Shown here piece after piece: positions 1-64,000 of a stretch of 64,000 bases of DNA; positions within the stretch are counted from its first letter, which is position 1; each line of letters opens with the position of its first letter. The notes under the pieces were generated by a model, which worked only from the letters and a program-made list of their open reading frames with translations, was not told where the DNA came from and ran no database searches. The stretch comes from Tachypleus tridentatus. Lineage: Eukaryota; Arthropoda; Merostomata; Xiphosura; Limulidae. The stretch lies in assembly GCF_004210375.1 (NCBI RefSeq), contig NW_027467782.1, forward strand, positions 20,625,276-20,689,275. The letters are read 5' to 3'. The translations under genes were made by a program, and so were the position numbers.

Positions 1-233
1 ACATGTTTTCCTGTGTGTTGTGTATGTTTTCTAAGTATAACAAGATCATATGGGCTTTTTATAGAAATATTTCTTTGCACAATATTTTAACATTATATCT
101 CTCTGCTTAATACATGCATACTTTACATAATAATTTCTGTTGTTTAAATGGTTTTATGCTGTATTTATGTGTGTGTGTATATATATGTTTATATTCTCTA
201 TGAATTCTACACACTAGCAATAAGGGTGTTTAC

Positions 234-332
234 CTCTTCTGGTTTAAACCACTGAGATAACAAAAACAATAAATGTTCTGCTGCAGGAAGTAGAGCAAAA
301 AAAAGTTCTCTAACTGCACCAATTTGTGATAC
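234..332 (-). pseudogene. Exon C, copy 1, frameshifted membrane-protein exon
   Basis: Counterpart of the 100-nt exon at 23920-24019. The acceptor (CCACAG) and donor (GAAGAG then GTAAAC) are kept, but the exon is 99 nt. A single base is missing close to its start, where copy 2 reads TATCGACAA and this copy TATCACAA. The hydrophobic frame rich in Leu and Phe is therefore lost after the second codon if spliced from exon B. Either this copy is a pseudogene or the base is an assembly error. The protein family is not recognised. Confidence 0.7.
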
Positions 333-675
333 CTGTGGAAGAGGGAAGAAATAATAGTTTTTTATACCAACGTAAACTTAACGTCAGATAACAATAAAAT
401 AGAATCACTTTTTTTCTATGATATAAAACCTTATAGACTAATACCAGTAAAAATTGGTCCTTAACTTGTGTAAATATACATTACTTGGTGTGTTTTGATA
501 CAAAATTGTTGAAATCAACTTAATTATAAAAACAAAAACATTTAACCTACATAGTAAACTAATAAATACATTTCATACCATTCTAACCAACAATATCTTT
601 TTTCAGTATCATAATAATTTTGGAAACTATCCAAATAACAAGACACGAGATTCTTGTTCCCCTTTATTATTATAC

Positions 676-870
676 TGGAACATGAGTTGCTTGTAACTGT
701 TTACTATCCAACTGGTACATGAGTTGCTTTTAACTGTTTACTATGCAATTGGTACATGAGCTGTTTGGGTAACTGTTTACTATTCAACTGGTACATAAGC
801 TGCTTGTCATTACTTACTATTCATGTGGTACATGAGCTGCTTCTCATTACTTACTATTCAACTGGTACAT
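676..870. repeat. Minisatellite, about 35-41 bp units, copy 1
   Basis: Five to six imperfect units built on CTGGTACATGAGCTGCTT followed by a variant of AACTGTTTACTATTCAA. The same array is in the second duplicate at 24361-24600 with a different order of unit variants, so it has changed since the duplication. Confidence 0.85.
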
Positions 871-1342
871 GAACTCTCTATTTATTCAATCATAAGATGA
901 GAAAATATGAATAGAATGTGCTCTGATGAATCACTTATTTCACACCTCTTCAACAATAATGACTGACTAGTGACAAAACAGAAAGTGTTAGGACTTTTAA
1001 AGGAACCAATCCCTACAATTGTGCACAGTGGAATACAGTATAAAACTTACAATTTATTTACTTGGCAGTTTTCCAATAGCCATAACCAGTACTGTAGTAA
1101 TGTTCAGTTTGATAAATATGGGAAGGTATTTTTATTCAAATAGTATCACATTGCTTTGTACAAATAACAATCGTGTAAGCACAGAGGAAGGTGATTGCAT
1201 AATACTAAAGGTACTGAAAAATGTTCAGTATAATTCATAAAAAGTATTTGACATGTTTATTTATTATATTTTCAAGCTGGACAAGTCTTAGCTGCGCTCT
1301 CTAGAAATATAAAGAATAGTTTCTATTAGAAGGAGCACATAC

Positions 1343-1526
1343 CAGCAAAGTTTAGTACCAAGACTGTGCACAGGGTCTTGTATGATTTTGTTGTACACTA
1401 CTTTAGTACAAGATGCAATATCCTTCCACTGGTATGCTTCTTTACTTTTCTGATGAGCGACCCATGGAGGTACAACTTTTCCAACTTTTCGATCATATAT
1501 AGCTTGGTTAAGACCTGCCACGAGAC
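1343..1526 (-). CDS. Exon B, copy 1, of an unrecognised membrane-protein gene
   Basis: A 184-nt minus-strand exon with acceptor AAATTAG and donor CTG-GTATGT. The open frame runs through (residues include AIYDRKVGKVVPPWVAH and NKIIQDPVHSLGTKL). It starts with two bases that complete a Gly codon left by exon A (2189-2293) and ends with TG, completed to Trp by the first G of exon C (234-332). The other copy at 25072-25255 differs at five residues (Y/H, Q/K, C/R, K/E, C/S). I do not recognise the family. Its neighbour exon C is frameshifted, so this copy is probably not functional. Confidence 0.6.
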
Positions 1527-2188
1527 CTAATTTACAGAAAACAAATTTTAAATTTAAGACACTCAAATAGGCTACAACAATATTTAGTTCAGATGTAACT
1601 TTAGGCTTAGTCATACAAAACAACACTGATGTGAAATATACAATGTTTCATTTTAATAATATAAAACTGATTTCTTTTAGAGCTAGCTCTATCCTCTCAT
1701 AATTTATTTGGAGTATTATGTTACAGTGCGAAAGGGTAAAAGTTTTGTTGAAAAAATGAATTTTTGTATTGCTGTTAGACCTTCGTATTAACCCTTGTTT
1801 CCACTAGTTCATATTAGCTTAAGTGACTGCTTGAATTGGTAAAGAAAATTGCTAAAAAATATTTAAAAACAGTGAATATAAACAGGATTTAAAATTATTA
1901 CATGTATCAAATGAAACCTTTAGGTTTAAAATCTTCAAAAAATTGGTTTCTTTAAAACTTGAGTTATTTTATTGTATTCCAGTGATAGAAAACTGTGAAG
2001 CTGTGTATATTATTTTTCAAATTAAGGACAACAATATAGTTTTGTAAAATAGTATAGGAAAATTTTAAGACAGTGTAAGAGGACAAAAACAGAAAATAAA
2101 ATGTATCACAACAAATATTTTTCACATTTCAAAGCTGTAAGTTCATATAAATATCACATACACAAAACACCTTCTTTGCAGATGCTAC

Positions 2189-2293
2189 CTGCGGAAAGAA
2201 ATTCTGAAGTTTCAAACCACTTCATCCAATGGCTTTCTTTTTTAAACAATTCAATGTAACAAACCACACAATGGTTGCACAGATTTGATGTAC
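2189..2293 (-). CDS. Exon A, copy 1, of the same unrecognised gene
   Basis: A 105-nt minus-strand interval with acceptor TACCCAG and donor CCGCAG-GTAGCA. One frame is open, encoding a Cys- and aromatic-rich stretch including YIELFKKESHWMKWFETSEF. It ends with one base (G) that joins exon B to make Gly, so the phases fit. The copy at 25924-26028 is nearly identical in protein (S/A and A/T changes near the end). Function unknown. Confidence 0.55.
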
Positions 2294-2436
2294 CTGGGTA
2301 TTACATAGTTAAATACAACTTTGAGGTAATCTAGCAATCTGTATTTCAGTTTGGCCTAATAAGGTGTGCAGAGCCAAAGGATTTTACAATGCAAGTTCAC
2401 TAATGCAGGCCACTCGCATTTTTGATTTTCAAATTT

Positions 2437-2514
2437 TGTATAGATACAGATGTACTAATCAAGTGTTTTCCAATATGTATGGATACAGATGTACTAGTAA
2501 AGTATTTTCCAAAC
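2437..2514. repeat. 39-bp tandem repeat, 2 units (copy 1)
   Basis: Two units of TGTATAGATACAGATGTACT followed by A/G-TCAAGTATTTTCCAATA with 39-bp period (starts at 2437 and 2476). The duplicate locus at 26172-26288 has three units. Confidence 0.85.
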
Positions 2515-3183
2515 TTTTGTCATCACTCTTTATGCACGAAACATGATTTCATGTGCCACCATTTTTTTTAGATAAGGGAAAGTTGTGTGATTAGATATAA
2601 TTCACAGATACATATTAAAACATTATATGTATTGTAGTAATTAATTATTATTTTCTTTAATAAAAAAATATCTAAACACTTAACTATGCATTATTGTGCC
2701 TCATCACAGATAATTTATGCCTCCCTGAGATGAGTGTGGAGCGCCCCATGCTACGGGAAATGTTGTACTAGCTGATATGGATGCTATGAGAATGAAACAG
2801 ACAGTATAGTCTGTTCTCCACAGGGTTAGTTTTAATGACTCTTTAGTGCTGCAGGGCAAAACAAGTAATGGATTTCATGGTAAGTTAGTTTATCTTGCAT
2901 CCTTTATTTACAGAAATGTTAAGGTGTTTTGGGCACTTATTCTAAACCACGAAATACTCATGTTAACCTTTCATACTTACTCAGTTTTTTAGCGGTTTAC
3001 GACCCTTTTGTATTATCTGATTTACTTCTGAATACAAAAGCTAATTATGAGTGAGAAAAAACAATTACGTACCAGCTACACTAGGTTCTGTCAACCACAC
3101 CAGGTCTGGTGGTGAAACCTAAGGTACTCCCCCCCCACTTTAGTACTTACAACCTGCAAACTAGACAAGAAACTAAATAATAT

Positions 3184-4117
3184 TTTTCTAATTATATTTA
3201 CTGATTATCATATTGCACAACATATATTTTTATTTTGGTCATTATGCCATAATTAATGCACACAATGAAAATTTTAATTTAGGTTTTAGAAAAATGCAGC
3301 ACTGACTGCACAATTTTTATAAACTATCATTAGCTCCAGAAAAAGAAAAAAAGCAACATACATGCTTAATAACTTTATACTAGATTCTTTAGTCAAGAAC
3401 TGTAACTGAGCCATAAGTAAACTAAAACCAAATATCCAGCAACCGCTAATATCAGAGCTTCACCGAGTTAAAATAATCCATGTCACTTAGTGGATAAGAG
3501 AGTATTCATTGCTTAATTAACTATTTATATAATTTTTACGTCATCATTTTACATGAATACTGACCTTTGGACACAGAAAGCTACATCATAGAAATATTCT
3601 CAACTTATCATATTCCTTTCTTGGAATTAGTCTTGCTCTATTTGGTCCTTTAACAAGGTATTTTATTTATCATAAAAATATGATCTCCTTTCACTTTAAT
3701 AAAGGTTTCATTTATTTATCACACTGACCTACTATGATACAAAATAATACTGTTTGCATGAGTTAGAGAAAATGTGAAGAATAATTTTTTTTTTCATTAA
3801 ACCAGGGATTTGGTTCCCAAGATATGACCCACCCGAGTAATCAGATCATTTTCTGCGATCATGTTCATATGAAGGAGAAGATCATTTTACTGATGTAATC
3901 ATGTTAGGTTCAGAAGAGTTCTTGTACATAAAGATATGTTTCTGTTTTACTGTGTTCAGTTTTGCGACTTGAAAACTGCCACCTAAAAAGCAATGTAAGT
4001 GAAGCATGGTGGGTAATGTTTCAGTTATTTGACTTTTTTGGCCTCAATATTTGAAACGTATTTAAGTGCTGATTTTAAGTAAAAGTTACGCACTACGTCT
4101 TTAATTCCAAATTCATT
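3184..4117. other. Unique AT-rich sequence, nothing recognised
   Basis: No open frame with splice sites, no repeat family and no RNA gene that I can support. It begins exactly where similarity to the second duplicate stops. Confidence 0.5.
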
Positions 4118-4392
4118 GGCTCGGCATGGCCAAGCGCGTTAAGGCGTGCGACTCCTAATCCGAGGGTCGCGGGTTCGCATCCCCGTCGTGCCAAATATGC
4201 TCGCCCTTTCAACCGTGGGGGCGTTATAATTTTCGGTCAATCCCACTATTCGTTGGTAAAAAAGTAGCCCAAGAGTTGGCGGTGGGTGGTGATGACTAGC
4301 TGCTTTTCCTCTAGTCTTACACTGCTAAATTAGGGACGGCGAGTACAGATAGCCCTCGAGTAGTTTTGTGCGAAATTCAAAAACAAACAAAC
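4118..4392 (+). mobile_element. SINE family 1 (tRNA-headed), near full length
   Basis: Starts with a tRNA-like head (GGCATGGCCAAGCGCGTTAA as A box region, GGGTTCGCATCCCC as B box), followed by the family body (GCGTTATAA, CCACTATTCGTTGGTAAAA, GAGTTGGCGGTGGGTGGTGA, CTAAATTAGGGACGGC) and the tail ACAGATAGCCCTCGAGTAG with an A-rich end. About 20 copies or fragments lie in this window. The head is transcribed by RNA polymerase III in such elements; this copy is not a tRNA gene. Confidence 0.95.
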
Positions 4393-6290
4393 ATTCGTAG
4401 TTCTAAGGTAATTTAGAAAAATGAGAGTTAGTTCCAATAACTATAATTTTTCATATTTAAAACTGCTAACTCTACAATTTTGTTATCTGTAAAACTTCAG
4501 TATTTTAGAAAGTTGCAAATTATTCATTATATTAGGGACTGTAAAGTTTCATACATTGTCAAGACAAAACACCACTTAAAAAACTAGTTTGTGAGGAGTA
4601 TTGTAATGAAATGGCCGTCCACTATTTAACCCAGACACTCATCTATTTGTTCATATGTCGAAACCTTGGGTCACGCAATTTCTTTATCAATATCACGGAA
4701 TCTTCAGACCTTGAACTTCGTATTAAAGAAAGTTTACTCGTAACAAAAGAGTGCTCTGTTCTTAACGCCGTATACAGCTTCTCAGACTTAAAACTATTTA
4801 ATAAAGTGCTAAATATTTCACGTCTTTTAATTTCCCACTTTAGCACCGTATGTGTGTATATCACGGAGCCAAAATGCAGCTAGTGGATTATGATATTCAA
4901 AAGGACTTTAAAAAAGGCCCCAATTTTGCTATACTTGATTTAAAAGTTAATTGACACTTTTCGAGAACTCGCCGAAAGTTTAATTGCACTCCTTTAGTTA
5001 AACTTGAATCATGATCTAATCTTTCTTAAGTTACATCACAACGTGTATTGGTTGATTGGGTTTACTGTAACTTTACTTTCAGGAATGTTAAATTATTATA
5101 AATTAAACATTTATTAAGGTATTTTAATTCATGTTGCTGGAGTGTATTTGCAAAAACAAGTTCTTTAGTCTTTTAACCCCCTACCTTCTGGTGAGAAACG
5201 TACGGTTTTATTAATAGAATATCATATTAGCATAATCTATTTTCTTTCTGTCTACCATGTCAGTAAAGTAGTGTTTGACAATACTGTATCATTAGTCAAC
5301 ATATATTATTTTTCCAATTTTCTTCCAGATGATGGAGTAAGTATGTTCCAGAATTCTTAAAACTAAATAAAAATATATTATGTTTTATTAATGGTTATCT
5401 TTATTATTAAACTTTGTTTTCCCACCACGAGTCCATTAGCCAACTTAAGTAAGAGACTGTATGTACTTGAGAAATGTGTTGGAGATTCTCTGAAAGACAA
5501 AAAATATGAAATCCATTATGTTCGCACACCATAAATGATCCCAGCTTTGGTTATCATTACTTAGAACACCCGTGTATCTACACTTTTTTTTTCTTAAGTA
5601 TGCATGCTATCAATGACGTATTTAGGTTAGGGCTAGGGGACTTAGTCCCAGGGCCCATGGTTTTAATGGGGGCTCATTGATAAATTTATTATATGTAAAA
5701 TTACATGGGATGTAAGGCCCACAAAAATTATCATTTCCTGGGCCACCAACCTTAAATCCGCTACCTTATGGTATCAGTGTCTTCAGATTCTTCCGTAGTC
5801 TGACTGTTGTTTCAAATAAAGGAACATCTTTTCTGTTGTATTTTTATCTATAACACTCAAATAATATTTCTATTTCCAACATTCCAAAACATTGTGGTTT
5901 CAACGTTATCCTTTTGTCTTTATGGTATGAACCTACAACTAACCAATCCCTTGAGACGACGAAGCGTATAACTTCATAAACATAGATAATAAACAGTGTC
6001 AAATTTACTCTTAGAAGGGGTGAGTGATTAATTACCGAGCATAGCAATATAATCAATATATAGATCAGTTTCAATTTGTTTCATAAAACGAATATAGCAT
6101 CAATGTCTCCAGCGATATCCTTTGGCACATTCATGTACTTACTTTTTTTGTGTAATCAATTAATATATAGTTGTATTCTTAATGGTTGTGAGCAGTTAGA
6201 CCATTTCCAATGTTTGCTGACGTGTGTTTCATACCTCATGTAAATACTTCATGACATGTTTATAAATGTCAGAAAAACACGTGTTCAAAA
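4393..6290. other. Mostly unrecognised AT-rich DNA with one possible old MITE
   Basis: No supported gene. About 5614-5762 looks like an old MITE: it begins near GTATTTAGGTTAGGGC and ends with a roughly inverted GGGCCACCAACCTTAAATCC, but no clean target-site duplication is visible. The two overlapping frames at 4611-4883 and 4643-4864 are on opposite strands and look like chance. Confidence 0.35.
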
Positions 6291-6305
6291 AGTCTTGTAA
6301 CCTGA

Positions 6306-6360
6306 GTGCTTTCGAAAGGTGGATCCTGAAAAAACGAGTCCATCTTTCGAAAGTGCTCAG
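6306..6360. repeat. 19-bp inverted repeat (hairpin)
   Basis: The arm GAGTGCTTTCGAAAGGTGGA is followed after about 16 bases by TCCATCTTTCGAAAGTGCTC, its near-perfect reverse complement. Each arm also holds the palindrome TTTCGAAA. It could be a MITE remnant or the terminus of a retroelement; no target-site duplication was found. Confidence 0.7.
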
Positions 6361-6616
6361 ATTTTTATCACTTTTAACCCCATATTCAGAAATTTCTGTT
6401 CCTGATGTGATCCTTTTATAAAGTTTGCTTCATTCCATGCATTAATTATTGGGTGTTTCCACTGATGATAGAGCCTGCGTACGTCTGTTAGCTATTCATT
6501 CTTCTCAACTTTACCCAACGGCAAAAAGATATCTGTTCAATCATCACAACTTGGATTTTTTAATTTTATATATTTTTATTGTTTCTTTGATACATCCTCT
6601 GGATATTACAAGTGAA

Positions 6617-6716
6617 TAGCCCCCCGCTAGTTCAGCGATAAAATCATAGGTTCGATTCCCTTCGGTGGGCTCAGCAGATAGCCCAATGTAGCTTTGCTAT
6701 AAGAACACACACATAC
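6617..6716 (+). mobile_element. SINE family 2 (short tRNA-headed)
   Basis: Head CCCCCGCTAGTTCAGCGATA, B box GGTTCGATTCCC, then GGTGGGCTCAGCAGATAGCC and AGCTTTGCTATAAGAACACA. Further copies of this family lie at 19580, 38137, 44390, 45320 and 50184. The segment CAGATAGCC..TGTAGCTTTG is also the tail motif of SINE families 1 and 3. Confidence 0.85.
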
Positions 6717-7547
6717 TAATGAATATTTATGAAGAATGTCATAAGAGTTTTCAATTTAAGTGCAATCTTATAAGCTTCATTCCCAAATAATCTTACCAAG
6801 TACCAAAATAATTTTACGTTTCACACAAATGTTTTGATGTGTTTTTCATCGAAAATATTTTGTAAAACTTATTTGGGAAAAGAAGGCCAAGTAAAGTTCA
6901 TTTAATGATAACAAAATAGTTTATTTTTTTTCCTTTTTTCATTTCTGTTTACCATTCATTCTACAAAGTTGTAAACCTGGGTCACAAATATTGTTTTGAA
7001 TTTCAACATAAATCTACTTCCTAATGGTAGTACAAATAAATAAAGAACATAGTTAAAAAAAAAGGCCTGATGCAACAGTGATTAACTATAAGCGTGAGTA
7101 CGTATGTTACCATGTCAAGGAAAGCACATAAAAAAAAACATAAGTGTTAAGTTTAAACGGGCTAAGGGAAAACAAACTGAGGTGCTAAGAGATTTCTTTT
7201 CCTTGCTGTATGCAGTATTGTGACATTCACATTAAAGTAGGTAAACAAATATGACTGATTAGTACTTTTATAAAGTATGTTTTTTGTTGTGAAATAACTT
7301 TCTAGCTTTTGAGGTAACGTTGCACGTACTTTTATATCACGTGAGATTTAATATGAAACTTGATGAAAAGTAGTGAACCGTGTGTGTCGACTTTTCAAAT
7401 ATTTCCTTGACATTAACTGAACTCTTTCTCAAGGTTTTGATTAAGTCTGATATAACGGTTATTATTATTGAAGGACAGTAGAATGAGAATTGTTCTGGGA
7501 TATCGTTTCAAGACTTGAGCTATTAGCCTAAAGATAATTTTTGTGAC
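6717..7547. other. Unrecognised AT-rich sequence
   Basis: I see no gene, RNA or repeat that I can support here. Confidence 0.4.
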
Positions 7548-8018
7548 CTCGTTACCAAGGGCGTAGATTTTTTACACCCAATGGGGGAGGGGGGAAGATT
7601 TTTGCAACCACTTATGTGGACTGTGCAATTTCCAAATTGGTAATCTCTGATTACATGAACCTGAAAGCTGTAAACATGCAAACAGAGACTAATCTTGTTG
7701 CCACGATACTTGCATGTATAGTTAAGCCTTCTAACTGATACGAACTATCGCTTAGATCGAAAAGCTTAGAAGCACGCCTATATTAATGATGTACATTTCG
7801 GCTACTGAAAAAAGCCTACATCTAGGCCTAATTATGCAATTCGATTGATAAGAACACGAGAATCACAAGAACAAACACACAATTTGTAGGCCTGTGATGC
7901 AATAAAACAATTCAATAGACTAAAGTGTAGGGGGGATTATTGTATCTACCATATTTCCAGCTAAAATGAAGGGGGTGTATCCCCCATCCCCCCCAGGATC
8001 TACGCCCCTGCTCGTTAC
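7548..8018. mobile_element. hAT-type MITE with 8-bp target-site duplication
   Basis: An identical 8-bp direct repeat CTCGTTAC lies at 7548-7555 and 8011-8018. Between them the ends are inverted: CAAGGGCGTAGAT on the left, and the complement of CAGGGGCGTAGAT on the right, followed internally by G-rich and C-rich runs. There is no coding potential. An 8-bp duplication with CAGGG-type ends is the hallmark of hAT transposons, so this is a 455-bp non-autonomous copy. Confidence 0.88.
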
Positions 8019-8359
8019 ATATTTATTCGAGGTAATATAAACTGTGTTGGTATAAAATGTCTGCCGCTTAATATATTACATTAGAGACAGTTCTTTTGGA
8101 ATCAAGTACTATATTATAAACCGAATTTACTTTTGTATTTACGGCAATGCTACTGGGGTTGTATGACTATGTCCTTAATATTAAACTATTGACTAAAGGC
8201 TAAGGAGGCACTTTATCATCACCCACCATCGAAGCTGAGGAACTGACTTTCGCTAATAGAAGCTCCTACCACTCAAAAGTTAAAGTAGAGGAAATATTCT
8301 ATGGTATCGTTCTACAACAGCGCTACCTCGCACCCTTGGATTTATATTCAGTTTATGTT

Positions 8360-8602
8360 GGTTTGTTCTGAATTTCGCGCCAAGCTACACAAGAGCTATT
8401 TGGATTAACCGATCTTAATTTAGCAATGATGAACTAGGGAGAAAGCAGCTGGTCAACACCTCCCGCCGCTAACTCTTGGACTACTCTTTACCAACGAATA
8501 GCGGGGTTAACCATTATATTATAACACTCCCACGGCTGAAAGAGTGAGCGGGTTCAGTAAGAAAGATTCGGACCCATGACCCGCACTTTGCGAGTTGGGT
8601 TT
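8360..8602 (-). mobile_element. Diverged SINE family 1
   Basis: Antisense copy: GAATTTCGCGCCAAGCTACA, then a degraded body with CCGCTAACTCTTGGACTACT and ACCAACGAATAG, and a remnant of the tRNA head. It is clearly older than the neighbouring copy at 8866. Confidence 0.8.
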
Positions 8603-8854
8603 TGTAACAACCACAAGATTCATATTCGTCAATGTTATTACAATGAAAGACATTTTTCGGTAGTTTTTTATGTCTGTTTTAGCTAATTAAACAGGCAAAA
8701 ATAAATCAAATTGATAACTTTTCGGCGTATTTTATGTAAGTTGCTAAATTATTATTCGTAAACTAGAATAATTTACATAATTTTCGTCAAGGCGACAGGT
8801 TCTCCACCAAGTTTTTAATATATTAATTTAGATTTTTGTTTGTCGTAGGTAGCG

Positions 8855-9145
8855 TATCACGATGAGCCTGGTATGGCCAAGTGCGTAAGGCGTACGACTC
8901 GTAATCCGAGGGTCGCGGGTTCGTGCCCGCGTCGCGCTAAACATGCTCGCTCTCCCAGCCGTGGGGCGTATAATGTGACAGTCAATCCCACTATTCGTTG
9001 GTAAAAGAGTAGCCCAAGAGTTGGCGGTGGGTGGTGATGACTAGCTGCCTTCCCTCTAGTCTTACACTGCTAAATTAGGGACGGCGAACACAGATAGTCC
9101 TCGAGTAGCTTTGTGCGAAATTCCAAAACAAACTTATCACGATGA
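8855..9145 (+). mobile_element. SINE family 1 with 11-bp target-site duplication
   Basis: Complete head-to-tail copy (8866-9134) flanked by TATCACGATGA at 8855-8865 and 9135-9145. The duplication shows where the element starts and ends, and marks LINE-driven retrotransposition. Confidence 0.95.
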
Positions 9146-9209
9146 AACAAAAAAGAAAATTTAATGAAAGGTAAAATCTGGGTGCTTCCTATAGTATATA
9201 GAAATTTGT

Positions 9210-9312
9210 ATATAGAACATAAAGCTGCACAATGGGCCATCTGTGGTCAGCCCACCACAGGTATCGAAAGTCTATTTCCAGTGTACTTAGTCTGTAGACA
9301 CCTCTCCCTCGA
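9210..9312 (-). mobile_element. SINE family 3 (tRNA-headed), antisense
   Basis: Reads AAAGCTGCACAATGGGCCAT, CAGCCCACCACAGGTATCGA and a head remnant. Read in sense this gives a B box of the form TCGATACC followed by GTGGTGGGCAGAGCACAGAT and a tail shared with the other SINE families. Confidence 0.75.
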
Positions 9313-9748
9313 GATGGGGCGTGTGTAGAACTAAACACACAATACAACTTTCGGAATCAGTGAATTATTGAGTTAATAAATGTTTTAGTACAATGCAAGT
9401 CAATGAGAATTACTGCGTTTGTTCGTTAGAAAGGTTAATTAGCCAAAGTATTTGTTATCGATGAATTAGCAATGAATTTCTGCAAATAAGCATAGATTAC
9501 TTTCACCCAAATATTAAAAACGTAAGAATAAATTCATTATTGTAACTTCGCATTATCTTCATCAAATGCTAATTGAAAGTAGTTTGGTTTCTCTTCTGAG
9601 ACACCATTAGATAACTGTTATTAAAACAACAAAAAAGTCTTGCATTATACACAATGCCAAGTAGGATACATGTGAGTTGATCACCTCCAGTGTCAATATC
9701 AATTCGCTACGAAAAACACGTTTTTCATGTGCCACTAGGTGTATGTAT

Positions 9749-9773
9749 ATGTGTGTGTGTGTGTGTGTGTGTG
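9749..9773. repeat. (TG)n microsatellite
   Basis: About twelve uninterrupted GT units. Confidence 0.95.
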
Positions 9774-10013
9774 ATTACATCGTATATGTTATTTGGCTAG
9801 AGACAGACAAAACAGTTTGACTTTAGCTAACCATCTGAAAGCAAAAAAAGCCTGGTTTATATACAACATACATCAACAAATTCAGGACTGAACTACAAGC
9901 AAAGATTAATAACAAAAGGATAATTTATAAATAATTAAGTTTCAGTTTTATATCAGTGCCTTTTGACGAAATCCCAGAAACTATATTTTTATAGATAATA
10001 TTCCAAGATATTA

Positions 10014-10195
10014 TTAACACATTGACTCTCACTCGACCCACCGGTGAGTCGTTCTCTGTTTTCTTTTTTAAAAGACCACTTATTGGCTTGGACACAACGG
10101 CTACACATACACTCTTTCTAAAAAAAGTAATTGTAAAATGACTAATGGGACCCTAAAAAGTATCGGTAAAATAAGCTTGGAAGCCAACGTGTTAA
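10014..10195. mobile_element. piggyBac-like MITE with TTAA target duplication
   Basis: TTAA lies at 10014-10017 and again at 10192-10195. The ends between them are inverted: CACATTGACT after the left TTAA, and the complement of CACGTTGGCT before the right one. The 174-bp body has no coding frame. TTAA duplication is diagnostic of the piggyBac superfamily. Confidence 0.7.
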
Positions 10196-10774
10196 CATGC
10201 AGAAAGTGAAGTTCGATATATTCTTCTGTTATTAACACGTCCTCCAGGGGTCACTCCAAGGGGTGTCTTTATAATTTGTTGAATCGCAAAAGTCACTTCA
10301 ATCCAGTAACTCCTACAGAGGGTGGTTTTGGACGTATCTTTTTGATGGAATTTCGAAACAAGTTTTCACTTGCTAATTGATAAAATCCGAAGTGAAATAT
10401 AACGTTCTCAAGTTTCCATACTAGTTAGTACTAAGATCAAACCGTTCAGAGTAAATTCAGTACATATCGATAAAGCCACATTCTTAGAATCATTAATTAA
10501 ACAACTGACAACTTTTTATTTTTCCGCTATCACCTTTTAATGCTTATCTTTCAGTTTAGGTAGAACGATTTCACCTGTGATTCGGCAGAGAAGGTCGAAG
10601 CATGAAGATATCCAAGAAAAGAATGAGTAGACAGGAACAATTTGAAAGAAGCTACAGACATAATTTTGTGCTCGACCTGTTGCAAAGTGTCTATCAAGGT
10701 GGGCCTAAACCATTCCTGTGATTTGGAGACTTCCACGCTTATTGTGCTTGGTCATTAAGTCCATGATGCTTGAT

Positions 10775-11038
10775 TGTTTTGGAATTTCGCGCAAAGCTAC
10801 TCGAGGGCTATTTACATTGGACGTCCCTAATTTAGCAGTGTAAGAGTAGAGGAAAGGGAGCTAGTTACTTAACACCACCCACCGCCAACTCTTGGGCTGC
10901 TCTTTACCAACGAATAGAGGATTCATCATCACATTATAACGCCCCACGGCTGAAAGGGCATGTTTGGTGTAACGGATATTGAACCCACCATCCTCAGATT
11001 ATGAGTCGAGCACCCTAAAATCTGGCCATGCCGGGCTG
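10775..11038 (-). mobile_element. SINE family 1, antisense
   Basis: Runs from the complement of the tail (TTGGAATTTCGCGCAAAGCT) through the body to the tRNA head complement ending GGCCATGCCGGGC. TGATGC flanks it on both sides (about 10764 and 11045), a probable short target-site duplication. Confidence 0.92.
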
Positions 11039-11685
11039 CTATTGATGCACCTACAGATTTCAATCAACTTATGAAATCACTTTTCGCACCCCAACATTAA
11101 AAGAGTGAGGGAAATGCCTTATTTTAAGCCAATAAAAATTTCAGTTAAAATTAAGAAAAGTCGGATTAGATAATTTTTCAACAAAATGTTCCCCATTGGT
11201 TCATGAGGAGCCTGTTAAAATATTTGACTGTATTTCGCTAAATTACTCTCCGCTTTATTAATGAAAGAAGTTGATAGTTACAAGCGAAAATGTCGAAAAT
11301 AGTTACAAAATTAGCAATGTACGTTATTTATACCATAGTAACGCCTGGCAATGTTTTTTGTAATATACCTATAAGATATGTCAGCTCATTGTTTTATTTG
11401 TAACATGAAATTTCTTGTACAGTAGTATTAATTACTTGTAATAATTTATTAATTTTTCCCTGTAAAACAAATTAAATTACGCTACCTAAATTAAAATTAT
11501 AGTATGATTTTATTTAGTTCTGGGCGTAAAAGACACACAATCATCATATAGCGAACTACTTAGAAAAAAAAAACATCATTACATTCAACTCTTATTCAGA
11601 GAGGCAGTATTTTTGCTATTAAAATAATAATACAGAAACCGTCTTACATTCTTATACAAACTTGACGTAACTATTTGGAGTGAGT

Positions 11686-12698
11686 CTAGTTTTTTTTATC
11701 CACCTTGTGTTGAACATCTTTTAACTCTGGGATCGGTGTTATCAAACCTTTCCAATCGCAATACGACAAGACGTTTCTTGCTGCGAGTTTAGCCATATTT
11801 TGTCTAACTGTTACTTCTGCAGTTCCTATGTGGGGTAGAAGGACCAAGTTTGGTAGAGTGGTGAGTCTGTGATCTTTTGGTATCGGTTCAGGAACCATGA
11901 CATCCAAACCAGCAGCACGGATCTTTCCATGTTTTAAGGCATCGTATAAATCATCATGTTGGACGACTTTTCCTCTGCTCGTGTTGATAAATATAGCAGT
12001 AGATTTCATCAGGTTAAACTGCTTAGCAGTAAACAGTTCTGTTGTTTTGTCTGTCAGATTGCACGTACAAAGAACGAAGTCCGACTCCCTCAGAAGATCT
12101 TCAAATTCTACATAGCGGGCTCCCATACTTTCTACAGCATCAACAGGTTTGTGTATATCATGGTATACAACTTTATTGACCTTAAATGATAAAATTCTTT
12201 CGGCAACAGCCTAACCGATTTTTCCTATGCCCACATGCCCACAGTGGCATTTTAAAGTCCTACACCACACATCCATTAAGGGTCCCACATATATACCCAC
12301 TCTCCATTTTTTTATAGCGTTTGAAGCTTCAAACAGTCGTCTCCCAGTTATCAGCATAAGAGCAACTGTTAATTCGGCAACGCTATCAGTTGGTATCCCT
12401 GGTGTATTACTTACTAGGATGTCGCGTTTCCTGCATTCATTAATATCAATATGGTCGTACCCGACAGAATTGGTCGCGATTACTTTCAGTTGCTGTCCAG
12501 CTGCATCAAGTACTTCACTGTCGATTATATCTGTTGTTGAACAGTAAATAATATCCTTTCCCTGAATACCCTTAATAAGCGCCTCACGTGGTATTGTTTT
12601 GGGTTCTTTATAAAATTCAACATCACATACCTTCCTCAACATGTCGTTCACTTCCTGCGATATGTCAGGCCTAGTAACAAAACTTTGTATTTTGTCAT
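11686..12698 (-). pseudogene. GRHPR-like: Glyoxylate/hydroxypyruvate reductase retropseudogene
   Basis: The translated minus strand follows the D-2-hydroxyacid dehydrogenase family. It shows the N-terminal substrate domain (VIATNSVGYDHID), then SNTPGIPTDSVAELTVAL, a degraded NAD-binding glycine motif (VGIGKIG), FINTSRGKVV, AAGLDV, PEP and the catalytic HIG region (LLPHIGTAEV), with the stop at 11686-11688. The intact enzyme would reduce glyoxylate and hydroxypyruvate in the cytosol or peroxisome. There are no introns over about 1 kb, unlike the multi-exon animal gene, which suggests a processed copy. Lesions: one base lost in a T run soon after the ATG at 12698-12696, a frameshift before the glycine motif that is corrected within it, and an in-frame TAG at 12211-12213 where Gln is usual. 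No poly-A tract or target duplication was found. It is not expected to make enzyme. Confidence 0.88.
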
Positions 12699-13064
12699 GG
12701 TGACTACGTTTTATCGTTAGCAGTGCTACACTATCCGTGTAATGCTCAGTGAAACTCAGTCACTCGCATAGCTCAAGATTCATTATATAACCGATATTGG
12801 CGGTAAGCGCCATCTCTGGATAAACACGTGCAAAAGGTTTGTTTGTGATTATTTGAGTTAACCCAAAAGTGTTGAATTTATAGAGCCATAATTTTCCTTT
12901 TGTTGATAATAGTAACATAAAACTTAAGAATATGTTATTTAGCCAATAGGTCGCTGCATTTTTATTTTTCTTCATATCAGTGTTTCACATTCTAATGGTA
13001 ACTGTTGAAGAATTGAAATATATATTTTCTTATTGAAAACATACTTTAATATCAAGCCACACAT

Positions 13065-14243
13065 TATCAAGTAATGTCCGATTTTAGGTTCAGAAAAGAG
13101 AAAGGATTTCAAACACTTTTAATGTCACTTAATCAATAATGTATGTTTCTTTATTATTAATTACTTCCTGCCAACGATTCACAAGCTTCTGAATGCCACT
13201 TCTATAAAATTATTAGGGTTTGGAGGAAAAGAATGCAGAGAAGGTAGTTTTGACAATTTCATGTGTTCCAAGCTCTTTTCCATCAAGATAGTTCTGCAAA
13301 CTTCGGAATAGATGATAATCAGATGGGAAAAGGTCTGGAGAATAAGGAAGTTGTGGAAGTTTCTCCAGTCTAGCTCTTTAATCTATGCAGATGTGGGGTA
13401 TGGGGCCGTGCATTATCCTGGTGTTACACAACATCTTTACAACTGATCAAAGCAGGCCTCTTTTCTTTCAGTGCAAACTTTGAGCGCTCTAACTGTTGAC
13501 AATAGTAGTCTGATGTAATCGTTACATTAATAGCAGCAATTCAAAGTGGATAACACCAACAATATCCAACCGAAAGATTAACAAGACTTTCCTAGGGTGG
13601 TGGTCCATTTTGGGCTGTGCTTTAGCCAGTTCACCTGCACGTAGCCATTGTCTGCGGCACTTAACATTTTTATAAAATATCAATTTTTTCTTCTCCAGTC
13701 ACTAACCTGTCCAAAAAAGGTGAGTTACATTTACGAGAGTGCAGAGAAGTGCAAATGTCCACTCTTGCTCTAAGGTTGGCTTCTGTCAAATCATGGGTGC
13801 CCCATTTGCCAAGTTTTGAAACGTTTTCAAGCTGCTGTAGATGACGGTGAACTGTTGAATGGTTTGAAATTAGCTTTTGTGCTAGTTCTTCAACAGTTAC
13901 AGCACAGTCTTCATCAAGTGCAGCCAGCAACAAGTCATCGTTAAACTATATAGGATGACCTGATCGTGGCGCATCACATAAACTGCAGTCACCTGATCTG
14001 AACTTCTGAAACACCTTCGACATTTTCTTTCATTGAGAGATTTCGCATCATAAACACCTTGAATGTTTCGTGTAGTTTCTGCTGCACGGTTGTCTTTCTT
14101 AAATTCATAAAGCATTATATGCCTAATGTGCTTCTCATACTCTATACTACATATTTCAGTCATTAAAGTCTTTTGCAAAGACAAAAATGACAATACACTT
14201 TCTGTATTATATTTTTGAAAATTACTTATGGGATGACCTGATA
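13065..14243 (-). pseudogene. mariner transposon relic with ends
   Basis: TA lies at 13065-13066 and 14242-14243. The right end read inward is TCAGGTCATCCCATAAGTAA and the left end is a degraded match (TCAAGTAATGTCC). Minus-strand translation gives the mariner transposase in order: IRHIMLYEFKKDNRAAETTR near 14100, the second helix-turn-helix VEELAQKLISNHSTVHRHL near 13870, KLGKWGTHDLTEANLRARV, and FLDRLVTGEEKID before 13670. C-terminal catalytic remnants (lost frame) continue to about 13110. Several frameshifts and a damaged DD(D/E) core rule out activity. The 1175-bp length is close to the family's usual 1.3 kb. Confidence 0.88.
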
Positions 14244-14250
14244 GTTTTTC

Positions 14251-14522
14251 CTTCTTTTTTTTTTTAATTTCGCGCAAAGCTACACGAGGGCTATCTGCGC
14301 TAGCCGTCCCTAATTTAGCAGTGCAAGACTAAAGGGAAGGCAGCTAGTCATCACCACCCACCGCCAACTCTTGGGCTACTCTTTTACCAACGAATAGTGA
14401 GATTGACCGTCACATTTTTCGCCCCCCGATGCTGAAAGGGCGAGCATATTTGGTGTGACGGAGATTCGAACCCACGATCCTCAGATTATGGGTCGAGCGT
14501 CTTAACCACCGAGCCAGGCCAG
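14251..14522 (-). mobile_element. SINE family 1, antisense
   Basis: Begins with an oligo-T/tail complement (TTTAATTTCGCGCAAAGCTA) directly beside the mariner end and finishes at the complement of the tRNA head (CCGAGCCAGGCC). It probably inserted at the T-rich flank of the mariner relic. Confidence 0.92.
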
Positions 14523-14802
14523 GACTCTTTATAGTTCAACAATACGTCTGTGAAATTAAAAAACCGAATTTTGTTAACCGTTGTGCGTACAGCAAAAATA
14601 GTCTATTGCAAACTTTCTACTTACCTACAAACAAACGCATCCAAAACATATAAATTATGGTGAATTAGAACAAAGCGTACGGTGAAATTTTCTCGTCTTC
14701 TCCAAAATGTGTAAATTGTATTAGGGTTTACATATAAAATATCTGTTTATCTACATTTTGTACTGATAAAGACCAAGATAAAATTTATTTGTATGTTTCT
14801 TT

Positions 14803-14895
14803 TTTAAGCACAAAGCTGCATAATGGGCTGTCTGTGCCGTGCCCACCACCGGTTTTTAGCGGTGTGAGCTCCAAGACTTACCGCTGGTCAAAAGA
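14803..14895 (-). mobile_element. SINE family 3, antisense
   Basis: AAGCACAAAGCTGCATAATG, then GGGCTGTCTGTGC and GCCCACCACCGG, and the head remnant ACTTACCGCTGG. Confidence 0.75.
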
Positions 14896-15213
14896 AAGTA
14901 TGTTCTCTTTCTAACAAAAGTAAACAGAATATGGTGCTTCTTAATAGTTTCTTTTATTCGATATTAGAACGGTAAAAAATGTTTGATCAAGGTTTATATT
15001 TCAAAGATTACAATAGGTATGAGTGATATTTTAGTTACACAGTCCACCTTGAGGAATCAAATTCCGGATTTTACCTTTAAAGGTTCGTATGCTTACTGCT
15101 GTGACTTACAACTTACTTTTATAAAGTTAATTACACTTCATACATCTGAGTTTACGATAGTGAAATACCATTAGCATTAATTTGTTGCAAAATGTTTTTT
15201 AATTTCCTTTATA

Positions 15214-15446
15214 CATGACTCATAATCTGAGGGTCGCGGATTCGAATCACCGTTGCACAAAACATGCTCGCCCTTTCATCCTTGGGGCATTATAATGTGA
15301 CGGTCAATCCCATATTCGTTGGTAAAAGAGTAGCCCAAGAGTTGGCAGTGGGTGGTGATGACTGGCTGCCTTCCCTGTAGTCTTACACTGTTAAATTAGG
15401 GACGGCTAGCACAGATAGCCTCGTGTAGCTTTGCGCGATATTCAAA
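15214..15446 (+). mobile_element. SINE family 1, 5'-truncated
   Basis: Starts inside the tRNA head at ATGACTCATAATCTGAGGGT, so the A box is missing while the B box (GATTCGAATCAC) and the body and tail are present. The anticodon-like triplet CAT resembles an elongator tRNA-Met loop. Confidence 0.9.
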
Positions 15447-15837
15447 AGAAAACTTTTACACATACTGCTCGGATAATTAAACTAACGCTTTGTCTCTTTC
15501 GCCAATAATTGAGATTCCAAAACAATAATATTTTTGCCAAATTAATGTTGTTTGTAAGAGAAAAGTAAATGATTGTGTTATTTACGTTCATTCAAAAATA
15601 AAAGTTTATTTAGTAATTCCTTATAAAGAAGAGTGTGAAATAACTTAATGTCTAGGTCCACACACTTAGTTATGTAAACTTTTAATATCACTAGATTTTA
15701 TTTTTTCTGTAATTGGTGTTCATTGGTATGTCCTCATACCAGTTTCATAGGAATAACTCTCCAAGAATATTAGAACTGTATAATTTGTTACAGTCACTAA
15801 AGAGGTTGTATGTAAGATCCTGAGCTTGGAACCTTGT

Positions 15838-16394
15838 TGGTTAACTCTCTTGCTGTCAACGTATTATTATTATCTCATGCTGGTTGTCACATTGTTTTGC
15901 GTGTTAGTACTGTAAATAGGAGTGCGTTACATAAAAAAAATTATATCTTCATTACAAATGAGCATATAAACATCACATTTTCCTAGTTTGTTTGGAACAT
16001 ACATAGTTGGGTAATCAATCTTGTTCAAACATTTCCATTTCTTCCAGTGTTTCCCACTGAGATCCTGTTCTGAAATGGTCGATGGTTAGGGTTCAGGCAG
16101 AGATTGGGACTGTACTTGGGGTGGAATTCCTGAACTGTTTCCTCGGGCCCTTCCCTGTGATTTCACCGACCTTCCCCTTGTAGTGGAACAACGCCCCCTC
16201 GTGGTTTTAACTGTCTCTACTATCTTGGTTACTTTCAATTTGCTTTGTATGCTTAATTTACTTTCTTCACCATTGTTTTCCGAGTCTTCTTCTGAGCTTT
16301 CGTACTCAAAGCAGTCACTCCTTGAGTCTGAATCTTGCTGAGTTATTTACAAAACTTGAGCTGCAGTGAATGATGAACACCTACACGAAGCCAT
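15838..16394 (-). pseudogene. piggyBac-like transposon relic (N-terminal region)
   Basis: From an ATG at 16394-16392 the minus strand reads a Ser/Asp/Glu-rich acidic segment (SDCFEYESSEEDSENNGEES) and then a basic RG-rich segment (TRGRCSTTRGRSVKSQGRA), with in-frame TAA after 15 codons and TAA again near 16085. Such an acidic then RG-rich leader is typical of piggyBac-type transposases. The DDE core is absent: the frame soon ends in AT-rich DNA that reaches TTAACTCTCTTGCTGTCAAC at 15838, a possible TTAA terminus. I found no matching right terminus. Family assignment is by composition only, so it stays tentative. Confidence 0.4.
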
Positions 16395-16827
16395 CTTGGA
16401 AACTTTGTTGACAACATTCTTCCCTTTTTCTGCATCCCGGAAACAATACTAATCACGTGATCAGATTCATGAATAAGTAAATATTCCAAGATAAACATCT
16501 AAGGCTTATTAAGTGGAAGCTATGCATTTGCCCTAAAGTGCTCCTACCTGATGAATAAAAAAAGACAATATAAAAATTTGACGAGTGTCGCAAATGTCAC
16601 AAAGTCGTAGGATCGACTGCAGTCGGACTTTGCAGTGAAAGAGATAATGACTGAAGTTGGTTTTTCTGATTTTCTATTGTTATATGTTTGAATAAACATA
16701 ATACATGACAGTCTCTCAAACATATACATTAATCGATAATCCACAGGTAACACACCGTTTAACAAACAGAAATTTACATAAACAGCCAACCAACATAATA
16801 CGGTAGCCACTGTTAATCTCGCTCAGA

Positions 16828-16965
16828 GATGTCACAACAAATACCTTACTGAAATCAAAGTTGTCAACTGTTAATGTAGTGGCTTCATATCAAATACCCT
16901 AATGAAATCAAAGTTGTTAACTGTTCATTTAGCGGTGTCATAACAAATACCCTAAAGAAGCCATA
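16828..16965. repeat. 53-bp tandem repeat, about 2.6 units
   Basis: AAATACC recurs at 16839, 16892 and 16945, with the intervening text (TGAAATCAAAGTTGT, CAACTGTTAATGTAG, GGC/GTGTCATA) conserved between units. Confidence 0.85.
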
Positions 16966-18960
16966 GTTACAACGGTAACACGTACAATGATGAAGAAAGA
17001 TACTTAAGTTATGCAAATATTGTATGAAAGCAGAATACTTCAGTTATACTATGCAAGATAATCAATTATGCAACTTAAACAAATACTAAAGCATTTTATG
17101 CTGAACAGTGTTTCAAAATTTCAGTGAGCATTGGACTTTTGATACTTGTTAGCACAATGTTATTAGCAACCCCATTATGTCTTACAGATACAATTTTCTT
17201 GGCTGTGGAAATTCATTACAATTACACCTCCATGTCAAACCTGTGTTATAGTTATTAGTAACAAGTATTCTGGTTCATTCATGAAGTAAGCAACAATTAA
17301 GTATAACATTAAACCAATCTTTAAGTACAGTTTTACCAAAACATTCTCTAATTGAAATTGATACTCAAGACTCTACAATTTGATCTTTAGCTATATTTAA
17401 CTGTTGTGAAATGTATCTATTGTGTGATTGAAAAAAAAACTGAGTCAGGCTAGTACAGATACTTATGTACATTTCTGTATTTTTGAACTTTACACCATCA
17501 CTGACATCATTGTTAGATATGACTGGACATGCACAGGACATCAGCAGCTGAACTTATCAGAAGAAAACAAATACGACTACACATTGTAGAAAATGTAGGT
17601 GGGGAAGTGGTAATTGTTTATGTTTACAAAATGTCTTTATGGAATTTGTATAAAGTAGCAGCTTATAAGTCACTTACTTTAAGTGTAAACCAAACCTTTA
17701 CTCAAAGATAAACAATCATTAACAGTATTTTGTATTTATGGCAAAAGCTACTGAAACTATCTGCCACAATCTTTAATTTTGAGCTACTTATCAGAGAGAA
17801 GATAGCAAACCACTACTTCTCCCACCTCCTGTGCTTAGGGATTGACTGCTTCTTTTGTAACACACCCACTGCTTAAAGAACAGGAGACACCTTGTGGTAT
17901 TGTAATGGATTTCATTTGATTGAAACTCAGGAAGAAAGATTACTAGTAACTTGTAGTATAAGTTATTACATACTCATGCAGAAAGTAAACTAAATATACA
18001 TCCTTATGCATACATGAAGTCAGACAGATGCTTCAGATATTTTGTCACTTCTGGATTATGGTAACTAATTAAACACCCTTGAAAGAGGTACAGATAGTCC
18101 TGAAGTACATTCCTATCTTGGTGTCTTCTTGTGTCTGTTAACCAGTTTGAAAGATTATTAACAGATTCACTTTATTTATTTTCACCATGAAACTTCAGTT
18201 CTCTTCTTTAACTATGTCAGAATTCGAAATATGTTCCAAAGTGATGCACTTGTTTCAAAGTTCCTGTAAAATTAAATAAATTGAAAGACAAAGTAACTGA
18301 ATAATTCTATATCCATAGTCTAGCACATTACCCTAAAACAAAACAATCCCATCAAAGATAGGAATAATGAAATTACTGAGACTTTAAATAAAAAAACATA
18401 AACCATGAAGCTACCAAGCTGAACAGATAAAATGGTCCCAGAAATATCAGATTTTGTTACAAATTACTGTTACTTATGCTGAAAATATGTTCTGAGCCAA
18501 TATGTTACTTGTAACCAGAAATTATGTTATGTAGCTACCAAATAATGCTTAATAACTAAACAACTACATATTATTTGAAATTTCATTCTTAATTAAGACT
18601 ACTGACTTTATTAAAACCAGTATTTGAAAAACAGTCTTGTATTTGGGTATCACTTACTGCTAAGTTTAGTGCTGCTGTTATTTGTTGCCATGAGATTTTA
18701 GTCTTCTTTGACCAAAAATGCATCTATGAGATTATTTGTTTTGTAATTACAAAGAGTGTTAAACTTTAACTGTATCTTATGAGGGCTTATTACACTTGTA
18801 TAATTCAAATGATCAAATAAAGGACTTAAAATGTTTTCCTTAATTTATGTAAGCAGGTACTAGTGTTACTATCAGAAAAGTTAACTGTGGCTAGTGTAAA
18901 AGAAATTGGAGTTGTGATGGGAAAGTAACATAATTTTCCTTTCCAGGATAAATTTATAAA
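16966..18960. other. Unrecognised AT-rich sequence
   Basis: About 2 kb without any gene, RNA or repeat I can support. Short frames such as 17529-17711 have no family resemblance and no splice context. Confidence 0.45.
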
Positions 18961-18964
18961 GGCC

Positions 18965-19165
18965 ACAAAAAAAAAACAAATGGAACAAGTGTGTAAATGT
19001 GTGTAGACAATTCTTTCAAGAAGGTTGGCAAAAACAGGTGGATGCTACTTTCAAGAAGGTTCACAAAAAAAGGTGGAACAAATGAGTGAACGTGTAGACA
19101 ATTCTTATACACTACTTTCAAGAAGGTTCATAAAAAAAGGTAGAACAAGTGCAAACAATTTTTAC
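18965..19165. repeat. Imperfect tandem repeat around TTTCAAGAAGGTT
   Basis: TTTCAAGAAGGTT occurs three times (near 19015, 19050 and 19120), each followed by CA(A/T)AAAAAAGGT(G/A)GA and, in two cases, GTGTAGACAATTCTT. The units are irregular in length. Confidence 0.8.
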
Positions 19166-19579
19166 AATAAAACACTGTTTCATACAAGGAAATGAAATGT
19201 GTACCTATGTTTAGCCAGTTCAAACATCTTTTGAAAGGAAGAAAATACTGATGAGAGAATTATTAAAAGTCAGTTATGTGGATGAACCATGTATTTTGAA
19301 AATGGAAAAACCACGATCAAACAGCACATTCTCTTTAAACAAAAAGCAACTGGAAACAGAGTTTATTAAATGTTTTGATTTTTTAAAATATTCAACAGAA
19401 TAGTGTACAAGGGAAAAAATTCAAAGAATTCAAATCTACCGTTATATTACGATAACCTCCCAACTACTCCTGAAGAGAATGATGCATCTCGAAAATTTTG
19501 TTTTCTCCATGACAAAAGTAACTTCTACAAGAAAATGAAGACAAAGAACCTGCCTCCCAATGGTACAGAGGATTTACAA

Positions 19580-19665
19580 TGCTAAAATAAGGGTTTCGAT
19601 TCCTCTCGGTTGGCTCAGCAGATAGCTCGATGTGGCTTTGCTAATAGAAAACACACATACACAAA
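19580..19665 (+). mobile_element. SINE family 2, 5'-truncated
   Basis: Begins at TTTACAATGCTAAAATAAGG, with B box GGTTTCGATTCCTC, GGTTGGCTCAGCAGATAGC and CACACATACACA tail. Confidence 0.8.
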
Positions 19666-20379
19666 GAACCTTCCAATAGTAAGTTGAAAGAAATCTGTGT
19701 CAAGAATTTAACAGGAGGAAGAATGTAAAGCTGTACACAAAGTATTTCTATTTTATTATTGGCAAGTCATCTAATTATTAGATTCAAAGAGGTCTGGGAA
19801 CTAGAAGGTTACAGAATAAGGTTGTACAGTCGTTTTTTCCAAAAACACAGTTTTACTTATCCACAGAAAACAAAACAAAACAACAACAATAAAAAACATG
19901 TAATTCACCACCTAATGTCAATAATAATAACTTAGAGAATGTGATGAAATGTGGTATTTTACCAGTTTTCTATTGAGTAACTGGCAGAATAACAGGAGGT
20001 TCACCAGGAAATGTACTCTAGAGCAAAATTCTAAATTCTCTAACCTTGACTGAAGTTGAAGCAAAGAGAGAGACTGGCTTCAAGTAAAATCTTTATCTCA
20101 AACATTCATTAAACAGTCAAAGACAATAACAAGTGTATCACTTAGGTGTCTTTACTGGAAAGCTTAAATATCAATTATATTTGTAGCAAAATATAATCAT
20201 ATCTGTGATCATTACTGATGGTACATACTAAAAAAAAACAACAACATGGAAGCATATATGAAAAATATTGCCATTCTTTTTAGGGTTAACATTACTGTAT
20301 AAAAGTACAACATGAATACCAATACAAAGGAACACCTTTATACATAAACTGTATTAATAAATATAATCAAACATCAAGC

Positions 20380-20580
20380 ACACCCTCTACATTCCTACAC
20401 TCAATTACACAACCCCCTTCAAACATGTGGTCAGCTATCGGTCAGTTACCTCTTTCTTTCTTTGTGAACCTGACAGAGACAGAAGAAGGTCAAAACGTTG
20501 TTTGCCCCTCTACATAAAAAAAATTTTCTCAACTCATACCAGCCGTTTTTAAATATATAAAAATACATCATGTTTTACTT
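20380..20580 (+). mobile_element. Penelope-like element terminal fragment
   Basis: Matches the fragment at 33296-33475: ACACCCTCTACATTCC, TGTGGTCAGCTATCGGTCAG, TTTGTGAACCTGAC, AAGAAGGTC, AACGTTGTT and TTTTCTCAAC. It carries the same hammerhead-like region, but with two inactivating differences: the CUGANGA box has an inserted base and GAAA has become AAAA. Confidence 0.65.
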
Positions 20581-20743
20581 GAAAGGAATTTTTCCTAAAA
20601 ACAACCACGCTGATTGTTGTCTTAAATTAAAACTACACAAATAACATATTGAAAAAAGTTTTAAAAATGTATATTAAACAAGGTTGTAGGAAATGTTTCA
20701 ACACCCAGACAAACAGTAAGTTTTAGTGTTATTAACTGAATAC

Positions 20744-21005
20744 AGGGCCCAACATGGCCAGGTGGGTTAAGGCGTTCGACTTGTAACCTTAGGGTCGCAG
20801 GTTTGAATCCGAGTTGCACCATAGTTCCAGCTATGGGAGCATTATAAAGTTATTGTCAATCCCACTATTCTTTGGTAAAAGAGTAGCCCAAAAGTTGGCA
20901 GTGGGTGATGATGACTAGCTGCCTTCCCTCTAGTCTTATACTGCTAAATTAGATAAGGCTAGCACAGGTAATCCTTGAGTAGCTTTGTGCAAAATTCAAA
21001 ACAGA
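20744..21005 (+). mobile_element. SINE family 1
   Basis: Head GGGCCCAACATGGCCAGGTG, B box GGTTTGAATCC, complete body and the tail ending CAAAATTCAAAACAGAC. Confidence 0.93.
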
Positions 21006-21389
21006 CAAATTGATGACAGAAGAGAATGACAGAAAGTTGCAGGCCTGTTACCTTAAGTATAAATATGTAAGTTTCAATACTTTATAAAAAAAAGACAAAA
21101 TGATCTTGAATGTCATTTTCATTATCTTAATGATTTTCACGAGTTCAGTATTTATTAACAAAAGAAGTTGCATTGTTTTATCTTAAGAATATGACACTTA
21201 GAAAATCTACAGAAATGTACTGTTACTTCATGCACTTGACTACTGTGAATGTAAATTAATAGAGCTTATTTACGTTCAGTGAAGTTTCCTTGCTGTTATG
21301 TTTTAGATCTGTAGAAAACAAATGTGGTATGTATAAGTTAACAACAGGACAACACAAGGAGTACCAAATAACAACAAATGCTGACTTAC

Positions 21390-21475
21390 AATATCTGCTA
21401 GAAAGGTCATCTCTTACTGTGTACTGATCTATGAGACTAGAACTTCTTTGTACTATCTCCAGCTTTGTCAATATC
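21390..21475 (-). CDS. Candidate exon D, minus-strand gene of unknown type
   Basis: An 86-nt interval with a good acceptor (CTGTTTACAG) and donor (T-GTAAGTCAG). One frame is open (ILTKLEIVQRSSSLIDQYTV, then RDDLSSRY); the other two have stops. It starts in phase 2, while exon C of copy 2 (23920-24019) ends in phase 0. If both belong to one gene, at least one more exon must lie between them. The product is not recognised. Confidence 0.45.
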
Positions 21476-21621
21476 CTGTAAACAGATCAAAATCTTATGT
21501 TATCTAGATTCTAATCTCTTAATGCAAAGGACCTGTCATTAAACGTAACAATACAGAAATACCTAAATTATAAAAACAATAAACAAAGTCCCTTTCTTGT
21601 GGACATGACATGGAGAAAAAG

Positions 21622-22600
21622 CTACACAAGAGAAATAAAGTAATTTATTTGACAAAATTTGATGATAAGTCCACTAACTTCTTTATAAAGTACTTGTGTT
21701 GATATAAATTTGATGATAAATCCATTAACTTCCTTATAAAGTACTTGTGTTGATATAAACTTGACGATAAATCCATTAACTTCTTTATAAAGTACTTGTG
21801 TTGGTAAAATCTTGATAAATCTCTTAACTTTATCTACTATCCTGAAGTCTACAGGTAAAATGTCCATCTGAGCAGTCACTAGAAGAAGCTGGTGGGTATG
21901 GTTAGCAAACTTCAGTTTGGAAGGAGATAAAAGAAGCCAATAATCCATATAATGGCTCAATCACAACTCCAAAGCATGAAGATAGTGAATAAAAGCTCTG
22001 ACCTCCTGACAAAAAACATAAGGGGCAAGCTTGAAGAGAAGGGAACAAAACACCATGTGATGGACGAACTGAAGATACTGATGAGACCATTGGGATATAG
22101 GGATGTGGAGATAAACACTAGTGACATCAATACCTGTCATTCATAAGCCCAGAGAAAATGCCTACTGTCAGGTAAGAAACAGTAAAATTGGACAGTTGAA
22201 CAAAGTAATTGAGGAAAGACGAATTGATGATAGGCTTCCAGTCCTGGTTTTCTTAAGAACAACAAAGAGTCTTGAATAAAACTAGGTGAAAGATATATAA
22301 TAGATTCAATGTCCTGCTGAGATAATAGTTTCTGAACCACCTCCAACAGACACTGCCTGGCCATGAGATTCCAATATGGAGGAAAGAAAATGGGAATAGG
22401 AGACACTGGAGGAAGGAAAAAAATGGGATTATGAATCCTTCCAATAAAACTTGAAGACTTTAATGTTCCATGTTGAAAGGATGCCAGTAATGAAGAAAAT
22501 TGGTAAGCCAAGCTCTCACCAGATTAGAATCCACAAGATGATGTGATGTGCATTGTCAAAGAATACGATGAGATGAGGACCTCAAGGAGAAGGAACAAGT
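21622..22600 (-). pseudogene. DIRS-like retrotransposon reverse transcriptase relic
   Basis: Minus-strand frames in succession resemble a DIRS-type reverse transcriptase. Near 22330 is QDIESIIYLSPSFIQDSLLF (finger region). Near 22080 is a degraded strand region (SVRPSHGVLFPSLQACPLC). Near 21950 is YMDYWLLLSPSK followed by HTHQLLLVTAQMDIL, where DIRS elements have YLDDWLL and a helix of similar composition. The second catalytic Asp is replaced by Tyr and the frames are broken. Such elements encode RT, RNase H and a tyrosine recombinase; only part of RT is visible. The assignment rests on motif recall, not a search. Confidence 0.55.
21661..21813. repeat. 51-bp tandem repeat, 3 units, in frame
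   Basis: GATGATAAATCCATTAACTT, TATAAAGTACTTGTGTTG units start at 21661, 21712 and 21763. The 51-bp period equals 17 codons, so the flanking minus-strand frame stays open through all three (TQVLYKEVNGFI repeated). Confidence 0.92.
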
Positions 22601-23579
22601 AAGTGTTGGGAAAAGTGGGAAGAGAAATTGTTATAGGTGCTGTACTTGGCTCTGACTGAGACATAACAGACTGTTGTTGTACTGCTGCAGTTCATGATTC
22701 AAAAAGACTCAGAGATTGTGTCCAGTATGTATTACCACAGAAGTGGGCCATATGTAAATACCTAAGATAAGATGATGGTAAACATGTATGAGTTAAGGTT
22801 GCATCACAGTCTAGACGGACCCAACAACAGAAAAACTACATATGCAGAGATAGAGCCAAAGACAAGAAATAAGCCAACATACAATAAAGAAGGGACAGGA
22901 TATCCCCCCAAAATCCCTCAAGGTTTTGATGAAAAGCTTAAGAGAGGATATGGGTGGTAGAAAGATAATGTAAAAAAGTTGTGAAGGTAGAACAAAGGCA
23001 GGAAAGTTGGGCATGTGTAAAAAAACTTAATAGAAACAATCTGTACTGAATTGTGAAACTTACTGAAACAAATGCATACTGGAATCAGTAGTGTTAATAA
23101 ATTTTATTACATTAATTAGAACATTTAAAAAGTATGAAGTACATTCTGTCATTAGGGGGACAAATCTCACATTTGGATCTGGACTTAGAAGATTATAGTT
23201 ACACTATTCACCAATTAGGTATCTTTTTCGTAAACGGATATCATAATATTCAATCCACAAAAAAAAAACTGTAATTCAGCCCATTTAGAACTCCATTTTC
23301 TTTACAATAATGCTGTATGTTTATCACACCTCTATAAATTAGGTGTATATCATCTCTGTAATTCATTAACTAAATAATATTACAAATGGAAGCATAATTA
23401 AAACTGGTTGATAGCATAGTAAGCAATACTGTTAACATTAAAAGAATCAAATTTTGATGTACTGTACCACTTGAAAAGCAGTAAGAAAACTAGGTTTAAA
23501 ACAAGTTGTTCCTATGCCAACACAGTTGAATAAGAATATGGACATCTAATTTATAAAAAAAAAATATGGCAGTAATGCA
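22600..23579. other. Unrecognised sequence, possibly more of the DIRS-like relic
   Basis: Frames at 22772-22960 (+) and 22811-23014 (-) overlap each other and resemble nothing I know. From 23040 on it is plain AT-rich DNA. Confidence 0.35.
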
Positions 23580-23919
23580 ACATGTTTTCCTGTGTGTTGT
23601 GTATGTTTTCTAAGTATAACAAGATCATATGGGCTTTTTTATAGAAATATTTCTTTGCACAATATTTTAACATTATATCTCTGTCTGCTTAATACATGCA
23701 TACTTTACATAATAATTTCTGTTGTTTAAATGGTTTTATGCTGTATTTATGTGTGTGTGTATATATATGTTTATATTCTCTGAATTCTACACGCTATATG
23801 TTACTGTAGTCACTATATGCTACTGTCTTATTAGTAAAGAAAACAAACATTAATGGACTAAAAGTCTACAATAACAAACAGATGTTCTGATACATGAACA
23901 TAGCAATAAGGGTATTTAC

Positions 23920-24019
23920 CTCTTCTGGTTTAAACCACTGAGATAACAAAAACAATAAATGTTCCGCTACAAGAAGTAGAGCAAAAAAAAGTTCTCCAAC
24001 TGCACCAATTTGTCGATAC
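23920..24019 (-). CDS. Exon C, copy 2, hydrophobic exon of unrecognised membrane protein
   Basis: A 100-nt exon with polypyrimidine acceptor TTCCCTCTTCCACAG and donor GAAGAG-GTAAAT. The frame encodes YRQIGAVGELFFALLLVAEH then LLFLLSQWFKPEE, a likely membrane-embedded helix. Its first G completes a Trp codon left by exon B (25072-25255) and it ends on a codon boundary. Intact here, in contrast to 234-332. The family is not recognised. Confidence 0.7.
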
Positions 24020-24360
24020 CTGTGGAAGAGGGAAGAAATAATAGTTTTATACCAACGTAAACTTAACGTCAGATAACAATAAAATAGAATCACTTTTTTC
24101 TATTATATAAAACCTTATAGACTAATACTAGTAAAATTGGTCCTTAACTTGTGGAAATATACATTACTTGGTGTGTTTTGATACAAAATAGTTGAAATCA
24201 ACTTAATTATAAAAACAACAACATTTAACCTACATTGTAAACTAATAAATACATTTCATACCATTCTAACCAACAATATCTTTTTTCAGTATCATAATAA
24301 TTTTGGAAACTATCCAAATAACAAGACACGAGATTCTTGTTCCCCTTTATTATTATACTA

Positions 24361-24600
24361 CTGGAACATGAGTTGCTTGTAACTGTTTACTATCCAACTG
24401 GTACATGAGTTGTTTTAACTGTTTACTATTTAACTGGAACAAGCTGGTGTAACTGTTCATATTTAACTGGAACATGAGCTGTTTGTGTAACTGTAACTGT
24501 TTACTATTCAACTGGTACATGAGCTGCTTGTCATTACTTACTATTCAACTGGTACATGAGCTGCTTGTCATCATTACTTACTATTCAACTGGTACATGAA
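24361..24600. repeat. Minisatellite, copy 2
   Basis: Six to seven units of the CTGGTACATGAGCTGCTT type, as at 676-870 but with additional and rearranged units. Confidence 0.85.
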
Positions 24601-25071
24601 CTCTCTATTTATTCAATCATAAGATGAGAAAATATGAATAGAATGTGCTCTGATGAATCACTTATTTCACACCTCTTCAACAATAATGACTGACTAGTGA
24701 CAAAAGAGAAGGTGTTAGGACTTTACTTTTAAAGGAACCAATACCTAAAATTGTGCACAGTCGAATACAGTATGAAACTTACAATTTATTTACTTGGTAG
24801 TTTTCCAATAGCCATAACCAGTACTGTGGTAATGTTCAGTATGATAAATATGGGAAGGTATTTTATTCAAATAGTATCACATTGCTTTGTACAAATAACA
24901 ATAGTGTAGGCACAGAGGAAGGTGATTGCATAATGCTAAAGGTACTGAAAATGTTCAGTATAATTCATAAAAGTATTTGACATGTTTATTTATTATATTT
25001 TCAAGCTGGATAAGTCTTAGCTGCAATCTCTAGAAATATGAAGAACAGTTTCTATAAGAAGGAGCATGTAC

Positions 25072-25255
25072 CAGCTAAGTTTAGTACCAAGACTGTGCAC
25101 AGGGTCTTGTATGATTTTGTTGTACACTACTTCAGTACGAGATGCAATATCCTTCCACTGGTATGCTTCTTTACTTTTCTTATGAGCGACCCATGGAGGT
25201 ACAACTTTTCCAACTTTTCGATCATGTATAGCTTGGTTAAGACCTGCCACGAGAC
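25072..25255 (-). CDS. Exon B, copy 2, of the unrecognised membrane protein
   Basis: 184 nt, acceptor AAATTAG and donor CTG-GTACAT. The frame is open (AIHDRKVGKVVPPWVAHKK, VVYNKIIQDPVHSLGTKLS). Phases fit exon A upstream (25924-26028) and exon C downstream (23920-24019), giving one continuous reading frame of about 130 residues across the three exons. A real gene in this copy is likely. Neither charged nor Cys patterns allow me to name it. Confidence 0.7.
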
Positions 25256-25923
25256 CTAATTTACAGAAAACAAATTTTAAAGTTAAGATACTCAACTAGG
25301 CTACAACAATCTCTAGTTCAGATGTAACTTTAGGCTTAGTTGTACAAAACAACACTGATGTGAAATATACAATGTTTCATTTTAATAATATAATACTGAT
25401 TTATTTTTAAAGCTTGCTCTATCCTCTGAAACTTTATTTGGAGTATTATGTTACAGTATGAAATGGAAAAAAGTTTTTGTTGAAAAAAATGAATTTTTGT
25501 ATTGCTGTTAGGCCTTTGTGTTAAGCCTTGTTTGCACTAGTTCATATTAGCTTAAGTGACTGCTTGAATTGGTAAAGAAAACTGCTAAAAATATTTAAAA
25601 AACAGTGAATATAAACAGGATTTAAAATTATTACATGTATCAAATGAAACTTTTAGGTTTAAAATCTTCAAAAAATTGGTTTGTTTAAAACTTGAGTTAT
25701 TTTTATTGTATTCCAGTGATAGAAAACTGTGAAGCTGTGTATATTATTTTTCAAATTAAGGACAACAATATAGTTTTGTAAAATAGTATAGGAAAATTTT
25801 AAGACAGTGTAAGAGGACAAAAAACAGAAAATAAAATGTATCACAACAAATATTTTCCACATTTCAAAGCTGTAAGTTCATATAAATATCACATACACAA
25901 AACATTTTCTTCGCAGATGCTAC

Positions 25924-26028
25924 CTGTGGAAAGAAATTCTGCAGTTTCAAACCACTTCATCCAATGGCTTTCTTTTTTAAACAATTCAATGTAACAAACC
26001 ACACAATGGTTGCACAGGTTTGATGTGC
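25924..26028 (-). CDS. Exon A, copy 2, of the unrecognised membrane protein
   Basis: 105 nt, acceptor TACCCAG and donor CCACAG-GTAGCA. The frame begins TSNLCNHCVVC and continues IELFKKESHWMKWFETAEF. It ends with one base that completes Gly with exon B. Earlier exons should lie to the right on the minus strand, but I could not identify any before 27 kb. Confidence 0.62.
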
Positions 26029-26171
26029 CTGGGTATTACATAGTTAAATATAACTTTGAGGTAATCTAGCAATCTGTATTTCAGTTTGGCCTAATAAGGT
26101 GTGTAGAACCAAAGGTTTTTACAATGTAAGTTCACTAATGCAGGCCACTCTCATTTTTGATTTTGCAAAAT

Positions 26172-26288
26172 ATGTATAGATACAGATGTACTGGTCAAGT
26201 ATTTTCCAATATGTATAGATACAGATGTACTGGTCAAGTATTTTCCAATATGTATAGATACAGATGTACTAGTAAAGTATTTTCCAAA
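26172..26288. repeat. 39-bp tandem repeat, 3 units (copy 2)
   Basis: Units start at 26172, 26211 and 26250 (ATGTATAGATACAGATGTAC, TGGTCAAGTATTTTCCAAT). Copy 1 of the duplication has two. Confidence 0.92.
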
Positions 26289-26951
26289 CTTTTGTCATCA
26301 CTCTTTATGCACGAAACATGATTTCATGTGCCACCATTTTTTAGATAAGGGAAAGTTATGTGATTAGATATAATTCACAGATACATATTAAAACATTATA
26401 TGTATTGTAGTAATTAATTATTATTTTCTTTAATAAAAAAATATCTAAACACTTAACTATGCATTATTGTGCCCCTTCACAGATCATTTATGCCTCCCTG
26501 AGATGAGGGTGGAGTGCCCCATGCTACGGGAAATATTGTACTAGCTGATATGGATGCTATGAAAATGAAACAGACAGTATAGTTTGTTCACCACCTGTTT
26601 AGTTTTAATGACTCTTTAGTGCTGCAGGGCAAAACAAGTAATGGATTTCATGGAAAGTTAGTTTATCTTGCATCCTTTATTTACAGAAATGTTAAGGTGT
26701 TTTTGGGCACCTATTCTAAACCACCAAACACTCATGTTAACCTTTCATACTTACTCAGTTTTCTAGAGGTTTACGATCATTTTGTATTATCTGATTTACT
26801 TCCGAATACAAAAAGCTAATTATGAGTGAGAAAAACAATTACTTACTAGCTACACTAGGTTCTGTCAACCACACCAGGTCTGGTGGTAAAACCTCAGGTT
26901 CTCCCCACTTTAGTACTTACAACCTGCAAACTAGACACAAAACTAAATAAT

Positions 26952-27062
26952 AATCAGTGATGTCGAGAAACCCACTTGTTGAGAAATTTATATGCAAAAA
27001 CGGCTCGTTTGGGTTGAGAAAATATTTTACATAGAAGAGCGAACAACGTTCGCATATATCGT
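26952..27062 (-). mobile_element. Penelope-like terminal fragment, antisense
   Basis: Its reverse complement reads GAACGTTGTTCGCTCTTCTA, AAAATATTTTCTCAACCCAA, ACGAGCCGTTTTTGCATATA and ends in CTCGACATCACTGATTATT. The first part matches the terminus at 33415-33465 and 20500-20545. It contains only the part downstream of the hammerhead-like motif. It starts exactly at the right edge of duplication copy 2. Confidence 0.65.
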
Positions 27063-27071
27063 TTCTTTTGC

Positions 27072-27385
27072 ATCTAAAAACTTTGTTTGGTTTCAGTTTT
27101 AAGTGTAAAAGTTTTTGTTATAGTTTTAAGTGTAAAATTGTTTGATTTTGTATTAAGTGTAAAACTTTGTTTGGTTTTAGTTTCTGGTGTAAAACGTTGG
27201 TTTGTTATAGTTTTAAGGGTAAAAAGTTGTTTGGTTGTAGTTTTACGTGTAAAAAGGTGTTTGGTTTTAGTTTTAAGTGTAAAACGTTGTTTGGTTTTAG
27301 TTTTAAGTGTAAAACGTTGTTTGGTTTTAGTTTTAAGTGTATAACGGTGTTTGGTTTTAGTTTTATAGGTAAAAAATTTTGGTGA
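27072..27385. repeat. 30-bp minisatellite, about 10 units
   Basis: Unit GTTTGGTTTTAGTTTTAAGT plus GTAAAACGTT, with single-base variants and slightly shorter units at the left. Because 30 is a multiple of three, frames on both strands stay open through the array; those frames are not evidence for a protein. Confidence 0.95.
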
Positions 27386-27928
27386 GCAGACACAGATAGT
27401 CCGTTTTGAAGTTTTCTGATAAAAACCAACGAAAACAACGTAGAGTGAAATTCTCGATAATTGCAGCAACTAAATTAAAATATACATCACGCAATTTATC
27501 ATTCTCACAAGTATAGTTGTTAGTACCAAAGTTTTTTTTATTTCAATTTCTTTTTAGTTTGATTATTTTGAAATTCTCAAATTTTAATAACGCTTGTCAG
27601 TAATTGTTTACATTTTGTTCTGTTTAGTACTGGAGACTATCATACTTCTACAGAGTTTTCCCAGAAGTAAAGTTGTAAATATTTCGATATGCATAAGATA
27701 AACATTACCTTCCCTTTTCACTTATTAGAAATCAATTTATAGAGTCAATCAGTTATTTCAAATTTTTGGATATTTCAATAAAAAGTGTAGTTCGAAAACG
27801 TATTTGAATTGATATCCACTAAATTTATATAGCCCAGTTATCGGTAGTTTCATTGTATTAATTTCCAGGAGGTAATTTCTATATAATGATAACTAACATC
27901 AACCTATTCTGATTCTTGTTATTTTTAG
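27386..27928. other. Unrecognised AT-rich sequence
   Basis: A short stretch just right of the minisatellite (CACAGATAGTCCG near 27390) resembles a SINE tail; otherwise nothing is supported. Confidence 0.4.
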
Positions 27929-28456
27929 AAAGAAACAAAGCCGAATGTTTTTACCCATAGGAAGGACATTCAAAATAGTAATGCCTCAAGTAAAATAACA
28001 AACATTATCACGAGTCTTGAAGGATGACATTCAAAATATTTTATACCAACAGAGCCTCATTATTATCAATCAATAATCTCATATATATCGGAAACTCTGT
28101 TAACTGAAAGGAATAAGGTACCTTCACATTGCAGACGTTACAACAAATTTACGAAACATAAATCAATGAGACCTCTTTACTTCAAAGAACTGCGAGATTT
28201 GTTTAACGAAAGGAAATCATCAGAGTCAGAGGGTTCTGAGGATTAGAGTAGATAGACAAATTGAGAAACGTAAGCTCCTGAAACATATTTAGATCCACAA
28301 GAATTGTTTGACCAGTGTTTAACTGAATTAGAAAGCCAGATGCAAGACAACAACAGAAGAACTTCGATGATCGGACGATTTTCTTCACTAATAAGAGGCA
28401 GTGGAACTCGATTTATATTTTCTTGTCCCGAATTTTCACAAACTTCACATCGATAA
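27929..28456 (+). pseudogene. Broken coding region of unknown protein
   Basis: After an acceptor-like GTTATTTTTAG, one plus-strand frame reads about 105 codons with a single TGA at 28025-28027. It continues PTEPHYYQSIISYISETLLT, SMRPLYFKELRDLFNERKSS and ESEGSE. Near 28240 the coding-like text shifts frame (RIRVDRQIEKRKLLKHI) and near 28285 shifts back (DPQELFDQCLTELESQMQDN, RRTSMIGRF), ending at TAA 28454-28456. Composition is protein-like (charged, few low-complexity runs) rather than random AT-rich translation. The three lesions suggest a decayed gene exon or element. I do not recognise the family. Confidence 0.42.
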
Positions 28457-28784
28457 AAAAAATCTATGTAAATAGAAAATAAAAAAGTTATAAAGTATTT
28501 AAAAATTGCCTGTTTTATCGCTTTAAAAATCTATGTTTGTTTCAAAGAAAATGATCATTTATTACAGAAGCTTTATAAATTATAACTTCACTGTAGACAC
28601 ACAAGTTGGGGAAAGAATGATTTCAAATTAGTAATTAATATTTTTTGATATACAAAACTGTTTACTTTAAGAGTTATTATTCACTTTATTTGGTGAGTTA
28701 ATATTTAATGATTAAAAAATAGCAAGAGTGTTGAAAGTGATTACTTAAGTTTGGTTGTATTACGTGGCAAACAAACAAACTTAC
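28457..28784. other. Unrecognised AT-rich sequence
   Basis: Nothing supported. Confidence 0.4.
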
Positions 28785-29052
28785 CACGTTGATAGCCCTC
28801 GAGTAGCTTTGTGCTAGCCGTCCCTAATTTAGTAGTGTAAGACGAGAGGGAAGGCAGCTAGCCATCACCACCCACCGCCAACTCTTGGGCTACTCTTTTT
28901 ACCAATGAACAGTGGAATTGACCATCACATTATAACGCCCCACGGCTGAAAGAGCGAACATGTTTGGCGCGACGGAGATGCGAACCCGCGACCCTCAGAT
29001 TACTAGTCGCACGCCTTAACACGCTTAGCCATCCCGGGTCCAACGTGGTAAG
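28780..29052 (-). mobile_element. SINE family 1 with an inverted tail segment
   Basis: The body and tRNA head are antisense (GCTAGCCGTCCCTAATTTAG through to CCATCCCGGG), but the tail piece GATAGCCCTCGAGTAGCTTT at about 28793-28812 is in sense orientation. The flanks are CTTACCACGTT on the left and AACGTGGTAAG on the right, exact reverse complements where direct repeats are expected. A small inversion covering the left duplication and the tail would explain both facts. Confidence 0.88.
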
Positions 29053-29734
29053 AGTCGTACATTGTGTGAGTCAATTATTTACGCCAAGTTACTGTATTTT
29101 TGATGTTATCTCAAGTTTGTATTGTTACACTCAAACGTCACTGCGTAGTTTGCAGAAATTTTGAGGCCTCAATGAACAATTTATAAATATATGGACTACC
29201 AACCCACTGTGAGCTAGATTGAGAAAATTATTCTTTTCTCAGAAAATTAGTCAATGAGAGAAAACGTGAAGTTAGCTGGTGTGAGAATAATTAACCATAT
29301 CGAGCGATATGATAAAGTTAGTTTCAAAGTTTAATAAATATAATAATTCGTATTGTAAAAGGGGGATCTATATTAATTGGACCATTCTCTGAGGATTTTG
29401 ATGAGAAGTAGACAATTTTTAAAGTTATGATATAACTGTTGTAACCCATGGGGTACTTACTGAGTGAATAATTTAGTAATAGTACTCTGAGAAAAATAGT
29501 TTATATTGTCAATTATATTCTTAAGTAATTGAATCAGCCCAAGTGGATATTTGAAAATAAAGATTAATTATTTAGAGTTTTGGATACAACTGTGATATTT
29601 CATGGTGTAAATAATTTTTGTACATACGTTTGTCTTATTTTGAAGAGATTATTATTTAAAACAAAAAACTGGTAGTTGACTAGAAACAGGAGTCTACCAA
29701 AGGTTACATGGGGTTAACAGACAAATGGATAAAA
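29053..29734. other. Unrecognised AT-rich sequence
   Basis: No gene or repeat supported. Confidence 0.4.
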
Positions 29735-29744
29735 AAATATTATT

Positions 29745-29945
29745 AATAAAATATGTAACGTTGCGAAGGAATGGAAGTCCATTACTAACAAGCAACAGCA
29801 GAAATCTCAGTATAAAGCTGCTTTAGCAACTTATATAGATGGTGTTGTTAAGAAACTAGAAAGTTTGACTGTCAGCATAGATGCTGCTGCCAAAAGAAAG
29901 AGAATCAATAAAAGATGCCAGATATACCATGAGAAGGAAGTTCCA
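29745..29945 (+). other. HMG-box-like coding trace, very tentative
   Basis: One plus-strand frame reads NVAKEWKSITNKQQQKSQYK and then AALATYIDGVVKKLESL. The spacing of Trp, Lys and Tyr resembles the second and third helices of an HMG box, as in mitochondrial TFAM. There is no start, no clear splice site and no first helix. It might equally be part of the retroelement that follows. Confidence 0.2.
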
Positions 29946-31130
29946 TTTCCATGGTTAATCAGTACACGATTAACAATCAACTTAAGTTAACAAATGGATC
30001 AACAGTGCCAATAGTGATTGGAGCATGTTACAGATATTCAGAAGTACCAGCAAATCACAACATGCCAGTGAGTGAAGAATATGTTGGGGACTTAAGAGTG
30101 AAGTGCCTACAAGAAATTGTTTGCAGTAGTGAGAACCAGTTTACTATATTATGACCAAATGAGAGGCAAACTGCACATGTGAGTGTGTGTGTGTACTTAT
30201 TGATGGGACAAAGAGAAAGTGTCCCATAAGAAAATAAAGATAAATGCACTATATTATGTGGGAGACCTGGAGACAACAGTATAAAACATCCATATTTGAC
30301 CAAATTGTTTAAAACATACCAGTTAGTAGAATCTCAGATACCAGACCGAAAGAAGATTGATGAACCATTGGTGGTCACCACTAGTGGTCAAGAAAAGAAA
30401 GAGCAAGCAAGACACTAAGACCTTACAAGTGTCAAAAAGGGGACATCCAGAATGCAGGTTTGTGGGAACTGAAGGAATCATAAAAGAAAGTCCCTCCATT
30501 GCAGAAACTTTGGGACAATACCTGGGAGAAAATTTAACAGAAGACAAAGGAGATGGTACCAACATAATAGAGAAACAAAAGGAGTGCTATATCAGACCTA
30601 TCAAAGACTATATCTATGAAAAACATATATATATATAAACGAAGAAGCACTGGCAGTCACCAATAGAACTCAAGAAAATAAGAGCAAACATAACACGAAG
30701 ATCTTACTAAGGTCAAAAGGTGATATCACGAAGGTAGGTTTGCAGGAATTGAAGGAAGCGTAAAAGAAACACTTTTCACTGCACCATCTTTGTGACAATT
30801 AATAAGGAAAAATCGAGGAGAAGACAAAGGGGTAAAGCACTTATGGAGCAGAATATTAGAAGGAATTGTTGTACCAAATCAAACAGAGAAAGTATACTGG
30901 GAAAGTGTAGCAAATCATAACAACAGAATACAGGACTCAACTGATGGAACAAATTCACGAGTTGACTGTGCAAGAACACCTAAGAGCAAAGAAGATAGCG
31001 GATAGATCCACTAGTTATGTTCATTGCCCAGGAATCATCAGAGATGTGAGCAGATCTTGCTGGACATGTACTATCTGCCAATGGGCAATACCAGGAGGTA
31101 GGTTGGTGTTACTGTGGGAGATTTATTGAT
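29945..31130 (+). pseudogene. Ty3/gypsy-type retroelement relic (protease and integrase zinc finger)
   Basis: Near 30095 the plus strand reads VGDLRVKCLQEIVCSS, the place where related elements have an aspartic protease DTG active site, here lost. Next come a motif like the VTT(R)AQAKK linker (VVTTSGQEKK near 30370) and a Lys/Glu-rich spacer partly duplicated (30350-30560 resembles 30640-30835). Near 30960-31115 is an integrase H2C2-like segment (HLRAKKIADRSTSYVHCPGI, IRDVSRSCWTCTICQ) in which the Trp of the usual WPG is Cys. No reverse transcriptase lies between, and the sequence becomes AT-rich after 31130. Stops and frameshifts are frequent. No long terminal repeats were found. Confidence 0.7.
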
Positions 31131-32060
31131 TAGAGATTAATTAATAATGTGATTAATATATGTTTAAGTGCAAATTCTCAATTAATATCTAAGTAGTACT
31201 TTATTTAATTAAATATTAATAAATTAATTAGGTGATGGATATGTATGTGATATGCAAAATTAAATTAATTAATATACAACTTGGAGTAATAACCAAATTT
31301 AATATCAAATTTTTTTTCAAATACTTAATATGAAAACCCATGTTTTTCCAAAAACGAGGATGTTATCAGGCAGCATAACATGATCATGTCACTAATGTCA
31401 GAGGGCGAGCTGCTAGAAGTGATGCCATCACCACAAGACGAAGTGTCAACATTGATCTTTTCATGTTATAACACTAGATTTATAGTTTTCGCTTTTAGAG
31501 TCACTTTAAAAGTATCTTATGATTGAAAACAACAACACACTATGATTTTAGTAAATGTAGTTTTACTCTATTAAAAAATAAGACTTCAGATATATGGCAT
31601 ATTTTACATTTTTTAAATACGTTATTTTTTTTTTACTTATGTAAAACTCCACTATCTTTTATGCAGGTATGTGTTAATATGTGTTACTTAAACAATGACT
31701 CAATGGCTCTCACTTCTATATTTCTGTGGACTTATAATGCTAGAAAATAAGTTTAGGTAAGCGTGATGGGCAGCCACAGATAGCCCATTGTGTATTTGTG
31801 TAGCTAACTTTAAACAAAAATAAACAAACAGTTCTACATTTAATTTTCATGGCATAGTTTTGCATTTATAACGTTTCATAGGTATAACACTTATCGATAA
31901 CAAATCAGCTTACATTTCTGTAATTAATATATTGTATAACATATATTTGTAATAAACACAAAAATAAATCCGAACAAAAATCAAAGACGCTGCACCAATT
32001 AAAAGGATCCCCAGGATACAGGCTATAATGTGATATATAAACTGTACTCTAGATTTTGAA
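31131..32060. other. Very AT-rich sequence with a SINE-tail fragment
   Basis: Runs of TTAATTAATTAA type near 31130-31300. At 31763-31825 lies a 3' fragment of SINE family 3 (GATGGGCAGCCACAGATAGC, CCATTGTGT, AAACAAAAATAAACAAAC). Nothing else supported. Confidence 0.5.
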
Positions 32061-32067
32061 GGTGACT

Positions 32068-32145
32068 GATGACGTAGAAACTACATTGTAGTTGAAAACA
32101 CTGTCAGATGACGTAGAAACCACATTGTGGTTGGAAGCACTGAAT
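32068..32145. repeat. 39-bp tandem pair of short palindromes
   Basis: GATGACGTAGAAAC starts at 32068 and 32107. Each unit contains a palindrome: AACTACATTGTAGTT in the first, AACCACATTGTGGTT in the second. The two differ by T to C on one arm and A to G on the other, so pairing is preserved. Confidence 0.8.
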
Positions 32146-32523
32146 GTCAGTTTTAACCTCCACTCTCCAGTCTCACATGAAGAAATTCAAGAGCAATAAA
32201 ATAATCAAAATCAGTTGAAATTAGGACAGCGAGATGTGGGTGTTCGAGCCCATGACGACCCACATCTATATCACCCTTTACTACCAGCAAACAACTGTGG
32301 GAAAATGACTGCTCTCCAAAGTAAAGAAGAAGAAATCAAAGTAATAATATATCACCATATGGGGTAAGTAAGATAAACTTACCTCCTGAAATTGGCATTC
32401 CAGCCCCAAATATGAAGGTAAGGAATTAATTAGTAGTGTAGCAGACAAGTAATACTAGAGTGAAGGGGCCCAACCAGTTATGCAAAATAACTAATATAAC
32501 TCTGAACCACCATCCACTGTATT

Positions 32524-32706
32524 GTTTGTTTGTTTTGGATTTCGCACAAATCTACTCGCGGGCTGTCTGTGCTAGCCGTCCGTAATTTAGCAGTGTAAGA
32601 CTCGAGGGAAGGCAGCTAGTCATCACCATGCACCGCCAACTCTTGGGCTACTCTTTTACCAACGAATAGTGGGATTGACTGCACATTATAACGCCCCCAC
32701 GGCTGA
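32524..32706 (-). mobile_element. SINE family 1, 5'-truncated, antisense
   Basis: Tail complement GTTTGTTTGTTTTGGATTTC through the body to CCCCCACGGCTGAA, where the tRNA head is missing and Penelope-like coding sequence begins. Confidence 0.9.
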
Positions 32707-33019
32707 AGTTTATTTTGGGTTTAAGTTGTTGTATAAGTAAGGTTTCTTTAATTTTCCGTTTGTTTGCTTCTTTATTTAACATTTGAGTGTTTTCTATGGT
32801 TATGTTGTGTTTATTTGACTTGCAGTGTTCGAAAACGTGTGAAGGTGACTTTTTATGTTCTTTGAATCTGGTTTCCATTTTTCTACTTGTTTCTCCAATA
32901 TAGAAGTCGTGGCAGTTATCAAATTGTATTTTATAAATAATGTTGGTGTGGTGTTTGTCAGTGTAAAGGAACGCTTTTATACCTATATTAATATAGATAT
33001 AATTATATTCAAACATCGT
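32707..33019 (-). pseudogene. Penelope-like element, GIY-YIG endonuclease segment
   Basis: Minus-strand translation contains NIIYKIQFDNCHDFYIGETS then RKMETRFKEHKKSPSH. These match the GIY-YIG nuclease signature (IYKI, spacing, DFYIG, then the conserved Arg of the following helix and EH). HNITIENTQMLNKEANKRKI and KETLLIQQLKPKIN complete the domain. Penelope-like elements place this nuclease after the reverse transcriptase to nick target DNA. The RT is absent here. The sequence is cut on the left by the truncated SINE at 32706. Confidence 0.85.
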
Positions 33020-33305
33020 TGTTTTTTTGTTTTGGAATTTCGCACAAAGCTACTCGAGGGTTATCTGTGCTAGCCGTCCCTAATTTAGCAGTGTAAGACT
33101 AGAGGGAAGGCAGCTAGTCATCACCACCCACCGCCAACTCTTGGGCTACTCTTTTACCAACGAATAGTGGGATTGACCGTCACATTATACACCCCCACGG
33201 CTGGGAGAGCGAGCATGTTTAGCGCAACGCGGGCGCGAACCCGCGACCCTCGGATTACGAGTCGCACGCCTTACGCGCTTGGCCATGCCAGGCCTTCAAA
33301 CATCG
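33009..33305 (-). mobile_element. SINE family 1 inserted in Penelope-like sequence
   Basis: Full-length antisense copy flanked by the direct repeat TTCAAACATCG at 33009-33019 and 33295-33305. Removing it and one repeat joins the sequence left and right, which shows what the Penelope-like region looked like before insertion. Confidence 0.96.
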
Positions 33306-33475
33306 AACACCGCCCTCCACTTCCGACACTCATTTACACAACCCCTTCGAAATATGTGGTCAGCTTTCGGTCAGTTACCTCTTTCTTTGTGAACCTGACG
33401 ATGACCAAAGAAGGTCGAAACGTTGTTCGCTCTTCTATATAAAATATTTTCTCAACCAGGCTATTAGCCCACATT
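33296..33475 (+). mobile_element. Penelope-like terminal region
   Basis: Shares CTCATTTACACAACCCCTTC, TGTGGTCAGCTTTCGGTCAG, TTACCTCTTTCTTTGTGAAC and TATTTTCTCAACC with the fragments at 20380 and 26952, so it is a repeated terminus. Its hammerhead-like motif points to the right, opposite to the GIY-YIG frame next to it. Penelope elements are known for terminal repeats in either direct or inverse orientation, which would fit; two independent insertions would too. Confidence 0.7.
33389..33430 (+). ncRNA. Minimal hammerhead-ribozyme-like motif
   Basis: In order: GTGAAC (33389-33394), CTGACGA (33395-33401, fits CUGANGA), stem II GACC/GGTC (33403-33406 with 33413-33416, one extra U before it), GAAA (33417-33420), then CGTT and GTTCGC (33425-33430). 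GTGAAC and GTTCGC pair along six positions with one G-U. Stem III is only AC/GT with no loop, and cleavage would follow the T at 33424. Published work on Penelope-like elements describes just such minimal type I hammerheads in their terminal repeats, proposed to act as dimers. Activity is not shown by sequence. Confidence 0.65.
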
Positions 33476-33833
33476 TAGAATCTAAACTTGTTTTCAAGCA
33501 TTGTAAGTCCGCAGACATACCACCGAGCTACTGGGAAGACTGGTTTCCTCAATGAACAAGTCTAGTATGATAAACTATGCCACAAGAAGCAACCAAAACG
33601 CTTGTGAATTTTTGTTCCAAACAAATTGATGTCAAAGAATCATTTTACATGTACTGGAGTGTATTGCATGATAACAGTGGAGTCATAAATTAATTATAAA
33701 ACACGAAGTACAAGTTCATGACAGGAATAATAAACTTTCTTCCACTTTCACCATTATACTTAACTAAATGTTTTCAAACGAAACTTACTGGCTTATATCA
33801 ACTTACTTTTAGTTGAAAAGAAAATCTCTATAA

Positions 33834-34093
33834 GGTCCGGCATGGCCAGGTGGGTTAAGGCGTTCGACTCGTAAACCACGGGTTCGAATCCCGTCGCACC
33901 AAATATACTAACCCTTACAGCCGTGTGGGCGTTATAAAGTGACAGTCAATCCCGCTATTCGTTGGTAAAAGAGTAACCCAGGAGTTGGTGGTGGATGGTG
34001 ATGGCTAGCTGCCTTCTCTACTCTTACACTGCAGAATTACGGACGGCTAGCGCAGGTAGCCCTCAAATAGCTTTGCGCAAAATTTATAAACAA
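33834..34093 (+). mobile_element. SINE family 1
   Basis: GGTCCGGCATGGCCAGGTGG head, B box GGTTCGAATCCC, body and tail GCGCAGGTAGCCCTCAAATA. A few bases of the anticodon arm are missing. Confidence 0.93.
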
Positions 34094-36204
34094 ACAAAAC
34101 TTCTACGTCCTTCAATTCACGTTTTGTTGAAACAAATAAGTAGAAGAAAATGAGAAAAAAAATTAAAAATACAAAATCCCATGTATGGTATTATACCCAG
34201 ACGTATTATATGACACTAGGGGAGTTACTTAACATTAAGAAAATCATTTGTTTTAAATATTTATGCCAGGCCAGACCATGAGATTAATAAACCTGATAAT
34301 AAACCTCACTCGTGTATCACCTGTTGTGGTGGACACAGAACACCAGATTTCCTACCCTTGTGATAACGTTTGTCCATAGTTCTTGTCTATTCGACAGTCT
34401 CTCTCGTACCTTCTAAGCCTGATATATATACACCTACCCCACAGAAGAGCTTCGTGATGTGTTTACTGGCGCCGCCTACCTGCAGCTGAGGGAATTCGTT
34501 CCAAATCTGTATTCTCAACAACACGATTGTTTAAAATAGTTTCTATATAATGGTGCTTATGGACATTTTTTGCTTGTATATTGTTGCTGTATTTTTGAAA
34601 ATATGAGAGTCAAAATTCTTATTTCAAAACATGAAAAGCTACTGAGAACTAAATGTTATTCGCTCCATGGGGAATCGAATTTTGGAATGTAGCGTTGTAA
34701 GTCCGGACACTTACTGCCAATTCATCGCAGTGATCATAGAAAGAACATCTATGGTACTTAAATAAGGTACCTGTGAAGTTATGATTCTGACAAAAATATG
34801 GTTTAAGGTTTCTAATATCAAACAGTTTCCTTTCTGACGGAACAATTTTAACCCGATTTCTCTGACATTTCAACTGCTTTTAATCGTTGTTCGATATTTG
34901 AAGACACGTATGAACAAACCTACAGAGGGTCAAACACATTATACTAAAACGAGTTTCACACCTCAGAGTTAAACTTTAGAAATTATATCACAAACAATTC
35001 TAGTTCAGTCCCTAAGGGGTCACTTGGCATATTGTCCATTGTGATGATTCACTCATAACTACAACTAGGCTCCAAGACCTTTATTCTGAGACGCATATCA
35101 ACAATACAATAAAAAATACTTTGGCGTGGAGGTCGCACCAACTAAAACGAGAAATCTATAACCCTAGAAATTCATGTTAACACATTAATATATTATAGTG
35201 GTATTATTATTGTCACTATTGTAGGACTTTCTTGATCTACGTGTTTTTAGAACATCAGGAATATATATATATATTTTTGTGATTACAATTAATGTTATAC
35301 ATAGTCTATTTTAAATCACTTTGCACGAAATTTCGTTTTGGATGAAATACTATCTGCTGCGTCTACTTTGGGGATTAGGATTCCGGATTTTAGCGTTGTA
35401 GTACAAAATCTTACCGCTATTCTACCAGCACAAATAGTGTGCTGCATGTTGTGCTTGTTAACAAAATACTCGAAGAAACATTTGTATAATTTATATTATT
35501 AAAAATTTTCCTTGTTCTCTTTACTTAAATTTAACGTTTAGGTTTTAAAAATGATTTTATAGTGAAGTTAGTTCATAGCGTTGACACTAGGGCATGTCTT
35601 TTATATATTGCCCCAAATAGAAAAGTTCCAATCTAGTCAAACTGCGCGCAGCCTGGTGGTTAGCGTGCTAGACTAAGAATTGAAGAGAATAATATCGTAG
35701 ATATGATTTCCATAAACACGCTCTACACTTTCGGCTGCTTTATAAAGCAACAATCTATTACACCATTTGATTTAAAACCTGCTCTTCCCAGTTGCTTAAC
35801 GCACGCGCGAATAAGGTGTCATCCGGGTCGAAAATTCGATTTCAGTTTGCAACCATTGAATTTTTTCTTTATATTACCACTTGACTGAACTAAACGATTT
35901 TTTTAAAGGAATGATATTCCAAATGCTCTTTTAATGTTACTCAAAGAAACACCAAACCTTCAATCAGTGAAAATTTAGAAATATACCACGTGGTGCGTGA
36001 ACTTAGAATCCAAGCAGAGGTATAATTTTGGTGGCTATGAAATACTAAATACAAAATAACCAAAGAACTGTATTAAATTCACAAGTTTTAAATCAAAATC
36101 ATGCACTACATTCTTTTTTTGCCACATAGTTATCAGTAGATAACACATAATTTATCTGCTTGTTTATTTATTGAAAATGTTTATGCAACACTACATAAGG
36201 GTTC
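34094..36204. other. Unrecognised sequence with tRNA-like SINE debris
   Basis: No gene supported. Short head-like fragments occur near 34665-34725 (GGGGAATCGAAT and AGCGTTGTAAGTC), near 35390-35430, and near 35645 (GCCTGGTGGTTAGCGTGCTA). The rest is AT-rich. Confidence 0.4.
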
Positions 36205-36325
36205 ATATAGTCGTTCTCTATATTGGACTGACAGACTAAAGGGAAATTAGCTAACCAACAGCACCCACTGCTAACTCCTGGGCCACTCTTGTCTGTCCGA
36301 TAATTGAGATTTGACCGTCACTGTC
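36205..36325 (-). mobile_element. SINE family 1 fragment, diverged
   Basis: ACAGACTAAAGGGAAATTAG, CAGCACCCACTGCTAACTCC and GATTTGACCGTCAC match the antisense body only. Confidence 0.7.
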
Positions 36326-36398
36326 TTTGAAATGTATCCTTACGCTATAGAAGTACTATTTTCTATACTTCACCTGGAAAGCATTGTTCACGTTCGTT

Positions 36399-36674
36399 TT
36401 TTTTGTTCGTTTTGAATTTCGTGCAAAGCTACGCGGGGCTATCTGCGCTCGCCGTCCCTAATTTTGCAGTGTAAGATTAGAGGAAAGGCAGCTAGTCATC
36501 ACCACCCACCGCCAACTCTTGGGCTAGTCTTTTACCAACGAATAGTGGGATTGACCGTAACATTATAACGCCCCCACGGCTGAAAGGGTGAGCATGTTTG
36601 GTGCGACTTTGATTCAAATCCGCGACCCTCGGTTTACGGGTCGAACGCCTTAACACACTTGGCCATGCCGGGCA
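36399..36674 (-). mobile_element. SINE family 1, antisense
   Basis: From the tail complement TTTTGAATTTCGTGCAAAGC to the head complement ACACTTGGCCATGCCGGGC. Confidence 0.93.
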
Positions 36675-36883
36675 AACATTGCTTACTCTGTTTAAATGTT
36701 TTAGAAAAAAAAATCCTTTCTTTGTCGGGAGAGAAATGAAAACGATATTATAATCACATAACCTCGGAAGGTTTTTTCGTGATGCATATGAATATTTGTG
36801 AAAAATTAAAATAACTTGAACATATTTATTTGTTTAATTACCTGAATCTGACTGATACTTATTGATTTGAGTGTTTGTTGTTA

Positions 36884-37115
36884 AGCGAAAAGTTACACAA
36901 TGGGATCTCTGTACGATGCCCATCACGTGTATCGAAATTTGATTTTGAACGTTATTAATACACATTTAGCACAAAATGTTTTTTTTATTCCGTATGTTAA
37001 TTATCAATAACTACCGATCAGAAGTTTGCGTCCTCTGGTGGGACAGAAGTAAGTCTGCGGATTAAAAAGGGAAGTTCGATCGCCCAATGTGGCTTTGATG
37101 GGAGAAACACACCTA
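36884..37115. mobile_element. Fragments of SINE families 3 and 2
   Basis: 36884-36950 is an antisense family 3 piece (GTTACACAATGGGATCTCTG, GCCCATCACGTGTATCGA). 37040-37115 is a diverged sense family 2 piece (AAGTCTGCGGATTAAAA, GTTCGATCGCCCAATGTGGC). Confidence 0.6.
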
Positions 37116-38136
37116 CAGACGTTTGTGTGGCGCCATCTGTTTTAATTTCTTTGTATGTCTTTCGATAGAATATGCATAATATACTGATGCATGCACTGAT
37201 TTATGGAGTATGCTAAACTTGGATAAGATTTTTAAAGTGACGCATTAGAATGAAATATAGGGAAATGCTTTAGAAAGTTCAGTTTAGTTGTTGCTTTACT
37301 GATCTAAAAACTTTACTTCACTCTGTGAGTGCTTTTGTTGAAATAAGAAACGAAAGACGAAAACGAACCATTTGAAACAGAAAAATCTAACTTTCATTCA
37401 GATGAGAGATAATAAAATGCTAACGTTTGCTCTTGGAATGGGTGAGGAAGTCGTGTTCTTTCCTTATGTTTACCCTGCCGAGACGGTCGGTACTCGATCA
37501 ACAAACGAAACGGTGAGAAATGGAACTCGTCAAAAGATAAAGAAACCAACTGTAAATGTTTCTGACATTTATCTACTGCTTCCATTAAAAACCCACCAAA
37601 GACGCAGCATCCAGTTTCCTTGCTTTTAATAAAGCTCCTTCATGGATTGCATTCAGAAATGCTAACACATTTCACGTCTCTTATACATCTAATTAACTGC
37701 ACGAGAAAAATCAGTTACTTTGTCCATGGTATATATATTATTAGACTGAAAGCACGGTGTGGCTGAATAGGTTTTGGTTTCTATTTTTGGTCTGTTTTTC
37801 AAGAAAAACGATCACTGAACTTTCTGTTCCAGTGAGAGGCCTCGTTTTCAAATTATTCCGTTTGGTGTGTCCTCATCTAGAAATGGGTGATAGAAACTGT
37901 GTCAACAGCAACACATAGAATAGGTTGGAGACTCAGTGTCTGCCTTGAGTCTTAAAGTTAACGGTGTAAGTCAGTGTTCTACGTAGAATAAACAATACAA
38001 ATCTGTTTTAATTATTACACCACTGTTAATTACTTACTATCCATACAGTTTATTTATATATTTAAAATCCTTGATACATCTGCAGCTTTTCCACACGATA
38101 AATTAAGCCTGTGTCTTTGGTCGTACAAACGAATAA
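37116..38136. other. Unrecognised sequence
   Basis: The 85-codon frame at 37372-37629 (+) and the 63-codon frame opposite it have no family resemblance. No other feature supported. Confidence 0.4.
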
Positions 38137-38218
38137 TGTCCCCTGCCAGTACAGCGGTAAGTCTAAAGATTTACAACGCTAAAATCAGGGTTCGATTCTT
38201 GGTAGACTCAGCAGATGT
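38137..38218 (+). mobile_element. SINE family 2, running toward the assembly gap
   Basis: TGTCCCCTGCCAGTACAGCG, TACAACGCTAAAATCAGGGT, TTCGATTCTTGGTAGACTCA and GCAGAT, then a change to unrelated sequence about 25 bases before the N run. Confidence 0.8.
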
Positions 38219-38241
38219 CGAAGAAAGAAAATTGAAAAATA

Positions 38242-38741
38242 NNNNNNNNNNNNNNNNNNNNNNNNNNNNNNNNNNNNNNNNNNNNNNNNNNNNNNNNNNN
38301 NNNNNNNNNNNNNNNNNNNNNNNNNNNNNNNNNNNNNNNNNNNNNNNNNNNNNNNNNNNNNNNNNNNNNNNNNNNNNNNNNNNNNNNNNNNNNNNNNNNN
38401 NNNNNNNNNNNNNNNNNNNNNNNNNNNNNNNNNNNNNNNNNNNNNNNNNNNNNNNNNNNNNNNNNNNNNNNNNNNNNNNNNNNNNNNNNNNNNNNNNNNN
38501 NNNNNNNNNNNNNNNNNNNNNNNNNNNNNNNNNNNNNNNNNNNNNNNNNNNNNNNNNNNNNNNNNNNNNNNNNNNNNNNNNNNNNNNNNNNNNNNNNNNN
38601 NNNNNNNNNNNNNNNNNNNNNNNNNNNNNNNNNNNNNNNNNNNNNNNNNNNNNNNNNNNNNNNNNNNNNNNNNNNNNNNNNNNNNNNNNNNNNNNNNNNN
38701 NNNNNNNNNNNNNNNNNNNNNNNNNNNNNNNNNNNNNNNNN
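38242..38741. other. Assembly gap of exactly 500 N
   Basis: 500 ambiguous bases, a round figure that suggests a placeholder length. Frames translated across it are meaningless. Confidence 0.99.
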
Positions 38742-39159
38742 CAACAAAGAACACTAAATAAAAAATAAATGAGAAATAAAAACGCGATTTTTTTCTTTCA
38801 GTTTTCTATATAAACAATACTATTAAAGATTAACTCTAAATAGTTGTCTTTTTTGTTGGTTTTATCGTTAGCAAACAGATCTACAAAACACTTGATAAAC
38901 CACCATGTAGAAATGTTAACTACAATTGAAAAGTTATTTTGACCTCATTTGTAAGGTTAATTAAACATATTCAGCTTTACAAGGTTCACATTTGTGTTTT
39001 CACAAATTAACTACCAAGGGGCACTGAACACACTTGACATTTTCAAATATCCAACCCTACTATTCAATTAAAAGATAATTGGGTATTGAGGTCAGATGCT
39101 CTCTCACCCTGTTCCACATACTTTAATTAGCAAGAACTGGAAGATAACTTGTAACTTAC
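38742..39159. other. Probable intron or gene flank
   Basis: AT-rich with no supported exon. The next exon of the receptor-like gene (rest of the membrane helix) should lie here, in the gap or beyond. Confidence 0.35.
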
Positions 39160-39277
39160 CACAGAGCAATAAGACAAATCGAAATTAGTGTCAGCTCTTC
39201 CATCCACCAAGGATATCTTACAACTGTTGGTTTGGAGGCCCAGGGGAAAGTAAGCTTGAGAACCACTTCAGTTGGAT
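39160..39277 (-). CDS. Receptor-like gene, exon 5: juxtamembrane and start of TM helix
   Basis: 118 nt between acceptor CAACTCTCTTAAG and strong donor GTG-GTAAGTT. The first two bases complete an Asn codon with the last base of exon 4 (40701-40862), and the reading goes PTEVVLKLTFPWASKPTVV, then a WWMEE turn and the hydrophobic LTLISICLIAL. This is what a short extracellular juxtamembrane linker and the outer half of a transmembrane helix look like. It ends two bases into a codon, so the helix must be finished by a further exon to the left, possibly inside the assembly gap. Confidence 0.65.
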
Positions 39278-40394
39278 CTTAAGAGAGTTGTTTTACACAT
39301 TGTATCGATTACATAAAACAGAAAGAAAACTTCAAATGTAACTTAATAACAAAGTGTATAATTCTTTAAACTAAAAATAAACTTGATTTAACATATTAAA
39401 AATTACAATTAAATAAATATGATATTTCTTATATATTTTCATATTAAACATTGATAACAACCTTTACAAGTTGACAACTGTAAAAAATAGATTTTTTCTT
39501 TACACTTTAAACGATAATTAGCAAAGAAAAATGACGCCTGTTATATTATTTGAGCTCCTTACTAGTAGACAAATAGTACAGTTATGTAATAACAACAACT
39601 ATATAGTTATATAACGGGAAATCAGTCAGGTTTTCCAACATATTTACTTTGTGAGACGATATATCACGAAACCTTCTGACTTTCCATTCCAAACACACGT
39701 GATCAGACGATATAAGAAAAATCTCGACATTTTCTTTACGATAATGTACATATTATTCAACTCAGTATAACACAGTGAGTAAAATCAACTTCGATTTACT
39801 TAACTTGTAAGAATATATAACACAAATTAAACAAACCGTCTTTCCATTGACTAGTTAATAAAGCCAGTTTGTTTAATCGCTATTCATTTACTGAATTAAG
39901 TTTTATAATTAGCTTCTTCACTTATTATGGTACACAATTATATTTTGCTATCGAATCGTATCTACTGAATGGTAGTTTCTGCGTTTTTATAACACTATTA
40001 AAAACAGTAATTTTTACAAATTTCTCTTTACTCTAAATTTCCCAGATAAAGAACGATACCATTTTGACCACAAACACTGAACGTCGTACGTCAATGCTCA
40101 TGAAGTTTTTTCGCTTACTTTGTAACAATTCTTTCTAATAGTTTTGTTCAGAACTTACGAGACGGTGCTAACGTTTTGATAATCCAATGTTATTATAATC
40201 TTATATTAAGACATTTGTTTTGTATTTGGACAACTTACTTTCTTTTATCACAAAAACGACATCATGTACACAAAATAAACATATTAAACATAGATATAAA
40301 TTATGTTTTGGGACATACACTGTTTTAGTTAAATATCTTTACGTCTTTTTAGTAATAATGTGACACACACAGATGTGCTATTGAGACACCGTTA

Positions 40395-40500
40395 TATTTG
40401 TTTGTTTTTCAATTTCGCGGATAGCTGAACGAGGGCTTTCAGCGCTAGCCGTTCCTAATTTTGAGATGATATACTGGAGGTAAGACAGCTATTCAATGCT
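40395..40500 (-). mobile_element. SINE family 1 fragment in an intron
   Basis: TTTGTTTTTCAATTTCGCGG, GAGGGCTTTCAGCGCTAGCC and GTTCCTAATTTTG match the antisense tail and part of the body. Confidence 0.75.
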
Positions 40501-40700
40501 ATTTGTCGTAAATGTTTGAGCTCATCTTTAAAAAGAGTAGTATGATTTCTCAGTAAAACCAAATCTTTTTAATGCATTAAAAAACCATGAAAGTTATGAA
40601 GAAGTATCGTATTATAACAATCTGCCTGAACAAAAATAAACATCTTTAAAATGTTAAGGAAACAATAAAAGAAAACTTTAAAACCCTTTTGTTTCATTAC

Positions 40701-40862
40701 TTCTACAAAGATCTTTATTATCAGCTCCTTCTTCATCAGTAATTTTATCTCCAGGGCAAGGTATACAGGCGTCAGCAGCAAATGATGTCATGTAAGTCCC
40801 TCCTGGACACGGCAGGCAGTGAGTTTGGAATCCATTGTCATAGTGACCAGGAGGACATGGAT
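40701..40862 (-). CDS. Receptor-like gene, exon 4: ephrin-receptor-like Cys-rich domain
   Basis: 162 nt, acceptor ACGGTTTCAG, donor AGAA-GTAATG. It encodes CPPGHYDNGFQTHCLPCPGG, TYMTSFAADACIPCPGD and ITDEEGADNKDLC. The regular C-x-x-C-P-x-G-x-Y pattern is the ephrin-receptor-like (GCC2/GCC3) repeat found in SCUBE, SVEP1 and several orphan receptors, where disulfides stabilise small extracellular modules. Choosing the AGAA donor rather than the earlier TTT-GTAGAA keeps the last Cys and puts the frame in phase with exon 5. The first two bases complete Tyr from exon 3, which is also in phase. Confidence 0.85.
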
Positions 40863-41045
40863 CTGAAACCGTTAAAAGTACATAGTTAAACATTTATTTA
40901 CCCAGTGTTAATTTTTATCGTTCTAACAACGTCTTTAGTATCAAAAAACGTATTTGTTTAACCAAAATTCCATATTTTAAAAGTCTTTCATCTATTTGTG
41001 TTTAATGTGAACAGGTTAAAGTAATTGAGTATCATATATACTTAC

Positions 41046-41108
41046 AACACCTGTAAACATCTCTTTGGTATCCTCGAGTACAGTTGAGATTCTCGGCTGG
41101 AACATACA
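41046..41108 (-). CDS. Receptor-like gene, exon 3: N-terminal part of Cys-rich domain
   Basis: 63 nt, acceptor GTTTTCCTCAG and donor GTT-GTAAGTA. All three frames are open, but the one giving YVPAENLNCTRGYQRDVYRC leads in phase into exon 4 and supplies the first cysteines of the ephrin-receptor-like module. It needs an upstream exon that ends one base into a codon. Exon 2 as drawn ends on a codon boundary, so an exon may be missing between 41109 and 42008. Confidence 0.7.
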
Positions 41109-42008
41109 CTGAGGAAAACAACAGAGAGTTAATATTTTTGTAAGCACCTTTTGTGTCACCGTTGGAATTTTAAGGTTTCTCACAATGAGCACGACGCACT
41201 AGTTATAATATTAATTATAACTCGCTCTGTAAAATAACAACATAAATGTTACTTTTCGTGAGAAAAATAAAACGTGTCGTGCTTCAAAACAGTTTCTTAA
41301 CAGTAGACTTTTGTTTCTTTATGTACTTCCTGATGGAGTTCACTTATGAAACCAATCACACAAACTTGGAAATTTATGAAATTACACACGATCTTTTTTT
41401 TATTGATACATTAGATTTCCGTTGGTGTTTCCCTTGCAAAATTCTTATTTGTCACAGTTAAACGTGAAACCGTTGTCACTGTTTATGTTAATATCAGTAA
41501 TGAAAATACAGGTTCTTTTGGGAATATCACGTTGGTAAAATGTATCAGTATATGATTGTGTCTTGCAAACAACAAAATATCAAATAATATCCGTGTAATG
41601 CAGAAAATGCGTGATATGCATTCCGGGAAAATTTTCATATGAAGTTAAAATAAAAGCAAATACTTAATATTTTGTGGATTTATCAAGATAAATAATATTG
41701 CGATATAACACCTTTCACTGTAAATTTAAAGTATTGTTTATTCAAAATACGTTCTTAAAAACTTCGTAGATATGGTTTGTATCTTTACAGTTCATAAGAT
41801 TTTGATTCAACATTCATAAGTTGAGTTCATTATATCAAAATAACTTTGGAGCCTCATTACTTCTCTCTACAGGTTTTCCATAATCCATCTAGTCTCTGAT
41901 CACATAGAAATCTATAATTACTACATCAGTCACGTGACTGGTACATCTGTGTGTGCATATCTATCTAATTACTCAGCGGTTAGAAAACTGGGACATTTTT
42001 TTACGTAC

Positions 42009-42088
42009 CGTCGCCTGGGACACTTCAGCGGTTTTTATCTCTGACATTTGTGTTCGTACGACTTGTTGCAGGTCTTTTCCGAATTGTT
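42009..42088 (-). CDS. Receptor-like gene, exon 2: linker
   Basis: 80 nt, acceptor TTTTGGTTTGCCAG and donor ACG-GTACGT. Only one frame is open, QFGKDLQQVVRTQMSEIKTA then EVSQAT, a polar, helix-forming stretch. Its first two bases complete Glu with the last G of exon 1, so the phase fits. It ends on a codon boundary, which does not fit exon 3. Confidence 0.55.
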
Positions 42089-44002
42089 CTGGCAAACCAA
42101 AATTATTTTTCGATGCTCTTAAGTACAATAAATATCTTTGTTTCCAATATTTTAAATTCTCATTTGAATATATTTTCATGATTTGGGCATATAAAAATTT
42201 ACATTGAAAAGGTCTGTTACATACCTTTCCCAAAAGCAACCAATTTTCGGTTACATTACACCATTTACGAAATGTTAAGCTATGTCATGAAGTTGTTCTG
42301 ATAAATTCTGTTCTGCCGTAACTTTATATCAGATTAAGTCACATTATATGCCAGGTTGCATATTCTAAACTGTTTTGGTATGGCTTACTAATCCCTATAA
42401 AGTATTATTGCTATGAACATCAGTGACAGCCTCTGACTAATACTGTATGTTTATTACAGGAGTACCGATAATATTACGAGTTCGTCTTCATCACTGCCCT
42501 GAAAAAGTTATTTCAGGGCATCTTCAGCATCAACTAATGGAATGTGATGCATCTTCCAAGAGTATATTATAGCTGTCAATATCAACATCTGCACCTTGGA
42601 GTTGGGCAATGTCACCCATTACTGGAGTCCTGATTAGATGGAACAGTATATGTACGAACAAAGGGTCGTGAGGTTTATCTTTAGAATGTGTAGTATTGAT
42701 GATAACATTTATAGTAATTATATGTCGATATGTTTACCAATACTTATTTATACCACACTTCAACATCGACACTTCCTCTCATGAAAAGTAAGAAAAACTG
42801 ATTTCATGTTATCTCTAATGTAATAATTCATTGTGAGTAGTTTTAACATTGTTGTCATAATCTATTTCATGCATTTATATTTCTGAGGAACCCACTTGAA
42901 GCTAATAAATTTTGCAGACATTCTACAATGGGTAATTTAAAACTTTTTTATCACAGAACTCATATATAATTCGACGTTTTTAGGTTATAAAGCGATCAGG
43001 AAGGAAATTTGAGATACGGTGATATAGAGAAACCTCAGTCAACAGCACGATACTCACCCAGTCAATAACCCCAAATGCAATAAACAAAATACTTAAATTC
43101 TTGTGAAAAATAAAGCAAATACAATACTAATGTCATTTATAAAATACTTTATGGCAACTTCCACGTATTTTACGTCAGAGAAACAAGCCCGAAACTCAAG
43201 ACAACATTCATGTAACACAAAAAAAATAGAATGTCACGTTTTTAAATTTAACACTGCAACTCAAATAAATGTTCTTCAGGTAACATTTAAATACTAAACA
43301 GAGAATCCAACTTCACCAGACAATAAACCAAATAATTCCTTGTAATACAAGAGCAAACACACATTAAACCAATATAAAAACACACTTTGATATCTGTATT
43401 AATAAAACTTAATAAATCTTGTTCGATGTATTATAGTTTGAAGATGATACTTTTAATTTACAATATTTTATAATTTACAAAATATTCTGAAAATACTAAG
43501 AGTAATGCAGATAGTATTAATGGGAAATTACACGAAGGTTGTTAAAAAACTATCATTGGAAGATAAGACAGTTCAATTTTCATTACAATTAAATGATATA
43601 CAAGATAACGTGTCGTTTATGAACGAAATTGATAAAAACACAGTTTACTTAACGAAGATTTGAGTATTTTAAAATTCCTATCTGGTGCAGTAACAACAGT
43701 TTGATCAGCAGAGACAACTACATAAAGAAATTATTTATTTTGTAGGTGAACAAACGAATAATATGAATTATTTGACTCAACCAACTGAAAACTATGATTA
43801 GAAAAGTATCCAGATTATTGGTAAGTATCACTAATATATCAATACATATCAGAGAAAAACAAAATAAAATATATAAAACAAGAGCTGAGATGTTAGTTTT
43901 CAATGACAAAATTCAGAATAATTAACGGTAGTTGGCTTTTACAGTGGAAAACAGTAGATCGGAGTTAGCTAAGTTAATACAAGCACTGTATGTGACCGCA
44001 AA
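42089..44002. other. Presumed intron
   Basis: AT-rich and no exon supported. A perfect 9-bp hairpin (GCCCTGAAA, 6-base loop, TTTCAGGGC) lies at 42497-42520. Confidence 0.4.
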
Positions 44003-44345
44003 TAGAAAGTTAAGTTCTTGCTTTCTACTCTGAGTAAGCTACCAAATCTATTAAACAAAAGCAAAAGATTACTTCACACTTACAGTTTGTGGTCCCTACA
44101 CAGTTATCAGATTTTCATTTATTACACGCGGACTGACATTACTACAGCTACAATTAGAGGTACCTTGAAAATGTTTAAACAAATTGAAAAAAATGCAGCT
44201 GTATTAATATCAGTCCACGTGTAATTCATGAAAATCTGACAACTATATGTAGGGACCTTCAACTGTAAGTGTGGTGTAATCTTTCGCTTTTGTCCAATAT
44301 ATTTGATAGCTTACTTGGAGTAGAAAGCAAGAACTTAACTTTCTA
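44003..44345. mobile_element. Foldback element, about 150-bp inverted arms
   Basis: TAGAAAGTTAAGTTCTTGCT at 44003 is repeated inverted at the right end (AGCAAGAACTTAACTTTCTA, about 44326-44345). The arms continue inward with about 85 percent similarity, for example GGTCCCTACA and CAGATTTTCAT on each side, around a spacer of roughly 40-50 bp. It probably inserted at TA. There is no coding capacity. It lies within the presumed first intron of the receptor-like gene. Confidence 0.88.
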
Positions 44346-44384
44346 ATTAACTGTAGAGAATGAAAAGCTTTTCGAATGATCAAG

Positions 44385-44505
44385 CACACATAGTTATTCT
44401 TATAGCCAAACCACATCGGGCTATTTACTGTGTCCACCGAGGGCAATCGAACTCTAATCTTAGCGTTGTAAATCCATTGACTTACCGCTGTCCCATCGGA
44501 AGACT
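44385..44505 (-). mobile_element. SINE family 2, antisense, diverged
   Basis: TTCTTATAGCCAAACCACAT, CCACCGAGGGCAATCGAACT, TTAGCGTTGTAAATCC and ACCGCTGTCCCATCGG read back to the family head. Confidence 0.85.
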
Positions 44506-45319
44506 ATTTCATTAAAACAATAACTCCACGAACATAGTTATTTAAAGTTAAGTGTTAACTAATTTTATCTGTTTGCAGTCCAAAACTGGTTGCTTATCAG
44601 TTCGATTATAAGACTATAATCGTAACGTTTTTTAATGAATGATTAAATGGTACAATAGATTATATTACACGTTTTTAATCTGCGAGTTTTTGTTTCCATA
44701 TTTCTCTGTAAATTTGCACTCCACTTAAACTAAACACATACTTATACGACTTGGATTTAAATCTATTCATAAAGAATGTGAAAAAACAACGTATTTGCAA
44801 GTCATTTGAAAATACTGAATCACAAGAATAAGAGGATCAATTTAAAAGAAAACACCAGTTTTAACAAATGAAGTTTTAATCAAAATTCCTTTTAACCAAA
44901 GAAATTATTCAGTCGCATTTATTCCAGTTTAAACATTAAATCATCGGGAGTGTAATATCATTGCTTCGCCAACTTAAACATTTTCTACCCATCCTGTACA
45001 TATTTTACAACGAATAAAAAAAATATATTTTTGATCGCTATAAATGAGACATACTAACGGGTTCTAGCATTAAAGAAATCTCCTAAAACGAGATTTTCGC
45101 ACACCACAGACTTAAAATCGGTAATGAGCAAATTGATAAAAATGAGGCAGAAATATTTGCGAGCAAATGTGACGTTAAACATAATTATTAGGCTTCACTA
45201 ACCTCTGCACTCCCCATCAAAACCTTATACTATTAAAGAAACATCCATTTATGGTGAGAACGAAAATATGTAATTTGTATATATAAAATAAATGTAGAGC
45301 TGAGTTGTTTATGTTTGTG

Positions 45320-45432
45320 TGTTTTCTTTCAGCTAAGCCACGTCAGGCTATCTATCTGAGCTCACCGATGGGATTCGAACCTCTTATTGTAGCGTTGTAA
45401 ATCCGTAGACTTACCTCTGTACTAGTAAGGGG
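45320..45432 (-). mobile_element. SINE family 2, antisense
   Basis: GTTTTCTTTCAGCTAAGCCA, CACCGATGGGATTCGAACCT, GTAGCGTTGTAAATCC and TACTAGTAAGGGGC. Confidence 0.87.
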
Positions 45433-45929
45433 CAGAGCTAAGCTCGCAAAAAAAGAGAAAAAAAAAAATCGAACGGCAGTGGTATAAACAGTTTGAAACT
45501 ACTGTATAGAAACTTTAAATTGATTTTAAGTGTTGTGTATCAGTAAGAGTTTCAAATTTTAACAAATCTTTGAATACCTAAGGTTGATTTGTCAGAGAGT
45601 ATCTTGTTTACTTTTAGCCTCGTTAACTAGCAAGCTCTGTAAGAGAAAATCAGGAATTCCATAGCTCTAACCAATGAATACAAATGCTTTGCAAACGATA
45701 ATTAATGACAGAATTAACTTTCTTTTTTTCTTTGTATGAGCACCCGGCTTGGTTGTTTACAAAAACGTAAAACATAACATGAAATTTTTATTGTGAAATA
45801 ATTAAGTTAAAAGTGATACTATTGTCAACATAATCTTTCGTATACATGGGAAATATAAATAATTTTGTAGTCAATACACATGTAAAACGGGCAAATTTAC
45901 ATAATGTCTGAATAAAACAATATATGATT

Positions 45930-46198
45930 GTTTGTGAATTTCGCACAAAGCTACTCAAGGGCTGTTTGTGCTAGCCGTCCCTAATTTAGCAGTGTAAGAC
46001 TAGAGGGAAGGCAGCTGGTCATCACCACCCACCGCCAACTCTTGGGCTATTCTTTTATCAACGAAAAGTGGGATTGGCCGTCACATTATAATGCCCCCAC
46101 GGCTGAAAGTGTGAGCATGTTTGGCGCGACAGGGATGCGAACCCGCCACCCTCAGATTACGAGTCGCACGCCTTAACACACTTGGCCATGCCGAGCCC
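45930..46198 (-). mobile_element. SINE family 1, antisense
   Basis: GTGAATTTCGCACAAAGCTA through to CACACTTGGCCATGCCGAGC. Confidence 0.93.
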
Positions 46199-46668
46199 TA
46201 ACAGCGTATGAATCAAGATTTACATGTATTTATACTAAAGTTATACACAAATATTTAGAAGTAAGTACTTTTTCGAGATTTGCGACTGAAATATAAATCC
46301 CTTTCACGTATCAGCCCTCAAATATATTCTCCCATCATGTTTTCGTTATACACGCTCCCAAGTCACAAAAGTAAAGTTTGAAGAGAATAGGCCTTTTCCA
46401 TTTACTTTTGGCATAAGCAATTAGAAAATAACATTTTGTGCCCAGAAACAAGAAAAGGTAAAATTTTCTTACACAGTGTAATCTTACGTATATACAGACA
46501 ATTATTATTTTTAATCAATACACATGGTGAGTGAAATATCAAACGAAAAGGTTATGGCTGAAATAAATTTAAAATCAAGATGGACGATTTCGATTTAGGT
46601 GTTATTTCTGTTAAATTAGTGTCGTTTAATAAATGAAAATACGGTCTTTAAAAAAACCTTTAATTTAC

Positions 46669-46969
46669 CTCTAACATCATGTTTGTAATCACCTTCACGA
46701 TTTTTGCATGTGTAAATTCCCGCGTCTTCAAATTGGATGTCGGTTAGCACTAATTTGCCACCGTATTTTATTTGCGTTTTCTCACTATTAATAACTTGTT
46801 CATTGAGATTTGAGAACCAAATTACTGATTCTTCTCTCGCTCTTTTATAAGCTCGGTTTGAACAAATTAATGTGAGAGTAGAACCACGTTCAGTTTCATA
46901 GACGAATCTAAAACCTGAAACAAGCAGGAAATTAGCGAAAATATAAAATAATTGAGTGTAATTAGCCAT
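46669..46969 (-). CDS. Receptor-like gene, exon 1: signal peptide and Ig domain
   Basis: The frame starts at ATG 46969 with a typical signal sequence (MANYTQLFYIFANFLLVSG). An immunoglobulin-type domain follows: GSTLTLICSNRA with the first Cys, SVIWFSNL with the core Trp, KLVLTDIQFEDAGIYTCKN with the Leu, Asp and Y-x-C signature, and then donor AGAG-GTAAAT. It is 301 nt, ending one base into a codon, which exon 2 completes. An acceptor-like TGTTTCAG at 46911 could mean that the signal and Ig parts are separate exons. With exons 2-5 the product would be a single-pass surface protein with one Ig and one ephrin-receptor-like module. No named family is recognised. Confidence 0.8.
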
Positions 46970-47565
46970 TGAATTCTCTCTGCACTGTACGCTTTGTAAA
47001 TCACTTTCTGTATTGTTTCTAAGTGAAATATCAGTGTTACTATGCGCACAAAGTATTCTTGTTTGAATGACGTCATGAACTGAAGTAACATTGTTCGGTG
47101 GAAAAACGTTTTACTAACAATAATGATTGCAAAGTTTATTGCTTTCTGTCGTGTGAAAGACCTTAAACTGAGAAATTATAATCATGTTTATGTTTTGCAT
47201 AATTTAGATTTAATAAACAATAACAACACTTGCCTGAGATTTCAACTTGAAATTTAGGTAAAAGCAAATAAAATGTATACGAAGTTTTGCTTTGCAATTT
47301 CTTCTGACAATACAAGTCTTAGTCGGTATTTATGATATCAACCATAATAAGACTGCTAACAGATGTCTCATGATACATGTAAATTATAATTGAGTAGTTA
47401 TAAATGTATAAACACTGTAACAATATTTAAATTGAAAAATCAGTTAAAGAATATTCACATATATAACTTGTGTGACAAATACTGCATTCCACGGTGTTAT
47501 ATAGGGATTAATGACTACAATTAGCTGTATCAAATATTTTGTTCTTCAAAACTAATATGATTTCA
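46970..47565. other. Upstream flank of the receptor-like gene
   Basis: No TATA box or repeat recognised. The minus-strand frame at 46867-47091 overlaps exon 1 in another frame and has no support. Confidence 0.35.
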
Positions 47566-47609
47566 ATAGTTTGTTTTTCGAATGTCGCACAAAGCTATTC
47601 GAAGGCTAT
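47566..47609 (-). mobile_element. SINE family 1, left part, split by a DNA transposon
   Basis: TTGTTTTTCGAATGTCGCAC and AAAGCTATTCGAAGGCTAT are the antisense tail. The rest of the same SINE resumes at 49800. Confidence 0.88.
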
Positions 47610-47700
47610 CGAGGTTTGCGTGTGACGTCACTCTTGACCTAGTTACTGCTGACCGTGTTTATATTCCAACACAAGCGTGATTCATTGTCAAAAGTGTGTG

Positions 47701-48768
47701 ATGGTACACTCGTGTTGTGCATTTAACTGTTCAAATCGACATTGACAGGCGGAAAATGTGTCATTCTACAGATTTCCTATGGATCCCGACCGAAGAAGAC
47801 GATGGATTGCAGCTGTCAATATGAAAAACTGGACACCCACAGAGCACACCAGACTTTGTAGTAAACATTTTGTGTCAGGTATCTATAATTCATCTATAGC
47901 CAGGCTGAATAAATTGAAACTTACACGCATGATATATGTACAGCAGAGCACACTGCAGCACCAGTCAAAGAAATGTTTTTTGCACACTTTTCTTTTACTT
48001 TTAAATTACTGAATAGTAAATTTACTGAAGGAACAATATTATTCATGATGAATAGGTTATATAGCCATTTGTACATTAAGACAAAATGTTAATATCTCTT
48101 AAAGGACCAATTTAAGTGATTCATCAGAAAACTACAACTGGCACAAAATTAAATAGTGTGCAAATAATTAATTTGTTCGCTGTACATTCAGTTGTTAAAC
48201 AATGTTCAGCATATTCAGTTATATATATATATATATTTAGTTAAAAGTGTACAGTGTATGTGTTATATATATAAATATTATCTGATCATGCTTGTAGGTC
48301 TATATCTTAACAAAATTATTGTACTCTGTTTCAGGGACGACGAGTGATGATCCCCTATCACCTGACTATGTACCTTCCATATTTCATTTTACACGTTCTC
48401 CCCTGAAGAGAAGGAAAGCTGCTGAATTGTGTAAATATGAAAACAGGAAAGAAGTGACCAAAAGGAGAAAAGAACAACAAAAGAGACATGAAGCTACTGC
48501 TGGGCTGCTTGAACTTGCTTTCATAGAATCTGCTGGCACTGCTGCCACTGATAGCAGCTGTACTGATTCTGCTGATGAACTTGAAGCTACATGTGATAAT
48601 TTTGACTTGTGTACATCACAATATACAACTGAGACATGTATGCAGACGGAAATATCATTCATAGACTTAGTTAGACTTGAATCTGAATGGCAACGTGGGA
48701 GCAGACTTCACCTAGTCCAGCCTTGCAGGTGCAGTGGGAAGATATTATCTCTCCATTCCTGCAACTAG
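47701..48768 (+). pseudogene. THAP-domain protein, two exons, in-frame stop
   Basis: Exon 1 (47701-47878) begins MVHSCCAFNCSNRH, then an in-frame TGA (47743-47745), then NVSFYRFPMDPDRRRRWIAA and TRLCSKHFVSG. This gives the C2CH zinc ligands (Cys, Cys, then C-x-x-H), the Trp and the FP motif of a DNA-binding THAP domain. The donor CAG-GTATCT and the acceptor CTCTGTTTCAG at 48334 join in phase to exon 2 (48335-48768): TTSDDPLSPDYVPSIFHF, a coiled Lys/Arg/Glu-rich segment, then ETCMQTEISFIDL, before the stop. The SDDP-SPDYVPS-F extension is typical of THAP proteins. No transposase core follows. The TGA suggests decay. Confidence 0.85.
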
Positions 48769-49289
48769 CAACCCATAGCTTTAGTGGTGGTTCATTTAGC
48801 CGCTGAGAGTGGCACACCTGTAAAATAACAAAGAAAATATTAAGTTGTGTATATATAAGCTTTTAAAGACAACTGGGTATCAGGTTGGGATACATGTGTC
48901 ACTCAAATAATAAAATAATATAAAAAATAACAGAACAGCTAAATATTAAATTATTTTTACAGAAACCTAACATGGCTATTGACCAGCTTTAACGGTCTAT
49001 GTCTACTTGTACTATTTATTATCTATATATTGATTCCTTACCAAAAATTAATCATAAATCAAAAATTAAGTTTTGAAACAGCCTAGACAATAAGGTATCT
49101 TAATATCATTATACAAACATGTATAGAAGTGCTCTAGGCTAGAGCTTTGACAACAGTCAGTACACATGTAGTACAATAATATTGAACCATTTATTAAAAT
49201 GGGGGCTCTACTTTACTTAAGTATCTAGTCTTCGTCTAAAATGTAGTTAAATCTATCATACAGAGTACATGATACATGTATGTAATACA
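48769..49289. other. Interior of the transposon without recognisable coding
   Basis: AT-rich. This is where the transposase core and nuclease body would be expected; they are absent. Confidence 0.4.
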
Positions 49290-49666
49290 ACATGATGTAC
49301 AAACTTTTGCTGTAATGATGACTTTATCCGACGTTGCCCTGGTTATCTGCACATTCTGTACAAATCCTACCACAAAGTACTTGTACGCATCAAGGCTTTG
49401 TAACCTTTTAGACTTTCATTTGTATAGGTGGAAGTCCTGTTTATCAAATATATATAAATGTCACCATATGTAATATATGGCAGATCTACTCCGGAAACAG
49501 TCTGACTCTGAACAACGTTGTCTTGGCTGGATATTACTGGCGTAAATACACGTGGCGGGAGCATATACGGGTCTCCTACACCCAGTTCCTTCACGTTTTC
49601 CTCATACCTGGCCTTATCAGCACCTGTCAGGTGTGCTACAAGTGATGAAAAGCCAGCAGCAGCCAT
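49290..49666 (-). pseudogene. N-terminal part of YqaJ/SWIM-type transposon protein
   Basis: From ATG 49666 the minus strand reads MAAAGFSSLVAHLTGADKAR, YEENVKELGVGDPYMLP, PYITYGDIYIYLINRTSTYT and NESLKGYKA. One base is missing in an AAA(A) run near 49393. After it the related text continues in the next frame as SLDAYKYFVVGFVQNVQITR and KVIITAKV, then ends. This start is one I associate with large invertebrate proteins carrying a SWIM zinc finger and a YqaJ-type nuclease, common in transposons. Only about 120 of several hundred residues remain. Confidence 0.6.
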
Positions 49667-49799
49667 TTACATGTGAATAGTACTGAATACAGCAGTTGTT
49701 AACTCGTTCAGTCATGCGGGATACTTGCCACCCAATATGGCGATATGTTTACAAACCTCGTTGTGGTCACGTGACACTAATAGGTTCACGCAAAACCTC

Positions 49800-50033
49800 T
49801 ATTTGTGCTAGTCGTCCCTAATTTAGCAGTGTAAGACTAGAGGGAAGGCAGCTAGTCATCACCACCCACCGCCAACTCTTGGGCTACTCTTTTACCAACG
49901 AATAGTGCGATTGACCATCACATTATAACGCCCCACGGCTGGGAGGCGAGTATGTTTAGTGCGACCGGGATTCGAACCCGCGACCCTCGGATTACGAGTC
50001 GAACACCTTATCACACTTGGCCATACCAGGCCA
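49800..50033 (-). mobile_element. SINE family 1, right part of the split copy
   Basis: TATTTGTGCTAGTCGTCCCT onwards through the body to the head complement CTTGGCCATACCAGGCC. With 47566-47609 it makes one complete SINE. Confidence 0.95.
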
Positions 50034-50183
50034 AGATTTCAATAGATCTTCCGTCCTGAAAACAGTAATATGTTCATTACGCTGTTCATGGTTGCCAGGT
50101 AAAATACTGTCACAGTTTTGTTGTGCTGTTGCAATAAAGATAATTCCCTGAATCAAATAAGCCTAAGATTTATTATGTGTGTG

Positions 50184-50268
50184 TTTTCTTATAGCAAAGC
50201 CACATCGGGCTATCTGCTCAGCCCACCGAGGGGAATCGAACCCCATACCGCTGTACTAGCGGGAGGCA
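50184..50268 (-). mobile_element. SINE family 2, antisense
   Basis: GTTTTCTTATAGCAAAGCCA, CATCGGGCTATCTGCTCAGC, CCACCGAGGGGAATCGAACC and CCGCTGTACTAGCGGG. Confidence 0.9.
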
Positions 50269-50316
50269 AGATTTATAATAAATATTATAGAAATTGCAAA
50301 TGCTACTTTCCCCTCA

Positions 50317-50532
50317 GGCCCAGCATGGCCAGGTGGTTAAGGCACTCGATTCATAATCCGAAAGTCGCGAGTTCAAATCCCCGTTATAATGTGACGGTCA
50401 ATCCCACTATTCGTTGGTGAAAGAGTAACCCAAGAGTTGGCGATAGGTGGTGATGAATAGCTGCCTTCACTTTAGTTTTACATTGCTAAATTAGGGACGG
50501 CTCGTCTTGTTTTACGCGAGATTAAAAACAAA
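50317..50532 (+). mobile_element. SINE family 1
   Basis: GGCCCAGCATGGCCAGGTGG head with anticodon-like CAT, a B box GTTCAAATCCCC followed by a deletion, then body and a degraded tail. Confidence 0.92.
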
Positions 50533-51117
50533 CCTATCTATTAATTTGACGTTAAGATACATTTGCTTCTAGATTTTTAAGTTGTTCATTTCTCAGTTAA
50601 ACAACTGAAAACTGAGAAGAATAGCATGCAAAACTAACGTATAAATCAATCACACGATGGTACATGAATGAAATCCTTTGTTAAATGTAATTTTGTTACT
50701 GTGACACTTCGGTTTTTGAAACGTAGATTTATGTTTTTATAAATCTTCAGTTTCATAAATATCTTGTTACGTATTTCTCTTCGTCTTTGAAGTGTGTTCT
50801 TGGATATTAAAGGAGGTCCGCAGTGAAGCTTAACAGTATGGGGTTCACTGTAATGGGGCTTTATTTATATACGAATAAGCCTTTGGGCCCTTTTATTATG
50901 GCTGACATTTTAATACATATATTTCTGAAAAGATGTCTACGAATTTGTGTCATTCGCTTATTCTAGATCTTTCTACAAGCCTATACAATGCGCATGCACA
51001 TTATATACTGCACAGTATAAATCTGAGCATCACTTGCTGTCAGCGGCAGTTCAGTTTTTCATGTTAAGGACGGGTGTATACTTTTTACAGAGATCATTTT
51101 ATTATGCGTGAGAAAAA
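50533..51117. other. Unrecognised, includes the likely 5' end of the Tigger relic
   Basis: No gene supported. The Tigger leader probably begins somewhere after 50810, but I cannot place its terminal inverted repeat. Confidence 0.3.
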
Positions 51118-52465
51118 ATGTGTGATGATACTGAGCCAAAGAAACCTAACTCGCACGAGACGAAGGAATAAATGAATCATCTGTAAGACTGTTAAATAAA
51201 AGAACCAGTAAAACAGTATTGAATGGCTACCAACTGTTTTGCCTCGAAAACAATCGTCAAGAAAAGGAGCTCTAATGGTGAATATGGAATGTCTGCTATC
51301 AATATGGATAGATGATTGTAATCAGAAGCGAATTCCTTTAAGTCAAATGGAAATTCAAACGAAAGCTTCGAGTTTTTTAAACGCCTTTAAAGATTGGTTT
51401 GTTTTGGAATTTCGCACAAAGCTACTCGAGGGCTATCTGTGCTAGCCGTCCCTAATTTATCAGTGTAAGACTAGAGGGAAAACAACTAGTCATCACCACC
51501 CACCGCCAACTCTTGGGCTACTCTTTACCAACGAATAGTGGGATTGGCCGTCACATTATAACGACCCCACGGCTGGGAGGGCGAGCATGTTTGGCGCGAC
51601 CGGGATGCGAACCCGCGACCCTCAGATTACGAGTCGCACGCCTTAACACGCTTGGCCATGCCGGGCCGCCTTTAAAGAAACCGTTGGTGAATGGGGAACT
51701 AAAGAAATATTTTTGGCAAGCCGTGATTGGTTCTTTCGTTTTAAAAAACACTCTGGTTTTCATAATGTTCGTATTGCAGGCGAAAGTTCAAATTAATAAA
51801 AAGTTCGTTACGAAGATAACCAAATATTAATGTTGATAAAAGGGGTTTATTTTGGGAAAAAAAGTGCCTTCAAGAACTTTTCTATCAGAAAATGAAAAAA
51901 ACTCGGCCACGTTAGAAGGGGTAAAAGATCGTTTGACACTTGTTTTGCGGAAATGGATCTGGCGATTTTAAATTAAAACCTGTGCTTGTGTATCGTGCGG
52001 AAACACCCCGAACACTTATCAGTTGTGCAAAGAAGACTCTTCCAGTTGTTTGGCGATCAAATAAAAAAAGCATGGGTCCCAAAACCTTTGTTTGAAGACT
52101 GGTTAAAAAAGCTATTTTTGTCCTGCAGTTGAACATTACTGCAAAAGAAAACAACTTGGACTTTAAAGTCATCCAACAGGACTTTGTGACTTTAATGGAA
52201 ATGTCAAAATTCATCTTTTCCACCCAATACAACATCTCTACTGCAATTAATGAATCACGGTGTCATTGTAACGTTTGAAGCTTATTATTTGAAGCGAACT
52301 TTCTCTCAAGCAATAAAGACTACAATTACAGAAGCTGCACTATCTTCGACTAAATTCTGGAAAAATTACATCATCAGAAGTGCTATCGAGAATATCAACG
52401 AAGCGAGAGTAACATGAGAGCAATATGGAAGCACGTTCTGCCTGATTGTACAAGCTTTAAAAATT
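51118..52465 (+). pseudogene. Tigger/pogo (TIGD-like) transposase relic
   Basis: In order: DDTEPKKPNSHETKE from the ATG at 51118, SSVRLLNKRTSKT, then (second helix-turn-helix) ECLLSIWIDDCNQKRIPLSQ, interrupted by a SINE. After it come WFFRFKKHSGFHNVRIAGES, PSRTFLSENEKNSATLEGVK, and DDE-region traces (DRLTLVLRKW, EDWLKKLFLSCS in changing frames). AYYLKRTFSQAIKTTITEA and KFWKNYIIRSAIENINEA close it. The order and spacing follow the Tigger/jerky transposase, which cuts and pastes at TA. Many stops and frameshifts and a deletion in the first DNA-binding region rule out function. Confidence 0.85.
51382..51677 (-). mobile_element. SINE family 1 inserted in the Tigger relic
   Basis: A full antisense SINE flanked by CGCCTTTAAAG at 51382-51392 and 51667-51677. 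The coding text of the Tigger relic resumes directly behind the second repeat. Confidence 0.96.
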
Positions 52466-54055
52466 TTCCACTGGCTGGTTGAGGCTGAAAAATATGTATA
52501 GAGCAAATACATTGTAGAGAAAAGTTAATTGCCACTTGACAGCAGTAGAAAGAACTTCGGTCTACCAGATTTAATGAATGGGCTGCACAAGGCACATATA
52601 TGGCAAACTTATTTTCTTCTAAAATCTTTTGCTGCATATCCTTACAACGCCCAGACATGTTAGCAGCATTGTGATAAGACTGACCCCTATATTTTGTAAA
52701 ATTAAGTTTGCAAAGTTCACGTAAGTACTGCAATACCTGGTTTGCCATTTCATCAGTCATTTGACTTTTTGGTTCCAAAAAGGTTAAAAAGCATTCAATA
52801 GGCTGCTCATTTTTTAAGTATCGAGTTCAACTCTTATCTGATCTATATGTGATAGATCTGGCGTCGAGTCAACTGACAAGCTAAAATAACAAGAAGAATT
52901 TACTTCATCAACAACAAATGTGTAGACCTTCTGAACCATTGGTTCAATGAGTTCTTCATTGGCGGTTTTGGACAAGTATGAAGAATTTCCTTTTCCAAAA
53001 TTTCCATATTTATAAATATGCCCTGCTAAACTGGATCAAACTGACTTATGAGCTAATGTAGCCCTAAAAAATTCCCATTCTGCAGTGAACCAAATTTCAT
53101 CTGTTCTGTGAAAAGCCAGGCTACGTTCAGCTAACGTACAAATAACAACTATTGCATGCTCCAAGACATGTTCCCAGTAATCGCACTCTTCTTTTAATTT
53201 CTTTTTCCAACTCTTGTTGCAAGCCTAAACCTTGTCTGTAAGTTAAGTATGTTAGCTAGAGTCTCGGTGAGTAGTGCTTCTTTAATGATGATCAATTACA
53301 ATAGTATTTCGCCAGTCACTGAACCCTTCTCTTTCAACAAAACACGAGGCAAATTTAGGGACAAAGAGTCGACAGTGAATACAACAACCATTCTCTCTTG
53401 TATTACTCACCATTGGCTTTTACCCCAAAGAAAAGTTTTTGCAAACAGTATTTCATTAGTTTGCTACTATTGAAAGTCCAGCAAGATTTAACAAATGACC
53501 CATTGTGGTGTTAACAGTCAGTGGGTCCACAAGCAATCGAATAAGCCACATCAGCAGCAGAGAAATCGAGCCACAACCCTGGATCTTTTGCTTTAGTTTC
53601 TTCATCTTTTTTAGACTGAAGCATTTTACCATAGTTCAGCAATTTTCATTTTCAGAAATTATTTCAACTTCAAACTGTCTTGTGGAGAAACTTGCATCAA
53701 CATTAACACTAGATTTATCTGGAGAATTTACAAGCAAAGTAAGATCAGTTGTGAAAGTTGTTGCAGTTGAGCAAGCCTGTGACACCTCAACGTCATCATT
53801 ATGTTCTGACCTTCAAGTGGACAAAGTGGTACTTGTAGATGTGGAGCTTGGTTCAACTTTAATCATGTCAGAGTCAGATACAGTACAAGTGACTTCTCAT
53901 GGCAGAGATGAGTTTTGATTTGGAAGATCTTGTTGTGTAAGTTCAGTGAACAAATTAGTCTGCTATCTAGACTTGGCCACTAAATCCAAAGCCTTTTGTT
54001 GGTTCTTTTCTGCCAGTTTTTTCTTTTGTGCACCACTTAAATGAACTTGTTTCAT
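52415..54055 (-). pseudogene. hAT transposase relic (DUF4371/ZMYM-type)
   Basis: Minus strand from ATG 54055: MKQVHLSGAQKKKLAEKN (the usual start KxLSGAQKRK), a Ser/Thr-rich linker, and, after scrambled frames, AGHIYKYGNFGKGNSSYLSK. Then come YFSLSVDSTPDLSHIDQIRV with the first catalytic Asp region, LTFLEPKSQMTDEMANQVL, KYRGQSYHNAANMSGR (second Asp region changed) and IYVPCAAHSLNLV. A trace of SASTSQWKIF follows at the point where the Tigger relic begins. Truncated before the C-terminal dimerisation domain and full of stops. Confidence 0.88.
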
Positions 54056-54905
54056 CTTGCAGTCTGAAATATACAGAGAAAAAAACACAAAATAATACGG
54101 ATCATATATAGTTATAATGATAAGAAAAACACTGACATTTATGAAGAAAAACATTCGTAAGACAGTCAAACATACTAAACTCTAGGTCTACATTTAGACA
54201 AAGACTGTCAGAAAGTTATCCTCGGGTCCAGATCCATCAGCACATAAACATGAATTCATAAATACTTTTATTGACTTACTGTATTCTGATAACCATTGAA
54301 AACCATTCATGACTGGCCTCAATCCATTTTAGAAAAATTAATTTTCAGTCATTGCAAAAGTTTCATTAAGGTTGTTGTTATGGTAGCTGACTGCAAGAAG
54401 CAATGACAATGGTAATATGTAAATCCATTGTGAGCCAAAAAGTATTCCAAAACAATTTGTGATCCACAACACATTCTGTAGTAGCCTATATACACAGTAA
54501 TCATTCTGTAATAATACACATATATAACATATAATCAGTTGTAAACTGTATTGCACATTGAATTATTAAATACTGGGTTAGGCCTGGGCTAGAGTACCTT
54601 AATCCTAATATCTGAAGAATGAGTTGTAACCTCAACTTTTCTTTTGACCTCAGATTTGACCTGGGACTTTAGATGAGCCAACAAACCATACATCAACGAA
54701 ATAGGCATATGTCTGAAACTTTACTTACATGCCTGGATGCGAAGGCAAATTCAAAACGACAGCCTTACACTGGGAATAGTCCACTTCATTATTCCAGGCT
54801 ACAGTAGCGTTTCCAGTGTACTTACACTAAACTTGTTACAGTATTTAGGCTTAACGTTATTGTCACTCAGTTCTCAGATGACATTAACGTCAGGCCTAAT
54901 GCTAA
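54056..54905. other. Unrecognised sequence
   Basis: No supported gene or repeat. A splice-acceptor-like TATATTTCAG precedes the hAT start codon on the minus strand. Confidence 0.4.
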
Positions 54906-55125
54906 TACAGGGTGGCCCGTAAGTCCCTACCCATCCATATGTTATTATGTTATATTCAGTTACGCATGTATTATATATTCGTTTCTTTTTTTCACAGAAA
55001 TATGGCCGATGTAACCCATTTATACTTGAAAATATCTCACAGAACATGGCGTCGCATATTATGCAGCGAGATACACTGGATACATAAGATATATGGATGG
55101 GTAGGGACTTATGGGCCACCCTGTA
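54906..55125. mobile_element. Tc1/mariner-type MITE, 216 bp
   Basis: TA at 54906-54907 and 55124-55125 flank inverted ends: CAGGGTGGCCCGTAAGTCCC on the left, the complement of CAGGGTGGCCCATAAGTCCC on the right, with TACCCATCCATAT continuing in both. About 33 of 34 bases match. Nothing is encoded. Confidence 0.92.
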
Positions 55126-56338
55126 CATTGCAACTGAGGCCACTAACGTTAAGCCTAGTACTTAGCACTAACCTTGCTCACATGAAGTTATTTAGTTTAT
55201 GCACTTTTTCAATCCTAAATTGATTTTCTTGATATTTCAGTTTACATTATCTTCGTATGACCACGGCGCCACAGTACTGTACTACTACTAGTCGTATGGT
55301 ATAAACATAGCAATGTTAAGAACCTTGTTATCGAACATGTCGAAGTCTTACGTAATTTGACCTAAAGGTCGAATTATCGCCTTCAGACTGCTCCGATCAT
55401 TCAATTGTTTTCCCAGCTTTTCAGAAATGTAATACAACACATAGTGAACTGAATTTATAGTCACAAAATAGTTGAATTACACCTGAAAGTTTCTCTTCGT
55501 TGTATTTGTGTTTCTGTCTCGGATTGTTCGTTCGTCTCATAAAAAAATATCACCAGAAGGCACCCTTGTACGTATCTCCTTAGTAAATCTCAGCTTCAGA
55601 TCTGCTTATATTATTACATAATTAGAAGGGTATGCATACATGCCCAAATGCTCTTATAGGTTACATGTAATATATGAACGGTGGCATTGCTACAGTAGCA
55701 TTCCTTTCTAAAATTTTTCTTGGTATGATAAATTGCAAACAATGTACTCACAAACAAAGGTTTTTTAACAGCAAGCTATTTGAACCCAAAAACGTAACGG
55801 CTCAGAAAACTTCAGTGAAAACACACTTATAAAAATATTACAAAACACACAAATAAACCAATACTAACGCAAATAAAACTAAAACAAACAAGACAATAAC
55901 CCAAATATAAGGCACGAAAACAAAGCCGAAAAAACATTAAACTAGCCACGTCTCTGTACACATGTTACCATTTCGTTTGACTTATATTTCTGTGGTATTA
56001 TTCTCTTTTGTTTCTGTAGATGTGACTGAATAAAGCAGTAAAAGATAAAACAAAACAGTTCCACTGCCGAAAATTTCTTATATATAGCCACAGCAGAAGG
56101 AATGATTGAGAAAAATATTTCATCTGCAAGGTTAGACATCATAACATATGATCATCTTTTACCTGAAGTTGTATCAACATTTTGAACCACTCTTTACAGT
56201 AATCTTTCGCAAATCAATTACTTCTTACTTCAGATATATAGTTTAGTAGATTCTCGAAACTTTAGTCACTAACCGAGCCAAAGAAAACTTTTTTAACAAT
56301 GCAGAGTAAAGTCAAGCACGGTAGGTAAGAGCAATTAC
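55126..56338. other. Unrecognised AT-rich sequence
   Basis: No gene, repeat or RNA supported. Confidence 0.4.
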
Positions 56339-56362
56339 AAAAAAAAAAAAAAAAAAAAAAAA
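56339..56362. repeat. A24 homopolymer
   Basis: Twenty-four uninterrupted A. It could be an old retroposon tail or a simple repeat; nothing recognisable is on its left. Confidence 0.95.
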
Positions 56363-56696
56363 TCAACCAAAGTTAAGTGTGGAAGTGAAAGAGGTAAGGG
56401 CATTATAACTAAGGGGAAATCTCTGTGGTTCTCCCTTCCATTGGTGCCCTAATCACGTGCGTATTTTGCTTAATGGTTAATCCAGGGCTGCTTTAGTTGA
56501 TTGTTAAGCCTTTATAGTATGTGATTTTACGTATGAATGGTGATAATAGTAATATTCAGAGGAAGTTAAACTTGCAAGTTTGTTGCGGGGATTCAGTTCA
56601 TTTTTTGCAGAAAATTTCCTTTATACTTTGTTTTAAGCTTTTAATTTGAAGTTCTTCTGTGATATATTTGATTCTTTGGTCTGGTTGTTGTTTTGT

Positions 56697-56815
56697 ATTA
56701 AGCACAAAGCTACACAATGGGCTATCTGTGCTCTGCCCATCACGGGTATCGACACCCAGTTTTTAGTGTTGCAATTCCGCACACATACTGCTGAGCCACT
56801 GGGGAGATTTTTGGT
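56697..56815 (-). mobile_element. SINE family 3, antisense, near complete
   Basis: TTAAGCACAAAGCTACACAA, TGGGCTATCTGTGCTCTGCC, CATCACGGGTATCGACACCC, TTTTTAGTGTTGCAATTCCG and CTGCTGAGCCACTGGGGA. Best copy of this family in the window. Confidence 0.9.
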
Positions 56816-57321
56816 CTGGAGGTATACTTTAATTTTTAGGAAGGTTGGTGTCAATTATTTTAATCTGCAAGTTTTGTAAACGTTAAATTTCGCTTCGTAT
56901 TTTTGAATTTCATCATATTTTTTTTGTAATGAAATACATTTCTTATTTTCTATTTCGCCATAACAGAAACAGATTCTTTCGATAAGGCTTACGTTGGTTA
57001 GTGGTAACTTTAGGCTTAGCTGGCCTTTTGTTTTTTAAAATACGTCAAACTGAAGTTAAACTGTAATTTTGATTTTAAAAGATTTAATATAAATATATGC
57101 TCAGTTCTCTCTTTGGCGAAATAAATTATTTTCGTTATTTTTTACAATACTCACAATAATATATCAATTATTAGGCCTATATTAATCGTAAGGCCTTCCA
57201 CGACGATTAACTTCCCTTTTTACTTTTCTTTGGCCTACTTCCGTTTCGTAACATCTCGTCTGCTAATTTTTGTCTGTTTTTCTACTTCTACTATTCCAAT
57301 CACACTATTTATTTATCTTTA
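56816..57321. other. Unrecognised AT-rich sequence
   Basis: Nothing supported. Confidence 0.4.
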
Positions 57322-57372
57322 GCGCAGATAGTCTAGTTGCTTTGTGCTATGAAACATCAAACCAAACTATTT
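57322..57372 (+). mobile_element. SINE tail fragment (family 4)
   Basis: AGCGCAGATAGTCTAGTTGC, TTTGTGCTATGAAACATCAA ACC: the shared CAGATAG..GCTTTGTGC tail with a distinct ending. The same ending is at 61335-61392. Confidence 0.6.
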
Positions 57373-57651
57373 ATCTTTATTACACCTAATCGTCTGTCTT
57401 CTGTACTCTACACGCGACACTCGATAATCTCTGCATCAATGAGTTACAAACAATGCGTACGACCCCCTATCGAGTTTCGTAATTAAATTTGTCATAATGT
57501 TTACTTTAAATTAATTGATTGTGACTCTCACGTTACAAATAAAGCTAAACAATTATTAAGTATTTATTCTTAAAATATATTGTACAATTTATTTGATAAA
57601 CATATAATCTTATGTAATTATATACATATATGACTTATCCTACGTTACGTG

Positions 57652-57890
57652 CCCCGGCATTACCAGGTGGTAAGGGCACTCGACTCGTAATCTGAGAGTC
57701 ACGGGTGCGAATCCAAATTTAACTAAGCATGTTCGCCCTTTCATTCTTATGGCGTTATTATGGTCAAACTCATTATTCGTTTGAAAGAGTACCCCAGGAG
57801 TTGCTTTTCCTCTTGTCTTACTCTGCTAAATCAGGGACAGCTGGCGTAGATCGTTTTCGTATGGCTTTGTGCAATATTCAAAATAAAGAA
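57652..57890 (+). mobile_element. SINE family 1, partly deleted
   Basis: GCCCCGGCATTACCAGGTGG head, anticodon-like CGT, then a body with a deletion between GAGTTG and CTTTTCCTC, and the tail. Confidence 0.9.
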
Positions 57891-58200
57891 ACAGACCTAC
57901 TTAAAGTAATTACAACTTCATAAATAGAGTATCATATTATCCAGTGTTTGTTATGTTATTAGAGGCAATATTACCTACTTTCATTCACATCATTCTTGGG
58001 TTTGTATGCAACTACTTGAGCATCTGCATGATATAAGGTTCTACTCATATATCATTGGGAAAGTATTTGACATATTATTTGTTACTGGGGTCCTTATCTT
58101 CACTTCTAGTGTTTTTAACTGAGATGTCCCTTATCATTATTACTTCATCAACTAACACAACACTAACATGCTCTGACTCTGAGGTTTCTCTTTATTTACC

Positions 58201-58491
58201 CGTTCCTCCTCAATTTTTGTTTTCGTTTTTTGAATTTCGCACAAAGCTATTCGAGGGCTATCTGTGCTAGCCGTCCCTAATTTAGCAGTGTAAGACTAGA
58301 GGGAAGGCAGCTAGTCATCACCACCTACCACCAACTCTTGGACGACTCTTTTACCATCACATTGACCGTCACATTATAACGCCTCTACGGCTGAAACGGT
58401 GAACATGTTTGGCGCGACGGGGATGCGAACCCGCGACCCTCAGATTACGAGTCGCACGCCTTAACACGCTTGGTCATGCCGGGCGTTCCTC
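58201..58491 (-). mobile_element. SINE family 1 with target-site duplication
   Basis: Antisense full copy flanked by CGTTCCTC at 58201-58208 and 58484-58491. Confidence 0.93.
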
Positions 58492-59934
58492 GTCAAAAGG
58501 TAATTCAGTCTCACTTGAGTTATCGGTTTTTTATTTTGTAACAGATTTACTATTGTACATTTAGTGTAGTACCTCCGCTTCCTTCAGTGTAATTTTATTT
58601 TTTCTTATGACGTTTACTGTGGGCTGTGTAATTCACAAGTCCTGCCTGTTCTCGAAATTAATAGAAGATTCTCGATCGTAAGAATCAACAAAGTACTAGG
58701 TGTGTATGTAATGCTACTGATTGACAATACGTTTGCCAAGCGACCTTCGGTGTATAATCTAGTTTCGCATGCTTTATATAAAAGCAGCGCACCAAGAGAG
58801 AAGATTAATATTGTTGTTGGGCATCTACAGTCAATGTGCTACAGGCCTAGGAAACTATAATTGTGATTAATGCCGATTAATCGAAAAAACTATAGAATTT
58901 AACCACCAACATTTGAAAATTTCAAACATTACATATTGTTTAACTCAGCAACACTTTAGCTTCAGACACAACAAGCTTGGACTCATCAGTTAACCAATCC
59001 ATCTACAGGTCTAAAGAAGTAGGGTAAAATAAAATACATAACGAACAAAAGAGAATCCAAAACCCTTGCGTTGAGAATTACAAGTGGCAATTTTTTTCAT
59101 GGAAGAAACCATAGTAACAAAGAGACTCACGCCACTGGCAAGAGAGTGAGAATACAGTTTTACATCTTTAAGAGCGCTGTTTCATATGGTGTTTCTAATC
59201 CAGTTTGTACCTAATGTTTTTCAAAAGAATAATGCAAGAATATCTTATCTTAATCAATTGAAAATTAATGAGTGGATAAAATTGTCAATGTAGATGAAAT
59301 CATAGCAAATATAAACACGTGTAGTTCAATGTTTTACTTCTTGTGATTGGTATATTTTCAGTCATACAAATTGAAATATTTGTGAAAAACAAAGAATTTT
59401 ATTAGATATTTTATTTTTTTTTTTTTCATGAGAAGGATGACAGATTTAAGCTTCAAAATGCTTGATGTAAGCGTAATAAGGTTAGGCATGGCCACTCGCG
59501 TGGCTGAACCTTGTAATTTGTGCTGCAACTGTTAAATTTCGTGTGAAGTGGTTTTCATAAGTAAAGCACGGGTGTGTCGTGTGTATAGAATACAGGAGTT
59601 CTGGAAGTAGTTGGGCTACCAGTCCCTAAGTTTCTGATTATTAGTGTTTCGCTCACTTTTCCATAATAATTTATGAAACTGTACATAAATAAAATTACAG
59701 CTTTTGAAAACTAACTTCCCTTTTAATCTATTTCGTGGTTATTTAAAACAGTTTTTTGTCAAAAGATATCAAATTTTAATTTATTCATTTGCTTGTTAGT
59801 ATTTTTCTGAAATCACAAACATGGCTCTAATTTATTTCAGAAACCTTCATTAAGACTCATTTCTTCCCAAAAGAGTGTATTTATGGTACATTGCTAGATA
59901 TGAATACACAATCGATGTTCAAATGTTATTTTCT
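58492..59934. other. Unrecognised sequence
   Basis: No gene supported. It contains the TATA-like element at about 58772. Confidence 0.4.
58770..58790 (+). promoter_or_regulatory. TATA-box-like sequence
   Basis: CTTTATATAAAAGCAGCGC is a strong match to an arthropod TATA box. No open frame or recognisable transcript start follows, so it may be chance in AT-rich DNA. Confidence 0.2.
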
Positions 59935-60045
59935 CAGTGGCTAAGTGGAAAGTATGAGGGCTCATAACTTTCAAAATCGGATTTTGATACTCGTGGTAGG
60001 CAGAACGCAGATAGCCTGTTGTGTTGTTTTGTACTTACCAACCAA
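59935..60045 (+). mobile_element. SINE family 3, sense
   Basis: CTCAGTGGCTAAGTGGAAAG, GATTTTGATACTCGTGGTAG, GCAGAACGCAGATAGCCTGT, then a tail of ACCAACCAACCAAAC. Confidence 0.8.
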
Positions 60046-60599
60046 CCAAACAAAGAAGAGTTATTTTATTTTTCATAATCTATAATTAATGCTTATTTAT
60101 AATTGAAAAAATATGTAAATATAACGTTATACAAAATCTAACCACTATGTAGCGCAGAGGTCTTTTGTAGACCATAGTTCATTGTTTGATACCGAAAAAT
60201 AAGGATTTTCAATAGGAAATTTACAGCTTTCGGTTATCACAGTTTAGATAACTTTAGTGTAAATGGTGAGTTTAAATGTTTTATTTTCTGGTTGCCAAAC
60301 ATTCTTGGTTGTTTAGGATGTTCTTTTTTGCAAAAGACAAAATGTAATATGCCGAGTGATCTAGCCAACTCAACAATGTAATTCAGAACCAGGTTATTCA
60401 TACTCTCAGAAAGAGAATTTATATTTTTGCTATACTTTGTTGGCCCAAGTATGATGCATGCAGAAATAAACATAACCTCAACCATTAAAGCATAAATATT
60501 AGCATAAAGGTACGTTTGTAATCAAATGGACAGTTGATCCGAAATAGAATCATGAGGGGACCAACGAAACAAAACGAAGTTAGATGTTAGAATAGAACT
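60046..60599. other. Unrecognised AT-rich sequence
   Basis: The 82-codon minus-strand frame at 60237-60485 is not recognised and has no splice context. Confidence 0.35.
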
Positions 60600-63320
60600 T
60601 TTTTTCAGAATTCAGTTTACCCAATACTATATTCTCCTACGTTGTATGGTCTTACTCTTTCAGTACGATAGTGAACCATGTAATACTAACAACAAAGCTG
60701 AGTTCGAAGCTACATTATCGACAAAAGTTTTATTGTTGCATTAGAAACATATTAAATCTTCTGGAATTAGACTGCAGTCTGAAGCACTGGACATAATATA
60801 TAACGTTTTGGAACAGTATGGGATCTCTTGGTCCATCCTGGCTCTTACATCCTCTAATTCAAACTATAAATGTTAATGAATTAATTTTTAGAAGTCTTAA
60901 AGCCAACACTTATTCATATACTTATCAAGCTTTCTGTTAAACTTGTTTAAATTTTCTGCTCCATAACATCCAAAGAAAACTCACTTCAAAGGCTAACTAT
61001 CTTGTAAGAAAAATAAAGTTATCATAGCTGAAGGTGACTTCTACTCTGCCAGTGTCCATTAAGTAACTTGAAACCAGGACTGGAAAGGCCAACTTCAGTT
61101 TACTGATGGTGTTTTTTGAACTTACCTGTTAGTCTTTCTGGTGAGTTATGATTATTACAGTCATGCTACAGAAAGTCCTTTACAACTTTGAATTACTGTA
61201 TTGTTGACGTTGTAGACTAGATGTAAACATTGGTCTTATGCTATTTATGTTGTTGTTTTTAAACTTTGTTTTGTTTTACCTTGATTTCCTTTTATGAATT
61301 TTACTAAATTTACTTTTACCTTTTTCTGGATGTTTGGTACAGATAACCTAGCTGCTTTGTGCCATAAAACATTAAATCAACCAACCAACCTGCCAGTGTT
61401 TATACTAGAGTCCTCTAGCCCTACTATTCTCACTGTTAATTATGCACAATTATGATGCATCAATATCATCAATTCCCTTTACAATATTTAACACCTCAAT
61501 CATATCACACCCCTCCTCTAATTCTTTTTTTTCCAAGAGAAAGCAGTACAAGAGATTTCAGCCACTCCTCATATGACAACTCCTCCATCCTAAGCACCAT
61601 TCTAGTAACCCAACTTTGAACCCTTCAAACAATTCAAAGCCCTTCCTAAGGTAAGGATACCAAGACTGAACACAATACTCCAAATATGACACAACATATG
61701 AACCATACAATAAAATTATAACTGCTTTAGACTCGTATTGAAAATCTCTTTAGATATAACATAATATTTATTTGTCCTACCAACAGCAATAACACAATGC
61801 TTGGATAGCTTATGAGACTGATCAGCTATTACATCAAGATTCTTATTTTTCATGACACTGTTTATATTATTCCCATCCAAATTGTTATTCAAATCATGAT
61901 AACTCACCAGCACTATTTTGCATTTATTATAATTAAATCCCATCTGCCATTTATTTGCCCAATTCACTGAATGATATAAATCCTTCTGTAAATCAGTGGC
62001 ATCCTATTCACAGGTAGTAACACTCTATGTCTTAATGTAATCTGGACATTTAAGTAATTTATTGACCATTCTTTCATCTGTGTCATGGATGCAAATCAAA
62101 AAGAGCAAAGGTTCTAAGACTTGAACCCTGAGGTACCTCATTTGTGACATTAATCTGGTTTGGTTGAACTGCATTTGTGACAATCCTTTCTTCCAGATCT
62201 TCTCTTACTCTCATTTACACAAGTAGTAACCTTTTGAAAAATGTCAACAGATTTCTGAGGCAAGGTTTTCCATCAGTGAAATCATGTTAGTTATCTAATA
62301 AAATTCTTAGCTTGGTTAAATAAATTTTTGGAGTTTTTTTTTTAATCAGATTCTCCAAAATGTGTTCCACAACTGACGTAAGACTAATAGGTCTTTAAGT
62401 ATTGGGACAATTTTCATCACCCCTAATTTCCAATTTATTATGCTTCTCATTAATTTTATTTCTATAACTCTTTGTGAGCCAACATTACTTTTACTTGCTG
62501 CTTTCCTATTCTTTCTATAAGGAAAATATTTACCTTGAACATTGACAGTTTTTTCTTTGAAGATTTTCCACATTTGCTCAGTGTCTCAGCATAACACAGC
62601 TGCCCAGTTAACAGATAATTCTTGTTGTTTCCCTTTAAAATTTGAAAACAAAATATTGTTATTTGTCATTTCAATATGCAGGAAAAAACATCAAACCTAA
62701 TACAGCAGTGATCACTTGTACCCATGTGTTCCCCAGTTTTCTACCTGTATTTTCAAAGTTACAACAAATCTGACAGAGCATTTTCTAGTAGATTCCTTGA
62801 CCAATTGGTAAAAAAAGCCATTATGAACAGTTGACAAAAACCTTTCTCTCTCACAGGTTGACTGTAGCATTTCCCGTTTTGTATGCTTGAAATTAAAATC
62901 ACTCATAATTGTGGCTTCACAAACAGCTGAAAACTTAATCTCATTGTGACTGTTTGAGTTATGTGAATATTCTTTGGTTGTTTGTAACAAATTCTCATTA
63001 AATGTCATTTCCCTTCATATACACTAATAGAAACTTCACTGGATATAATCTCATTGTTGTTATCTTTGATATCTTTAACTAAAACAGGATGTAACTTACA
63101 TTGTACATGTAAATCCACTTCTCCCTTTTGTACTCTAATTATTAAAAAGACATAAACACTATATTTGAAGGAAATGTTTGTCACACATCATCTTTGTTTA
63201 ACCGTATTTCAGTTATTCCCATTATATCAAAATCTTTCATTCCTACTAATGCTCTGAAGTTATCTATTTTATATCTTTTACTTCTGTTATTATGATAGTA
63301 AGAAATAAGTCTACCCTTAT
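60600..63320 (-). pseudogene. CR1/L2-like LINE relic (endonuclease and RT)
   Basis: Minus-strand order: RYKIDNFRALVGMKDFDIMG, ITEIRLNK (start of an APE endonuclease, about 63300-63200); MSDFNFKHTKREMLQSTCER, FLSTVHNGFFYQLVKE and STRKCSVRFVV (endonuclease core, about 62900-62780); WKIFKEKTVNVQGKYFPYRK (linker, about 62560). RT traces follow: FTDGKSCLTN-type text, TNEVPQGSSL, NWANKWQMGFNYNKCKIVLV, EYCVQSWYPYLRKGFEL, and MVLRMEELSYEEWLKSLVLL near 61590. AENLNKFNRKLDKYM near 60950 and DVRARMDQEIPYCS near 60830 match the usual C-terminal end. The catalytic block with the first Asp is deleted and the frame is broken many times. Such LINEs could have mobilised the SINEs, but this copy cannot. Confidence 0.85.
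61335..61392 (+). mobile_element. SINE tail fragment (family 4) inside the LINE relic
   Basis: GGTACAGATAACCTAGCTGC, TTTGTGCCATAAAACATTAA and ATCAACCAACCAACC. Confidence 0.65.
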
Positions 63321-64000
63321 ATTTACTTCTATACTAATTTCCTCAACTGAACTTTTCTCTACCTCTTATTTATTTTTCATTAGTTTATCGTGGACCTCAC
63401 CACTATCTAGTCATGTTGTGTGTGTCACTAGTTACAATAAGTATGAACTTAATGAATTTTAGTATTTAGGTGAGACTTTCCAGTTTTTGAAACACAGTAA
63501 CCAAAGAGGAAATAAATATGTGGCTTCTATCAACACTTTAACTCCTCTGCAAACTTGTGCACATTTTACATTCAACTCATACTCGAAACTACATACGTCA
63601 AAATTTTAGGATTCTTCTATAGTAGATGTCTGTGATTTGTTAGTGATAAATTTGAAAATAACATGCAGCAAGCAGTCCACTTATTTTAAAATTAGATATT
63701 TAAAACAAGTTAAATGTACCTTCAAGAATTCTTTAGACTATGATGACTACAGTTGTATTTTAAATGTGACAGTTCTCTTCATGTTAAAAGTCCACTTAGG
63801 CTGATTAAATTATTTTAGAATCCATTTCACAAGCTGAACTAATTTAAAATACTCTGTAACAAGTTATTCTCCATATTTCTATCAAACTGTTAAATTCATT
63901 TTTAAATATCAACCAGTTTTAAAATGAGTATTGTTATAGATTTTTTAATGGTAAATTATGATAATAAAACGAATTAAATATGTTAAAATAATTCACCCAG
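63321..64000. other. Unrecognised AT-rich sequence to the window end
   Basis: Possibly the untranslated leader of the LINE relic in its first part; nothing else supported. Confidence 0.35.

Follow-up and report, generated by a model that had tools for sequence, protein, structure and literature searches.

The 64,000-nt stretch of Tachypleus tridentatus DNA analyzed here (hereafter the window; G000:C19:20625276-20689275) contains a 2,191-bp block that we consider, at a probability of about 94%, to be a non-autonomous, internally deleted member of a horseshoe crab ISL2EU family of DNA transposons, which inserted a single time into an older SINE and was then copied together with its host segment. 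The element (CGAGG...CCTCT) occupies positions 47610-49800 on the plus strand, as defined by ends common to other insertions and by empty sites. The first-pass annotation of this DNA had described a block of ~2.2 kb with inverted ends, and these were located by comparison with other copies as a left terminal inverted repeat CGAGGTTTGCGTG at 47610-47622 (plus strand) and a right one, CACGCAAAACCTCT, at 49787-49800 (minus strand). Its wider interval, 47566-50033, holds for the composite of SINE and element but not for the element alone. The left end reads AGAGGTTTTGCGTG in most other copies as opposed to CGAGGTTTGCGTG in the window copy, and the consensus of the inverted ends is (C/A)GAGGTTT(T)GCGTG. 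A search of the 2.17-Gb assembly (205 contigs) for further copies sharing both ends, as the annotation had proposed, was successful: the whole 2,468-bp stretch of SINE plus element is found at 16 places with 95-100% identity, window included, and 15 distinct insertions across the genome have the same ends, some of them bearing base changes. The arrangement is therefore not a product of chance. Since the genome searches scored the best candidates only, all copy numbers are lower bounds. In keeping with a horseshoe crab host, coagulin (PF02035), a protein known only from horseshoe crabs, matches this genome 19 times, always above the cut-off, and has no match in 14 control genomes.

Comparison of the window with fetched loci by BLAST revealed four copies (L011, L012, L013, and L015) whose matches to the two element halves are separated by ~2.8 kb. 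Together with L054, these full-length elements measure 4,993-5,019 bp and have the same ends as the window copy. On one strand they carry a THAP exon followed by another exon, which contains the HTH_Tnp_4 and DDE_Tnp_4 domains, while the opposite strand encodes, read from the right end, three exons: N-terminal, SWIM-like, and YqaJ. Splicing would join the exons of each gene. Pfam matches in L054 are strong for THAP (E=5.6e-16), HTH_Tnp_4 (1.3e-17), DDE_Tnp_4 (3.9e-51), and YqaJ (1.4e-17), and the THAP domain was also identified in L013 and the HTH, DDE, and YqaJ (5.2e-20) domains in L011. The anticipated full-length copies thus exist: they share the ends and encode a THAP-DDE transposase and, converging on it, a YqaJ nuclease. 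No match at E<=0.1 was obtained in Pfam for the N-terminal exon of the second gene or in the PDB for the transposase frame. None of the copies examined has every exon open: L011, L012, L013, and L015 contain stops or frame breaks, and L054 does not have the second gene's usual start in frame. Queries with the transposase and YqaJ sequences gave at least 117 matches (115 of 231 candidates scored), many of them partial or with stops, and at least 61 matches (104 of 112 candidates scored), respectively. More distant transposase relatives with 34-54% identity, e.g., at C2:127797501, C5:9606856, and C10:129191244, suggest by their sequences that other ISL2EU-like families may reside in the same genome. 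The flanks of L012 equal those of L011, indicating that this locus was duplicated on C13; at L011:6013-6390 (minus strand) the element ends inside a frame that resembles a cuticle protein by eye.

The stretch missing from the window copy corresponds to L011 positions 2142-4914, which include the HTH (2312-2464), DDE (2555-3045), PHD (3632-3730), and YqaJ (3956-4426) regions, while the SWIM-like region (4899-4967) spans the right edge. The window copy has accordingly lost ~2.8 kb with the HTH, DDE, YqaJ, and PHD parts, in agreement with the earlier statement that the catalytic parts are gone. The deletion junction lies at 48689-48695, where the four full-length copies contain 2,773-2,790 bp, and its two sides have no more than a few bases in common. 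Exon 1 of the transposase gene remains at 47701-47880 (plus strand), as judged by Pfam and translation, and its frame after the stop at codon 15 matches the THAP domain with E=1.8e-11. The claim of a THAP gene is thus upheld for the domain and corrected for this TGA, which was seen only in the window copy and L003 among 11 translated segment copies (window included); the THAP exon of L029 has a different stop, and L036 yielded no translation. It is followed by the start of exon 2 at 48335-48689 (plus strand; splice site set by eye), which ends before the HTH and DDE domains. The second gene starts near the opposite end, as had been noted, with MAAAGFSS... at 49666 on the minus strand. Its first exon extends over 49367-49666 (minus strand), and its frame leaves that of other copies near the exon end. 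A SWIM-like zinc-binding remnant, CTCKAGLGEVCSH, assigned by frame to 48693-48862 within 48671-48862 (minus strand), ends before YqaJ; Pfam SWIM reached only E=0.067, below the cut-off, in L011 and was unlisted for L054 and the window frame. The description of a YqaJ/SWIM-type gene therefore stands for the gene start and the SWIM-like remnant. No part of the YqaJ domain is left within the window, because the domain falls in the missing stretch.

The target site duplication was established by cross-copy comparison as AT, at 47608-47609 on the left, where empty sites also define it, and at 49801-49802 on the right. Our duplication table comprises 17 rows representing 15 insertions, with common flanks in L011/L012 and in L022/L023; the 22 known element-bearing segment copies (20 with the deletion junction plus L036 and L037) are counted in it as one insertion, and L016 (5' end not found) and L027 (5' part only) are excluded. 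AT is present on both sides in 12 of the 15 distinct insertions, window included, and is lacking on one side in three: TT/AT in L022/L023, GT/AT in L024, and AT/AG in L026. The base context of the target is mostly T-AT-A or T-AT-T. A TAT on each side had been pointed out previously; these letters are present in the window, but a 3-bp TAT duplication was rejected, because the left flanks of L020 and L021 read AAT instead of the TAT that it would require.

ISL2EU elements of PHIS (PIF/Harbinger-ISL2EU-Spy) are characterized, in the part of PMC4482050 available to us, by an AT duplication, a THAP/HTH/DDE transposase plus a YqaJ gene, and a mean autonomous length of ~4,840 bp. The horseshoe crab family resembles them in its two genes, AT duplication, inverted ends, length, and animal host. 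A transposase with THAP, HTH, and DDE domains is found in the full-length relatives, of which the window copy retains THAP only; the YqaJ second gene is present in L054 and L011 and deleted from the window copy; and the AT duplication agrees with the empty sites. The same part of that source gives ends usually starting with GG, stated as usual and not mandatory, whereas the ends here read AGAGG and, in the window, CGAGG. It further speculates, from conserved flanking bases, on an A-AT-T target that is said to be confirmed by empty sites; here, in contrast, T precedes and A or T follows the AT in most insertions. The A-AT-T target is a preference, and the group criterion is the AT duplication. 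Further differences are the horseshoe crab host and the second protein, whose ING-like PHD finger and SWIM-like motif are unmentioned in the available part of PMC4482050. Teleost ISL2EU elements, as outlined in the accessible part of PMC9179366, likewise have two genes, one for a YqaJ exonuclease and one for a DDE transposase that contains HTH or THAP; they differ in host, and the likeness is drawn from their described gene content.

The first-pass assignment to the ISL2EU type is thus borne out by full-length relatives with THAP-DDE and YqaJ genes and by the AT duplication. THAP domains are known from several transposon groups, and PIF/Harbinger transposases have, according to PMC4482050, similar DDE domains, both of which would also suit an element of the PIF/Harbinger, Kolobok, or P superfamily. 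However, the second gene is YqaJ and not Myb/SANT and the duplication is AT and not TWA, which does not fit PIF/Harbinger. Kolobok elements duplicate TTAA and P elements 8 bp; neither duplication was seen among the 15 insertions of the table, which speaks against both, and we regard membership in any of these superfamilies as highly improbable. No ISL2EU element of horseshoe crabs was found among the papers searched. DNA elements are the dominant repeats in two horseshoe crab genomes and SINEs make up a small part, according to the portion of PMC7815833 at hand.

The ISL2EU element splits a tRNA-derived SINE, recognized by a tRNA-like head and an 11-bp target site duplication. The piece left of the element, the end away from the tRNA head, was identified by sequence comparison at 47570-47609 (minus strand), and the piece with the tRNA head lies on the right at 49801-50034 (minus strand). 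The 11-bp duplication GATTTCAATAG is repeated beside the SINE at 47559-47569 and 50035-50045. The head matches the Rfam tRNA model at 49957-50017 on the minus strand with 29.8 bits (E=0.0016; gathering score 29), and no tRNA gene was called anywhere in the window by ARAGORN. The window contains this SINE at many other positions, with up to 17 alignments of the right-hand piece in a self-comparison.

The composite is located inside a host segment present in many copies, of which the window holds positions 38742-64000 and which continues beyond the window end. A 25.3-kb part matches C19:27527861-27553151 with 99.3% identity, and the alignment continues at ~99% to the equivalent of window position 71584; the segment is therefore more than 30 kb long. 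Left of the SINE it contains a reading frame with an Ig domain (46616-47110, minus strand; Pfam Ig_3 E=1.3e-7). At least 40 segment copies, 89-100% identical over a probe from the left flank of the SINE (best 40 of 260 candidates), are distributed over nine contigs (C19, C1, C9, C13, C7, C8, C6, C5, and C2), 13 of them on C19 (69.8 Mb). This dispersal, the head-to-head or tail-to-tail orientation of some copies, and the fact that the ends of the segment were not found could be explained if the host segment itself were a giant mobile element carrying the composite. Against this, the copies at C19:27.5, C1:41.39, and C9:124.73 Mb keep aligning left of the composite with falling identity, and no common sharp end appeared in the three copies compared; the content, judged by eye with few frames put through Pfam, resembles old repeat remnants and gene-like frames. 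We therefore consider a giant mobile element unlikely, and the segment was most likely spread by segmental duplication of a gene-bearing region. Break points that differ between copies were not borne out, the break on C1 being an assembly gap. Pfam returned nothing at E<=0.1 for window 52398-52826 and 32651-33049 (minus strand) or for L031:2063-2542 (minus strand).

Two further observations concern this side of the window. A gap of 500 N occupies 38242-38741. The duplicated segment resumes exactly at its right edge, while the sequence on its left finds nothing but SINE-like matches in the copy at C19:27.5 Mb, and the join may thus be unsafe. Assembly error could also inflate the copy number of the host segment. 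At 11686-12759 (minus strand) two adjoining frames are separated by a stop. One of them (12214-12759) matches 2-Hacid_dh with E=4.2e-25, and the other, by eye, seems to continue it; together they are perhaps a processed pseudogene.

Removal of the block in silico restores a continuous SINE, as claimed earlier, and the joined site reads GGCTATTTGTGCTAG. With a 0.9-kb probe from the left SINE flank (46600-47500), we obtained 40 matches (best 40 of 260 candidates scored), of which 18 were already known to be filled. Among the other 22, 18 were fetched with the SINE site; the remaining four (L062-L065 on C6) are labelled NOSINE, since the probe match stops short of the SINE. Fifteen of the 18 fetched paralogues contain the SINE without the element, two (L036 and L037) contain a 5' fragment in which the left end of the element is followed by diverging sequence, and in one (L052) the SINE is absent together with neighbouring DNA. 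L044, scored as empty, contains an empty segment and, after it, part of a filled one. The 15 bases of the restored site are identical in six of the empty paralogues and differ by 1-2 substitutions in nine. Empty SINE sites, which had been expected at orthologous loci, therefore do exist at paralogous ones, and the proposed nesting of the element in an older SINE is corroborated. In L028 (G000:C7:44400-49300), near the contig start, a second SINE lies inside the element, giving a SINE in ISL2EU in a SINE, which indicates activity of related SINEs both earlier and later than the ISL2EU insertion.

A 271-bp probe spanning the internal deletion (best 40 of 96 candidates scored) matched in full length at 19 places and, at a 20th on C7, in two pieces with a later SINE inside the element; each of the other 20 matches is confined to one side of the junction. 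Among these candidates the exact deletion thus occurs at 20 places, each beside the SINE, and nowhere else. Eighteen of the 20 copies have the Ig flank; the match of the two others has its left limit within the element and includes the right-hand SINE part. In a flank tree of all 40 places, the 20 rows that bear the element (L036, L037, and 18 of the junction copies) fall on one side of a single branch, whose support is good but not starred (82/97; 84% of 200 bootstrap trees). Filled and empty states require one change on this tree when the four NOSINE rows and L052 are excluded, a number as low as which was reached in none of 500 shuffles. Identity to the window over the 901-bp flank is 95.1-100% for the 20 filled segments versus 89.4-94.4% for the 15 empty ones. 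A footprint-free departure of the element would restore the same sequence, and the empty SINEs could then be products of precise excision; given the greater divergence of the empty segments from the window and the single change on the tree, such an origin is very unlikely, and we take them as pre-insertion sites.

The SINE is abundant, and another deletion form of the family did move, as L024 (C3:74.26 Mb) and L026 (C12:109.99 Mb) have one internal deletion in common and different flanks; this form seems to have moved without a transposase of its own. The composites might by analogy be independent insertions of the same derivative at the same SINE position. This was rejected, because the non-SINE flanks are shared over ~5 kb in seven copies (L002-L008; 97-bp gap in L004) and over more than 30 kb in one copy, group together on the tree, and the derivative was not found elsewhere among the best 40 of 96 candidates, so that independent insertion is scarcely credible. 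A single event on the tree and a junction found, among the candidates scored, only beside the SINE indicate instead that the window-type copy multiplied with its surroundings, and since the composite lies within a multi-copy host segment, the copies with this deletion do not look like separate transposition events.

Several other internal deletions occur among copies elsewhere in the genome. Internally deleted DNA transposons such as P or Ac derivatives keep their ends and lose the middle, and the horseshoe crab family is similar in this respect and in having several deletions in one family. Unlike them, the window derivative multiplied together with a host segment. In the sequence of events that we propose, the transposase would bind the element ends and mediate cut-and-paste transposition into an AT target. 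One element, which then or soon after lacked ~2.8 kb of its middle, presumably through faulty gap repair, would have inserted once at an AT in an older SINE in one copy of the host segment. Repeated copying of this segment, most likely through segmental duplication, would then have spread it, and the dead element with it, over several chromosomes.

The least ordinary feature of the element family is a fusion between its YqaJ nuclease and an ING-like PHD finger. In L054:3317-4552 (minus strand), one open frame encodes the YqaJ nuclease and a C-terminal ING-like PHD finger, whose best match is an ING-family PHD chain (E=5.4e-6). The YqaJ part resembles phage exonucleases (3syy, E=1.8e-6; lambda exonuclease, 0.012). 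Pfam PHD remains below the cut-off in the relatives; in L011, YqaJ and PHD likewise share an open frame, the PHD part being recognized by a weaker Pfam match. The tyrosine and tryptophan of ING fingers form the H3K4me3 cage. Classical H3K4me3 reading by this PHD finger is unsupported, since the aligned residues are L and H. Literature pairing YqaJ with a PHD finger comprised, by title, a fish transcriptome, and that on YqaJ, SWIM, and transposons included none on ISL2EU by title, both weak signs of novelty. The accessory YqaJ gene is called a gene of unknown role in the available part of PMC4482050. With a SWIM-like motif upstream of the fusion, the accessory protein might tentatively be viewed, on the basis of its sequence, as a chromatin-binding nuclease partner.

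Taken together, our results place ISL2EU in a horseshoe crab and document a nested insertion from within one genome, through its full-length relatives, its empty sites, and the relative order of events read from paralogous segments. They also serve as a warning that counting the copies of a non-autonomous element may count copies of a host segment rather than jumps. The PHD-YqaJ fusion offers a handle on the role of the ISL2EU accessory gene, and if the idea of a chromatin-binding partner is true, the protein could direct insertion, or the processing of ends, to chromatin of a particular kind.
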